Source of the DNA: Motiliproteus sp.
Lineage (GTDB): Bacteria; Pseudomonadota; Gammaproteobacteria; Pseudomonadales; Balneatricaceae
Length of the DNA stretch: 64,000 bases
Direction of reading: 5' to 3'
Assembly (NCBI GenBank): GCA_026196225.1
Contig: JAPHRD010000020.1
Span: 1-64,000 of the forward strand
The notes under the pieces were generated by a model. That model had not been told where the DNA came from and made no database searches. It worked only from the letters and a program-made list of their open reading frames with translations. Shown here one piece after another: positions 1-64,000 of the stretch. Both the position numbers and the translations under genes were made by a program. Numbering within the stretch: position 1 is the stretch's first letter; each line of letters starts with the position of its first letter.

Positions 1-163
1 ACATTAGCGCAGACCACCCTCGTCATCGCAATCAGCTATTGCAACAACGAGGGGAACCATACATTTTTGTTTCCATACACCAATTCCAAAACGGATAATG
101 CTTTTACACCTTTCGGTTTTTTACCTTACTGACTGTATAGGGTAGGTACTAGGCTTAAGGCAT

Positions 164-190
164 AAAAAAGGCCGCAGATGCGGCCTTTTC
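164..190 (-). terminator. Rho-independent terminator downstream of sthA
   Basis: GGCCGC-AGAT-GCGGCC inverted repeat flanked by A-run and T-run; 20 bp past the sthA stop. Confidence 0.8.
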
Positions 191-209
191 TTATCTACTG
201 CAGATACCG

Positions 210-1610
210 TTAGATATTGGCGATCCGATTCAGACCGGCAATCGCAGCGATCCGGAAGGCTTCTGCCATAGTCGGGTAATTGAAGGTAGTGTTGACGAAA
301 TACTTGATGGTATTCGCCTCCCCTTGCTGATTCATGATCGCCTGGCCGATATGGATAATCTCTGAAGCACGGTCACCGAAACAGTGAATGCCGAGAATTT
401 CCAAAGTTTCACGGTGGAATAGAATCTTCAGCATCCCCACGGTTTCACCGGAAATATGAGCACGGGCGATATCCTTGAAGAACGCCTGCCCCACTTCGTA
501 AGGCACCTTGGCCTCGGTTAGCTCTATCTCGGTTTTACCCACAGAGCTGATCTCTGGAATGGTGTAGATTCCGGTAGGGACTTCAGATACAAAGTGGAAA
601 TCTTCCGCTTTCAGCAGGTCGGTACTGGCTGCACGCCCCTGATCCAATGCCGCAGAAGCCAAACTGGGCCAGCCTACTACATCACCGGCGGCGTAGACAC
701 CATCGACATTGGTTCGGTAGTGATCATCCACCTCAAGCTGGCCACGGCTGTTAGGCTCCACGCCAATATTTTCCAGCCCCATGTTATCGGTATTACCGGT
801 ACGGCCATTACACCATAGGAATGCATCCGCACGGATCTTCTTACCGGATTTCAGGGTCATCAGCACACCGTGATCATCCCCTTCAATGGTCTCGTACTCT
901 TCGTTATGGCGGATCTTACAACCATGGTTGCGAAGGTGATAACTCAGCGCATCGGAGATCTCGTCATCGAGGAAGGATAGTAATCGATCGCGGTTATCGA
1001 TCAGGTCAACCTTAACGCCCAAGCCACCAAAAATAGAGGCGTACTCACAGCCGATTACACCGGCTCCATAGACAATCAGGGTGCGAGGTGTGTGTTCGAG
1101 TTTAAGAATGCTGTCGGAGTTGTAGATCCGCGGGTGATTGAAGTCCACATCGGGTGGCGTGTAAGGGCGTGATCCCGTAGCAATAACTACATGCTCCGCC
1201 TTCAATACATCTTTGCCCTTATCTGAATGCTCGACGGTGATGGTCTTGGCATCGTCAAATTTGGCTTGACCAAAATAGACATCAATACGGTTTCGAGCGT
1301 AGAAACCGGTACGAATCATCACCTGATTGGTAATCACCTTTTCCGCACGCTTTAACACCTTGGGAAAAGAGAACCAGCGAGGCTCGCCGATATCACGAAA
1401 CATGGGGTTAGTGTTGAACTCGATGATCTGTTTCACCGAATGACGCAGCGCTTTTGAGGGGATGGTGCCCATGTGGGTACAGTTACCACCCACTTGGTCG
1501 TGGCTTTCAACCACAGCCACGCGTTTCCCCTTTTTCGCCAGGTTCATTGCCGCCCCTTCACCAGCGGGTCCTGAGCCGATTACCACTACATCGTATTCGT
1601 AAACTGCCAT
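210..1610 (-). CDS. sthA: Si-specific NAD(P)(+) transhydrogenase (soluble pyridine nucleotide transhydrogenase)
   Basis: 466 aa; [27 protein letters not shown]-binding motif, [29 protein letters not shown] second dinucleotide fold. Confidence 0.95.
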
Positions 1611-1750
1611 CTAATCCCCCAAATATTCGCGCGTTATGTTTGTTACGGCTCCACAACTATCAGGATCGCACGTATTCCTAGTTGTGGCCGTTAATTTGTG
1701 TCAGGGTATAAGTCAACTCTGCGTCTATGACGCTCTCCGGTGAGCTGATT

Positions 1751-2005
1751 TTAGTCCTTGGATTGTTTCAGTTCGTAGGCCACGTTATCTTCCGTCTGCT
1801 GCTGGGCTAGCGCCTCGGCCTCTTCCTCTTTTTCACACTTGTTGGGGTCATCGCCACACACAGGGCAGATATAGTCCTTCTCCCCCAGCGCCGCGCTGAC
1901 GCCACCACAGGAACCCTTAATAGGCTTGCGACCCATAATCACGCCGATTGACATGGCCGCGATCAACACGCCCAAGACTACAATCGCCAAAATAACCGTT
2001 TCCAT
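1751..2005 (-). CDS. nqrM: Na+-NQR maturation protein NqrM
   Basis: 84 aa, N-terminal TM, four-Cys pattern GSCGG...CPVCGDDPNKCE, located beside apbE and nqrF. Confidence 0.88.
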   Translation of the reverse strand: METVILAIVVLGVLIAAMSIGVIMGRKPIKGSCGGVSAALGEKDYICPVCGDDPNKCEKEEEAEALAQQQTEDNVAYELKQSKD

Positions 2006-2014
2006 AGTACTACC

Positions 2015-3061
2015 TCACTGCATTAAGAAGGGTTCAAACTCAGATGTATAGGTCTCGACAAAGCCCTGTTCGGATTTGCTGATAAAGAACGCGGCAATGT
2101 TATGTTGCTTTGCCAACGCCAGACCTTTCTCCTGCCCCAATACCATCATAGCCGTTGCTAGCGCATCTGCGCGGGCGCAGGACGGATCCAGAATGGTCAC
2201 CGATGCCAACTTGTGGAGAATCGGTCGCCCGGTAGCCGGATCGATGGTGTGGGAAAAACGAACCCCATTCTGTTCAAAATAATTACGGTAATCGCCAGAG
2301 GTGGCAATCGCCGTATTTTTTACGTCGATAATTTTCTGAATCGCTCGTTGCCCTACTACGGGGCTTTCTACGGCAATTCGCCAGGGTGTGCCATCCGGTT
2401 TTAAACCCTGGGCTTTTAGCTCGCCCCCCACCTCGACCAGAAAACTATCAACTTGTTCACTAATCACTTTGGCAACAGCATCCACCGCATAACCTTTGGC
2501 AATAGCCGACAGATCCAAATAAGCAGATTGGGTCTTACGTATTGCCGATGGTTGTGGACGCGTTTCCAGCGACTGGTAACCAATTGATTGCAGCAGTTCA
2601 TCGATCTGCTGCTGATCGGGAGATTTAGATATAACGCCGCCGGGGCCGAATCCCCAGAGATTGACCAACGGGCCAACCGTCATATCAAAAGCACCTGATG
2701 TCTGTTTACTGATCTCTAAACCCAATTCCACCACCTGACGAGTTTCATCGGATATTGCGAACCACTGTCCATTTTCTGCCTGATTAAAACGACTCAGTTC
2801 AGAATCCACTTGATAGGTGGACATGCGGGATTCGATGCGGTCCAGCTCCCCTTGGATGGCCGTCTTCAGTGCAGAGAGATCGTCAGTTTGAAGTGCTACC
2901 ACCTTGACGGTATAGCTGGTGCCCATGGTGGCACCGGAGAGTGCATGTACGACTTTTTGTGGCGTCTCGTTGGAGTCGCTACAGCCGGTTAGCGCCGAAC
3001 TGACCAGTGCAAGCACCAGCAGTCCGGCGAAAACCGTTTTAAGTTGTCGAGCAATTATCAA
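2015..3061 (-). CDS. apbE: FAD:protein FMN transferase (ApbE)
   Basis: 348 aa lipoprotein; ALSGATMGTSYTVKV, DLSAIAKGYAVD, SHTIDPATGRP motifs. Confidence 0.95.
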   Translation of the reverse strand: MIIARQLKTVFAGLLVLALVSSALTGCSDSNETPQKVVHALSGATMGTSYTVKVVALQTDDLSALKTAIQGELDRIESRMSTYQVDSELSRFNQAENGQWFAISDETRQVVELGLEISKQTSGAFDMTVGPLVNLWGFGPGGVISKSPDQQQIDELLQSIGYQSLETRPQPSAIRKTQSAYLDLSAIAKGYAVDAVAKVISEQVDSFLVEVGGELKAQGLKPDGTPWRIAVESPVVGQRAIQKIIDVKNTAIATSGDYRNYFEQNGVRFSHTIDPATGRPILHKLASVTILDPSCARADALATAMMVLGQEKGLALAKQHNIAAFFISKSEQGFVETYTSEFEPFLMQ

Positions 3062-3082
3062 AATCGCTTAACCACTTAGTCC

Positions 3083-4306
3083 TTATCCGCCGAAGTCATC
3101 AAGCAGGATGTTTTCACGTTCAACACCCAGGTCTTCCAACATCTTGATAACGGCAGAGGTCATCATTGGCGGTCCACACATGTAGAACTCACAATCTTCA
3201 GGCGCTTCGTGGTCCTTCAGATAGTTTTCGTACAGTACATTGTGGATAAAGCCTGTGTAGCCTTCCCAGTTGTCTTCAGGAAGCGGATCGGACAGAGCCA
3301 AATGCCACTTGAAGTTCTCGTTATCAGCAGCCAACTGGTCAAACTCTTCTCCGTAGAAGGCTTCACGCATGGAGCGTGCACCGTACCAGTAAGAGATCTT
3401 ACGGCTAGAGCTGAGACGCTTAAGCTGATCAAAGATATGAGAACGCATCGGGGCCATACCAGCACCACCACCAACGAACACCATCTCTGCGTCAGTATCT
3501 TTAGCAAAGAACTCACCAAAGGGACCGTATACAGTCACTTTGTCGCCTTGCTTGAGGCTAAATACGTAAGAAGACATCTGCCCAGGAGGCAGGTCATCAC
3601 GACCTGGAGGCGGAGTCGCAACACGAATGTTGAACTTAACTACACCACGCTCTTCCGGGTAATTAGCCATGGAATAGGCACGGATAACAGGCTCGTCAAC
3701 TTTCGAGACATAACGCCAGATATCGAACTTATCCCAATCTTCGTGATATTCCTCGTCGATTTCAAAGTCTTTATACGCTGCTACGTGAGCAGGACATTCC
3801 AGCTGAACGTAACCACCGGCACGGAAGTCTACGTTTTCACCTTCAGGCAGACGCAAGGTCAGCTCTTTGATGAACGTAGCTACGTTGGGGTTAGAATCAA
3901 CCGTACATTCCCACTTCTTAACGCCGAAGACTTCGTCTTCAACTTCTACTTTCATATCCTGCTTAACAGCAACCTGACAGGACAGACGCCAGCCTTCACG
4001 CCTTTCACCCTTGGTAAAGTGGCCTTCTTCGGTCGGCAGCATCTCGCCACCGCCCTCTTCGACAATACACTTACACTGAGCGCAAGTACCACCACCACCA
4101 CAAGCGGAGGATAGAAAGATGCCTTGACCGGCCAGAGTCTGCAGCAGTTTACCGCCTGCAGGAACCTTAATCGCCTTTTCAGGATCACCATTGATGTCAA
4201 TTGTCACATCACCGCTGTTTACCAGCTTGGCGCGAGCGAACAAAATCACCGCTACCAGAGCCAGTACCACAGCTGTGAACATGATTACACCGAGTATAAT
4301 TTCCAT
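3083..4306 (-). CDS. nqrF: Na+-translocating NADH:quinone reductase subunit F
   Basis: 407 aa; 2Fe-2S ferredoxin motif [21 protein letters not shown] reductase domain RAYSMANYP. Confidence 0.97.
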
Positions 4307-4343
4307 GTTCGTTTAACCTTTACTGAATCGAACACCGCACAGC

Positions 4344-4952
4344 TTAGAGCTGCACCCCAGAGAAAGACATGAAGCCCAGAGACATCAAACCTACAGTGAT
4401 GAAGGTGATGCCCAGACCACGAAGGCCGTGAGGCACATCGCTGTACTTCAGCTTCTCGCGGATACCAGCCAGTGCAGTTATTGCCAATGCCCAGCCGACA
4501 CCTGCACCAACGCCGTAGACGATGGATTCACCGAAATTGTAATCACGCTCAACCATGAAGAGCGCAGCACCCATGATGGCGCAGTTTACAGTGATCAGTG
4601 GCAGGAAAACGCCCAGCGCGTTGTAGAGCGCAGGAACGAATTTATCCAGCAACATTTCCAGGATCTGTACAATCGCCGCGATAACGCCGATATAGGAGAT
4701 CAGACCCAGGAAGCTCAGATCTACATTGGGCAGACCGGCCCAAGCCAGGGCGCCATCAGCCAGTAAAGTACTGTAGATCAGGTTATTAACCGGAACTGTG
4801 ATACCCAGTACAAATATGACCGCAATACCTAGACCGATAGCCGTTTTAACTTTCTTGGAGATCGCGATGAAGGTACACATCCCCAAGAAGAACGCGAGTG
4901 CCATGTTCTCGATAAAGATCGATTTAACGAACAGGCTAATATAATGTTCCAT
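4344..4952 (-). CDS. nqrE: Na+-NQR subunit E
   Basis: 202 aa hydrophobic; [28 protein letters not shown]. Confidence 0.97.
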
Positions 4953-4966
4953 AACTCAATCGCTCC

Positions 4967-5614
4967 TTACTTGGTGTTGGGGGCCAGAGTGAAGTCCGGC
5001 TTCTCAACCTGTTTGCTCTTCCACGCACGCAGACCCCAGATCATCAGACCGATGACGAAGAATGCAGAGGGAGGAAGCAGCATCAGACCGTTAGCCACGT
5101 ACCAGCCGCCATTGTTGACCAGAGAGAAGATCTCAAAGCCAAACAGCGAACCCGCACCGAACAATTCACGGATGAAACCAACAAACAGCAGTACCGCGCC
5201 ATAACCCAAACCGTTACCGATACCATCCATAAAGCTGATAGCTGGTGGGTTTTTCATAGCGAATGCTTCAGCACGACCCATTACGATACAGTTGGTGATA
5301 ATAAGACCAACGAATACCGACAGCTGCTTAGACAGCTCATAGGCAAAGGCTTTCAGCACCTGATCCACCACGATTACCAATGAGGCGATGATGGTCATCT
5401 GAACGATAATCCGAATGTTATTCGGAATATGGTTACGGATCATGGATACAAACAGGTTGGAAAATGCGGTTACCACGATAACCGCCAAACTCATGACCAG
5501 CGCCACATTAAGGCTGCTGGTTACGGCCAGTGCGGAACAGATACCCAGAATCTGCAAAGCGATCGGGTTGTTCTCAAATACTGGTTCCGTTACGACTTTT
5601 TTCATCTCAGACAT
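4967..5614 (-). CDS. nqrD: Na+-NQR subunit D
   Basis: 215 aa hydrophobic; [30 protein letters not shown]. Confidence 0.97.
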
Positions 5615-5617
5615 GGC

Positions 5618-6397
5618 TTACACCTCCCCTGCGCGCAGTTTGACCAGGAACGGCGAGTAACCGTTTTCGCTGAGCCAGAACTTAACCAGATTAGTAACAC
5701 CGACAGAGGTCAGAGTCGCACCCGCCAGACCATCGATCTGGTGAGCTGCGTTTTTACCAGCAGGATCTACTTTACCTTTGATCAAGCCAATCGCAGCACT
5801 GTCAAAGTTGTCGCCGTAGACTTTCTTGCCTTTCCACTGACCTTTCCAGTTGGGGTTGTCCACTTCACCACCCAATCCAGGTGTTTCAGCGTGAGAGTAA
5901 AAGCCCAGACCCACAACGGTGTTGAAGTCACCTTCCAGTGCCACAAAGCCGTACAGCGTCGACCACAGACCCTTACCGTGAATCGGCAGGATCAGCTTCT
6001 CGATCTCGTCACCGTTTTTAACCATATAAACGGTCTTGTAACGAGCGTGCTGCTTGATACCAGCAATATCCTTATCACCCAGAGCAACAGACTGCTTAGG
6101 ATCTTTAGCAGCCTTCATCTCGTCATAGGTCATAGGATCGATATCATCGGCCCAGGTGTAGGAGGTCATATCCAGGACTTTGGCGGTGACATTGTTGTCA
6201 AACAACTCATCAACAGTCTTGCTGGGATCAACCAGATCAGCCGCAGCCAGGATGTTAGTTTTACGGTCCAACGCTTTGTTGGCCAATTGCTGAGGTTTCA
6301 GCGCTACCGCGGCGGCGGATACAAATACCGCACAGACGACACACAGCGATACTGAAACCAGCAGCGTTTTGGAGATAGTATCGTTATTAGCTGGCAT
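5618..6397 (-). CDS. nqrC: Na+-NQR subunit C
   Basis: ORF track starts at 6430; internal ATG at 6397 ([14 protein letters not shown]) preferred. FMN-attachment motif [10 protein letters not shown]. Confidence 0.95.
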
Positions 6398-7595
6398 TAC
6401 GTGCGATCCTCCGCTTAATGTTGGCTTCAACCACGAAGTAGTCGATCAACGGCGCAAACAGATTGGCAAACAGAATGGCCAACATCATGCCTTCTGGGAA
6501 TGCCGGGTTGACCACACGGATCAGAACCACCATTACACCGATCAGACCACCGAACCACCACTTACCGAGATTGGTCATGGATGCAGAAACCGGATCCGTC
6601 GCCATAAACATCATACCGAAGGCGAAACCACCCAGAACAAAGTGCCACCAGAAAGGCATGCTCAGCATTGGGTTGCTATCAGAACCGATCAGGTTGAACA
6701 GCAAGCTCATGGCTACCATACCGATGAAGACACCGGCAACAATGCGCCAGGCAGCGATGCGGAAGAACATCAGCAGCGCACCACCGATCAGGATCGCCAG
6801 GGTGCTTACTTCGCCCACAGAACCTTGAATGGTACCAACGAAAGCATCCATCCAAGTAATGTTATTGGCCAGAATAGCTTCCACACCACCAGTCTGAGCC
6901 AGACCCAGAGGCGTCGCACCAGCGAAGCCGTCAACAGCAGTCCAGATCGCGTCACCTGACATCTGTGCAGGGTAAGCGAAGAACAGGAACGCACGACCAG
7001 TCAACGCAGGGTTGAGGAAGTTCTTACCTGTACCACCAAACACCTCTTTACCGATCACAACACCGAAGCTAATGCCCAGTGCCACTTCCCACAAAGGAAT
7101 CGTAGGAGGCAAGATCAAAGAGAACAGGATGGAAGTTACGAAGAAACCTTCGTTAACTTCGTGGCCACGTTTCATGGCGAAGAGAACTTCCCAGAAACCA
7201 CCCACAATAAAGGTTACGGCATAGATAGGTACCCAATAGGTAGCACCGTAAATAATGTTGTCCCAGATGCTACTGGCATCATGTCCCGCCAGGGAACCGA
7301 TGATGGCACCACGCCAGCCTTCCGCTTCGGTCAGGCCCATGGCCGCCATCGCTTCGTTGGCTTGCAAGCCGATGTTGTACATACCGGCAAAAACCGCGGG
7401 GAATGTACACATCCAAACCAGGATCATCATGCGCTTCAGGTCAACCATGTCACGAACGTGAGAGGCTGTCTTGGTTACATGACCTGGGGTGTAGAAAATG
7501 GTATCAGCCGCTTCATAAAGGGCGTACCAGTTTTCGTACTTACCGCCTTTATGGAAATGCGGCTCCATTTTATCGAGAATATTACGAATACTCAT
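6387..7595 (-). CDS. nqrB: Na+-NQR subunit B
   Basis: 402 aa polytopic membrane protein; [13 protein letters not shown]-attachment motif. Confidence 0.97.
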
Positions 7596-7597
7596 TA

Positions 7598-8953
<1,356 letters not shown>

Positions 8954-9140
8954 TTACTTTTTGGTTACCTAATGACCACATCTACTGGCTTGCAGCAACT
9001 GCACTTAACGACCACGGGGTAACCCGCCAAAAAAATCCGCCCAAGTATAAAGATTTGGGGGGTTTTTTACCACTAGACCAAGGAGGAATTTGGGATCAGT
9101 TTTTGACATTCTTCCTGATCTCCATCAATTACAGAAGGAC

Positions 9141-9172
9141 AAAAAAAAGCCGCTATCAATAGCGGCTTTTTC
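9141..9172 (-). terminator. Rho-independent terminator downstream of GAPDH gene
   Basis: GCCGCTA-TCAA-TAGCGGC stem flanked by A8 and T5 runs. Confidence 0.8.
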
Positions 9173-9191
9173 TATGACTGAAGCTAGGGAA

Positions 9192-10622
9192 TTAAGCTTC
9201 GACAGGGAATGCCTTAAGGGTGGACTGGGTCACCTGTTGCAGCAGACGAACAACCTGACAACTATAACCGAACTCATTGTCGTACCAGACATAAACCACA
9301 CAGGAATCGCCATTGACGATAGTCGCCAGGCCATCGACGATACCGGCTGCACGAGAACCGACAAAGTCAGAAGATACAGCTTCTGGAGAGTTACTGTAGT
9401 CGATCTGCTTCTGAAGCTCAGAATGCAGCGCTGCATTACGCAGGTAATCGTTCAACTCGTCTTTAGTGGTTTCTTTTTCCAAGTTCAGGTTCAGAATCGC
9501 CATGGAAACATTCGGGGTCGGTACACGGATCGCGTTACCAGTCAGCTTGCCTTCCATCTCAGGCAAGGCCTTGGAAACCGCTTTCGCTGCACCCGTCTCG
9601 GTCAGAACCATGTTCAAACCAGCAGCACGACCGCGACGATCACCACTGTGGTAGTTATCGATCAGGTTCTGGTCGTTGGTGTAAGCGTGAACAGTTTCAA
9701 CATGACCATTCTTAACACCGTACTCATCATGCAGCTTCTTCAGAACCGGCGTGATGGCGTTAGTGGTACAGGAAGCTGCGGACAAGATCGCATCTTCAGC
9801 AGTAACGTCGCTATTGTTGACACCCATAACGATGTTCTTAACACCCTTACCAGGCGCTGTCAGCAATACGCGAGAAACGCCGTTAGCGCGCAGATGCAGT
9901 GACAGACCGTCGTGGTCACGCCACTTACCGGTGTTATCGACAACAACAGCGTTGCTGATACCGTATTGAGTGTAATCGATGGTGTCAGGGGCATCGGCGT
10001 AGATCACTTTGATCTGGTTGCCGTTTGCTACCAGCGCACTGTTTTCTTCATCAACACTGATCGTACCCAGGAAAGAACCGTGCACAGAGTCGCGACGCAG
10101 TAGGCTAGCACGCTTCTCCAGATCACCACCCTTACCGCGAACTACGATAGCGCGCAGACGCAGATTCTGACCACCGCCGGTCTTTTCGATCAGCAGACGG
10201 GCCAGCAGGCGACCGATACGGCCGAAACCGTAGAGAATGACATCGGTAGGCTCTGCCTGATCACCATTTTTCTTGGCACCAGCCAGCTCTTCATCCAAGA
10301 AAGCTTCCAGAGAGCGATCACCGCCTTCTTTCTTGAACTTGATAGCCAATTTGCCGATATCAACGTGAGCACGTGCCAGATCCATCTTATCCATGGCTTG
10401 CAGCACAGGATAGGTATCAGTAACGGACAACTCCTCACCTTCAACCTGGCGCACATACTTATGAGCTTTCAGGATATTGATAACGGATCGCTTTACGATG
10501 ATCTTACCGAGAACAGAAGTTTCCACTTCGCAATCACGATACAAGCGACCAATCACAGGGATCATTGATTCAGCGATAGCTTCACGTTCTTTCCAATCGG
10601 AAAAGATATTTTCTCGACTCAC
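9192..10622 (-). CDS. Glyceraldehyde-3-phosphate dehydrogenase, long form with N-terminal extension
   Basis: 476 aa; catalytic SAASCTTNAITP, YGFGRIGRLLARLL; about 125-residue N-terminal extension; GTG start. Confidence 0.92.
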   Translation of the reverse strand: MSRENIFSDWKEREAIAESMIPVIGRLYRDCEVETSVLGKIIVKRSVINILKAHKYVRQVEGEELSVTDTYPVLQAMDKMDLARAHVDIGKLAIKFKKEGGDRSLEAFLDEELAGAKKNGDQAEPTDVILYGFGRIGRLLARLLIEKTGGGQNLRLRAIVVRGKGGDLEKRASLLRRDSVHGSFLGTISVDEENSALVANGNQIKVIYADAPDTIDYTQYGISNAVVVDNTGKWRDHDGLSLHLRANGVSRVLLTAPGKGVKNIVMGVNNSDVTAEDAILSAASCTTNAITPVLKKLHDEYGVKNGHVETVHAYTNDQNLIDNYHSGDRRGRAAGLNMVLTETGAAKAVSKALPEMEGKLTGNAIRVPTPNVSMAILNLNLEKETTKDELNDYLRNAALHSELQKQIDYSNSPEAVSSDFVGSRAAGIVDGLATIVNGDSCVVYVWYDNEFGYSCQVVRLLQQVTQSTLKAFPVEA

Positions 10623-10950
10623 AGGGCTACTCCAATGTCGTCAACAATAGATTTTGGAGCGCGTATTATGCTCTTTTGACAAAGAGGGAGCAACGCCAAA
10701 AACCTATACTTTGGGTGCAGTGCAAAAGAACGAATTGATCAAACCCTGCGCAGCCTCCGTACAAAGAGGCCTACAGCTCAATCAACATCCTTTCTTGAAA
10801 TCCAATCATGGCGCACCATGCCACTCAGACAATATCCATACCGACCGAATTAACATTTCATAGAGCGGTTTGCTCCATCGGCAACTCAGGCTACAATTCA
10901 CCCCCCTCTCCACTCCATTTTAAAACAGCGCAAAGAAACCTATTTTCCTG

Positions 10951-13900
10951 ATGCACACCCTGCTTACAGATCTACCTAAACTGGTCAACGGCCAAACTCG
11001 CTATATTGGCAATCTTGCTGGCAGCGGACGCAGCTTGCTCATCGCAGAACAGGCCAGCAACCACCAAGGCCTGACATTAGTTGTCGCTCGCAATTCTGAA
11101 TCAGCGGCGCAGCTGCACACCGAGATCAGTTTCTATGGCGGGGATTTACAGATCCTAAGTTTCCCCGACTGGGAAACACTGCCCTACGATAGTTTTTCAC
11201 CGCATCAGGATATCATCTCCCAACGGCTTTATTGCCTTTACCAGCTACAACAACTGGAACAGGCTATCCTGATCGTCCCTGCTTCGACACTGATGCAGCG
11301 CCTGCCACCAAAAAGCTACTTGACCGGAAACAGCCTGGTTCTGAAAACCGGTCAGCAACTAAATACCGAGCAGATGCGCCAACAATTGGCCGAAGCGGGC
11401 TATCACAGCGTTGATACTGTCTATGAACACGGAGAATTCGCGGCACGGGGCTCGATTCTCGACATTTACCCCATGGGCAGTCAGCTGCCATACCGTATTG
11501 ATCTGTTTGACGATGAGATTGATACCCTTCGAACCTTTGACCCTGAGAGCCAGCGCTCCATCGACCAGGTGGACAGCATCCGCCTATTGCCAGCGAAAGA
11601 GTTCCCGCTAAACAAGACAGCCATCGCCAACTTTCGCCAACAGTGGCGAGAACGCTTCGATGTCGATCCGCGCAACTGCCCGGTGTATCAGGATGTCAGC
11701 AATGGCTTGGCACCTGCGGGCATTGAGTACTATCTGCCGCTATTTTTTCAAGAAACCTGTTCCTTACAGGATTATCTGCCTGAGCAAACCCAACTTTTCA
11801 CCGACAAAGGCACCGAAGACGCCTGTCAGGAATTCTGGCTGGAGATCAGCAGCCGCTACGAAAGCCGAGCCTACGATATCGAACGGCCGATTCTGCCGCC
11901 TCATCAAGCCTTCCATGAAGTGAATTCGGTATTTGCCCAGCTAAAACAAACACCCCGCACCGAACTGAATCAGGTTAGAGATCAAAATACCCGACACAGC
12001 GTACCGCTGCAGAATCCACCAGAGCTACCGGTAAACGCCAAAGCTGCTAATCCACTTCAAGCGGTACAGGAGCTGATTGAGAACCATCAGGGTCGATTAC
12101 TTTTCTGTGCCGAATCCGCCGGTCGTCGCGAGGCATTACTGGAATTGCTTGAACGCATCGACGTGCAACCCGTCTCCGTGCCCGATTGGCAGCAGTTTTG
12201 TGAGACCAACCACTCCGTCTGCATCACGGTTAGCCCCATTGAAGAGGGCTTAAGCGCTCCTCAGCAAAATTTTGAACTGATCACCGAAAGCCAACTGTTC
12301 GGACAACGGGTATTACAGCAACGCCGTCGACAAAGCAGCGAACAGGACAATAGCGACCTGATTTTCCGCAACCTGACCGAGCTGCAACAGGGCGCTCCGG
12401 TGGTTCACGAACAACACGGTGTCGGACGCTACACCGGACTGCAAAGCCTGGAGCTAGACGGCCAAAGCAACGAGTTTCTGGTACTCGAATATGCTGACGA
12501 AGCCAAGCTCTACGTTCCGGTTTCCGGCCTCCATCTGATCTCCCGCTACTCTGGCGCCAGCGATTCCCTGGCACCGCTGCATAAACTGGGCAGCGAACAG
12601 TGGGGCAAGGCCAAACGTAAGGCGATGGAGAAGATTCGCGACACCGCCGCCGAACTGCTGGATATCTACGCCCGTCGCGGCGCCCGCAAAGGTCGTGCCT
12701 TTGCCAGCCCCGATGAGCAATATGAAGCCTTCGCCGCCAACTTTCCCTTTGAAGAAACACCAGATCAACAGCAAGCGATTCATGCCGTAGTCAAAGACCT
12801 GACCGCGACAAAACCAATGGATCGACTGGTTTGTGGTGATGTCGGATTCGGAAAAACCGAAGTAGCCCTGCGCGCCGCCTTCGTCGCCGTTCAGAGCGGC
12901 CACCAGGTGGCAATTTTGGCCCCTACTACCTTGCTGGCACAACAGCATTTTCAAACCTTCCAGGATCGATTCGCTGACTGGCCGGTAAATATCGGTTTGA
13001 TGTCCCGTTTTCGCACCGCCAAGGAGCAGAAACAGACCACAGCCGAGATCGCCAACGGCCATACCGATATCGTTATTGGTACCCACAAACTGCTGCAAGG
13101 GGATATGGATTTCAAATCCCTGGGACTGCTGATCATTGATGAAGAACACCGATTCGGGGTTCACCAAAAGGAGCGACTGAAATCTCTGCGAGAAAATGTC
13201 GATATCCTCACCCTGACCGCAACCCCCATTCCACGGACGCTGAATATGTCGATGTCCGGCATTCGCGATCTATCGATTATCGCAACACCTCCGGCCAGGC
13301 GCCTGTCGGTGAATACCTTTGTCCGCGAAAAAGAGAAAAACCTGATTAAAGAGGCGATCTTGCGGGAATTGCTGAGGGGTGGCCAGGTCTATTATCTCCA
13401 CAACGAGGTAAAGACCATCGACAACCTAGCGAAGGAGTTGGAAATACTTGTGCCTGAAGCCCGTATCGCCATTGGCCACGGCCAGATGCGGGAACGGGAA
13501 TTGGAACAGGTGATGAGCGACTTCTATCACAAGCGCTTCAACCTGCTGGTCTGCACCACCATTATCGAGACCGGCATCGACGTACCCAATGCCAACACCA
13601 TCATTATTGAGAGAGCCGATAAATTTGGCCTGGCTCAGTTACACCAGCTGCGGGGACGAGTGGGACGCTCACACCACCAGGCCTACGCCTATCTGCTCAC
13701 CCCCAACAAACGATCGATGACCAAGGATGCCGAGAAACGCCTGGAAGCTATCGAAGCCGCATCCGATCTTGGCGCTGGCTTTACCCTGGCCACCCACGAT
13801 CTGGAGATTCGCGGTGCAGGCGAACTTCTGGGAGACGAACAAAGCGGACAGATGCAAAGCATTGGGTTCAGCCTTTATATGGAACTACTGGAAGAAGCGA

Positions 13901-14394
13901 TTGAATCGATTCGCGAGGGCAAAACCCCCTCCATGGACAAACCCCTGCACCAGGGAAGCGAGATCAATCTGCGACTGCCTGCACTGATTCCCGATGATTA
14001 TCTGCCCGATGTGCACAACCGCCTGATTCTGTACAAACGAATCTCCAACGCTAAAACCAAAGAGCAATTAAAAGAGCTGCAGGTTGAGATGATCGACCGT
14101 TTCGGGCTACTACCAGAGCCGGTCAAAAACCTGTTCCGCATCACCCAATTAAAGCTGAAGGCCCAAGCAATTGGCATCAGCAAACTGGATGCAGGAAATA
14201 GCAACGGCCGCATCGAATTTGAAGCAGAAACCCAGGTCGAACCCTTAACCTTGGTAAAGCTTGTCCAAACCCAACCACAAAAGTATGGACTCGAAGGTGG
14301 CAACCGTCTTAAATTTAACCTCAACATGCAGTCAAACGAACAACGTTTTCAAGCGGTTGAACGCCTGCTACAGCAACTGACACCACAGGAGTAA
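10951..14394 (+). CDS. mfd: Transcription-repair coupling factor Mfd
   Basis: 1147 aa; GDVGFGKTEVALRAAF Walker A, DEEH box, RecG-like helicase, TRCF C-terminal domain. Confidence 0.97.
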   Translation: MHTLLTDLPKLVNGQTRYIGNLAGSGRSLLIAEQASNHQGLTLVVARNSESAAQLHTEISFYGGDLQILSFPDWETLPYDSFSPHQDIISQRLYCLYQLQQLEQAILIVPASTLMQRLPPKSYLTGNSLVLKTGQQLNTEQMRQQLAEAGYHSVDTVYEHGEFAARGSILDIYPMGSQLPYRIDLFDDEIDTLRTFDPESQRSIDQVDSIRLLPAKEFPLNKTAIANFRQQWRERFDVDPRNCPVYQDVSNGLAPAGIEYYLPLFFQETCSLQDYLPEQTQLFTDKGTEDACQEFWLEISSRYESRAYDIERPILPPHQAFHEVNSVFAQLKQTPRTELNQVRDQNTRHSVPLQNPPELPVNAKAANPLQAVQELIENHQGRLLFCAESAGRREALLELLERIDVQPVSVPDWQQFCETNHSVCITVSPIEEGLSAPQQNFELITESQLFGQRVLQQRRRQSSEQDNSDLIFRNLTELQQGAPVVHEQHGVGRYTGLQSLELDGQSNEFLVLEYADEAKLYVPVSGLHLISRYSGASDSLAPLHKLGSEQWGKAKRKAMEKIRDTAAELLDIYARRGARKGRAFASPDEQYEAFAANFPFEETPDQQQAIHAVVKDLTATKPMDRLVCGDVGFGKTEVALRAAFVAVQSGHQVAILAPTTLLAQQHFQTFQDRFADWPVNIGLMSRFRTAKEQKQTTAEIANGHTDIVIGTHKLLQGDMDFKSLGLLIIDEEHRFGVHQKERLKSLRENVDILTLTATPIPRTLNMSMSGIRDLSIIATPPARRLSVNTFVREKEKNLIKEAILRELLRGGQVYYLHNEVKTIDNLAKELEILVPEARIAIGHGQMRERELEQVMSDFYHKRFNLLVCTTIIETGIDVPNANTIIIERADKFGLAQLHQLRGRVGRSHHQAYAYLLTPNKRSMTKDAEKRLEAIEAASDLGAGFTLATHDLEIRGAGELLGDEQSGQMQSIGFSLYMELLEEAIESIREGKTPSMDKPLHQGSEINLRLPALIPDDYLPDVHNRLILYKRISNAKTKEQLKELQVEMIDRFGLLPEPVKNLFRITQLKLKAQAIGISKLDAGNSNGRIEFEAETQVEPLTLVKLVQTQPQKYGLEGGNRLKFNLNMQSNEQRFQAVERLLQQLTPQE

Positions 14395-14397
14395 CTG

Positions 14398-15330
14398 ATG
14401 GGATCGCCAATAAAGCTGCTTTTAATAGCGGTGCTGTTTAACGCAAACCTCGCCTGGGCAGAATCCAAGCCGGCGCCTTGGTATCAAGTGGAACTCTTTG
14501 TCTTTAGCCAGAATCAGGAGAATTTGTCGGCAGAAAGCTGGGACGAAAATATATACCCGCAAACCCGACCAGGAGCCGTCAACATCTACGGAAACAGCGG
14601 TAAAAAAGCAGGCATCATTACCCTTAGCGCCGCTGATCGTCAAATACCCATCGCTAAATCGCTGATGAAACGCAACGGCTATCGACAACTGTTCCACCAG
14701 GTTTGGCAGCAACCCATTCAAGGCAAGCGCGAAGCGCGACCCATTCGTATCCGCGGAGGCGAAGCCATGAATGACCAGCTCTACGAACTGGAAGGGGATA
14801 TCAGCATCGATATCGCCCGCTATCTGCATTTACGCACCAATCTATTCTTCAATCTGAGAAAGCCAGCTGGCTGGCAATCCAGCCCTACTATAGACGTAGC
14901 AGCCGAACCCCCTACAGCCTCTCTAGCTGTGGGCAGCATTACTGACGCAGTTGAAAACCTGGACAACAGTGTGGCAGCCGACCAGCCCATTAGCATCGAC
15001 CTATCTGAAATCAGAGACCCTGAGATACTCAGCGTTCAAATGAAACAGGGACGCAGAATGCGCGGCGATCAGATCCACTACCTGGATCACCCGATGTTTG
15101 GACTTTTTATCAAAATGACACGAATTGAGGGACCAGGAGCCGCCAACGAGCAACCCAAAACTCAGGACGACGCCACGGTGTCATTATTGTCAGACGTTCC
15201 AGCACGCAACCCAACAAAAGTCGTTCAAACCAGTAGCGAAGATGCAATTATCTCTTCTACCCCAATTGCATCTGCAATCGAGACCACAACAACAACCACA
15301 ACAACAGGCAACACCGGGGTTCAACAGTAG
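14398..15330 (+). CDS. csiV: CsiV-like peptidoglycan-binding protein
   Basis: 310 aa with signal peptide; WYQVELFVFSQ, PIRIRGG, HYLDHPMFGLFIKMT; directly downstream of mfd. Confidence 0.75.
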   Translation: MGSPIKLLLIAVLFNANLAWAESKPAPWYQVELFVFSQNQENLSAESWDENIYPQTRPGAVNIYGNSGKKAGIITLSAADRQIPIAKSLMKRNGYRQLFHQVWQQPIQGKREARPIRIRGGEAMNDQLYELEGDISIDIARYLHLRTNLFFNLRKPAGWQSSPTIDVAAEPPTASLAVGSITDAVENLDNSVAADQPISIDLSEIRDPEILSVQMKQGRRMRGDQIHYLDHPMFGLFIKMTRIEGPGAANEQPKTQDDATVSLLSDVPARNPTKVVQTSSEDAIISSTPIASAIETTTTTTTTGNTGVQQ

Positions 15331-15663
15331 GATCGACGTGGAATAAAAACTTATCGCTACCTTTGCGGCAAGCGACAGACTAAAGACCAGTTAAAAACAA
15401 GGACTCAGGATAACGACTTGAGACAAGCGGCCATAACTAGATTAGTTTTTTTCACCCATAAGCTGAAAAAGAGTCGTTTGATTGGATTGAAGCAACACCG
15501 TAACATAGCTTTCATTCCTGTTGGACAGAGCAGAAACAGCGTCTTTTCAGCTTCCTGACTTCGGTCAGCCGCAACTGAACTGTTGAATATTACTGTTTCT
15601 TCCTCACAACTGATTTGCAGTTTGTATTCCAGCGTGAAGTTTTTATCCTCATCATATTTTTTG

Positions 15664-15690
15664 GCCCTCTTCCTCAGAGGGCTTTTTTTT
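15664..15690 (+). terminator. Rho-independent terminator between csiV and ptsP
   Basis: GCCCTCT-TCCTC-AGAGGGC followed by T8. Confidence 0.85.
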
Positions 15691-15718
15691 GCTGGAATTT
15701 ACTGGCGCTTAATCAGGG

Positions 15719-17986
15719 CTAGACACCACTGCGGATCAAGCCACCAAGACCTCGCTCCTCCAACACCTGATTCAGCATGGAGCGGATCTCGCCCTCGCTG
15801 CTCATAGCGAGAGATCGTTCCAGCAGTTGCTTGGCCTCTTTCTGAGTGAACGAGCGGATTACATGTTTCATCCTCGGCAGACTGTGGGCGTTCATACTCA
15901 ATGAATCCAACCCCAACCCCATCAGCAATACTACCGCTACGGGATCTGCAGCCAACTCACCACACAAACAACATTCAAGCCCAAGCTCATCACTTTGCTT
16001 GCAGATCATCGCCAGCGCCCTCAACACTGCAGGATGCAAACGACTGAACAAGCGCGCTACCTGATCGTTATTTCGATCCACCGCCAGCAGGTACTGGGTC
16101 AGATCGTTGGTACCGATGGAGAGGAAATCCAGTTTCGGCGCCAGAAAATCCAGCAGGAACATAGTCGAAGGCACTTCCACCATGATTCCAATAGGTGGCC
16201 GCTTGACCTTAACACCCTCATCCGCTAGCACCTGAAGCTTATTATCAAGAATCTCCAGGAAGCTATCCACCTCTTCCACAGAGCTGACCATTGGCAGCAT
16301 AATGCGGAGATTGTCCAGACCTTCACTGGCTCGTAGCAGAGCACGCAGCTGACCAGAAAAAATTTCCGGGTGATCCAGAGTAAAACGGATACCACGCCAG
16401 CCCAAGTAGGGATTGTCCTCTTCCACTGGAAAATAGGGTAACGGCTTGTCACCGCCGATATCCAGGGTTCGCATGGTTACCGGGCGCGGGTGAAATTCCT
16501 CCAACACCTTGCGATAGGTCTGGAACTGCATCTGCTCAGAGGGAAAGCTGTCGTGGATCATAAAAGGAATTTCGGTCCGGTAGAGACCGATCCCCTCGGC
16601 ACCCTTTTCAAGCCCCGGAGAGATATCGGCCAATAAACCGGTGTTTACCAGCAGCGAGATCCGCGAACCGTCTAGTGTTTCCGCCGGTAGATCACGAATT
16701 TTATCTAAAGAGCGATCGAACTCATCCTCTTGGCGGGCCAAACGAATATATTCCGCCATCAAAGCACTGGACGGCTGAAAATGGACCCGGCCACGATAGC
16801 CGTCAAGAATAGCACTTTGCCCAGACAGCTTACGCTGGGGCAATTCCCCTACCCCCATAACCGCAGGCACACCCAAGGCTCCCGCCAGGATTGCAGTATG
16901 AGATAAAGAAGAACCTTGCTGACATACGATACCCGCTAGCTTTTCCGCGGGAATTTCGGCGATATCAGAGACACTGACGATATCGCCCACCAAAATAATG
17001 GGTTGCTCGTACTGAGCGGGAACTGCATTGGGTTCGATCAGGTACCGTAACACCCGCAAGCCAATATTACGTATATCTTCTCCGCGGGCCTGAAAATAGG
17101 GATCATCCATCGCTTCAAAGATCGACGCATGCTCCTCGATAACCAGTTTCAACGCCGCGGGTGCCACCAAACCGTCGTCTATTTTATCCCGAACGGTCTG
17201 CTGCAGATCATCGGAATCCAGGATCATCCGATAAGCTTCGAAGATCGCCTGGACATCCCCCGGCGTATCAGCCATCTGTTGATAACCAGCATCTAACTCG
17301 CGACGGACCGAGCCCAAAGCCCGATCAAAATCCTGCAACTCCGCCTGTTGATCGAGGGCGCAGACTTCTTCGACGTCTTTAAAACAGATATTTCCGCCAG
17401 CCAACGCCACCTTACCGATACCTACGCCGGAAGAACCGACGATACCATCAACATAAGTGTTGGCTTTTTTGCCTCGTTTCAGCAGCGCAGATACTTTGCC
17501 ACTGTTCATGGCATGCCCCAAAGTGCCAGATAGCTGGGCCGCCATTGTTACCAGAAAGGCTTCGTCTTCCTCGTCAAACTGACGAATCTCACGCTGCTGC
17601 ACCACCAATACTCCCACCACCTCTCGGTAATGAACGATCGGGGCGCCCAAAAAAGCGTGATAATCATCTTCATTAGTTTCAGGGAAGTAGTGGAAATTGG
17701 GATGACGAATGGCATCGTCGGTATTGAGCAACTGCTGGTGCTTAGCGATATGACCCACCAGACCATCGCCGATGGGCATCCTTACGCGACCGATGGCTGA
17801 TTGATCAAGCCCATCTGTGAAGGTCAGCACCATGTCCTGACCTTCGGTGTCTTTTAGGTAGATACTGCAAACATCCACCGACATCACATCTTTTGCCTGC
17901 TCTGCGATCAGGCGCAGGGTTTCGTCCAGTGTCGCGGCACTGCTGACATCCTGTACTATTTTTCGCAAGCGACTAAGGCTCGGCAT
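15719..17986 (-). CDS. ptsP: Phosphoenolpyruvate-protein phosphotransferase PtsP (GAF + enzyme I)
   Basis: 755 aa; N-terminal GAF, active-site GSSLSHTAILAGALGVPAVMG, C-terminal PEP-binding domain. Confidence 0.95.
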   Translation of the reverse strand: MPSLSRLRKIVQDVSSAATLDETLRLIAEQAKDVMSVDVCSIYLKDTEGQDMVLTFTDGLDQSAIGRVRMPIGDGLVGHIAKHQQLLNTDDAIRHPNFHYFPETNEDDYHAFLGAPIVHYREVVGVLVVQQREIRQFDEEDEAFLVTMAAQLSGTLGHAMNSGKVSALLKRGKKANTYVDGIVGSSGVGIGKVALAGGNICFKDVEEVCALDQQAELQDFDRALGSVRRELDAGYQQMADTPGDVQAIFEAYRMILDSDDLQQTVRDKIDDGLVAPAALKLVIEEHASIFEAMDDPYFQARGEDIRNIGLRVLRYLIEPNAVPAQYEQPIILVGDIVSVSDIAEIPAEKLAGIVCQQGSSLSHTAILAGALGVPAVMGVGELPQRKLSGQSAILDGYRGRVHFQPSSALMAEYIRLARQEDEFDRSLDKIRDLPAETLDGSRISLLVNTGLLADISPGLEKGAEGIGLYRTEIPFMIHDSFPSEQMQFQTYRKVLEEFHPRPVTMRTLDIGGDKPLPYFPVEEDNPYLGWRGIRFTLDHPEIFSGQLRALLRASEGLDNLRIMLPMVSSVEEVDSFLEILDNKLQVLADEGVKVKRPPIGIMVEVPSTMFLLDFLAPKLDFLSIGTNDLTQYLLAVDRNNDQVARLFSRLHPAVLRALAMICKQSDELGLECCLCGELAADPVAVVLLMGLGLDSLSMNAHSLPRMKHVIRSFTQKEAKQLLERSLAMSSEGEIRSMLNQVLEERGLGGLIRSGV

Positions 17987-18130
17987 CTGAAGCTCTCCCC
18001 TGATCTACCTCAGCGTGCTACTGTGGCTTTCCTAATATTCGATCATCCCAACTTAAAAAGAAAGTGGTATGACAGGTTAAACCAGCGACTCCGAGCTGCC
18101 AATACAACCATAGACCCTACCAATTTAACT

Positions 18131-18457
18131 TTATTCAACCTTACCAGGGCCGCCTCCCGGCATTGGGAAAAGCGCGACACCGCCCCTTGCATCAGAAATT
18201 TTTGCCACACCTTCTTTGACAACCTCATCGATACGAACAATCGCCTGCATCGGGATAAAACTGCGTTTCACGTCGGCAAAGGTGTTTTTTAGCTTCTCTT
18301 CGCTGGGATCCACTACCATCTGGCTGCGACTACCAAAGACAAACTCCTCTATCTGCACAAATCCATACATATCACCCTGATAAACGTGACGGGCATAAAC
18401 TTCGAATATCTGATCCTGATTTACAAATATGACACGATAGATAGGTTTCTTTGACAT
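18131..18457 (-). CDS. DUF1820 family protein
   Basis: Internal ATG start MSKKPIYRVIFVNQDQIFEVYARHVYQGDMYGFVQIEEFVFG; ORF track extends to 18556. Confidence 0.8.
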   Translation of the reverse strand: MSKKPIYRVIFVNQDQIFEVYARHVYQGDMYGFVQIEEFVFGSRSQMVVDPSEEKLKNTFADVKRSFIPMQAIVRIDEVVKEGVAKISDARGGVALFPMPGGGPGKVE

Positions 18458-18657
18458 GGATTTTCTCGATAGAAAATTGAACAACAGACCGATATTTAAT
18501 TGGTTTTCTGATTTAACAAGAGATGGGGGCGATAGCGCGGTTTTCAAGGAGACCAATCGGAACCAATTCCGACAAACTCTATAGGTCTTTTGGCTGCCAA
18601 TAAGGTATAATTTCCAGTTTGATTTTTACGCTATTGTTCGAACAGGTACCTATCCCC

Positions 18658-20007
18658 ATGGCCAAGAAGTTGTTCATAAAAACCCACGGATGTCAGATGA
18701 ACGAATACGATTCATCCAGGATCGCCGATCTGTTGGGAGAGAGCCATGAGATGGAGCTGACCGAAAATGAACAGGAAGCGGATGTGCTACTGCTAAACAC
18801 CTGCTCAATTCGTGAAAAAGCACAGGAAAAAGTATTCCACCAATTGGGGCGCTGGAAAAAACTCAAAAGTGCCAACCCCAAGCTTATGATCGGCGTCGGT
18901 GGCTGCGTTGCCAGCCAGGAAGGTGAAGCGATCCGTAGCCGTGCACCTTACGTCGACATGGTTTTTGGTCCGCAAACCCTGCATCGCGTTCCTGAGATGG
19001 TGGATTTGACCCATCAGGGCAAAAGCGGCCATGTTGATATCAGTTTCCCAGAGATCGAAAAGTTCGACCGTCTCCCTGCCCCTACCGTCGAAGGGGTTGA
19101 AGCCTATGTGTCGGTGATGGAGGGCTGCAGCAAGTATTGCACCTTCTGTGTCGTGCCCTACACTCGCGGCGAAGAGGTCAGCCGTCCGGTGGAAGATATT
19201 CTGGTTGAAGTGAATCAACTGGCCGAACAAGGGGTTCGAGAGGTCAACCTACTGGGCCAGAACGTCAATTCTTACCGGGGCGATGACGGTGAAGGCGAGC
19301 TACTCGACTTGGCGGAGTTAATTGCTTTGGTCGCGGCGGTGGACGGTATCGACCGAATCCGATTTACCACCTCCCATCCGGTGGAATTCAGCGACAGTCT
19401 GATCCAGGCCTTTGCTGATATCCCGGAGCTGGTCAGCCATGTCCACCTCCCGGTTCAAAGTGGCTCCGACCGAATTCTGATGGCTATGAAGCGCGGCCAC
19501 ACCTCCCTGGAATACAAGTCAAAAATCCGCAGACTTCGTCAGGTCCGTCCCGATATCAGCCTCTCATCCGACTTTATTATCGGCTTCCCTGGCGAAACCG
19601 ATCAGGATTTCGAAGATACTATGAATCTGATCCATCAGATTGGCTTTGACCACTCCTTCAGCTTTGTCTACAGCCCCCGCCCGGGCACTCCGGCAGCAGA
19701 ACTGCCCGACAGCACCAGCGAAGAGACCAAAAAACAACGTCTGGCGCTGTTACAGCGTCGGATCAGCAGCCACGCGATGGAGATCAGCCATAACATGGTG
19801 GATAGTGAACAACGCATCTTGGTGAGCGGCTATTCAAAACGCGACCCAGGAAAACTCCAGGGCCGAACCGAAAACAATCGGGTAGTCAATTTTCCCGCTA
19901 CTGACCCTGATCTGATCGGCCGTTTCGCGACGGTTCGAATTGTCGAAGCATTTCCCAACAGTTTGCGCGGGGAACTGATCAGCTCAGAACTTGATCAAAG
20001 CCATTAA
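18658..20007 (+). CDS. miaB: tRNA-2-methylthio-N6-dimethylallyladenosine synthase
   Basis: ATG at 18658 ([19 protein letters not shown]); radical-SAM [15 protein letters not shown] domain. Confidence 0.97.
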
Positions 20008-20056
20008 GCTGACTATTACTACATTATCAACACTAATTATCGACCGGCTGCCCTGA

Positions 20057-21106
20057 TTGAATTTCGTCAGGGCACCCAATAAGAGGTTTAAACAGTCCTT
20101 GTCCACTGAAAATGCTGTACGTTTCACCCTGGAACCCGACAACCCCAATGACCTGGCCAATCTGTGCGGCCAACTGGATGAACATCTCCGCCTGATCGAG
20201 ACCCGACTCGGCATCCGCATCCTCAACCGTGGCAACAACTTCCAACTGGTAGGTGATCAACAGACCACCCAGGTGGTCTCCGACATTCTCCAACAGCTTT
20301 ACGACGAAGCCCGGACCGGCACCCAGCTGACCCCTGAGATGGTCCACCTATCACTGCAGCAGGCAGATTTTGAGGAGCAGTCGGTCAACCACCCCAATGA
20401 TAATGCTGATCAGCGCAACCAACTCTCTATCCAGACCAAGAAAGCACTGATCCGTACCCGTGGCCCCAACCAGTACGACTACATTAAGAATATCCGCAGC
20501 CTGGATATCAATTTCGGCATCGGTCCTGCCGGTACCGGAAAGACCTTCCTGGCTGTAGCCTGTGCGGTTGACGCCCTGGAGCGCGAAGAGATACGCCGGA
20601 TTCTGCTGGTTCGGCCGGCGGTGGAAGCTGGGGAAAAACTGGGTTTTCTGCCTGGCGACCTAAGCCAGAAGATCGACCCTTATCTTCGCCCGCTGTACGA
20701 CGCACTCTATGAAATGCTGGGCTTTGACACGGTAGCACGGCTGATCGAGCGCAATATTATTGAGGTTGCACCGCTGGCCTACATGCGGGGCCGCACTCTG
20801 AATCACTCCTTCGTTATCCTCGACGAGAGCCAAAATACCACCAAGGAACAGATGAAAATGTTCCTGACCCGAATCGGCTTTGGCTCCAGCGCTGTAATTA
20901 CCGGGGATATCACTCAGATCGACCTACCCCGGGGTACCGAATCCGGACTCAAACATTCGATGCGAGTACTGGATGGCGTGCCGGGTATCGGATTTACCCA
21001 CTTCTCATCCAAAGATGTAGTTCGTCACCCGCTGGTACAGAAAATCGTCCAGGCTTACGACGCCTTCGATGCCAAAAATCCATCCGAGACCCACCACGGA
21101 AAATAG
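20057..21106 (+). CDS. ybeZ: PhoH-like ATPase (YbeZ)
   Basis: GPAGTGKTFLAVACAV Walker A; VILDESQNTT; start codon uncertain (TTG 20057 or TTG 20099). Confidence 0.93.
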   Translation: MNFVRAPNKRFKQSLSTENAVRFTLEPDNPNDLANLCGQLDEHLRLIETRLGIRILNRGNNFQLVGDQQTTQVVSDILQQLYDEARTGTQLTPEMVHLSLQQADFEEQSVNHPNDNADQRNQLSIQTKKALIRTRGPNQYDYIKNIRSLDINFGIGPAGTGKTFLAVACAVDALEREEIRRILLVRPAVEAGEKLGFLPGDLSQKIDPYLRPLYDALYEMLGFDTVARLIERNIIEVAPLAYMRGRTLNHSFVILDESQNTTKEQMKMFLTRIGFGSSAVITGDITQIDLPRGTESGLKHSMRVLDGVPGIGFTHFSSKDVVRHPLVQKIVQAYDAFDAKNPSETHHGK

Positions 21107-21112
21107 TAGATT

Positions 21113-21580
21113 ATGAGCATCGAATTGGATCTACAGCTGGCAACGGCATCCACAGACCTGCCCAGCGAGCAGCAACTGCAACAATGGGTTGAACTGGCCC
21201 TGATAGATCGCCGTACTTTCGCAGAAATAACCATACGAATCGTCGACAATCAAGAAAGCCAGACCCTCAATGGTCAATACCGAGGGAAGCACAAACCGAC
21301 CAATGTCTTATCATTTCCCTTTGAAGCACCGGAAGGGATCGAGTTAGACTTGCTCGGTGATCTGGTTATCTGCGCGCCAGTGGTTTCCAAGGAAGCCACT
21401 GAGCAGCAAAAACAGTTGATGGATCACTGGGCACATATGGTCCTGCACGGTACATTACACCTGCTCGGCTATGACCATATAAGTGAACAACAGGCACTGG
21501 AGATGGAGTCACTGGAGACCCAGCTTCTCGCCCGGATCGACATTGCAGATCCTTATCAATCCCCGCAAGAGGCAAAATGA
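21113..21580 (+). CDS. ybeY: Endoribonuclease/rRNA maturation factor YbeY
   Basis: [11 protein letters not shown] metal-binding motif; follows ybeZ. Confidence 0.96.
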
Positions 21581-22440
21581 TCATGAGCGAAGACCGATCG
21601 ACCAACGGCCAGGGTGGCAAATCCTGGCTGGAACGATTCGCCCAAGCTTTCTCTGACGAACCCAAAGACCGTAGCGAACTCTTAGCGCTGCTACGCAACG
21701 CTGAGAAAAGTCAGGTCCTGGATCCTGAAGCCCTTGGTATCATCGAAGGTGCAATGGAAGTGTCCGACATGCAGGTTAGGGAGATCATGATCCCCCGGCC
21801 ACAGATGGTGGTCATTAACTCGGAACTAAGCCCGAAAGAGTTTCTCCCCGAGATGATCGCCGCGGCTCACTCCCGCTTCCCAGTCATTGGCGAGTCCCCC
21901 GATGAAGTCACCGGCATCATGCTCGCCAAGGATCTTCTGCCCTACCTGATTAGCGGAATCGACAATTTCGACATCAGCAATCACCTTCGCAAAGCCACCT
22001 TTGTCCCGGAAAGCAAACGCCTCAATATTTTGCTGGAAGAGTTTCGCGCCAATCGCAATCACATGGCCATCGTAGTGGATGAATACGGCGGTATTGCAGG
22101 TCTAGTCACTATTGAAGATGTTTTGGAACAGATCGTCGGAGAGATCGAGGATGAATACGACGACGATGACGATGATTCCCAGATCAAGAAATTTGATAAC
22201 AATGGATTCATTGTCAAGGCCCTCACCCCTATTGAAGATTTCAACAACTACTTCGATGCCAAATTCGACGATGATGATTTCGACACCATCGGTGGTATAG
22301 TCACCCAAAGCTTCGGACGCCTGCCCCAGAAAGAGGAATCAGTTGAGGTAGGAAACTTCATCTTCAAAGTCCTCAACGCCGACAATCGCCGTATCCGCTT
22401 GCTGCAGGTAACGCCGAACCAAGACGTAAGCGACGAATAA
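21577..22440 (+). CDS. corC: CorC/HlyC family CBS-domain protein (YbeX)
   Basis: [11 protein letters not shown], paired CBS domains, [25 protein letters not shown]. Confidence 0.95.
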
Positions 22441-22446
22441 TTCCTC

Positions 22447-24009
22447 ATGTCCAGATCCGTAGGACTGCAACTTCCTTGCTTGCTGGAGGGGCGCTGCGGC
22501 CACCTTATAGCCCTGTTCAGCGGCGCGATTACCCCTCTGGGTTTCGCGCCACTTGAATTTTGGCCTCTTAGCCTGATCGCAGCCTTAGGGTTTCTGATCA
22601 CCACTGTTTTCTGCAATCTCAAAACAGCCATTCTGCGGGGCTGGCTATTTGGAATCGGATTTTTTGGTGTTGGCGCCTCCTGGGTGTACGTCAGCATTAA
22701 CCAGTTCGGCCAGGCGTCAGTCGCACTAGCCGCTTTTCTGACCTTTATTTTTGTCTGCGGGATAGCTCTGTTCTTTGCCATTCATGCTGCTCTTTTTCGA
22801 ACCATAGTGAGCACCAACAAGAACTCTCGCCTGGGATCTATCTGGCTAGGCTTCCCGGCCGCCTGGGTACTGTCGGAATGGTTTCGCTCCTGGTTCCTCA
22901 CCGGATTCCCCTGGATCTATCTAGGTTACGCCCCCATGGACAGCTGGCTCGGTGCCTGGGCTCCCATAACCGGCGTCTACGGTTTAAGCTTTTGGTCGGC
23001 TCTGACCGTAAGCTCCGCCTTTGTCTTGGTACAAACCCGTTCCAACGCTTTTCGCATCGCAGCCTGCGGAACCATGGTTTTACCCTGGCTGGCTGGCATC
23101 ACGCTATCAACAACCACCTGGGTAAAACCGGCAGAACAGCCGCCTCTTCGCATCGCTATGATCCAGGGAAACATTCCCCAGAATCTGAAGTGGAATCCCG
23201 GTTATCGACAACAGATTATCGATACCTATCTGAAAGCCACGCTGCAAAATATCGATCAACAGCTGATCATCTGGCCAGAAACCGCCATTCCGCTATTGCT
23301 GGATAGAATCCGCCCATCGTTGGAACCACTGGAGCAACGCTTGGCGCAAGCAGAAGTTGGTCTGATCACAGGCATTCCCAGTCGAGAAAGTGACGGCGAA
23401 GGCTATCGGTATTTCAATTCCATCGTCGGCCTAGCCACAGCCCAAGGCATCTATCACAAGCAGCGCCTGGTACCCTTCGGAGAATACGTTCCGCTGGAAT
23501 CTATGTTGCGAGGATTGATCAGGTTCTTTGATTTACCCATGTCCAGCTTCAGTCTGGGACCGGCAAACCAGCCTCCCCTATCTCTGGCAAACGATCAGAA
23601 GATAGCTGCCTTCGTCTGCTATGAGATTGTCTACCCGGATCTGGTGGCCAAAGACGCCCGCAATGCGGATTATCTGCTGACACTCAGCAATGACAGCTGG
23701 TTTGGCGATAGCTTGGCACCCCATCAACATCTGCAGATGGCACGTATGCGGGCGCTGGAGAATGGGCGTTTTCTGGTGCGAGGAACCAACAACGGAATCA
23801 GTGCTATCGTGGATCCAAAAGGTCGCATTGTGGAACAGAGTCCACAGTTTGTGGCTACGGTACTACGCGGTGAAGTTTTGGCCATGAGCGGTCAAACCCC
23901 CTTTAATCGCTGGGGGTCTACACCGGTACTACTGATCTGCGCCTTGCTGGCCGCCGCTATCTTGATTCAAAAGCGGCGCCAACAATCAACTCAACAACAG
24001 CTCACTTGA
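22447..24009 (+). CDS. lnt: Apolipoprotein N-acyltransferase
   Basis: 520 aa; N-terminal TM helices, WPETAIP, VCYEIVYP, NDSWFG nitrilase-fold motifs. Confidence 0.96.
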   Translation: MSRSVGLQLPCLLEGRCGHLIALFSGAITPLGFAPLEFWPLSLIAALGFLITTVFCNLKTAILRGWLFGIGFFGVGASWVYVSINQFGQASVALAAFLTFIFVCGIALFFAIHAALFRTIVSTNKNSRLGSIWLGFPAAWVLSEWFRSWFLTGFPWIYLGYAPMDSWLGAWAPITGVYGLSFWSALTVSSAFVLVQTRSNAFRIAACGTMVLPWLAGITLSTTTWVKPAEQPPLRIAMIQGNIPQNLKWNPGYRQQIIDTYLKATLQNIDQQLIIWPETAIPLLLDRIRPSLEPLEQRLAQAEVGLITGIPSRESDGEGYRYFNSIVGLATAQGIYHKQRLVPFGEYVPLESMLRGLIRFFDLPMSSFSLGPANQPPLSLANDQKIAAFVCYEIVYPDLVAKDARNADYLLTLSNDSWFGDSLAPHQHLQMARMRALENGRFLVRGTNNGISAIVDPKGRIVEQSPQFVATVLRGEVLAMSGQTPFNRWGSTPVLLICALLAAAILIQKRRQQSTQQQLT

Positions 24010-24018
24010 TCCTAGTAA

Positions 24019-24585
24019 TCAGGGCCAGATAGTACTGTCTCGGTGGAAATAGTGGGACTGGCACTGATGACAAGGCTCAATAACCGCAGCCTCTGTCAGT
24101 TGTACCAGTGAGCCGCATTCCAAACAGCGCAATGTGCCCACACCCGAGATCTCTCCGACAATATAGTCTTCCGGGCCATGCTCAAGCCGTTGGTTTAACT
24201 CTACCTGTTCAATCCGGGTTTTGTCGGCCAGCTCCTTGAGCATTTCCACCACCCGCTGCTCGAGAATATTCAAATCAAACTTCAACCAGGAGGCGACCCC
24301 CTCCCCGGTTTTATGGGCGTAGTAACCGAGATCCTTTAGATCCCGCTTCAGATACGCTTGCAGCAGATCCAATTCCTCGCGAGTCATCTCCTCTGCAGCC
24401 AGCTCTACCTCGGCGGCTTCTTCGATCTTTTCCTTAATAAATGGCCAGGAACGTTTTTCAAAGCCATCAATGGACAGATATACCCGCTCCAGCAAGCGGT
24501 TATAGACCGCTGGTGCCTCTTTGGAATGTTCTGGAACCGATTTGTTTGCACGATCATCAGTGTTCATTGCTATATCTAACTCCAT
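24019..24585 (-). CDS. Zinc-ribbon-containing protein (DUF1451/YbeL-like)
   Basis: 188 aa; CxxC...CxxC C-terminus (CLECGSLV...CHQCQSHYF); adjacent to leuS. Confidence 0.85.
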   Translation of the reverse strand: MELDIAMNTDDRANKSVPEHSKEAPAVYNRLLERVYLSIDGFEKRSWPFIKEKIEEAAEVELAAEEMTREELDLLQAYLKRDLKDLGYYAHKTGEGVASWLKFDLNILEQRVVEMLKELADKTRIEQVELNQRLEHGPEDYIVGEISGVGTLRCLECGSLVQLTEAAVIEPCHQCQSHYFHRDSTIWP

Positions 24586-24673
24586 CCAGAGCTTATGGAT
24601 GATCTAAATCCCTAAAACTAGTGCTTTAGAGACGTTGATCCCTATCTGTCTTACCCCTTCTATTGTATCCTAG

Positions 24674-27357
<2,684 letters not shown>

Positions 27358-27358
<1 letters not shown>

Positions 27359-27882
27359 TGACCGCAAATTTGCTTTCCACTATGAGAACTCGCTGGTTGT
27401 CAGCACTGACAGTGGTAACACTGTCGGTGCTAGTCAGCGCCTGCGGCTTTCAGCTACGAGGTTCTGTAGAAGTCCCAGAGTCGCTAAAGCGGATCTATTT
27501 CACTGCTGCTTCTGAAACCAATGTAACCAAAGCCACACGACGCTTGCTAAAAAGCAACGGCGTGACCCTGGTTGGCAATTCTGGTGCGGCCCCCTATCAC
27601 TTGGAAGTTTTATCAGAAACATCCAAACGACGGGCTGCTACCCTTACCTCCAGCGCGAAAACCAGAGAGTATGAGCTGCGCTCTGCTGTCCGATTCCAAA
27701 TTCGTCAAGGGAGCGATAAGCTGGTCCTGCCTCCCACCGAGCTGATCGTTGAGCGCTTTTACACCTTCGATGAAGATAACATCACCGCTGGTGATGCCGA
27801 AGAAGCGCAGCTCCGTCGTGAGATGCAGGATAACCTAGCCCGTCAACTGGTACGCCGCTATCTGGGCCTGGCAGCCCGCTAA
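27358..27882 (+). CDS. lptE: LPS-assembly lipoprotein LptE
   Basis: Lipobox VLVSACGFQLRG; between leuS and holA; ATG overlaps leuS stop. Confidence 0.93.
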
Positions 27883-27904
27883 CTGACCGACTGAAAGGCA
27901 TATT

Positions 27905-28924
27905 TTGAAGCTCAACTCGGATCAACTGAAATCCCATCTCCAACAGCCACTACGGCCGGTGTACCTACTCCATGGAGATGAGCCTCTGTTGATTCAGGAG
28001 GCCAGCGATCTGCTCCGTAAAACGGCACGAGATCAAGGTTTTCTGGAACGGGAAGTGCTCCACGCCGAATCGGGATTCCAGTGGGAGTCCCTGCTCGAGA
28101 AAGCCAACAGCTTGTCACTGTTTGCCGAAAAACAACTGATTGAACTGCATATTCCTAACGGAAAACCGGGCCCCCGCGGTACAGATATTCTGGTCAGCTA
28201 CCTGAAATCCCCCTCCCCCGACACCCTGTTGGTTATCTACTGTCCAAAGCTCGATGGCAGCAGCCAGAAAAGCAAATGGGCCAAGACCGTAGAAAGTGCA
28301 GGCGCAATGATCACATTCTGGCCCATTGAGGTAGAACGTCTTCCCGCGTGGATAAAGGGGCGTTTTAGCCAAGCTGGAATGGAAGCTAATCCCGCCGCAG
28401 TACAAATGCTCTGCGACCGCGTTGAAGGCAACCTTCTTGCTGCGATTCAGGAGATTGAAAAGCTGCGGTTGATCTATGCCGGACAAGCGATCACCGAGCA
28501 GGAGATTTTGGCCAGCGTATCGGACAGTTCTCGCTACGACCTCTTTACCCTGATGGATACTGCCCTGGCTGGCGACCAGCAACGCTGCGTTAAGATCATC
28601 CAGGGGCTGCGGGCAGAAGGGATAGAACCTACCCTAGTACTTTGGGCTCTGAGCCGCGACCTGCGAACCCTGCTGAATCTGTCTTTAGAAACCGGCGGTG
28701 GCAGCGTCAGTGAACCTCAGTTTAAGAAACACCGAATCTGGGGCAAGCGCAAGTCACTGGTCAACAAAGCCCTGCGTAGAAACTCAAACACCTTATTATC
28801 GACTCTGCTACAAAAATGCGGTGAAGTTGATCGCGCCATCAAAGGCGCCAGCCAGCAGTCTCCTTGGACCCAGCTGACCACCATCCTGTTGCTGTTAGCA
28901 GGCTGCCGCCAGCCCCTAAACTGA
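27905..28924 (+). CDS. holA: DNA polymerase III subunit delta
   Basis: 339 aa; LRPVYLLHGDEPLLIQEA; TTG start. Confidence 0.95.
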   Translation: MKLNSDQLKSHLQQPLRPVYLLHGDEPLLIQEASDLLRKTARDQGFLEREVLHAESGFQWESLLEKANSLSLFAEKQLIELHIPNGKPGPRGTDILVSYLKSPSPDTLLVIYCPKLDGSSQKSKWAKTVESAGAMITFWPIEVERLPAWIKGRFSQAGMEANPAAVQMLCDRVEGNLLAAIQEIEKLRLIYAGQAITEQEILASVSDSSRYDLFTLMDTALAGDQQRCVKIIQGLRAEGIEPTLVLWALSRDLRTLLNLSLETGGGSVSEPQFKKHRIWGKRKSLVNKALRRNSNTLLSTLLQKCGEVDRAIKGASQQSPWTQLTTILLLLAGCRQPLN

Positions 28925-29113
28925 TTTCCCTCCCTAACTGATCTATTCTTTTGAAAGCATTAACAAGCGTTTTTAAACAGCTGTTTTAGCTCCTTTTTTA
29001 TTGACTTAGCGCAACATCCCGCTGTCAATACACTGCGCCAGATCAACGCTAAACTTGAAGGTGATCGGTTAAGGTAATTATCGGGTAATAGTACTTTGCG
29101 GAAGCTAAAAACG

Positions 29114-29701
29114 ATGAAGTCTGCACAGGGGTTTACATTGATAGAGCTGATGGTAACGGTGGTCATCGTTGCCATACTTGGTGGTATCATCGCCCCCAAT
29201 TTTTCTACATTTATCAAAGACAACCGACTGAGCGGTCAGATCAATACATTGATTGGCGCTATCCATTATGCCCGAGGGGAAGCAGCCAGCAGACGCACCA
29301 TCGTAACCATTTGTGCCAGCAGCAACGGCTCTAGCTGCAATGATTCCAACAACTGGGAAACGGGTTGGATCATTTTCAGCGACGGTAATAATTCAGGCAA
29401 TGCCGTCATTGATGGCAGCGACGAACTGATTCTCTATCAAGAAGCGCTTGAAGGTGGCAATACCCTACGGGAATCAGGATTCAGTTTCGGCACCGGAAAA
29501 CTTCATTTCAACGCCAACGGTTTTCTTTATGCGTCGGATCCAAGTTCAGGGACCATGACTCTTTGCGATGATCGAGGAGCCTCTGAGGCGAAGGCCATTG
29601 TCGTTAATATCTCAGGAACCTCACGCTTAGCAACTGACGATAATAATGACGGAATCTTTAATGATCACGACGGCAGTGCGAGCAACATATCATGTCCATA
29701 G
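29114..29701 (+). CDS. Type IV minor pilin, GspH/FimT/FimU family
   Basis: Prepilin motif G|FTLIELMVTVVIVAIL; first gene of minor pilin cluster; ATG 29114 preferred to TTG 29096. Confidence 0.88.
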   Translation: MKSAQGFTLIELMVTVVIVAILGGIIAPNFSTFIKDNRLSGQINTLIGAIHYARGEAASRRTIVTICASSNGSSCNDSNNWETGWIIFSDGNNSGNAVIDGSDELILYQEALEGGNTLRESGFSFGTGKLHFNANGFLYASDPSSGTMTLCDDRGASEAKAIVVNISGTSRLATDDNNDGIFNDHDGSASNISCP

Positions 29702-30264
29702 CTCACCATTTAAAGCCACTTGGAGGCACGTCGACGAAAAAAGACCAGTATGGTGTAGGCATGCTGGAAGTGCTGATTGCCATTGTTTTGCTGACCAGCA
29801 CTCTGCTGGGAGCCACGGCACTACAAATTACCGGATTACAGACTAATCGGAGTGCCTACTACCGATCTCAGGCAAGCCAGTTAGCTTACGATTATGCCGA
29901 TCGGATTCGTATAAACGCCAGCTATGCCCTCAACAACAGCTCCAATTACGAACTCAACACCTCCTCAATGGCGATGCCATCGTCGACCAGTTGCTCTACA
30001 AACAGCAATGGCTGTTCAGAGGCAAATTTACGGGTTCACGATATCCGCCAGTGGAGTGAAAATTTTATCGATGTAACCGGTGTTGGTAACGATAACAGTG
30101 CCTACCAGGCTCTACTTCCGGGAGGCGTCGGGGAAGTAACAGCCAGCGGCGCCACATTCACCATTACTGTTAGCTGGGACGAAGTCGACTGGAGCGTCAC
30201 CAGCAGTAGCAACAAAGCCTCGAGAACCAAACAATTTTCTTTAGACTTCACATTAGCAAATTAA
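29692..30264 (+). CDS. pilV: Type IV minor pilin PilV
   Basis: G|VGMLEVLIAIVLLTSTLLGATALQ prepilin-like N-terminus; order in cluster. Confidence 0.88.
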   Translation: MSIAHHLKPLGGTSTKKDQYGVGMLEVLIAIVLLTSTLLGATALQITGLQTNRSAYYRSQASQLAYDYADRIRINASYALNNSSNYELNTSSMAMPSSTSCSTNSNGCSEANLRVHDIRQWSENFIDVTGVGNDNSAYQALLPGGVGEVTASGATFTITVSWDEVDWSVTSSSNKASRTKQFSLDFTLAN

Positions 30265-30268
30265 AATT

Positions 30269-31396
30269 ATGAATAGCGCAAATCATTTAAGTCCCAAAAG
30301 ACAACGCGGCCTTTCATTGGTTGAGCTGATGATTGCGCTGGTTGTCAGTAGCATGCTGATGTTGGGCGTTTTCCAGATATTTCTGGGCAGTAGCAATACT
30401 GATAGAGTTGCCCGTTCCTACGCCCGGATCCAGGAGAATGGCCGCCTGGCTATGGATATTCTCACCCGCAATATCCGCATGGCCGGTTATCAAGGTTGCA
30501 TTGATCCCGCACTCATCGATATGAATATTATCGCTGATGATCCTCCCACTATAGATCTTAGTAACGACGGAATCATGGGCTATGAGAGTGACAGTACGGC
30601 CTGGAACGTAGCTAATCGTAATGATGACTTGGACTCTATCAGCGGCATCCCAAATGGTAGCGATATCGTTTACGTTCAATATGTATCACCCTCAGGAGTC
30701 AACGTAGTATGTAACGGCAACGGTATCACCTCCTGTGAGGCGGTAAATGCCAATATAAAAATCGACGACAACAGCGTCGGATTGAATAAATACGACGTAG
30801 CTATTGTCTCCGATTGCGAAAATGCGGACATGTTCAGAATCGTTAATATGGTCAACGATGAACACGGCGACAACCACACTACCCTTGCTCACTCCAACTC
30901 CCACAACTCTTCGAATAATCTGAGCAAACCCTATGACGAAGATGCTCAGGTTATGACCTTCGAAGCGCTTGCTTATTACGTCAAAGATACGGGACGAAAC
31001 AACTCCCACGGCGAAGATATCTACTCACTATATCACTTCGACTCCACCTACCACGCTGCCAACGACGCCACCATTACCGGCCGTGAACAAGAGTTGGTGG
31101 AAGGTATTGAACAGTTGCAAATTCTCTACGGAGAGCGCTTAGCTAGCGGCAATATGCGCTTTGTACCGGCAGATACCTCTAGCCTAGATTTTGGTGATGT
31201 CGAAGCGGTTCGCTTGTCGATACTGGTCAGTGCAACAGAGCCCGTTCTTCAAGACGATGATAGTGAAACCTATCTATTACCGGGTGCCGATGTAGAACCA
31301 CTGGGGGCTTCGTCTCCGGAAACAGTCCATCCGGCCGACAAGCGATTGAGGCAGGTCTTTACCACAACAATCTACCTTAGAAATTTGGGTACCTGA
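30269..31396 (+). CDS. pilW: Type IV minor pilin PilW
   Basis: QRG|LSLVELMIALVVSSMLMLGVFQIFLGS; IRMAGYQGC. Confidence 0.92.
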   Translation: MNSANHLSPKRQRGLSLVELMIALVVSSMLMLGVFQIFLGSSNTDRVARSYARIQENGRLAMDILTRNIRMAGYQGCIDPALIDMNIIADDPPTIDLSNDGIMGYESDSTAWNVANRNDDLDSISGIPNGSDIVYVQYVSPSGVNVVCNGNGITSCEAVNANIKIDDNSVGLNKYDVAIVSDCENADMFRIVNMVNDEHGDNHTTLAHSNSHNSSNNLSKPYDEDAQVMTFEALAYYVKDTGRNNSHGEDIYSLYHFDSTYHAANDATITGREQELVEGIEQLQILYGERLASGNMRFVPADTSSLDFGDVEAVRLSILVSATEPVLQDDDSETYLLPGADVEPLGASSPETVHPADKRLRQVFTTTIYLRNLGT

Positions 31397-31398
31397 CG

Positions 31399-31875
31399 AT
31401 GACGCCTATGAATCCAATCAAACAGTCAGACTTACCCAACAAGCAACGTGGGGTAGTTTTGATCGCCTGCCTATTGGTGATAGTAGTCGTCACGATGATT
31501 GCCGCAACCGCTAGCAAAACCTCATCTTTTGAGGAGAAGATGGCTGCCAATGCACAGACCTACAACCGTACCTTTCAGGCAGCCGAAAGCGCTGTTGAAT
31601 ATGGCTTTGATGTAGAAGCTCTAATGTTTGAGGCTACAGACGCCTCCGACGGCTATTCGTCCGTGGACAATGTGACCGTTGGGACTTCTGGCGTTACGGC
31701 AACCGCACAGACCCGATTCTTGGGGGAAGGCATCGCCCCCGGCAATTCACTAGGTACCGCTTCAACCTACCGTTATGAAGTACATGGAACCGGTGAAATG
31801 ACCGACCTGAATTCAAGCACTCTGATTCGTCAGGGGTTTTATCGCGTAAGTTTTGTTACCTCAACAGACCAATAG
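31399..31875 (+). CDS. pilX: Type IV minor pilin PilX
   Basis: QRG|VVLIACLLVIVVVTMIAATASKTSSFEEKMA; between pilW and pilY1. Confidence 0.9.
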   Translation: MTPMNPIKQSDLPNKQRGVVLIACLLVIVVVTMIAATASKTSSFEEKMAANAQTYNRTFQAAESAVEYGFDVEALMFEATDASDGYSSVDNVTVGTSGVTATAQTRFLGEGIAPGNSLGTASTYRYEVHGTGEMTDLNSSTLIRQGFYRVSFVTSTDQ

Positions 31876-31903
31876 CAGTTGAACATTGGTTAGGAGAACG
31901 ATC

Positions 31904-34900
31904 ATGAACACTATCAGTCGCCAAATTCGAACAAAAGCCTTGGGCTTTTTGACGACCTTTATGATCTGTACACCGGTATGGGCAGATGACACCGAAATTT
32001 ATTTCGGCGGTAGTACCAACGTTACAGTCCAGCCAAATGTTCTCTTTGTGCTCGATACTTCTGGTTCGATGACCAGCACAGATGGGGGTAGCACTACTCG
32101 ATTGGACCGAATGAAAACAGCATTGACCAGCATTCTCAACACCTCAGAAGATATCAATGTTGGTTTAATGCGATTTACCAACCCTGGTGGCCCGATCCTC
32201 TACCCAGTAACCGATATTGATCAAACCATTACCACCACAGTAGTACAGGATGCCATTGATGGAACCACCTCCTCTTCCATCAACGATGGCGACGATGACG
32301 CTGAGCAGGGGGGGGATACTTCTGTAACCTTAGGCTCATCTGCACTCGATATGACAACCGTTGCAAGCTCTGTCAGCGGCTCCGTTTCCGTACGGATAAA
32401 TAGTGGCAGTGATGATTCGGAAGAGCGAAGTAATGGCAGCATCTACTTAAACAGTTCTGACCTGGAACTGATGCAAGGTGATGGCTACGTTCAAACCATC
32501 GGCCTTCGTTTTAGCAGTGTTAATGTTCCTCAGAATGCAGTGATTACCAACGCTTGGATTGAGTTCGAAGTGGATGAGCAAAATGGGGCTTCTGCTAACG
32601 ATGTTACGGTCCTGATTTCAGGGCAAGATGCTGACAATCCTCCAACCTTTAGTACGGCTACCAACGATATCAGTGGCCGTACAAAAACCAGTGCCAATAC
32701 CACATGGGCAATCACTAGCAACCCGTCTGTCGACTCAACTTTTAGCTCCCCCACAATTAACGCAGTAGTGCAGGAGATCGTTGATAGAAGTGACTGGGCC
32801 GCAAACGACCCTATGGTTTTAATACTCGATCATGTCACTGGCAGCGGTATCCGCTGGATGGAAGCCTACGAAGGCGAGTCTGCCTCCGCAGCCCAACTCC
32901 ATATCAACTATGTTACAGGCACTCCGACAACCATCACCGTTCAAGTTAGTGATAGTTTTGACGATGCAGAGGAAGACGTTTCCAGCGGCAGTATATCTCG
33001 AACCAGTAGTGACCTCGAACTCATGAGCGATGGCGGCGATACACAAATCGTTGGCTTACGATTTTCCAGTTTGGCAATTCCCGATGGCGCCACCATCGCT
33101 GATGCACGACTGGAATTTGAAATTGATGAAGAGAATAGCGCTTCATCAGATCCTGTAACGATCCGAATTTATGGCGAAGATACCGATTCTGCGGCGAGTT
33201 ACGGCAATAGCAAATGGGATATCTCTAGCCGCACCAAAACCAGTAACAGTGCCACCTGGGCCATCACTGAGAATCCAGCGGTAAATAATGCCCTGATCTC
33301 TCCCAACGTCAGTACTGTCCTACAGGAAATAGTCGACCGTAGTGGCTGGTCAGAGAACGATCCTGTCGCCTTTGTTATCGAACATATCAGCGGCACTGGA
33401 ATCAGGTGGGTTGAATCGGAAAACGGCGAAGCTAGTGCAGCGGCCCAATTGCATGTTACCTACATGACATCCAGCACAACCCCTAGCAACCAAACCATTG
33501 GTCTTAGATTCAACAATATCAACATTCCCCAGGGTTCTACGATCAGTTCTGCGGTCGCTTCCTTCACCGCTGACGCCGATAGTAGCGATACCACTAGCTT
33601 AACTATTTACGGCCACGATACGGACCAGAGTAGCCAGTTTTCCACTACGGCAGACAACCTCGGTAGTATTAGTCGGCCACGGACTACAGCCAGCGTATCT
33701 TGGAGCAGTTCAGGGGGCCTCACCGCCTGGGTAGACGGAAGTACTTATGATAGTCCTGACTTAACCTCTATCATCCAGGAAATTGTGAACCGCAGTGGTT
33801 GGTGCGGCGGTAACAGTCTGTCACTGATCCTTACAGGCAGTGCCGGTCTTCGTATCGCTAAATCCTATGAGAACGACCCCAGCCAAGCCCCACAATTGGA
33901 CATAACATACGACCCAGCCAGCAATCCTTCAGGCTGTATGAATCACGAGTTTGGTGTCCGGGTTTCTAGCAGCAGTGACGACGCAGAAGAATCCAGCAGT
34001 GGTACGATGGATTTGGACAGTTCCGACCTTGAACTGGTTACCGAGTCCTCTACTCAGAAAATTGGTATTCGCTTTAACAATGTTCAACTCAATCAGGGTG
34101 CAACAATATCCAGCGCATTCCTCGAGTTTGCTGTAGATGAAACCGACCCAACCACAGCAACTTCGCTAACCATCAAGGGCGAGGATGTCGGAAACTCAAC
34201 GACTTTCACCACATCCGCTTCCAATATCAGTGGACGAACTACGACCACCGCAAGCGAAACTTGGTCTATCAGCGATCAGTGGACCGTTGAACATGACCTG
34301 CAGCGCAGTCCTGATATATCCAGCGTAGTGAACGAAATTTTGGCCCGAAGTGATTGGGCTGCCGGCAATAGCATGACCTTCATCATAACGGGTAGTGGCA
34401 AAAGGGTTGTCGAGTCTTACGACGGAAGTAACCTCGCACCTCGCCTAGTTTACTACGCCAACCCAACAACGGTACCCACGAGCAGTAATACCGTTCGAAG
34501 TAAACTAATCGAAATCGTAAATAATTTGGATCACAAGAGTGGTACGCCAATCGTCGACAGTCTCTATGAGGCCGCCCGTTATTATCGCGGTGAACAGATC
34601 GATTACGGTAAAACCCGCGGCTCAGGTAGTGATTCTGCCAAAGCTGCCACTCGAGTGTCTCATTCAGATTCTTATACCGGCGGCGCTCTAGTGCAACCCA
34701 GTGGTTGCTCCGACGATAATCTGGGAAGCAGCGCCTGCGCAGATGAAGAAATTACCGGCTCCCCCACCTATATCAGTCCAATTTCTGAATCTTGCCAGTC
34801 AAACCATATTGTGTTGCTGACTGATGGATACGCCAGCGTGAATACCTCAGCAGACAAAGTTAAGACGATGACTGGTGACACAAGTTGCGTAGATACTGAT

Positions 34901-37108
34901 GATTCCGCCTGCGGTCCTGAGATCACCTATTTCCTTAAAAACAGCGATCAGCTGGCTTCAATGTCACAAGATCAAAACATCACTACCCATACCATCGGCT
35001 TCAATTTTTCCGACGACTGGTTAAGAAATCTCGCGACCCAAGGCGGTGGTGGATTCCATGAAGCGGAATCAGCCACTGAGCTGACCAGCGCATTCGATAC
35101 CATCATCAAAACCATTAAGGCGGTAAACACCACCTTTGTTGAACCCAGTGTCACAATTAACCAATTTAACCGCTTTGCACACCGCGATGACGTTTACTTT
35201 GCACTGTTTAAGCCGCAGGAAACCGCGAAATGGTACGGCAATCTTAAGAAGTACCAGCTCAAAGGTAACCCAGCAACCTTATACGACAACCACACTCCTC
35301 AGGAGGTGGCTATCGATTCCTCAACAGGGTTCTTTGCAATCGATTCAAAAAGCTTCTGGTCTAATGACGAAGATGGCAATGTGGTAGAGGACGGAGGCGC
35401 TGCGAGTAAAATCCCGTCCTCCAGAAATCTGTTTACCAATGTGGCTTCCAGCTCTGTTCTCAGCGTCACTGAAAATGCTGTCAGCGAATCCAACGCACTA
35501 ATCACCAAAGATCTGCTGAACATCACTGCAGAATCGGATAGTTACCGAACTGACCTACTCAAATGGACCCGAGGTCTTGATACCAATGATGCGGCAAGAC
35601 TCGAAATGGGCGATCCTTTGCACTCACGCCCAGAGTTAATCACCTACGATGGGAACTCTACCACCATCGAAAGCACGATTTTCTTTGGTACCAACGAAGG
35701 CTACCTCCATGCCGTCGATATCAATACGGGTATTGAGCAGTTTGCCTTTATCCCTCAAGAACTACTCGCCAATCTAAACACCTATTTTGTCAATGCCAGC
35801 GTCTCTTCCAGACCCTATGGACTGGATGGCGGCTTAACACTCTGGACTAAAGATGCCAACAACGATGGTGATCTGAAAGATAGCGGCGAATTTGCCCGCC
35901 TATATGCAGGAATGCGCAGAGGCGGAAGAAACTACTACGCCTTGGACGTAACCGATGTGAATAATCCTGAATTGATGTGGCAGATCAGTGGCGGCAGCGG
36001 TGACTTTGCAGACTTGGGACAAACCTGGTCAGAACCGATCAAGTCCAAGGTTTATATGAAGGAATCTCCCAGCGCAACGGCTGCTACCTACGATGTCCTA
36101 ATCTTTGCAGGTGGTTACGACAGCGACCAGGATAACGTAACCGTGCGTACCACCGATGATATGGGTAATGCCATCTACATGGTTAATGCTGAAACCGGCG
36201 CTCTGTTATGGTCCGCTGGCAATCACAGTGGACATGACTTGGTATTGAGTGACATGGATTACAGCATCCCTTCGGATGTACGTGTCATTGATATGAATCG
36301 AGATGGTATTGTCGATCAAATGTATGTTGGCGATATGGGCGGTCAGATCTGGCGCATTGACATCAACGAAGAGGGTTCAAGGGCAAACCAGTTAGCCACA
36401 GGAGGTGTAATCGCCGACCTGGCCGGATCAACTGCGGCCACTAACCGCAGATTCTTCTACCCACCAGACCTGGCATTAGCTGTTGACGGGAAAGATCGTT
36501 ATCTTTCCGTTGCTGTGGGATCAGGGTATCGGGCTCACCCATTAGATACAGGTGTGGATGATCGCTTTTATATGATCAAACAGGTGGATACCCACGCTCC
36601 TCCAAGCAGCTATAGTGGCTTCGAAGAGACCGACCTCTATGATGCAACCGACAATCTGGTACAGGAAGGCACATCAACGGAACAGGATGCCGCCGAGATA
36701 GCTCTTTCCAATACCGATGCATCCCGCAAACATGGCTGGTACATCCGTATGGAAAATAGCGGTGAAAAAGTTCTGGCGGGAAGCACTACGATTCAGAACC
36801 AGATAGTGTTTACCACCTACGAACCGACCCCTCCTGCATCTGGCTCTTGTAATCCCGCTCAGGGCACCAGCCGTGCTTATCTGGTCAGCCTGTTCGATGC
36901 CACTCCGATGTTAGATATCACGGGTGATACCACCGTCAACAAGAGTGATCGGGTGATACAACTACAAATCGGTAGTATCCCAGCAACCCCAACAGTCATT
37001 GACACCCTCGATAGCAAACCGACAGTATGGGTAGGTCCGGAACGTCTGGACCAAGTAAATACGGATGTTGAATCGGTTCGTACCTACTGGATCGAGGAAA
37101 ATAACTGA
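31904..37108 (+). CDS. pilY1: Type IV pilus tip/adhesin protein PilY1, enlarged by tandem modules within the vWA domain
   Basis: ATG 31904 with AGGAGA upstream (track starts at TTG 31886). vWA MIDAS VLFVLDTSGSM; C-terminal PilY1 beta-propeller (YAGMRRGGRNYYALDV, DMNRDGIVDQMYVGDMGGQIWRID). Confidence 0.93.
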   Translation: MNTISRQIRTKALGFLTTFMICTPVWADDTEIYFGGSTNVTVQPNVLFVLDTSGSMTSTDGGSTTRLDRMKTALTSILNTSEDINVGLMRFTNPGGPILYPVTDIDQTITTTVVQDAIDGTTSSSINDGDDDAEQGGDTSVTLGSSALDMTTVASSVSGSVSVRINSGSDDSEERSNGSIYLNSSDLELMQGDGYVQTIGLRFSSVNVPQNAVITNAWIEFEVDEQNGASANDVTVLISGQDADNPPTFSTATNDISGRTKTSANTTWAITSNPSVDSTFSSPTINAVVQEIVDRSDWAANDPMVLILDHVTGSGIRWMEAYEGESASAAQLHINYVTGTPTTITVQVSDSFDDAEEDVSSGSISRTSSDLELMSDGGDTQIVGLRFSSLAIPDGATIADARLEFEIDEENSASSDPVTIRIYGEDTDSAASYGNSKWDISSRTKTSNSATWAITENPAVNNALISPNVSTVLQEIVDRSGWSENDPVAFVIEHISGTGIRWVESENGEASAAAQLHVTYMTSSTTPSNQTIGLRFNNINIPQGSTISSAVASFTADADSSDTTSLTIYGHDTDQSSQFSTTADNLGSISRPRTTASVSWSSSGGLTAWVDGSTYDSPDLTSIIQEIVNRSGWCGGNSLSLILTGSAGLRIAKSYENDPSQAPQLDITYDPASNPSGCMNHEFGVRVSSSSDDAEESSSGTMDLDSSDLELVTESSTQKIGIRFNNVQLNQGATISSAFLEFAVDETDPTTATSLTIKGEDVGNSTTFTTSASNISGRTTTTASETWSISDQWTVEHDLQRSPDISSVVNEILARSDWAAGNSMTFIITGSGKRVVESYDGSNLAPRLVYYANPTTVPTSSNTVRSKLIEIVNNLDHKSGTPIVDSLYEAARYYRGEQIDYGKTRGSGSDSAKAATRVSHSDSYTGGALVQPSGCSDDNLGSSACADEEITGSPTYISPISESCQSNHIVLLTDGYASVNTSADKVKTMTGDTSCVDTDDSACGPEITYFLKNSDQLASMSQDQNITTHTIGFNFSDDWLRNLATQGGGGFHEAESATELTSAFDTIIKTIKAVNTTFVEPSVTINQFNRFAHRDDVYFALFKPQETAKWYGNLKKYQLKGNPATLYDNHTPQEVAIDSSTGFFAIDSKSFWSNDEDGNVVEDGGAASKIPSSRNLFTNVASSSVLSVTENAVSESNALITKDLLNITAESDSYRTDLLKWTRGLDTNDAARLEMGDPLHSRPELITYDGNSTTIESTIFFGTNEGYLHAVDINTGIEQFAFIPQELLANLNTYFVNASVSSRPYGLDGGLTLWTKDANNDGDLKDSGEFARLYAGMRRGGRNYYALDVTDVNNPELMWQISGGSGDFADLGQTWSEPIKSKVYMKESPSATAATYDVLIFAGGYDSDQDNVTVRTTDDMGNAIYMVNAETGALLWSAGNHSGHDLVLSDMDYSIPSDVRVIDMNRDGIVDQMYVGDMGGQIWRIDINEEGSRANQLATGGVIADLAGSTAATNRRFFYPPDLALAVDGKDRYLSVAVGSGYRAHPLDTGVDDRFYMIKQVDTHAPPSSYSGFEETDLYDATDNLVQEGTSTEQDAAEIALSNTDASRKHGWYIRMENSGEKVLAGSTTIQNQIVFTTYEPTPPASGSCNPAQGTSRAYLVSLFDATPMLDITGDTTVNKSDRVIQLQIGSIPATPTVIDTLDSKPTVWVGPERLDQVNTDVESVRTYWIEENN
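32384..34456 (+). repeat. Four tandem protein-level repeat modules in PilY1 (about 32384-32917, 32936-33466, 33488-33913, 33953-34456)
   Basis: Shared blocks: SDDAEE/SSDLEL, IGLRFxxxxIPxGATIxxAxxEF, VTIxGxDxD, SxRTKTSxxTWxI, VxQEIVxRSxW, IRxxESYEGxxxxAPQLHITY; third copy lacks the leader strand. Confidence 0.85.
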
Positions 37109-37575
37109 TGCAGACCAGACCCCAAAAGAGCCTCGGGGGATTCACCCTAGTAGAAGTTATGGTAGCCGTCGCCATAGCAACCATACTGCTGATGGTGGCT
37201 TATCCCAGCTATCAAAGCCAATTAGTTGATGGTCGACGGACAGATGCTCAAGGAGCCCTACTGGCATTTGCCACCGCCATGGAACGATTCAGGTCTGACA
37301 ATAACACCTACGTCGGCGCTGATGTCCTCGGCTCTTCCAAAGCCCCGCTGACGACAGTTTACCCGTCACAAGCGCCAGTGGATTCCAATACCAAGTACTA
37401 TGATCTAACCATCGAGGCGGTCGCCGCTGGCAGCTATACCTTAAGGGCCACCCCTATCACGGGAACCGCCCAAGATGGTGATGGCTACTTGGAGATCACC
37501 TCTACCGGCATCAAACGCTGGGACCAGGATGACGACGGCAGTATAGGTAGTGGAGAGGCTAGCTGGAATCAATAA
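37108..37575 (+). CDS. pilE: Type IV minor pilin PilE
   Basis: GG|FTLVEVMVAVAIATILLMVAYPSYQSQL; last gene of cluster. Confidence 0.92.
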   Translation: MQTRPQKSLGGFTLVEVMVAVAIATILLMVAYPSYQSQLVDGRRTDAQGALLAFATAMERFRSDNNTYVGADVLGSSKAPLTTVYPSQAPVDSNTKYYDLTIEAVAAGSYTLRATPITGTAQDGDGYLEITSTGIKRWDQDDDGSIGSGEASWNQ

Positions 37576-37596
37576 CGGATCATAAACCACGACCAC

Positions 37597-37626
37597 AAAA
37601 AGGGCATTCCGAAGAATGCCTTTTTT
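37597..37626. terminator. Bidirectional terminator between convergent pilE and lipA
   Basis: AAAAAG-GGCATTC-CGAA-GAATGCC-TTTTTT. Confidence 0.88.
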
Positions 37627-37646
37627 ATTGCCAGACGAATCTCTAG

Positions 37647-38627
37647 CTATTTAACCGTGCCCCCGTGGGCTTGCTTGTCAGCGTGGTAGGAGGATCTGAC
37701 CAAGGGGCCGCTGGCAACATGTTTAAAGCCCAGCTCATTGGCGATGCGAGCAAATTCGTCAAACTCGTCAGGATGAACAAAGCGATCAACCGGTAGATGG
37801 TCACGACTGGGTTGCAGGTATTGGCCGATGGTGATCATGTCTACATCATGTTCACGCAGATCTCTCATCACCTGCACAATCTCTTCGTTACTCTCTCCCA
37901 AACCCACCATCAAACCGGACTTGGTGGTTACGTCGGGACAACGAGCCTTAAACTTCTTCAGCAGTTCCAAAGACCATTGGTAATCTGAGCCTGGACGGAT
38001 CTTTTTGTACAGACGAGGCACAGATTCCATATTATGGTTAAAGACATCGGGTGGACAAACCTCTAGTTCGTCCAAGGCAACATCCATACGTCCGCGGAAA
38101 TCAGGCACCAGCGTTTCGACTTCAATTGTCTCGCAACGGGCACGTGTTTCACGGACACAATCAACAAAGTGTGAAGCACCACCATCACGCAGATCGTCAC
38201 GATCCACCGAGGTAATAACCACATACTTCAGCCCCATATCAGCAATGGCTTCAGCCAGTTCGCGAGGCTCATTTTGATCCAATGCATTGGGACGGCCATG
38301 GGCAACATCGCAAAACGGGCAACGACGGGTACAGATGTCACCCATGATCATAAAGGTCGCGGTACCATGGCTGAAGCACTCACCCAAATTGGGGCAGCTG
38401 GCCTCTTCGCACACTGACGCCAGCTTATGCTTGCGAAGGGCTTTTTTGATGCTGTTGACCTTTGGAGTCGAACCAAGCGTCACTTTCAGCCAGGAGGGTT
38501 TTTTAGGGAGATCCTCCTTTTCGGTGGGTATCACCTTAATCGGGATACGTGACACTTTCTCGGCACCACGAAGTTTTACTCCCTGCTCTACCCGCTTATT
38601 CTTTGGCTGTTCTGACTGCTCTGACAT
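37647..38627 (-). CDS. lipA: Lipoyl synthase
   Basis: [26 protein letters not shown] radical-SAM motifs; [10 protein letters not shown] start preferred to upstream codon 38663. Confidence 0.97.
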
Positions 38628-38632
38628 ATTTT

Positions 38633-39274
38633 CTAATCCAACTGCTGTTTCTCCGAGGCGCAATTATAACCCAACTCAGCAGTCAAGTATCGCACCAGAA
38701 TATCGCTGATATCCGCCACAGTAGCGGCACTGGCCAGCTGTTTCGCCTGCACCATATTAAGTCCTGGGTAGCCACAGGGATTGATGCGCTGAAACGGCGC
38801 CAAGTCCATATCGACATTGAGAGCCATGCCGTGAAAACTACAGCCTCGGCGCACTCTTAACCCCAACGATGCCAGTTTCTCTTCGTTGACATACACCCCC
38901 GGCGCATCCGCTTTTGGATAGGCCTCAATGCCATAATGATCCATCACGTGGACCACCGATTTTTCCATCAAGGTCACTAAATCTCGAACACCGATTTTCA
39001 GGCGCTTAAGATTCAGCAACAGATACACCACAAGCTGGCCGGGACCGTGATAAGTCACCTGTCCGCCTCGATCCACCTTAACCACTGGAATATCACCCGG
39101 TGCCAGCAGATGTTCCTCTTTACCCGCCTGCCCCTGAGTGAATACCGGATCGTGCTCCAACACCCAGATCTCATCCAGGGTTTCACCATCACGCTCATCA
39201 GTAAAACGCTGCATCGCCTCAAATATTGGCTCATAGGGCTGCTGACCTAGCCTACGGATGATCACATCAGTCAT
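38633..39274 (-). CDS. lipB: Octanoyltransferase
   Basis: [19 protein letters not shown]; adjacent to lipA. Confidence 0.97.
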
Positions 39275-39546
39275 CAGATCACCATCTGCACGCGGCCAGA
39301 GGCCATCAGATCTTCATGAATTGCCTTCAGCTGAACTGGACCCGTAGCGGTAATTTTCACTCGCACCGACAAAAAACTGCCGTTACGACTGGGCTGTTCG
39401 GTAATGGTGCTGGTATCAAAACCACTGTCATGCTTCTGCATTACTTCCACCACCATATCCCGTAAACCCGGTTCATCCCGTCCAATCACTTTGATGGAGT
39501 AGCCTGGGCAAGGAAACTCTATTTTAGGGGGCTGTTGTTCTGTCAT
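39274..39546 (-). CDS. ybeD: DUF493 family protein YbeD
   Basis: 90 aa; [36 protein letters not shown]; next to lipB. Confidence 0.93.
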
Positions 39547-39580
39547 TCGTAGTTAATCCGTCGTTTTGACAGGCAGCGCC

Positions 39581-40444
39581 TTATTGGCGCTGCCCTTTAA
39601 ATATTTGCTTTTCAAATGCTTGATAAAGTTTAGCCACTTTATGCCACATGGGGCCAGGGCTACCATCTGCCACGGGTTTTCCATTAACCCTCACCACCGG
39701 TATAACACCGCGGGTTGAGCTGCTAATCCACACCTCATCGGCTTGTGCCAACAAGGTTACGGGCAAGTCTTGTTCGGTACAGGAAATGCCCTTCTCCCGG
39801 GTTAATTCCAGCAAAAGATTTCGAGTGGTACCGCCGAGTATATGGCTATCAAGTGCAGGCGTCAGAATTTCATCCTGACGAACCAGATAGAGATTGCTGG
39901 TGGCGCCTTCGGTGAGAAATCCATCACGAACAAATAGTGCTTCCTGAGCTCCGGCTTCCAGTGCTGTCTGCACGGCAATAATATTGGCTAACAAGGCAGT
40001 GGTTTTTATATCACAGCGACGCCAACGAATATCGTCCGTGGTGATTGCGCTGATGCCGGGAACTTTGGCCAAGGACTGTGATAACCCCACTTCAATGGGG
40101 TAGCTGGCCATAAACAGCGTTGGCTTCAAAATCGGGTTGATTGCATGGCGTCGCCGGGTATCAGCTCCACGGGTCACTTGCAGATAAACCGCCTGATTGC
40201 CGCCACCATTTCTGGCCACCAGTTCACTACAGAGGGATTCTAGATCGGCTTCCAGCTCAATCTGTATCGCTTCCAGGCCCTGCCGCAACCGCTCCATATG
40301 CTGACGCAGTCGGAAACCAACGCCCTGGTAAAAAGGGATCACCTCGTAGGTGCTGTCAGCAAACAGAAATCCGCGGTCGAAGACCGAAACCTTAGCCTCT
40401 TCCGGTGCCAGAAACTCACCGTTCAGGTAAACCACCTCTGACAT
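39581..40444 (-). CDS. dat: D-amino acid aminotransferase (class IV)
   Basis: 287 aa; VSVFDRGFLFADSTYEVIPFYQG; RRCDIKTTALLANIIA; EGATSNLYLV. Confidence 0.88.
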   Translation of the reverse strand: MSEVVYLNGEFLAPEEAKVSVFDRGFLFADSTYEVIPFYQGVGFRLRQHMERLRQGLEAIQIELEADLESLCSELVARNGGGNQAVYLQVTRGADTRRRHAINPILKPTLFMASYPIEVGLSQSLAKVPGISAITTDDIRWRRCDIKTTALLANIIAVQTALEAGAQEALFVRDGFLTEGATSNLYLVRQDEILTPALDSHILGGTTRNLLLELTREKGISCTEQDLPVTLLAQADEVWISSSTRGVIPVVRVNGKPVADGSPGPMWHKVAKLYQAFEKQIFKGQRQ

Positions 40445-40541
40445 TACAGTCGCTCTCAGCTCAACGCTTTATGATAGAAATGTGGAAGAGATCAGAAGCA
40501 GGGTCAAGGAAACGGCCCGAAATAACTTACGGGCCATTGTA

Positions 40542-41702
40542 TCAGGAACCAATAAGGCTCAAGAAAAATAGCATGATGCTGTGCCAGATCCGCTTAATAA
40601 GCCCGGCGGGCTCCACGGCTTCCAGCGCCACTACCGGAGTTTCCAACAAAGTTTCGCCGTTTAGAGAGACCACAAGCTTGCCGTAACTGGCACCTTCTAC
40701 CACCGGTGCGCTAATGGTTTTATCCAGATCCAACGATACCGCCAATGCTTTTGACTGCCCTCTTGGAATCGTGATGGAGATCGGTTCGATGGTACCCAGC
40801 GCAATTTGGTCCTTCATTCCAGACCAAATTTTGGCCTGATTCAGGACTTCACCAGCTTGGTAGAGCTCTAGGGTTTCGTAGAAGCGAAAACCATAGGAGA
40901 GCAACTTTTGGCTTTCCTGGGCACGGGCCTCTTCACTGTAGGCCCCCATCACCACGGAAATCAGACGCATCCCATTGCGTTTTGCCGAAGCCACCAGACA
41001 ATAGCCAGCCGCTTCGGTGTGTCCGGTCTTGAGACCATCAACACTCTTGTCACGAAACAGCAATTTATTGCGGTTTGGTTGGCGAATTTTGTTGTAGGTG
41101 TAGTACTTTTCCGCGTAGGTTTTGTAGTGCTCTGGGAAATTGTTGATCGTCGCTTGCGCCAACAGAGCTAAGTCAAAGGCTGAAGCGTAGTGGCCTTCAT
41201 CTGGCAGGCCGGTAGCGTTTTTGAATTGACTGTTTTTCATTCCCAGCAATTGAGCATGCTGGTTCATCAGATCGGCAAACGCCACTTCACTGCCGGCCAC
41301 GTGCTCTGCCAGAGCAACGCTGGCATCATTGCCGGACTGAATGATGATCCCTTTCATCAAATCAGAGACCTTAACTTGGGTCCCTTCCCGAATAAACATT
41401 TTCGAGCCACCAACACGCCAGGCTTTTTCACTAACCAGAACACGATCGTCCATGCCGATATTGCCCTTACCGATCTCGTAGGCGGCAATGTAGCTGGTCA
41501 TCATTTTGGTGGTGCTAGCGGGTGGAATCGCTTTACTGGCATTGTGGGAAACCAGAATTTTACCGGTATCCGCATCCATTAGCAGAAAAGCTGTTGCTGC
41601 TATTTTCGGTGGAGCAGGAATTAGAACGGGAGCCGCCGACAACTGTGCAGTAAATATCGACAGAATCAAAAAAGATGAAAAAGCGGTGACAAATTTCTTC
41701 AT
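40542..41702 (-). CDS. dacA: D-alanyl-D-alanine carboxypeptidase (PBP5/6 family)
   Basis: SxxK PPASTTKMMTSY, SGNDAS, KTGHTEAAGYC. Confidence 0.95.
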   Translation of the reverse strand: MKKFVTAFSSFLILSIFTAQLSAAPVLIPAPPKIAATAFLLMDADTGKILVSHNASKAIPPASTTKMMTSYIAAYEIGKGNIGMDDRVLVSEKAWRVGGSKMFIREGTQVKVSDLMKGIIIQSGNDASVALAEHVAGSEVAFADLMNQHAQLLGMKNSQFKNATGLPDEGHYASAFDLALLAQATINNFPEHYKTYAEKYYTYNKIRQPNRNKLLFRDKSVDGLKTGHTEAAGYCLVASAKRNGMRLISVVMGAYSEEARAQESQKLLSYGFRFYETLELYQAGEVLNQAKIWSGMKDQIALGTIEPISITIPRGQSKALAVSLDLDKTISAPVVEGASYGKLVVSLNGETLLETPVVALEAVEPAGLIKRIWHSIMLFFLSLIGS

Positions 41703-41753
41703 TGTTTCTCTATCAAAGCGGGCAAGAAATGAGCGGTTACTGTAGCGAATGGA

Positions 41754-42668
41754 TCAGGGCAAGTCCACCAATCTAGGCTGTTCGAAACCTGCTGTTTTAA
41801 GCACATTATAAAGTCCATTTAAGGTGCCAAGATGATCTACTGGTCCCATCTGGACTCGATAAAGCGTTTTAGTTCCTTCAAATTTATTGATGATCACCGA
41901 TAGATCTGAAAAGAGTGTCTGTAGCTGAGTTTTTACACTTTGTGCCGAAGCCCAACTGGAATAGGCGCCCACCTGCAGATAACGACCCTGTTTAGCCGTA
42001 ACCAAGGTTTCAGTGGCCTTAGCGGGTTGCACAGGCTCAGCCACCGGGATCGTATCCGGGGCCCGCGCCTTGCGGGACAGTTTTGTGGCGGAATAGGTGC
42101 TGGGGTTGATCGCTTCGATCTCAACCTTTGCGGTCCCCGTCCTCAACATATCCAGCTTGTAGGCAGCAGCGTATGAGAGATCGATTAGTCGAGCGCCATG
42201 AAATGGTCCCCGATCATTGACCCGAACAATCACCTGCCGGCCATTTTTGACATTGGTTACCCGCACGTAGGTAGGTAGCGGCAGGGATTTGTGGGCCGCC
42301 GACATAGCATACATATCATAAACTTCGCCGTTGGCGGTCTTATGGCCATGGAATTTCTTGCCATACCAGGACGCCTCACCAATTTTCCGATAACCGTCGC
42401 TGCTGGGAAGAACGTAGTAGGTTTTACCCCACACAGAATACTTACTCTTATTACCACCGCGACTTTTTGGCTCTACCTTAGGAACCGCATCGGGCACCTG
42501 TGAAAGGTCCACATTGCCTTTGGGGCCGTGATCCTGGTCGATACTGTATCGGCCTTTCTTTCCACTGCCCGCACATCCCGACAGCAGTACGACTATAAAT
42601 ACCGAAACCAATACAGCAACAGCAGCCTTTAAACTCACAGATCCAATCATTCGGTTAACTCTTACCAC
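41754..42668 (-). CDS. rlpA: Septal ring lytic transglycosylase RlpA
   Basis: Lipobox LLSGCAG; GEASWYGKKFHGHKTANGEVYDMYAMSAAH; C-terminal SPOR domain. Confidence 0.95.
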   Translation of the reverse strand: MVRVNRMIGSVSLKAAVAVLVSVFIVVLLSGCAGSGKKGRYSIDQDHGPKGNVDLSQVPDAVPKVEPKSRGGNKSKYSVWGKTYYVLPSSDGYRKIGEASWYGKKFHGHKTANGEVYDMYAMSAAHKSLPLPTYVRVTNVKNGRQVIVRVNDRGPFHGARLIDLSYAAAYKLDMLRTGTAKVEIEAINPSTYSATKLSRKARAPDTIPVAEPVQPAKATETLVTAKQGRYLQVGAYSSWASAQSVKTQLQTLFSDLSVIINKFEGTKTLYRVQMGPVDHLGTLNGLYNVLKTAGFEQPRLVDLP

Positions 42669-43719
42669 TCGCTTTGTTTCGGGCAGCGATGATTTCCTGG
42701 CTTAGCTGATGCACCGCCATGGCGTATAAACGACTGTGGTTATAACGAGTAATTACATAAAAATTATGCAGCCCCAACCAGTGCTCTTCCCGACCATCGA
42801 TCTGCATCTTCATTGCCGTTGCAATGGCCTGATCAGGAAGATCCGCAGATGTTGGTGATACCCCAAGCTGCTTCCACTGTGCCAGGGTCTTAACGGGCTT
42901 CAGCCCCTTATTGAACAGTTCAGAATCTGCTGATTTTGCGACGGTTGCGGAAGCGGTGACCGGGTCACCCATCTTCCAGCCGTGCTGTTTGAAGTAATTG
43001 GCGACACTGCCAATGGCGTCAACGGGGTTGTTGAGAATGTCCCGTTTGCCATCCTTATCGAAATCAACCGCATAATGGCGATAACTGCTGGGGATAAACT
43101 GGCCATAACCCATCGCACCGGCGTAGGAGCCTTTTAGAACAGTACTGTCGAGCTGCTCCTCTTTGGCCAGAAATAGCAGATGCTCCAGCTGACCAGTAAA
43201 AAATTTGCTACGGGGGGGGTAGTCAAATGCCAGTGTCGCAAGGGCATCCAGGACGCGGTCTTTACCGACGATGCGGCCGTAGAAGGTCTCTACACCAATA
43301 ATGGCAACGATAACCTCAGGGGCTACACCGTAGGCCTTACTGGCAGCATTCAGCGTATCCGCATGCTTATTCCAGAACTCGACCCCTATCTGGATCCGTT
43401 TCTTACCGAGAAAAATCTTGCGATAAGATCCCCAGGTCAATCGCCGTTCAGCAGGCGTTGAGATCTTTTTAAGGATTCCGTCCTGGCGCTTAGCATTGGC
43501 CATTAAGGTGTTGAGTTCGGCGCGATCAAAGCCCTGTTTGACCATCTTATCCACAAAAGCCTTGGCTTTGGGATTATCAGCGTACCCGACCGATTTAGCG
43601 GCGCTGGCACATCCTGTGGTCAGTGCCATTACCATCGACAGTGCGATGGGCAATATTCCCTTTGCGTGAACAGAAACAGTTGTCATGATGCGCTCCCCTA
43701 ACTGTTTATAGCGATCCAA
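42655..43719 (-). CDS. mltB: Lytic murein transglycosylase B
   Basis: 354 aa; VAIIGVETFYGR, GSYAGAMGYGQFIPSSYR. Confidence 0.95.
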   Translation of the reverse strand: MDRYKQLGERIMTTVSVHAKGILPIALSMVMALTTGCASAAKSVGYADNPKAKAFVDKMVKQGFDRAELNTLMANAKRQDGILKKISTPAERRLTWGSYRKIFLGKKRIQIGVEFWNKHADTLNAASKAYGVAPEVIVAIIGVETFYGRIVGKDRVLDALATLAFDYPPRSKFFTGQLEHLLFLAKEEQLDSTVLKGSYAGAMGYGQFIPSSYRHYAVDFDKDGKRDILNNPVDAIGSVANYFKQHGWKMGDPVTASATVAKSADSELFNKGLKPVKTLAQWKQLGVSPTSADLPDQAIATAMKMQIDGREEHWLGLHNFYVITRYNHSRLYAMAVHQLSQEIIAARNKASGKS

Positions 43720-43740
43720 TAACCTAAGTAATAACAGGCG

Positions 43741-44886
43741 CTAACGCGTAACCATTCGTCGGTGGGTATGTATGGACATGATGATGCCGAACCCGGCCAT
43801 CAATGTCACGATAGATGTACCACCAAAACTAACTAATGGCAGCGGCACACCAACCACCGGCAGTATACCACTCACCATTCCAATATTAACGAAGACGTAG
43901 ACAAAGAAGGTCAAGGTCAAACTACCCGCCAATAGACGACCAAAAGTGTCTTGCGCTTGAGTGGCGATGTAGAGGCCACGAGCGATAATACACAGATAAA
44001 TGGCCAGCAAGAGTAGTATTCCGACCAACCCTAACTCTTCCGCCAGCACGGCAATAATAAAGTCAGTGTGGCTTTCCGGTAGGAAATCCAGCTGTGACTG
44101 AGTACCGTTGAGCCACCCCTTGCCGTCGATGCCGCCAGAACCAATGGCCGTTTTCGATTGAATAATATTCCAACCGGACCCGAGAGGATCGCTTTCGGGA
44201 TCCAGAAAGGTTAATACTCGCTGGCGTTGGTAATCACGCATCCCCATCCAAACCAGCGGCGCAAAGGCACCTGCCAATCCGGCAGCGCCCAATACGTAGC
44301 GCCACTGAATACCCGATAGCAGCAACACGAAAATACCCGATGCGCCTATCAGCAAAGAGGTCCCCAGATCCGGCTGTTTGGCAATCAATCCGACTGGAAT
44401 GGCGATCATCACCAAGACAACGACAATATGCTTAAGTCTGGGCGGCAAGGGTTTCTCGGCGAAATACCAAGCCAACGTCATCGGCACGATCAGCTTCATA
44501 ATTTCCGAGGGCTGGAATCGCGGCAAACCCGGAATACCAATCCAGCGCTGAGCACCTTTAGCTCCAATTCCCACCAGCAGCACCGCCACCAACAGCCCGA
44601 CGCCCACCACGAATATCCAGGGGGCCCAACGCCGAAAATGGATCGGATTCATCCAAGCCAACACACACATCACAGAGAAGGCCACGCCGTAACGAACAAT
44701 CTGTTTCTGCAATGCCCCCATGCTTTGACCAGAGGCACTATAAAACACAAACAACCCATAGCCCGCCAGGACCAGGAGTAACAGCAACAAAATGGCATCC
44801 AGATGGGTATAAGACCACCAGCTCCGTCCGCGGCGAAGGTGGCTGGACGCTTCCGGCATGCTGCGTTGAAAATCGCGGTAATTCAT
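43741..44886 (-). CDS. rodA: Rod shape-determining SEDS glycosyltransferase RodA
   Basis: SEDS motifs KQPDLGTSLLIG, FLPESHTDFIIAVLAEELG. Confidence 0.97.
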   Translation of the reverse strand: MNYRDFQRSMPEASSHLRRGRSWWSYTHLDAILLLLLLVLAGYGLFVFYSASGQSMGALQKQIVRYGVAFSVMCVLAWMNPIHFRRWAPWIFVVGVGLLVAVLLVGIGAKGAQRWIGIPGLPRFQPSEIMKLIVPMTLAWYFAEKPLPPRLKHIVVVLVMIAIPVGLIAKQPDLGTSLLIGASGIFVLLLSGIQWRYVLGAAGLAGAFAPLVWMGMRDYQRQRVLTFLDPESDPLGSGWNIIQSKTAIGSGGIDGKGWLNGTQSQLDFLPESHTDFIIAVLAEELGLVGILLLLAIYLCIIARGLYIATQAQDTFGRLLAGSLTLTFFVYVFVNIGMVSGILPVVGVPLPLVSFGGTSIVTLMAGFGIIMSIHTHRRMVTR

Positions 44887-46793
44887 CGCTCAGCTCCCGT
44901 CGAAGATCCAGAAGTCACAGATGCAACGGCCTCGGAGGCTATCGGTTGATCTTTGAGGATATAGGCATCAAACACCTGTCTTGCCACCGGAGCAGCCGCA
45001 CTACTGCCGCCACCTCCATTTTCTACGATGACGGCAAGAGCAATGGTAGGCTTTTCTGCGGGTGCAAAACCGATAAACAGGCCATGGTCACGATGCTTTT
45101 CCGCTATTTTCTCAGCATCATATTCCTCGTCCTGCTTGATACCCAAAACCTGTGCAGTACCGGTTTTACCGGCAATTTTATAGGTTATGCCTTCGCTGAT
45201 TCGCCGCGCGGTACCATTCTTGGCATGAACCACGTCGATCATCGAATCGATAATATAATCCCAGTACGAATCCTTAGTTAAGGAAACATTTTCAAGCTGC
45301 TTATGGGGAGGTACTTCAACGACTGTTGCTTGGTCATCCTCTATGTTTTTTAACATCCGCGGTGCAATCCACTTTCCCCGATTACAGATCGCCATGGTAG
45401 CGGTAGCCAGCTGCAAAGGGGTGGCTACCATAAAGCCCTGACCGATACTGAGATTGAGGGAATCACCGGTGTACCAAGGGCGATTTCTTGACCGTTTTTT
45501 CCAGGCCCGTGAGGGCAGTATCGCTGCGTGCGCTTCCGGCAGATCGATACTGGTTACCTTGCCGAAACCGAAGCGTCCCAGATAGTCTGACATGGGATCA
45601 ATTCCCATACGGTGACCCACGTCGTAGAAATAGGTGTCCACCGATTCGGTGATCGCCTTTTCTAAATCGACCTTGCCATGCCCCCACTTTTTCCAATCCC
45701 GATACTTACGACCACCGACGGTAATCTGGTAGTACCCAGGATCAAAGATGGTGTAATCCAGTTTTACAATACTGGAATCAACCGCAGCCAGACCGATAAT
45801 CGGTTTAATGGTCGAAGCTGGCGGATAACGACCGCGAATAGCACGGTTAAATAGAGGCAAATCTTCTGATTGTTGCAGGCCCCTGTATGCCTTGCCGCTG
45901 ATACCGGTTACAAAAGCATTGGGGTCATAGCCCGGTGTACTGACCAGAGCCAGAATTCCACCATTACTGGGATCAATAGCAACAACGGCGCCGCGCCGGT
46001 CACCCAAAGCTTTTTCAGCTACTTTCTGCAACTGCATATCCAGGTGCAATTGAATATCTTTGCCAGGAACCGGATCCTGACGTTCCAAAACCCGCATGAC
46101 ACGGCCACGAGCGTTGGTTTCTACTTTTTGCAGTCCTACTTGGCCGTGGAGCATATCCTCGTAGAATTTCTCCACCCCCAACTTACCGATATGATGGGTA
46201 CCGCTGTAGTTCTGTTCGTCGATCCGCTTTAGTTCTTTATCGTTGATGCGTCCTACATATCCCAGGGCGTGAACCAATGATTGTCCGTAGGGGTAATAAC
46301 GGATCAGATCCGCTTCTACCCGCACCCCTGGCAGGCGATGAAAATTAACCGCCACGCGGGCGATCTCTTCATCGGTCAATTTAAATCTCAAAGGGACAGA
46401 CTGATAGGGACGACGACGTTGATTAAGCCGTCGTTTGAAGCGCTTGATATCATCTTCATCAATGTTGACGATTTTTTTCAGACGATCGATGGTGCCGTCG
46501 AGATCGTCCACCTGCTCTTTAGTCAGGGTCAGGTTATGACTGGGGCGATTGTCCGCTAACAACTGACCGTTGCGGTCGTAGATTAGCCCGCGAGTAGGAG
46601 GCACCGGCTGCAGCTGCACACGATTCTGATCCGATTTAGCCCGGTAGGTGTCGTACTGCATCACCTGCAGATAGAACAGCCGTGCCACCAGGGCCAACAT
46701 CATCACAACCACGATGGTAAAGGCGATCAGGGTACGCGAAGTAAAGGTTCGCCGTTCCCGTTGATGGTCTTTGAGAGCCTGTGGTTGCTTCAT
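44883..46793 (-). CDS. mrdA: Penicillin-binding protein 2
   Basis: PPASTIKP SxxK, KTGTAQV; overlaps rodA. Confidence 0.97.
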   Translation of the reverse strand: MKQPQALKDHQRERRTFTSRTLIAFTIVVVMMLALVARLFYLQVMQYDTYRAKSDQNRVQLQPVPPTRGLIYDRNGQLLADNRPSHNLTLTKEQVDDLDGTIDRLKKIVNIDEDDIKRFKRRLNQRRRPYQSVPLRFKLTDEEIARVAVNFHRLPGVRVEADLIRYYPYGQSLVHALGYVGRINDKELKRIDEQNYSGTHHIGKLGVEKFYEDMLHGQVGLQKVETNARGRVMRVLERQDPVPGKDIQLHLDMQLQKVAEKALGDRRGAVVAIDPSNGGILALVSTPGYDPNAFVTGISGKAYRGLQQSEDLPLFNRAIRGRYPPASTIKPIIGLAAVDSSIVKLDYTIFDPGYYQITVGGRKYRDWKKWGHGKVDLEKAITESVDTYFYDVGHRMGIDPMSDYLGRFGFGKVTSIDLPEAHAAILPSRAWKKRSRNRPWYTGDSLNLSIGQGFMVATPLQLATATMAICNRGKWIAPRMLKNIEDDQATVVEVPPHKQLENVSLTKDSYWDYIIDSMIDVVHAKNGTARRISEGITYKIAGKTGTAQVLGIKQDEEYDAEKIAEKHRDHGLFIGFAPAEKPTIALAVIVENGGGGSSAAAPVARQVFDAYILKDQPIASEAVASVTSGSSTGAER

Positions 46794-46802
46794 AAATGGG
46801 GA

Positions 46803-47270
46803 CTATTTATGGTACGGATGACCTTTGAGAATGGTCCAGGCTCGATAGATCTGTTCGGCCAAGACAACCCGTACCAAGGGATGAGGTAAAGTTAACGCCG
46901 ACAGCGACCATTTACGTTCTGCTCGTTGCAGACAGCGGGGATCGAGACCATCAGGTCCGCCCACCAAAAGGCTGAGATTATTGCCGTCCATCTGCCATTC
47001 CGCCAGTACTTTTGCCAACTGTTCGGTACTCCAGGGTTTACCTTTAACGTCGAGAGCAATGACCTTATCGCTGGCTGGAATTGCCGCCAGCATCTGGTCA
47101 CCCTCTTTCTGGATAGCACGGGATAGATCCGCACCCTTGCCCCTGTGACCCAAGGCAAGCTCCTGAAGTTCCAAAGAGATCTCTTTTGGCAGCCGTTTGG
47201 CGTATTCATTGTACCCCTGCTCCACCCAATCGGGCATGCGGGTACCGACCGTAATCAGCTTGATGCGCAT
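46803..47270 (-). CDS. rlmH: 23S rRNA pseudouridine1915 methyltransferase RlmH
   Basis: 155 aa; [31 protein letters not shown]. Confidence 0.97.
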
Positions 47271-47282
47271 AGGTCTGTGAAA

Positions 47283-47621
47283 TCAAGCCTCTTCCAGGGC
47301 ATCGGGGCCCCAGAGCTTTTCTAGATCGTAGAGCGCACGAATCTGTGGCTGCATCACATGCACTACCACATCGCCAAGATCCACCAGCGCCCACTCGGAA
47401 TGCTCTAAACCTTCGGAACCCAGCACATCAGCACCAGCCTTCTTAGCAGCAACCAGTACATTTTCAGCCACCGACTTTACGTGTCGATTGGAGGAACCGC
47501 TGGCTATCACCATGAAATCGGTTACAGAGCTTTTTCCACGCACATCCAAGAGCACAATATCCCGTGCTTTGACATCTTCCAGCGCGTCTTCCACCAATTT
47601 GATCAATTCTTCAGTTTGCAT
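47283..47621 (-). CDS. rsfS: Ribosome silencing factor RsfS
   Basis: 112 aa; [36 protein letters not shown]. Confidence 0.96.
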
Positions 47622-47631
47622 AAATTCTCAG

Positions 47632-48276
47632 TTAGTTATTACGGTAAAGTCCCTGTTCACGGATGTAGTTCCATACCGGATCAGGAATAAGATAACGGGG
47701 GGATTGATTGGCACCTACCAGGTCCCGTACTTGGGTGGCAGATATTCCCAGCGGAGTCAGCTGATATAACAGCACATGACCACAGGGTCGCTTGCGAATC
47801 AGATCGATATCGTCAACAAGATGCTGCTCAGTCCAAGATTGCATCGGATCGCCGTTGCTAAACTTCCATCCTGGACGCTGAACCACCAACAAATGGGCGT
47901 AGTCAAGAAATTCCTGCCAGCGATGCCAACTTGGTAACGTCAGATAAGAATCCATTCCCATCACCATGCACAAACTGGTCTGCTCACCAATCTGGCTGCG
48001 CAATGATTGCAGGGTATGGATACTGTAGTTGGCCTGCGGGCTGATCAGTTCACGGTCATCGACCACCAACCCCGGTTCTTCAGCCACCGCCAACTCCGCC
48101 ATCTGCAAGCGTTGTTCTGAGGTACTGCCAGGCAGACCGCGATGGACGGGCACATGGCAAGGGATCAGACGAATTTCGTCATTACCCAGCAGTTGCCGAA
48201 TCTCCAGTGCCGTGCGCAGGTGACCGTTATGGATAGGATCAAAAGTCCCACCCATAAAGGCAACCACGTCGACCAT
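47632..48276 (-). CDS. nadD: Nicotinate-nucleotide adenylyltransferase
   Basis: FMGGTFDPIHNGHL; ISATQVRDLV. Confidence 0.96.
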   Translation of the reverse strand: MVDVVAFMGGTFDPIHNGHLRTALEIRQLLGNDEIRLIPCHVPVHRGLPGSTSEQRLQMAELAVAEEPGLVVDDRELISPQANYSIHTLQSLRSQIGEQTSLCMVMGMDSYLTLPSWHRWQEFLDYAHLLVVQRPGWKFSNGDPMQSWTEQHLVDDIDLIRKRPCGHVLLYQLTPLGISATQVRDLVGANQSPRYLIPDPVWNYIREQGLYRNN

Positions 48277-48302
48277 TAAATTAATTCTCTCATGAGGCCC
48301 TT

Positions 48303-49559
48303 TTACTGACGGATATGTCCATCACCAAGAACCACGTATTTCTGAGAAGTCAGACCTTCCAGACCCACCGGACCACGAGCGTGAATCTTATCGGTGGAGA
48401 TACCGATCTCAGCACCCAGCCCATATTCGAAACCATCGGCAAAACGGGTCGAGGCGTTGATCATCACCGAACTGGAATCCACCTCGGTCAAAAAACGACG
48501 GGCCAAAGTGTAGTTTTCAGTGACAATGGAGTCAGTATGGTGAGAGCCGTGACGATTGATATGAGCAATCGCTCCATCCATAGATTCGACAACTTTAACC
48601 GCCAAGATCGGAGCCAGGTATTCGGTATCCCAGTCTTCAGCGGTGGCAGCAGTAATGTCAGTCAGAACTGCACGGGTTTTCTCACAACCACGGAGTTCCA
48701 CCTCTTTCTCGGCGTAGGCAGCAGCCAGTTGCGGTAGCAGCTGAGCGGCAACAGCTTGATGAACCAATAAGGTTTCCATGGTGTTGCAGGTACCGTAGCG
48801 GTGAGTCTTGGCATTGAGCGCAATATCCACAGCCTTTTGAGGATCTGCGGCTTCGTCCAGATAGACGTGACAGATACCATCCAGGTGCTTGATTACCGTC
48901 ACACGGGCGTCACGGCTGATTCGTTCGATCAGGCCTTTGCCACCTCGAGGTACGATCACATCCACGTATTCTGGCATGGTGATCAACTCACCAACCGCAT
49001 CACGGTCAGTAGTTTCTACAACCTGCACCGCATGCTCTGGCAAGCCTGCTTCGGCCAGACCGGCACGGATACATTCTGCAATGGCCTGGTTGGAATTGAT
49101 CGCTTCGGAACCGCCACGCAAAATTGTGGCGTTACCAGACTTCAAACACAGGCTTGCAGCTTCACAGGTCACATTGGGACGGGACTCGTAGATGATACCG
49201 ATCACTCCCAGAGGAACACGCATCTGCCCCACCTGAATACCGGAAGGCATGTTGTTCATATTGGTGATTCCGCCCACCGGATCGGGCAGCGCCGCCACTT
49301 GCTTCAGACCTTCGATCATACCGTCGATACGATCATCATTCAGTTCCAGACGGTCAAGCATGGCTGCATCCAGCCCCCGCTCACGACCATTTTCCAGATC
49401 TTTACGGTTCTCTTCCATCAGTGTGGTACGGGCGGCGTTAATCGCCTGAGCCATCGCTAACAGAGCAGCGTTTTTGGTACCGGTATTGGCACGCGTCAGC
49501 TCACAGGCAGCAGCACGGGCCTGCTGGCCCAGTTGACTCATGTATTGTTTCACATCCAT
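48303..49559 (-). CDS. proA: Glutamate-5-semialdehyde dehydrogenase
   Basis: [21 protein letters not shown] start; [24 protein letters not shown]. Confidence 0.96.
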
Positions 49560-49778
49560 CGAGGCACCTAGTCTCTCTCGTTCACTTGCTACAGATAATC
49601 GGACCATTATAACCTGTCATATGCCCTGCGGATATGGCTGATTTACTCGGATTTCCGGCCTCTCCCAGAGCCACAAACTGGCAGTATTACCTTGGATGGT
49701 TACCTTTCGCGCAACTGTTGTTATCATGCCCCCACGCTTTATCACCAGACACCCCATTAACAGGAAATTTAGCCCGCG

Positions 49779-51200
49779 ATGAACCCGCGTTCAGCGTCAA
49801 CGCCACCGCACCCTCTTTCACCTCTCTCCATCAGTGGTAAATTTTTATGGTTTACCCTAGTTGCGCTGGTGCTTTCCGGTTTGTTTCTTTACCACCAATT
49901 TAACCAAAGCCTGTCAGCTTACAACCAACAGCAACTGGACAGCATTGGCAACTCGTCCAGCGCACAGCTGTCACTGAGCAGCGTTCCAATGATTCTTAGT
50001 GATGACCTGCTTAGCCTCAATGTCAGCGTCAAGCAGCTGGTGGAAAGTCCCTTGATTGAGGGCGCTGAAGTTATGTCCAAACAAGGAAAAATGCTGGCCC
50101 AGTCCGGTCGGCCCAGTGATCAGAGTTACGATCACCCTGTCCTCAGCAACCAAGAGCTGTTGGGCCACGTGCGGGTCTATCTGGATACCGCGTCTCTTCA
50201 GCAGCAGCAATTAACCTATCAACGCCGATTCAGCCTGTCGCTATTCGGCTGCTTGATATTGCTGATATCAACAATGTGGCTACTGACCCGCAAATTGATT
50301 CATCAGAGCAACCAACAGACGACCCAACCCAATCCAGCCCCCTTGGAAGAAAATCGACCGGAAAAAATTGGCATTCTTACGAGTCGCTTATTAAACGGGC
50401 AGTTTACAGATTCTCAGAACTCGACCAATGATAAGCCCGGAGCTGAAGAACCTGAGCATCTCAATGAGCTATCCGCCACCAATGAAACAGAACTGGATTA
50501 CGACCTGGGCATCCACAACGACCAGCTAACTGCATCGTCACCAGAGCATGCCGCAGACATTGCCCGCTGGGACCTCAGCGGCGAACAAGGGGTTAGCCTA
50601 GAAAACACCGAGACGGAAGCAGCTACCCAAGCACCTCCAGAAACCTCTGAAGAAACGCCCTGCCCCTCTGGATATCTGCTCTATATTAACCACCAAAGCA
50701 ATCGCAGTGACTATTTGACTGGCGATGAGCGGAACCAACTACTATCGATCTATAGAGGTTTTTTTCAGCAGGCTTGCGAGCTATACAAAGGGCAGCTACA
50801 GGAGGATGAACAAGGCAATTGGTATGCGGTGTTCTCACCTATTTCCCAGGATAACAGTCACGGCATCAATGCCCTTTGTGCCGCCCAGCTATTTAAAGGA
50901 ATGTACCGCGCTACCAATCAAAACCGTATTGGCCAACTGCAACCAGTTTTGAACATAAAGATTTGCCTACTCTGTGGCACCGAGCAGACACTTAAGCAGG
51001 CCCAACAACTGAGTGAGTCTGTAGCGTCAAATGAGCTAATCAGTCACCGTCCATTGTTTGAAACCAAAGAACTAGCAACTCGCCTGTTAAACGACGGTCA
51101 ATACAAGAAAATCGGCGAAGATTGTTACCTTCTGACCGCACTCTGTGCAGATTTCCAAGAACTGATTGATCGCCAGGTTAAACACTTTATCGGCGCCTAA
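49779..51200 (+). CDS. Uncharacterised inner-membrane protein with AhpA/YtjB(Smp)-like N-terminal region and variable cytoplasmic C-terminal domain
   Basis: 473 aa; two predicted TM segments flanking a periplasmic domain; acidic linker; C-terminal alpha/beta-looking domain. Confidence 0.6.
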   Translation: MNPRSASTPPHPLSPLSISGKFLWFTLVALVLSGLFLYHQFNQSLSAYNQQQLDSIGNSSSAQLSLSSVPMILSDDLLSLNVSVKQLVESPLIEGAEVMSKQGKMLAQSGRPSDQSYDHPVLSNQELLGHVRVYLDTASLQQQQLTYQRRFSLSLFGCLILLISTMWLLTRKLIHQSNQQTTQPNPAPLEENRPEKIGILTSRLLNGQFTDSQNSTNDKPGAEEPEHLNELSATNETELDYDLGIHNDQLTASSPEHAADIARWDLSGEQGVSLENTETEAATQAPPETSEETPCPSGYLLYINHQSNRSDYLTGDERNQLLSIYRGFFQQACELYKGQLQEDEQGNWYAVFSPISQDNSHGINALCAAQLFKGMYRATNQNRIGQLQPVLNIKICLLCGTEQTLKQAQQLSESVASNELISHRPLFETKELATRLLNDGQYKKIGEDCYLLTALCADFQELIDRQVKHFIGA

Positions 51201-51332
51201 TCACCAACCAAGCAACACACATTTGTAGACGCACTATTTGGTCAGCACCACTATTTGAACCTATAACGTCAGATACCAGAGTTAACAAAAGATTCGATTA
51301 ACAAAGCAAGAAAACAACCCTCTTGGTGAAAA

Positions 51333-51494
51333 ATGTCATTTAAATATCAAATGCTTATCCAAATTTCACAATATAGAAAAATCAAAGAAGATACGTTTAA
51401 AATGATCCAGGTGACGAGAGTTGAATTACCGGAAAACTTATCGATGAGAATCCTTGAAGCCAGAGATAGACTAAAGTCTCAGATGAATTTCTAA
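51333..51494 (+). CDS. Putative 53-aa small ORF, unknown function
   Basis: ATG..TAA read directly: MSFKYQMLIQISQYRKIKEDTFKMIQVTRVELPENLSMRILEARDRLKSQMNF; below the 60-aa limit of the supplied track; weak GGTGA upstream. Confidence 0.3.
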   Translation: MSFKYQMLIQISQYRKIKEDTFKMIQVTRVELPENLSMRILEARDRLKSQMNF

Positions 51495-51536
51495 TACTTT
51501 CACTGAAAGATACAATTAATTTTGCTAGAATTTTAA

Positions 51537-51573
51537 TCGTACGACACGTCCCTCAGTGGACAATGCCGTACGA
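51537..51573. repeat. Inverted repeat / hairpin A
   Basis: TCGTACG...CGTACGA 7-bp outer stem with inner GTCC-CTCAGT-GGAC. Confidence 0.7.
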
Positions 51574-51577
51574 CCTA

Positions 51578-51612
51578 GGGGCCCTGAAGTCGTTCTCGAC
51601 TACCAGGGCCCC
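51578..51612. repeat. Inverted repeat / hairpin B
   Basis: GGGGCCCTG-a-AGTCG-TTCT-CGACT-ac-CAGGGCCCC: 9 bp + 5 bp stem. Confidence 0.85.
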
Positions 51613-51638
51613 GCTAATTTTGGGGTCCCAAAATTAGC
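51613..51638 (-). repeat. Inverted repeat / hairpin C overlapping the parC stop codon
   Basis: GCTAATTTTGGG-GT-CCCAAAATTAGC perfect 12-bp arms; parC TAA at 51634-51636 lies in one arm. Confidence 0.85.
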
Positions 51639-53928
51639 TTTCATTATCCTCATCCATACTTGCATCATCAGTAGACTTAAGCGCCTCTGCAGCAATACGA
51701 TCGACCCGCTGGAAACCTCTTGGTAGCTTATTACCACGGCGACCGCGTTCACCCCGGTAGTGCTCAAGATCATCCCCCTTCAAGGTCAGATGGCGCTTAC
51801 CAGCAAAAATAGTCAGTGCTGCACCGGCATCCAGTATCGCCACCGCCACCACAAACTCCTCTCGACTAGCGGAGCGGCTGGAAGGGATATTAATAATTTT
51901 GTTGCCCTTACCTCTGGCTAATTCAGGCAGATCCTTAACCGGGAAGACCAGCAACCGGCCCTCATTGGTAATAGTAGCCAGTAGCTGGCTATCGAGACCT
52001 GTAATCTGGCGAGGCTTCATCACCTTGGCACCCTTGGTCAACGACAGCACCGCTTTACCTGCTTTGTTCTTTGTCAGAATATCGCCATAGCGGCAGATGA
52101 ATCCGTAGCCGGAATCGGAAGACAGTAGCAAGCGACTATCTTCACCACCAATCGCCAAGGCATCTACGCTAGCACCACTGGGAATATTCAACCGGCCGGT
52201 AAGGGGTTCACCCTGTCCCCGCGCCGATGGCAGGGTATGAGCCGGCACCGTGTAGCCACGCCCTCCGGAATCAAAGAACACCGCAGACTGGTTATTCCGC
52301 CCTTTAGCCGAAAGCTTATATTCATCCCCCGACTTGTAATTGAGAGCTGCCGGATCGATATCATGCCCCTTGGCAGCACGAACCCAGCCCTGCTTGGAAA
52401 GCACAACGGTGACAGGATCGGAACTCATCAGATCCAGCTCGCTGTATGCCTTGGCTTCGCCTCGAGAAATGATGGGGGAGCGACGATCATCACCGAACTG
52501 CTCGACAGCCTTCTCCAACTCCTCACGAATCAATTTGCGCAGTTTCGCTTTGGAACCCAGCAGCGCTTCCAGACGCTTGCGCTCCGCTGCAAGCTCGTTC
52601 TGCTCAGTGCGGATCTTCATCTCTTCAAGCTTGGCCAGATGGCGCAGCTTCAACTCAAGAATCGCTTCAGCCTGAATATCACTGATGTTAAACCGCTCCA
52701 TCAGCACCGGCTTGGGCTTATCCTCGTTGCGGATAATTTCAATCACTTCGTCGATATTGAGGAAGGCAATCAGCAAGCCATCCAAAATATGCAATCGATC
52801 CAGCACCTTATCGAGACGGAACTGCAAACGACGGGTCACAGTATCAACACGGAACTGCAACCACTCGCTGAGGATCATCTTCAGGTTTTTAACCTGCGGA
52901 CGACCATCGGTTCCGATCATGTTTAAGTTGACCCGGTAGGTTCGCTCCAGATCAGTTGTGGCAAACAGGTGGGCCATCAGCCCTTCCACATCGATACGGT
53001 TGGAACGGGGTACGATTACCAACCGGGTGGGATTCTCATGATCAGATTCATCCCTCAGATCGCTGACCATAGGTAGCTTTTTAGCCTGCATCTGGGCGGC
53101 GATCTGCTCAAGCACCTTGGCACCAGACGTCTGATGAGGCAACGCGGTGATAACAATTTCACCACTTTCATGACTATAGATCCCACGCATCCGCACGGAG
53201 CCACGCCCGGTCTGGTAAAGCTTTGACAGATCTGCAGCAGGAGTGATGATCTCCGCCTCGGTCGGGTAGTCCGGCCCCGGCATCAGCTCCATCAACTCAT
53301 CAAGGTCGGTGTGAGGATTGTCCAACAACTTCAAACAGGCAGCCACCACCTCCCTCAGGTTATGAGGAGGAATATCGGTAGCCATTCCCACCGCGATCCC
53401 GGTACCGCCATTGAGCAAAACGTTGGGAACCTGCGCCGGCAAAATCAGCGGTTCGGTCAAGGTGCCATCAAAGTTGGGCCCCCAGTCCACCGTGCCCTGC
53501 CCCAGCTCCGACAACAATAACGCTGAATAGGCTGTCAGGCGGGACTCGGTATAACGCATGGCAGCAAAGGATTTAGGATCATCCGGAGAGCCCCAGTTGC
53601 CCTGACCATCAACCAAGGGATAACGATAAGAGAATGGCTGGGCCATCAACACCATCGCTTCATAACAGGCGCTATCGCCGTGAGGATGAAATTTACCCAA
53701 CACGTCACCGACGGTACGAGCAGACTTCTTAAATTTGGCTCCGGCCCGCAGCCCCAGCTCCGACATGGCATAGACGATGCGACGCTGCACCGGTTTCAGG
53801 CCATCGCCGATATTGGGCAGGGCGCGATCAAGGATGACGTACATCGAGTAATCCAGATAGGCTTTCTCGGTGTACTCTTTGAGTGATAGGCGCTCTACGC
53901 CTTCATCGATTTCTACAGTACCTGTCAT
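51634..53928 (-). CDS. parC: DNA topoisomerase IV subunit A
   Basis: 764 aa; [32 protein letters not shown]; active-site [10 protein letters not shown]. Confidence 0.97.
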
Positions 53929-53991
53929 AGAGTAATTACTGCTTTCTCACACTTAGCCCTCACGGGCATTGATAAATTGATTGAATAATTT

Positions 53992-54720
53992 TTATGGCAA
54001 ATAGAGTTTGAAACAGCCGCCTCCCAGCGAACCGCCATTACTTAACTCTACATATCCCAATAATGAATTTTGCCGGTGTAGCTTGGCCACCTGCTGGGCA
54101 AAATAGAGGCCAAAGCCGGTGCTACCACTGACGAAATCAACACCCAGCTGCATCTTATCAATGCGACCCAGCATCCATTCCGGAAAACCTTCACCGTCAT
54201 CCTCTACCGTAAAGCAGAGGTACTGGTGTTCGCCACATTCTTGATCCTGGTCCACCGCTACCTGTTGGGCAGATATCTTTACGGTCTCGGCTGAAATTCG
54301 GACCTGGCCGTCGGAATAGCGAATCACGTTGGTAAATATGGAGCTGAGCACCCCGGATACTAACGAACTATCAAACTCCCAACACAACTCTTCGTCCACA
54401 TGCTGCTCAATGGATACCCCTCTGGCCTCCAGAATCGGGCGATTCATTAGTACCAGATCTTCGACAAATTCAGGCAGATAATGTTCTTGGTCATGGGATT
54501 GAAACTGATCCTCTTCCAACTTGTAGAGGGTCATCATCTGAATCAGGTAGTTGTTCAGCCGTGACAGCTCAAAATGGACCTGCCCGTAATTCTCATTATT
54601 GACCGAAAGCTCACTACGCTGCTGCTCCAACAGGTGCAACAGCATGCCGATAGAGTTCTTCATGTCATGAACCGAAGAAGCCAACAGGGTCGAAAAGGAA
54701 AGCGACGTTTCTTTATTCAT
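53992..54720 (-). CDS. Soluble sensor histidine kinase
   Basis: 242 aa; H-box SSVHDMKNSIGMLLHLLEQ; HATPase motifs FTNVIRYS, VEDDGEGFP, GSTGFGLYFAQQVAKLH; no TM segment. Confidence 0.88.
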   Translation of the reverse strand: MNKETSLSFSTLLASSVHDMKNSIGMLLHLLEQQRSELSVNNENYGQVHFELSRLNNYLIQMMTLYKLEEDQFQSHDQEHYLPEFVEDLVLMNRPILEARGVSIEQHVDEELCWEFDSSLVSGVLSSIFTNVIRYSDGQVRISAETVKISAQQVAVDQDQECGEHQYLCFTVEDDGEGFPEWMLGRIDKMQLGVDFVSGSTGFGLYFAQQVAKLHRQNSLLGYVELSNGGSLGGGCFKLYLP

Positions 54721-56288
54721 CAGATGTTGCCCTGCTGTTTGATTTTGGCCAGACGATTGGTCAGGTTCTGGTACAGCTTATAGCGGCGATCTTCCTCTTT
54801 CAGGGTCGAGGCTCGCTGCAGAGCGCCATCGGCCAACTCAACCAATTCGCCGGTCACACCCGCTTTTACCATATGGTGAATCGCCACCTGAGCCGTGTTG
54901 AGGCAAACGGCATAACTGCGTGGTTTCTCGACGATTGCCACCTTCAACGCATCCAAAGCTTTCTCCAAATCACCCTGTTCGTAGTAGCTTGCCGCCAAGG
55001 TATTGTGAGAGGACTCCTCCTGCTGCATCGCAGCCACCACCTTGTCAGCCATATCCTGACGGCCCGTGGACTCCAGCTGCTCAATCAGCTTCTCTTTAAG
55101 ATCCCCAGGCAATTTGCCCTCAGTGTCTTTACTGATCAGGTCATAGGCTCTGAACATCGCCTTATCGGCGTCCGCTTTATGGCCCTGTATACTGTGAACC
55201 TCGTGGTCAACCATCTGCGAACGAGCTTTGATTTCATTGTTGTCACGATAGAGATGACGCAGCTCATCGGTGGCTTCCAGTGCCCGTGTCTCCACCAGTT
55301 TTTTCGAAAGCCCTTCGCTGCTCTGCAACTGCTTGACCAAAATAGCGGCCAACTTCAGATAGCTATCTGGTTTGCGAAAAATCGAATTCTTGCCAACCTT
55401 TATTGCCCGTCTAAAGGCGCGTTGGGCGAGATCGCTATTGCCGTTTTCGCTCGCAAGGTCACCCAGATGTACCTGTCGCCGCACATTAACCGGCGAGATC
55501 TTCACTGCCTCCGCCAGAGACTTCTGTGCCCCCTCTTTGTCTCCACGCTGTTCCTGACAACGAGCCTTCCAGTCCCAGGCTTGAACATAGCCATGGTCCT
55601 CGTTGAGAAGATCGTTAAAAGCTTCTTCCGCTTTTTCTACTTCCTGGCGAAAATAGTAACTTTTACCCAGACCTAATTTAGCCCAGGGAAGCTCCTTCTC
55701 TTTTAACACCTGCTGGAGCAGTTCAGTTGCGTCTTCAAACGCTTCGGTATCGAACAGCAGTTGAGACTTCAACCGCTGGGCATAGCGCTTGTAGCGCGGA
55801 ACCTTTGCCAAAATCTGATCGCAGCGATCACGGGCCTGCTGCATATCATTACGGTCCATCGCACGATAGACGGGTACGAACACCCGATTACGAACCAGCA
55901 ATCGTTGCAGCCGATTAAGCAGCACCTCTTTGGTAAAGGGCTTAGTCAGGTAGTCGTCAGGCTGGTATTCCAGGGCACCACGGACCATCTCAGCCGAATT
56001 CTCGGCAGTGATCATCATAAACAGCGCTGAAGCTTTTAACAGGTGGTGGTGCTTTGCTTCTTCTAAAACATCGTTGCCGTTTTTGCCTTCACCCAGATTG
56101 TAATCACAGAGGACGATATCAAAACGGGTTTTACTCATCGCTCGAATAGCGTCTTCCCCGTGTAGCACAAACTCAATATGCTCGCACCCAAAAGACTGCA
56201 CCATGGTTCTCAGTGCACTACAGAAATTTGGAAAATCATCAATGATAAGGACCTTGAGCTGACTGAAATCGATACGCTCTTGAGTCAT
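54720..56288 (-). CDS. Response regulator with C-terminal TPR repeats
   Basis: 522 aa; receiver VLIIDDFPNFCSALR, IVLCDYNLGEGKNG, DDYLTKPF; several TPR-like helices. Confidence 0.9.
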   Translation of the reverse strand: MTQERIDFSQLKVLIIDDFPNFCSALRTMVQSFGCEHIEFVLHGEDAIRAMSKTRFDIVLCDYNLGEGKNGNDVLEEAKHHHLLKASALFMMITAENSAEMVRGALEYQPDDYLTKPFTKEVLLNRLQRLLVRNRVFVPVYRAMDRNDMQQARDRCDQILAKVPRYKRYAQRLKSQLLFDTEAFEDATELLQQVLKEKELPWAKLGLGKSYYFRQEVEKAEEAFNDLLNEDHGYVQAWDWKARCQEQRGDKEGAQKSLAEAVKISPVNVRRQVHLGDLASENGNSDLAQRAFRRAIKVGKNSIFRKPDSYLKLAAILVKQLQSSEGLSKKLVETRALEATDELRHLYRDNNEIKARSQMVDHEVHSIQGHKADADKAMFRAYDLISKDTEGKLPGDLKEKLIEQLESTGRQDMADKVVAAMQQEESSHNTLAASYYEQGDLEKALDALKVAIVEKPRSYAVCLNTAQVAIHHMVKAGVTGELVELADGALQRASTLKEEDRRYKLYQNLTNRLAKIKQQGNI

Positions 56289-56342
56289 CTATAGTTTCCT
56301 GATTATCGGCCCAGCTATTAACCTAAAGGGAAAAAGCAGTTA

Positions 56343-58235
56343 TCAAACATCGGCCAGATTTCCTTTCGACTGCAACCAATCTTTACGATCACCGGATCGT
56401 TTTTTGGCCAGCAGCATATCCATCATTTCATTGGTGTCATCACCGGCCTCAATCTGCAGCTGCACCAGCCGGCGGGTGTCTCGCGCCATGGTTGTTTCCC
56501 GCAGCTGTAAGGGGTTCATCTCACCCAAACCTTTAAAGCGTTGAACGTTGATCTTACCGCGTTTGTTCTCGGCATGGATGCGATCGAGGATGCCCGCCTT
56601 TTCGGCTTCGTCTAGAGCATAATAGACCTCTTTGCCCACATCGATACGGTAAAGTGGTGGCATTGCCACACAGACATGTCCAGCCATCACCAACGGTTTA
56701 AAGTGACGGACAAATAACGCACAAAGCAACGTGGCAATATGGAGGCCGTCAGAATCTGCATCAGCCAGGATACACACCTTACCGTAACGCAGACCTTCGA
56801 GATTGTCGGACGCCGGATCCACTCCCAGCGCCACTGAGATATCATGAATTTCCTGGGAAGAGAGAATATCAGCAGATTCCACCTCCCAAGTATTAAGAAT
56901 CTTACCCCGCAGCGGCATCACGGCCTGGTATTCACGATCCCGAGCCTGCTTGGCGGAACCGCCTGCAGAATCACCCTCCACCAGAAACAGTTCCGATTGC
57001 ATGGCGTCGACACCGGAACAATCGGCCAGCTTACCCGGCAGCGCCGGTCCCTGAGTAACTTTCTTCCGAACTACTTTCTTGCGCGAGCGCATCCGCTTCT
57101 GGGCATTGCTGATGGCCAATTCGGCCAACAGCTCTCCCTGGTCGGTATGCTTATTGAGCCACAAGCTGAAGGCATCTTTAACGGTACCGGTCACGAAGGC
57201 CGCTATCTGGCGGGAGGACAGACGCTCCTTGGTCTGACCGGAAAACTGCGGATCTTGCATCTTGACCGAGAGAACGTAACAACAGCGTTCCCAGATATCA
57301 TCAGCAGTCAGCTTGACGCCTCTAGGCAGCAGATTGCGGAATTCACAGAATTCACGAATCGCTTCCAGCAAGCCGGTACGGAAACCATTTACGTGGGTTC
57401 CTCCCTGAATCGTGGGAATTAGATTCACATAACTTTCGTTAGTAAGGCTTCCGCCTTCGGTCAACCATTGCACGGCCCAATCCACCGCTTCAAAGTCACC
57501 TTTCAAGGAGCCGATAAAGGGTTCTGGGGGAAGCGTTTCGTAGAGTTGAGTTGCCACCTTTAGGTAATCGCAAAGACCATCCTGGTAGCACCACTCATCT
57601 TTACTCTTTTCACTACCGCTTAGATCGGTAAAAGTAACCTTGAGCCCAGGGCAAAGCACAGCTTTGGCTCGAAGCATATGACGTAGACGGGAGCGGGAAT
57701 ACTTAGGGGAATCGAAGTATTTCGGATCGGCCATAAAGCGCACTTCGGTACCGGTATTGCGCATTCCGACCGTGTCGACCACTTCCAGATCCGAAACCTT
57801 TTCACCATCGGCAAAACCGATGCGATAGACCTTACCATCGCGCTTGATGGTCACTTCCAGCAATTTCGCCAAAGCGTTAACCACCGACACACCAACTCCG
57901 TGCAAACCGCCAGAAAACTGGTAGTTATCATTGGAGAATTTACCACCGGCATGAAGACGGGAAAGAATCAGCTCGACACCGCTGATACCGTGTTCAGGGT
58001 GAATGTCCACCGGCATGCCGCGACCGTTATCGCTGACCGACAACGAACCATCTTTAAACAGAATGACATCGATGCGATTTGCATGGCCCGCCAGCGCCTC
58101 ATCCACCGAGTTGTCGATCACCTCCTGAGCCAGGTGGTTAGGACGGTCTGTCTCGGTATACATTCCCGGTCTTTTTTTAACCGGATCCAGGCCACTTAGT
58201 ACTTCAATCGCTTCGGCGTTATAGGTGGTATTCAT
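56343..58235 (-). CDS. parE: DNA topoisomerase IV subunit B
   Basis: 630 aa; EVIDNSVDEALAGHA, GGLHGVGVSVVNAL, LVEGDSAGGSAKQARDREYQAVMPLRGKILN. Confidence 0.97.
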   Translation of the reverse strand: MNTTYNAEAIEVLSGLDPVKKRPGMYTETDRPNHLAQEVIDNSVDEALAGHANRIDVILFKDGSLSVSDNGRGMPVDIHPEHGISGVELILSRLHAGGKFSNDNYQFSGGLHGVGVSVVNALAKLLEVTIKRDGKVYRIGFADGEKVSDLEVVDTVGMRNTGTEVRFMADPKYFDSPKYSRSRLRHMLRAKAVLCPGLKVTFTDLSGSEKSKDEWCYQDGLCDYLKVATQLYETLPPEPFIGSLKGDFEAVDWAVQWLTEGGSLTNESYVNLIPTIQGGTHVNGFRTGLLEAIREFCEFRNLLPRGVKLTADDIWERCCYVLSVKMQDPQFSGQTKERLSSRQIAAFVTGTVKDAFSLWLNKHTDQGELLAELAISNAQKRMRSRKKVVRKKVTQGPALPGKLADCSGVDAMQSELFLVEGDSAGGSAKQARDREYQAVMPLRGKILNTWEVESADILSSQEIHDISVALGVDPASDNLEGLRYGKVCILADADSDGLHIATLLCALFVRHFKPLVMAGHVCVAMPPLYRIDVGKEVYYALDEAEKAGILDRIHAENKRGKINVQRFKGLGEMNPLQLRETTMARDTRRLVQLQIEAGDDTNEMMDMLLAKKRSGDRKDWLQSKGNLADV

Positions 58236-58279
58236 TCTTAATTCTTAGTTTCTCAACTTGTGTTGATGGTGTTCTAGTT

Positions 58280-58858
58280 TTAGTTAGCGGCAAAGGCTTC
58301 GATTTTTGGAATCATGGCTTCAAAACCATCAAAACCATGACTGCCGCCCTGTTCCACACTCATCTCGGCGCCCTGATAAAAATCCACCGCCTCGCGGTAG
58401 TCCAGCACTTCATCGTCGGTCTGCACCAACAACAGGTAACGGCTCAAGTCTTTAAGTGTATCGCAGCGTAGATCCAACAGCTCATCCAGATGTCGACGGG
58501 TCAATTGATAGCGTTCTTCCGTGTAGATATTCTGATTCTCACCCAGCAGCTCTTCCAATAGCTGATAGGGGCGGATCGACGGATTGATCTGTACCGCTTT
58601 TAAGCCATATTTTTCAGTTAAATAGGCGGCATAATAACCACCCAAAGAGCTACCTAGCAGGACGATATCACGGTCGCTATTATCAGCAACCAGCGCTTCC
58701 AGTGTTGCCATCGCTTTTGAGGGCCAATGGGACAGCCCAGGAACCAGAATCTGGGACTCATCACCGCGCTGACGGAAGTGCTCCACCAGCATTCGCGCCT
58801 TAAACGACTGAGGCGAACTGTTAAAGCCGTGAACGTAGATATAAAGAGGTTTGGACAT
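58280..58858 (-). CDS. yqiA: YqiA/YcfP family alpha/beta hydrolase
   Basis: LYIYVHGFNSSPQSFKA; GSSLGGYYA nucleophile elbow; next to parE and cpdA. Confidence 0.88.
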   Translation of the reverse strand: MSKPLYIYVHGFNSSPQSFKARMLVEHFRQRGDESQILVPGLSHWPSKAMATLEALVADNSDRDIVLLGSSLGGYYAAYLTEKYGLKAVQINPSIRPYQLLEELLGENQNIYTEERYQLTRRHLDELLDLRCDTLKDLSRYLLLVQTDDEVLDYREAVDFYQGAEMSVEQGGSHGFDGFEAMIPKIEAFAAN

Positions 58859-58952
58859 AGTTGGCCTGTTACGAGATGTTCTACGGAAAATACCTTATTG
58901 CCGTATCGGTAAGCAAGGCGGCTTATCAACAACCGCTGATATCAGTTGGTGA

Positions 58953-59708
58953 TTATTGATCAGGGGCACAGCGCTCCACTGCTGTGGTCAATTCCCCCTG
59001 CGCTCCCAGTTGCAGCCACCGATAGCCCGGCCAGGCCTCATCAGCCTGATCTTCGATTACAAAATGCTCGCTCGATTTTCGAAACTGGACAGCGGTGGAT
59101 GGGCAAGAAAGTAGACGCCAATTGCCATCTTTTATATCCCACTGCTGATGCAGATGGCCAAATATCAAGGCACCGCTACGTCCCGATTCATGTAGCATTT
59201 TCATCAACTGGTTACGATTGCCAAGGGCGATAGGGTCCTGCCAGGCACTCTCAGTCACCATGGGATTATGGTGCAAAACCACAAGATGATAGCCCGGCAG
59301 ATTCAATCGTGTTTGCAGCCGATCCAATTCCGAACCCGCCAAACTGCCACTGCCTAATCCGTCCGGATTGGCGGTAGAATCCAACAGCGTTAGTTTCCAA
59401 CCATCGAGGCTTAAATCGCCTGCCATGGTCCCCCAGGTTGTCTCAATCACGGTCAAATCATCGTGATTGCCCGGGATCCAATGCCAAGGAATCGACAGGG
59501 GTTGCAGCATTTTCGCGATGCGCTGATAACCCTCTGCGCCTCCAGAATGAAGCAGATCACCGGTCAGCAACAGCAGATCAGCATCACCATGGTTTTCAGC
59601 CACATGATCCAAACATTGACCAAAACGGCGCTCCACATCGATGCCACGGTAAAGCTGTTCAGCGCTAGCCATCAGATGCATATCACTGAGCTGAATAATC
59701 TTGGTCAT
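58953..59708 (-). CDS. cpdA: 3',5'-cyclic-AMP phosphodiesterase CpdA
   Basis: IIQLSDMHL, LLTGDLLHSGG, WIPGNHDD, VLHHNPM, FGHLHQ metallophosphoesterase motifs. Confidence 0.9.
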   Translation of the reverse strand: MTKIIQLSDMHLMASAEQLYRGIDVERRFGQCLDHVAENHGDADLLLLTGDLLHSGGAEGYQRIAKMLQPLSIPWHWIPGNHDDLTVIETTWGTMAGDLSLDGWKLTLLDSTANPDGLGSGSLAGSELDRLQTRLNLPGYHLVVLHHNPMVTESAWQDPIALGNRNQLMKMLHESGRSGALIFGHLHQQWDIKDGNWRLLSCPSTAVQFRKSSEHFVIEDQADEAWPGYRWLQLGAQGELTTAVERCAPDQ

Positions 59709-59761
59709 GATTTCTTAAGACAAAAAAGGGGCGATAAGAACGAAAAAATAAAACAATAGGA

Positions 59762-60202
59762 TCAGGCTATAGCCAACGCTTCCGCACTGTGGCCATGTGC
59801 CAGGCACTGATTCAGCCACTCGCCTAAATATTGGTTCAGCTGGGCCTTTTCATCGGGATGATGCATTTGCTTGTTGGGATATTCGTAACGGCCCTGCAAC
59901 TGACGGCGCTGTTGACGACAGATCACCTCAGCCATACGGGCATCGTGATACAGGCGCACGATCAGTGCTGGCATCTCAACCCAAGACTGATTTTCGTAAC
60001 GCTGCTCGATCCGCACGGTGGTGGTATAGGTAAAGCGCTCTTCCACATTCAGATCTACTTTGGCCTGATGATCGTGCCAAAGAATATGGAAACAGCGGTG
60101 ATCCCGATCATCCATATCGGGCATCAGTTTCATCAGCCGCAGATAGTTAGACTCGCAGGAAGCCATCTGTTTTTGTAGATCGGGAATGTACTTCTTTTTC
60201 AT
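59762..60202 (-). CDS. yqiB: DUF1249 family protein YqiB
   Basis: 146 aa; MKKKYIPDLQKQMASCESNYLRLMKLMPD; between cpdA and nudF. Confidence 0.9.
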   Translation of the reverse strand: MKKKYIPDLQKQMASCESNYLRLMKLMPDMDDRDHRCFHILWHDHQAKVDLNVEERFTYTTTVRIEQRYENQSWVEMPALIVRLYHDARMAEVICRQQRRQLQGRYEYPNKQMHHPDEKAQLNQYLGEWLNQCLAHGHSAEALAIA

Positions 60203-60208
60203 ACGATC

Positions 60209-60841
60209 TCAAGGCACATCATCGTGCCAGCGACTCCTTAGTTGATCGTAGTTCAGCTGTAACCACTGTAGCGCAATAATGGTCGGCGCGTTATTTATCC
60301 GATTACTTTCTACCGCAGCGTAGGCCTTTTGCCGGGGAACCACGGTAACGCGGATATCTTCCCCTTCATGCTCCAGTCCATGATAGCCCCCAATGCCTGA
60401 AGAATCGACTTTAGCACACATCAGATGGACATACTCCTGACTGCCACCGGGGCTTACGTGGTAGTTGCAGATATGTACTAGGTCAAGGATTTCAGCACCC
60501 GCTTCCTCCTGGCTTTCTCGTCTGGCCACTTCTTCGTCGCTCTCCCCCGGCTCGATAATGCCCGCTATCAGCTCCAGCAGCCAGGGACTGGTTGGATCCT
60601 TCAGACAACCAATCCGGAACTGTTCAATCAGTACCACCGCATCCTTGACTGGATCGTAAAGCAAAATACAGGCCGCATCGTCACGGATGAACAGTTCACG
60701 CTTGATCGGCGCTGACCATCCACCCTCGAACAGGCGGTGCTTGAGGACCAGCTTATCCAGACGAAAAAAACCCTGATAACCGATTTCCCGTTCCAGGATC
60801 TCTAGATCTTGCAGTTTAAAGCGAGCGTCCAGCGTCTCCAT
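60209..60841 (-). CDS. nudF: ADP-ribose pyrophosphatase (Nudix)
   Basis: Nudix box GIIEPGESDEEVARRESQEEAGAEI; METLDARFKLQDLEILE start preferred; ORF track extends to 60949. Confidence 0.92.
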   Translation of the reverse strand: METLDARFKLQDLEILEREIGYQGFFRLDKLVLKHRLFEGGWSAPIKRELFIRDDAACILLYDPVKDAVVLIEQFRIGCLKDPTSPWLLELIAGIIEPGESDEEVARRESQEEAGAEILDLVHICNYHVSPGGSQEYVHLMCAKVDSSGIGGYHGLEHEGEDIRVTVVPRQKAYAAVESNRINNAPTIIALQWLQLNYDQLRSRWHDDVP

Positions 60842-60967
60842 AACATCTGCCCCAAACCAGTGTGAGGCAGGTACTATAGCGACAATGCCGATGGCCAGGC
60901 AATTGTTCACAGGCTCAGCCATAATGGTTACTCTTAGGCTTTCACCCATAATTGGACCCAGCGAACA

Positions 60968-62077
60968 GTGCCAAACAGGATCTTGATCTCGACATTACTG
61001 CTGCTGGCAGCCCTGATCACCGGCTGTGCAAAACCTATTATCCCAAACCAAGAACTCCCTCCAGCACTGCTTTCCCTAGAACAGGAAAAACAGCGCTCGC
61101 TAGCCCTGACCGAACAGCTCAAGCGCCGACAGCGAGTGATGAATATCAGTTTCCCTTTGATGGTAGCCGCTGCTGACTTCTGTGCCGACAAGGTCAAACC
61201 CTCACTCGGTATCAGCTTCAGTAACAAAGAGGGAATCGATAAGTCCTACCGTGACACCGCTATTCAGGACCTGGGCCTGGGGGATGCCCTACAGGTAATT
61301 CTGGTTGCTGAAGGTTCTCCGGCTGCAACAGCGGGCATTGCTGCAGGTGATGTTCTGGTCAGCGTCGATGACAAGCCTTTCAAGAGTGGCAAAAAAGCGG
61401 GCGCCTCGGTCAAGGCTCTGTTGGCATCTTTAAAAGCCGGCCAACCGGTTGATCTAGTCGTTGCTCGTGCTGATAAAACGATCACTGTCGAGATTACACC
61501 CTCTCAGATCTGTGACTACCCCATTCTGATCAGTAATCAGGATACGGTAAATGCCTACGCCAACGGTCGCCAGATTATCCTCACTAAGGGATTGCTGCGT
61601 TTTAGCGAACAGGACTCAGATCTGGCACTGGTCATCGCCCATGAATTGGCCCACAACGCCTTTGGCCATGTGCCAAAGATTGTTAAAAATGCCTTTACTG
61701 GTGTTGCTGTTGATCTGCTGGCCTTTGGTTTCGGCATACCCTCACCCGCCGCCTTTACTATTACCGGCGCAAACCTTCATCGTCAGCAGTTTGAAGCGGA
61801 AGCGGATCATATCGCACTCTACATCCTAGCTCGTAGCGGACAGCCTATTGATCACGCTGCTGATTTCTGGCGCCGAGTAGCGGCGGAATATCCTGACCAG
61901 ATCGATAAGAATATTGGAGCCTCTCACCCCTCTTCACCAGAGCGATTCCTCGCCATTGAGTCGACTGTAAAAATAATCAAAGAGAAACGACGACGCGGAG
62001 ATCCTTTATGGCCAGAGGGTCTGAACAAAAAGAGCCTGAACAAACTGAATCTGGGCAAGAAGTCTGACGGACAGTAA
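60968..62077 (+). CDS. M48-family metalloprotease lipoprotein with an internal PDZ-like domain
   Basis: Lipobox LITGCAKP; PDZ-like GSPAATAGIAAGDVLVSVDDKPF; HELAHNAFGH zinc motif; FEAEADHIALYIL. Confidence 0.88.
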   Translation: MPNRILISTLLLLAALITGCAKPIIPNQELPPALLSLEQEKQRSLALTEQLKRRQRVMNISFPLMVAAADFCADKVKPSLGISFSNKEGIDKSYRDTAIQDLGLGDALQVILVAEGSPAATAGIAAGDVLVSVDDKPFKSGKKAGASVKALLASLKAGQPVDLVVARADKTITVEITPSQICDYPILISNQDTVNAYANGRQIILTKGLLRFSEQDSDLALVIAHELAHNAFGHVPKIVKNAFTGVAVDLLAFGFGIPSPAAFTITGANLHRQQFEAEADHIALYILARSGQPIDHAADFWRRVAAEYPDQIDKNIGASHPSSPERFLAIESTVKIIKEKRRRGDPLWPEGLNKKSLNKLNLGKKSDGQ

Positions 62078-62086
62078 CGCCCACCC

Positions 62087-63310
62087 ATGCCAAACCAACA
62101 AAATCAACCGAACCTCTCTGAGCGTTTCAGCAATTTAAATCGTTTGCTGGAGCATCACCGAGATTATTGGCAATTCCGTCCCTTTTCCCTGCGCCAATTG
62201 CCTTGGCAAAAGAGCAATTCTGAACTGTGCAGCTGGTTAAATAATTTATCTGCCGATCAGCTACGAGATCTCGAAAGCAATCCCCTACAGGCGCACCAGC
62301 AGCTATCTTGTCATATCGAAGACTTAACGGAGTTAAATCAGCTATCAGAGCTTCAATCCAGTAGCGGGGATGCCACAAATCAATCACTACCCGCTTGGCT
62401 GGGTAACCACATCCCTGGTCGTAAATGGCAACAGATCCAAGCCTTCGAACAGGCACTGAAATCCGGTGCCAATCAGTATCTGGAGTGGTGTTCCGGTAAG
62501 GGGCATTTGGGACGATTAATCAGCTTTCAGCGACAAAAGAGCGTCACCAGTATCGAGATCAATCCCGATCTGTGCCAGCAAGGGGAAAAACTGGCAAAAC
62601 AACACCAAATACCAATGCGCTTTAAGGCCATGGACGCGTTAGCCAAACAGACTGGAGAAGAGATATCCACCGAACACCATGTGGTCGCCCTCCATGCTTG
62701 CGGTGATCTGCACCTGCAGCTGATTCGCCACAGTGCCAAGCGTCAGCCCCGACAGCTCAGTATATCCCCCTGTTGTTATCATCTGATCGCACCGGACTAC
62801 TATCAACCGCTTTCAGAACTCGGTCAGGCCAGTGCTCTGCGCCTGGATCATCATGACCTGCGCCTGCCGCTTCAACAAACGGTCACCGCTGGGAATCGTA
62901 TTAATCGCCTGCGCCACCAGGAGGTCAGCTGGAGATTAGGATTTGACCTGTTGCAACGGGACTTGCGTGGTTATGATCAATACCTCAATACTCCCAGTAT
63001 CGCCAAGAGTCTGCTGAACGGAAGTTTTGCCGAATATTGCCGGTGGATGACAGACAGGAAAGAGATCAAGATACCAGCAGCTGTCGATTTTAATGATTAC
63101 GAATTAAAGGGCCGCCAGCGCTATCTGGACGTCCAAAGGATGGAGCTGGTCCGTCACCTCTTCCGCCGCCCCCTGGAGCTATGGTTGGTACTGGACCGGG
63201 CGCTTTACCTGCAACAGTTGGGTTACCGAGTGAATCTGCAGGAATTTTGTGATTACAAACTGACACCCCGCAATATTCTAATTACCGCAGAAAAACAGGC
63301 TAACGTCTAA
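62087..63310 (+). CDS. SAM-dependent methyltransferase-like protein
   Basis: 407 aa; YLEWCSGKGHLGRLISFQ, VVALHACGDLHLQLI, LSISPCCYHLI. Confidence 0.75.
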   Translation: MPNQQNQPNLSERFSNLNRLLEHHRDYWQFRPFSLRQLPWQKSNSELCSWLNNLSADQLRDLESNPLQAHQQLSCHIEDLTELNQLSELQSSSGDATNQSLPAWLGNHIPGRKWQQIQAFEQALKSGANQYLEWCSGKGHLGRLISFQRQKSVTSIEINPDLCQQGEKLAKQHQIPMRFKAMDALAKQTGEEISTEHHVVALHACGDLHLQLIRHSAKRQPRQLSISPCCYHLIAPDYYQPLSELGQASALRLDHHDLRLPLQQTVTAGNRINRLRHQEVSWRLGFDLLQRDLRGYDQYLNTPSIAKSLLNGSFAEYCRWMTDRKEIKIPAAVDFNDYELKGRQRYLDVQRMELVRHLFRRPLELWLVLDRALYLQQLGYRVNLQEFCDYKLTPRNILITAEKQANV

Positions 63311-63998
63311 AAGGTTCAAACAATCCGTACTGCCACTGACGCACCGCCAACACCACCGTTGTCCCTTTGCGCTCATCGAAAGATAGCTGGGCATCATCGG
63401 TATTCAGTTCCTCAAACTCTTTCACCAGCTGCTCCATCTTGCGTTGAAATACCGCATTAGAGCTGTCAGCCAGCATGCCGTTAATAACCAGCAGTCGCTC
63501 GTTCTGTTTATCGAAGCGAGAACTGAAAAACTCAGCCTCCAGCTTCTCTTGGAAAAAACGCTGAATAGGCCCGTTGTCCCGCCACTTAAAATTGGGAGAC
63601 ACCAACAACTTGATTCGGTTGCGAGGCAACAACTCGATCAGTTTTAGTCGGTCCAGCTTGGCCAAATGCTGAATACACTTTGTTTCCGGTAGTTGGAAAT
63701 AACCCAGCATTTGATCCAGCGTCCAGCGGTTCAACACACATACGGTAATCAACAGGAGTTCGATGTCGCCGGCGATTTCCTTCTCCTGTTCCACCGTTAA
63801 CTCGCTGAGTTTGGATTTATGGCTGTCGGTCATCTGCTGTACCAGATCACTGATCTCCATCCCCATCATCTGACACACCTGCTCCAAACGATGGAGTGAA
63901 AAGTTTTTGTCGGAGAATAGCCGCTTGACGCTGGCTTCCGACAGGTCGAGCTGGAGAGCGACATCCGCGTAAGTTTTGCCGTGGGCCTTTAACGCCAA
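63300..63998 (-). CDS. XRE/HTH-type transcriptional regulator, 5' end probably outside the window
   Basis: HTH GKTYADVALQLDLSEASVKRLFSDKNFSLHRLEQVCQMMGM; called start is TTG two bases from the window edge, so likely truncated. Confidence 0.8.
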   Translation of the reverse strand: MALKAHGKTYADVALQLDLSEASVKRLFSDKNFSLHRLEQVCQMMGMEISDLVQQMTDSHKSKLSELTVEQEKEIAGDIELLLITVCVLNRWTLDQMLGYFQLPETKCIQHLAKLDRLKLIELLPRNRIKLLVSPNFKWRDNGPIQRFFQEKLEAEFFSSRFDKQNERLLVINGMLADSSNAVFQRKMEQLVKEFEELNTDDAQLSFDERKGTTVVLAVRQWQYGLFEPFRR

Positions 63999-64000
63999 TT

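Follow-up and report, generated by a model that had tools for sequence, protein, structure and literature searches.

A predicted type IVa pilus tip protein of Motiliproteus with CBM96-like modules, apparently nested, inserted in its vWA domain

The PilY1 protein encoded by the marine bacterium Motiliproteus sp. carries an array of four homologous modules in the middle of its vWA domain. The modules are predicted to fold as β-sandwiches distantly related to the carbohydrate-binding family CBM96, and their order suggests that the array is itself nested, a module having entered another module that already stood in the vWA domain. The gene lies in a stretch of 64,000 nucleotides of contig JAPHRD010000020.1 (assembly GCA_026196225.1), analysed here as a whole and called the window. 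The features of the locus are collected in Table 1.

Table 1 Features of the pilY1 locus, with nucleotide positions in the window and residue numbers in PilY1.
Feature	Position	Strand	Basis
fimU-, pilV-, pilW- and pilX-like minor pilin genes (four ORFs), upstream of pilY1	29096..31875	+	prepilin-type N-termini read from sequence
pilY1, 1734 aa: vWA, inserted module array and PilY1 β-propeller	31904..37108	+	one open frame; PF05567 at residues 1244-1487
vWA N-terminal half, residues 45-112, MIDAS D51-x-S53-x-S55	32036..32239	+	Pfam VWA_2, 46-109
N0, residues 125-154, detached N-terminal strands, fitting what module X (M3) lacks at its start	32276..32365	+	1.6 bits alone; in 22/22 three/four-module homologues examined
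M1, residues 161-340, complete CBM96-like module, apparently nested within X	32384..32923	+	module profiles; AlphaFold2 pLDDT 96.7
M2, residues 344-525, complete module; extra copy beside M1, here and in two related genomes	32933..33478	+	profile; tree
X body (M3), residues 526-674, without module positions 1-31; WCGG cysteine C634	33479..33925	+	profile, tree, cysteine counts
C678, in the linker between X and M4, presumed disulfide partner of C634	33935..33937	+	conservation of the cysteine pair; putative disulfide
M4 (L), residues 683-856, complete last module	33950..34471	+	profile, tree
vWA C-terminal half: TVR box, MIDAS T881 in SGTPIVDSLYEA, D974 in LLTDG	34490..35119	+	alignment of relatives; empty-site alignment with L048
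PilY1 β-propeller core match, residues 1244-1487	35633..36364	+	PF05567 E 2.4e-10; PDB 3hx6 E 2e-11
pilE-like minor pilin gene, downstream of pilY1	37108..37575	+	ORF list

The interrupted vWA domain

The gene belongs to a minor-pilin operon, with four pilin-like ORFs on its 5′ side and one on its 3′ side; the family names given to the upstream ORFs are putative and were assigned from their sequences. The propeller match of the protein to PF05567 scores 40.3 bits against a cut-off of 28.1. Orthologues with 61-66% identity occur in five other Motiliproteus genomes, so the array is no assembly artefact. A second, separate minor-pilin operon in the same genome (contig 118, 15500-24500) encodes another PilY1, of 1476 aa, which has a much stronger PF05567 match and no module array.

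Pfam recognizes only VWA_2 and the propeller in the window PilY1 and no family between them, while NCBIfam gives weak matches below the cut-off, mostly to vWA-type models. The MIDAS motifs are all present, D51, S53 and S55 in the first half of the domain and T881 and D974 in the second. In an alignment of the second half, the MIDAS threonine and the D and G of LTDG are invariant columns among close relatives. An earlier reading of this DNA, made from the sequence only, had placed the start of the MIDAS near 32036 and the continuation of the domain near 34500; both are confirmed, with NVLFVLDTSGSM at residues 45-56 (from 32036) and KLIEIVNNLDHKSGTPIVDSLYEAARYY beginning at residue 867 (about 34502). 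The insert comprises about 740 residues and separates β3 from the helix that precedes the MIDAS threonine.

The same reading had proposed that the insert splits the vWA domain, which agrees with the Pfam assignment of the halves and with a natural insert-free paralogue. This protein of 1044 aa (L048) comes from a genome that also encodes a three-module PilY1. With the two flanks of the window protein joined together, it gives an end-to-end alignment (27% over 370 aa, E 2e-27), its HPIRNI...TVRQQL...TPI lying opposite YPVTDI...TVRSKL...TPI of the window. Further relatives of about 1050 aa are also devoid of modules. With the joined flanks, the VWA match in Pfam does not extend past the junction. 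On the naturally intact L048, VWA_2 ends at 51/107 and PF00092 reaches 87/174, just under the cut-off; as Pfam fails to span even this intact domain, it cannot decide the matter, and the alignment with L048 was used. We hold it for practically certain that the array is inserted within the vWA domain.

Fold and order of the modules

The four modules are mutually homologous, with pairwise identities of 32-49% and BLASTP E values from 1e-17 to 1e-54, and score 197-293 bits with the module profile; M3 is devoid of the first ~31 module positions. The relatedness described in the sequence-only reading is therefore real, although that reading overlooked the fragment N0. Its tandem layout stands for the number of modules and not for their arrangement, as the third appears to be a founder split by the first two.

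Compared with Pfam, 33 module sequences gave no convincing family match, and the CBM96 model (PF24517) matched neither any of the 33 nor anything in the window's genome. The AlphaFold2 model of a module (M1, from 33 alignment rows) reaches a pLDDT of 96.7 and a pTM of 0.92. Its best solved matches in Foldseek are the chondroitin sulfate-binding CBM 8wab (TM 0.63-0.67, prob 1.0) and the alginate-binding CBM96 7vbo (TM 0.57, E 2.8e-5, prob 1.0). BMP9 prodomains rank next; similarity of 7vbo to BMP9, and to a cellulose-synthase subunit, was reported with the CBM96 structure too (PMC9971899). In addition, hhalign relates the modules to a CBM96 alignment built in this analysis with 95.4% probability (E 1.9e-8, 142 columns), and in one further protein (L127) the CBM96 and module profiles both match one same stretch. 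These models and profiles strongly support a CBM96-like fold, which we consider very probable. Virus-capsid and TNF-like jelly rolls are ruled out, with Foldseek TM values at or below about 0.3, and a profile match to the Pizza repeat protein 6ren is an artefact, no matched stretch passing singly.

The kinship with CBM96 and DNRLRE domains suggested from the sequence is thus to be understood at the superfamily level only: the modules are distantly related to CBM96, and the Pfam model does not place them in that family. They share the β-sandwich of 7vbo and 8wab, but are found in a pilus adhesin, not in an enzyme, and are acidic, where CBM96 has a basic groove. CBM96 binds alginate through Lys and Arg residues in its groove (PMC9971899), whereas the modules are strongly acidic (pI 4.05-4.17); the same ligand in the same groove is therefore unlikely, in a comparison of overall pI.

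In proteins with three or four modules, the array runs from N0 through one or two full modules to X without positions 1-31, and ends with a full module. N0 matches module positions 1-31, exactly the piece absent from X. Barely detectable alone, it occupies the same place in all 22 of the three/four-module homologues examined, each time with an acidic DD[AV]E-type motif. Once N0 is joined to X, the profile match becomes full-length, and its score is higher in every one of the 22 (by 1-27 bits, mean 15.8).

The modules of two-module PilY1s, from Alteromonas and Granulosicoccaceae, suggest which of the copies is the founder. In a tree of module bodies, one cluster (support 85/76) gathers every X (22) and every first module of these proteins (A1, 16), and also takes in three divergent rows of other kinds. 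A grouping of M1 with A1 is rejected (p-AU 3e-5), while that of X with A1 is not (p-AU 0.345). A cysteine pair, formed by the cysteine of W-C-G and one in the linker, is present in 22/22 X and 16/16 A1, hence 38/38, and in 0/62 of M1, M2, L and the second modules A2; in the window, C634 and C678 would form a disulfide. Orthology of X with A1, the first intact module of the two-module proteins, is supported by these sequence comparisons, and X is then most simply the founder, still intact in the two-module relatives. Together with the fit of N0, this suggests that a module was inserted into a module already inserted in the vWA domain, a nested origin that we regard as highly likely. M2 groups with the Motiliproteus copies of M1, consistent with a later duplication of M1.

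In the folded protein, N0 probably completes M3. An AlphaFold2 model of 1053 residues, covering the two insertion levels, gives N0 the same succession of strands as the start of a module, with a pLDDT of about 84-88 except at its end. The pTM of this model is 0.44, and the packing of N0 with X and the closure of the two vWA halves into one fold are tentative. Searched as a whole in Foldseek, the model returned sensible matches for one module only, besides brief stretches of 58-66 columns in the first half of the vWA domain. Being short and weakly matched alone (1.6 bits), N0 might also be a non-functional remnant of a fifth module, with M3 folding unaided and no functional nesting. We find this improbable, given its retention in 22/22 homologues, its predicted strands, the equal number of N-segments and bodies, and the N-segment that A1, the orthologue of X, has at the position of N0; moreover, in CBM96 the removal of the N-terminal residues forming strand β1 impaired binding (PMC9971899). 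Four N-segments and four bodies would balance equally well in a donor-strand chain, where N0 completes M1, N1 completes M2 and N2 completes M3. Such a chain is very hard to credit: M1 alone is predicted to be complete with its own N-segment, the two-module relatives require no exchange, and the orthology of X and A1 accounts for the order without any. Completion of M3 by N0 is the reading that we keep.

Other arrangements occur in uncultured bacteria. Longer PilY1s of Granulosicoccaceae/Granulosicoccus MAGs (L167 and L180, 1887-1900 aa; L215, cut short by the end of its contig) have an array with an additional degenerate module, split by about 50 residues that set positions 10-65 and 66-170 apart; this is possibly a third level of insertion. 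A variant in a Chromatiaceae MAG (L163) consists of N0, two full modules and a truncated one, without the terminal full module.

Distribution of the modules

The modules do not belong to the standard architecture of PilY1, as the sequence-only reading required. In an order-wide sample of 295 genomes, 205 have a PF05567 match and 24 a module, which in 20 of them lies in a protein assigned to the PilY1 type by its architecture. Phylum-wide, 13 of 399 sampled genomes have a module. The module alignment is too divergent to serve as a query, and the 80 loci nearest to the second vWA half were gathered; nearly all of them carry modules, in a set that is biased towards proteins like the window PilY1 because this half served as the query.

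The closest relatives of the window PilY1 are from Motiliproteus species. Four-module forms are found in the window, in M. coralliicola and in a MAG labelled Neptunomonas; three-module forms in other Gammaproteobacteria and in two Magnetococcales MAGs; two-module forms in Alteromonadaceae, Granulosicoccaceae and Muproteobacteria; and one PilY1-type protein (L138) has a single module. The PilY1s of the Magnetococcales MAGs (L146, L147) are very near the gammaproteobacterial ones, through either horizontal transfer or a binning error.

The module is also present outside PilY1 proteins. A gammaproteobacterial genome of 2.3 Mb (L130) has one at the N-terminus of an open-ended 1612-aa protein with PA14, laminin-G-like and DUF6701 domains. 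This protein resembles the MshQ-type proteins of MSHA pili, and the module may be used there in another pilus-linked adhesin. A secreted protein of 2059 aa (L109, 1794-7970, minus strand) alternates five modules with PKD and fibronectin-III-like domains and has no vWA domain; a protein of 506 aa (L124, 1430-2947, minus strand) has one module beside a calcineurin-like phosphoesterase domain. In a contig of a viral collection (L003, IMG/VR 3300022698_000267), a serine-rich frame of 2829 aa contains three partial copies, each matching no more of the module than positions 30 to 141-170; the frame beside it contains a fourth.

A candidate ligand-binding head of the pilus

We now propose a history and a function for the array. 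In this predicted tip protein of type IVa pili, the vWA domain hosts a predicted CBM96-like β-sandwich head between β3 and the helix ahead of the MIDAS threonine. The founder X would have entered this vWA loop, with a second module, M4, standing behind it. M1 would have been inserted later in the loop following the first strands of X, so that X was divided between N0 and the M3 body, and then duplicated to give M2. N0 and M3 would probably fold as one module, from which M1 and M2 project. To our knowledge, it is uncommon for domain insertion to be nested to a depth of two levels and for relatives to represent each step.

Within the genus, identity declines from 73% in the first vWA half through 67% in the propeller, 62% in the second vWA half, 59% in M4 and 52% in X to 48% in M1: divergence rises with nesting depth. 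Either an exposed, changing head or relaxed constraint would explain it.

The head would most likely bind a polysaccharide or another surface ligand at the pilus tip, as the fold relatives suggest, together with the deletion of a finger in the vWA domain of Acinetobacter ComC, which caused the same defects as loss of the vWA domain in tests of adhesion, twitching and competence (PMC10374093). We give binding of a glycan or surface an even chance. The array is anchored at either end in the vWA fold, beside the MIDAS threonine, so a load on the head would be passed on to the metal site, coupling adhesion to force sensing by the vWA domain; this coupling is rather doubtful. The explanation in its entirety, a nested CBM96-like head in the vWA domain that binds a ligand and is coupled to force, we favour by a modest degree. 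The image of a mechanosensor head that grows outward by domain-into-domain insertion, with its inner module duplicated, its outermost part diverging fastest and its force fed to the MIDAS, is put forward tentatively.

The array might instead have no ligand and act passively, as a spacer or shield lengthening the pilus tip, while binding is left to the MIDAS or the propeller. The number of modules, from 0 to 4 among relatives, would suit such a role, as would their acidity where the ligand residues of CBM96 are basic (PMC9971899). We think it unlikely, since many gammaproteobacterial groups have retained two or three modules and the fold relatives among the top PDB matches are polysaccharide binders; the inner modules also diverge fastest, which would suit a contact surface but equally a relaxed constraint. 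By analogy, a binding head could serve social motility or biofilm formation, recognizing the exopolysaccharide of the cell or its neighbour and not foreign surfaces. Myxococcus type IV pili bind exopolysaccharide, and PilY1.1 and PilY1.2 carry DUF4114, found in sugar-binding proteins (PMC13190605, PMC9109919); for the Motiliproteus head, we consider this specialization quite unlikely. A head for polysaccharide or other surface ligands is the function that we prefer.

Insertions in the vWA domain of PilY1/ComC are already known. Like the window PilY1, Acinetobacter ComC has a lineage-specific insertion in the vWA domain of a type IVa pilus tip adhesin, but there it is a β-hairpin finger of about 90 residues, compared with about 740 CBM96-like and apparently nested residues in Motiliproteus (PMC10374093). 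Myxococcus PilY1.1 and PilY1.2 similarly have an added N-terminal domain with a link to sugar binding; the DUF4114 proteins form a class separate from the vWFA ones (PMC13190605). That source, a 2026 survey of studied PilY1 proteins, names no conserved N-terminal domain beyond vWFA and DUF4114 (PMC13190605). In Streptococcus sanguinis, where PilC is part of a glycan-binding complex, adhesive modules have likewise been added to tip components of the pilus (PilC, PilB), but to pilins and not within a vWA domain (PMC9934059, PMC8179133). CBM96-like or nested modules in PilY1 are not described in the available text of PMC10374093 or PMC13190605, and a literature search limited to non-subscription papers found none.

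This analysis describes an unannotated domain, resembling polysaccharide binders, in the PilY1 of several gammaproteobacterial groups. Its natural series of proteins with 0, 1, 2, 3 and 4 modules offers a test of how pilus-tip specificity evolves and of force transfer from head to MIDAS. Altogether, relatives with none to four modules illustrate a way in which a pilus head of this kind could have arisen.
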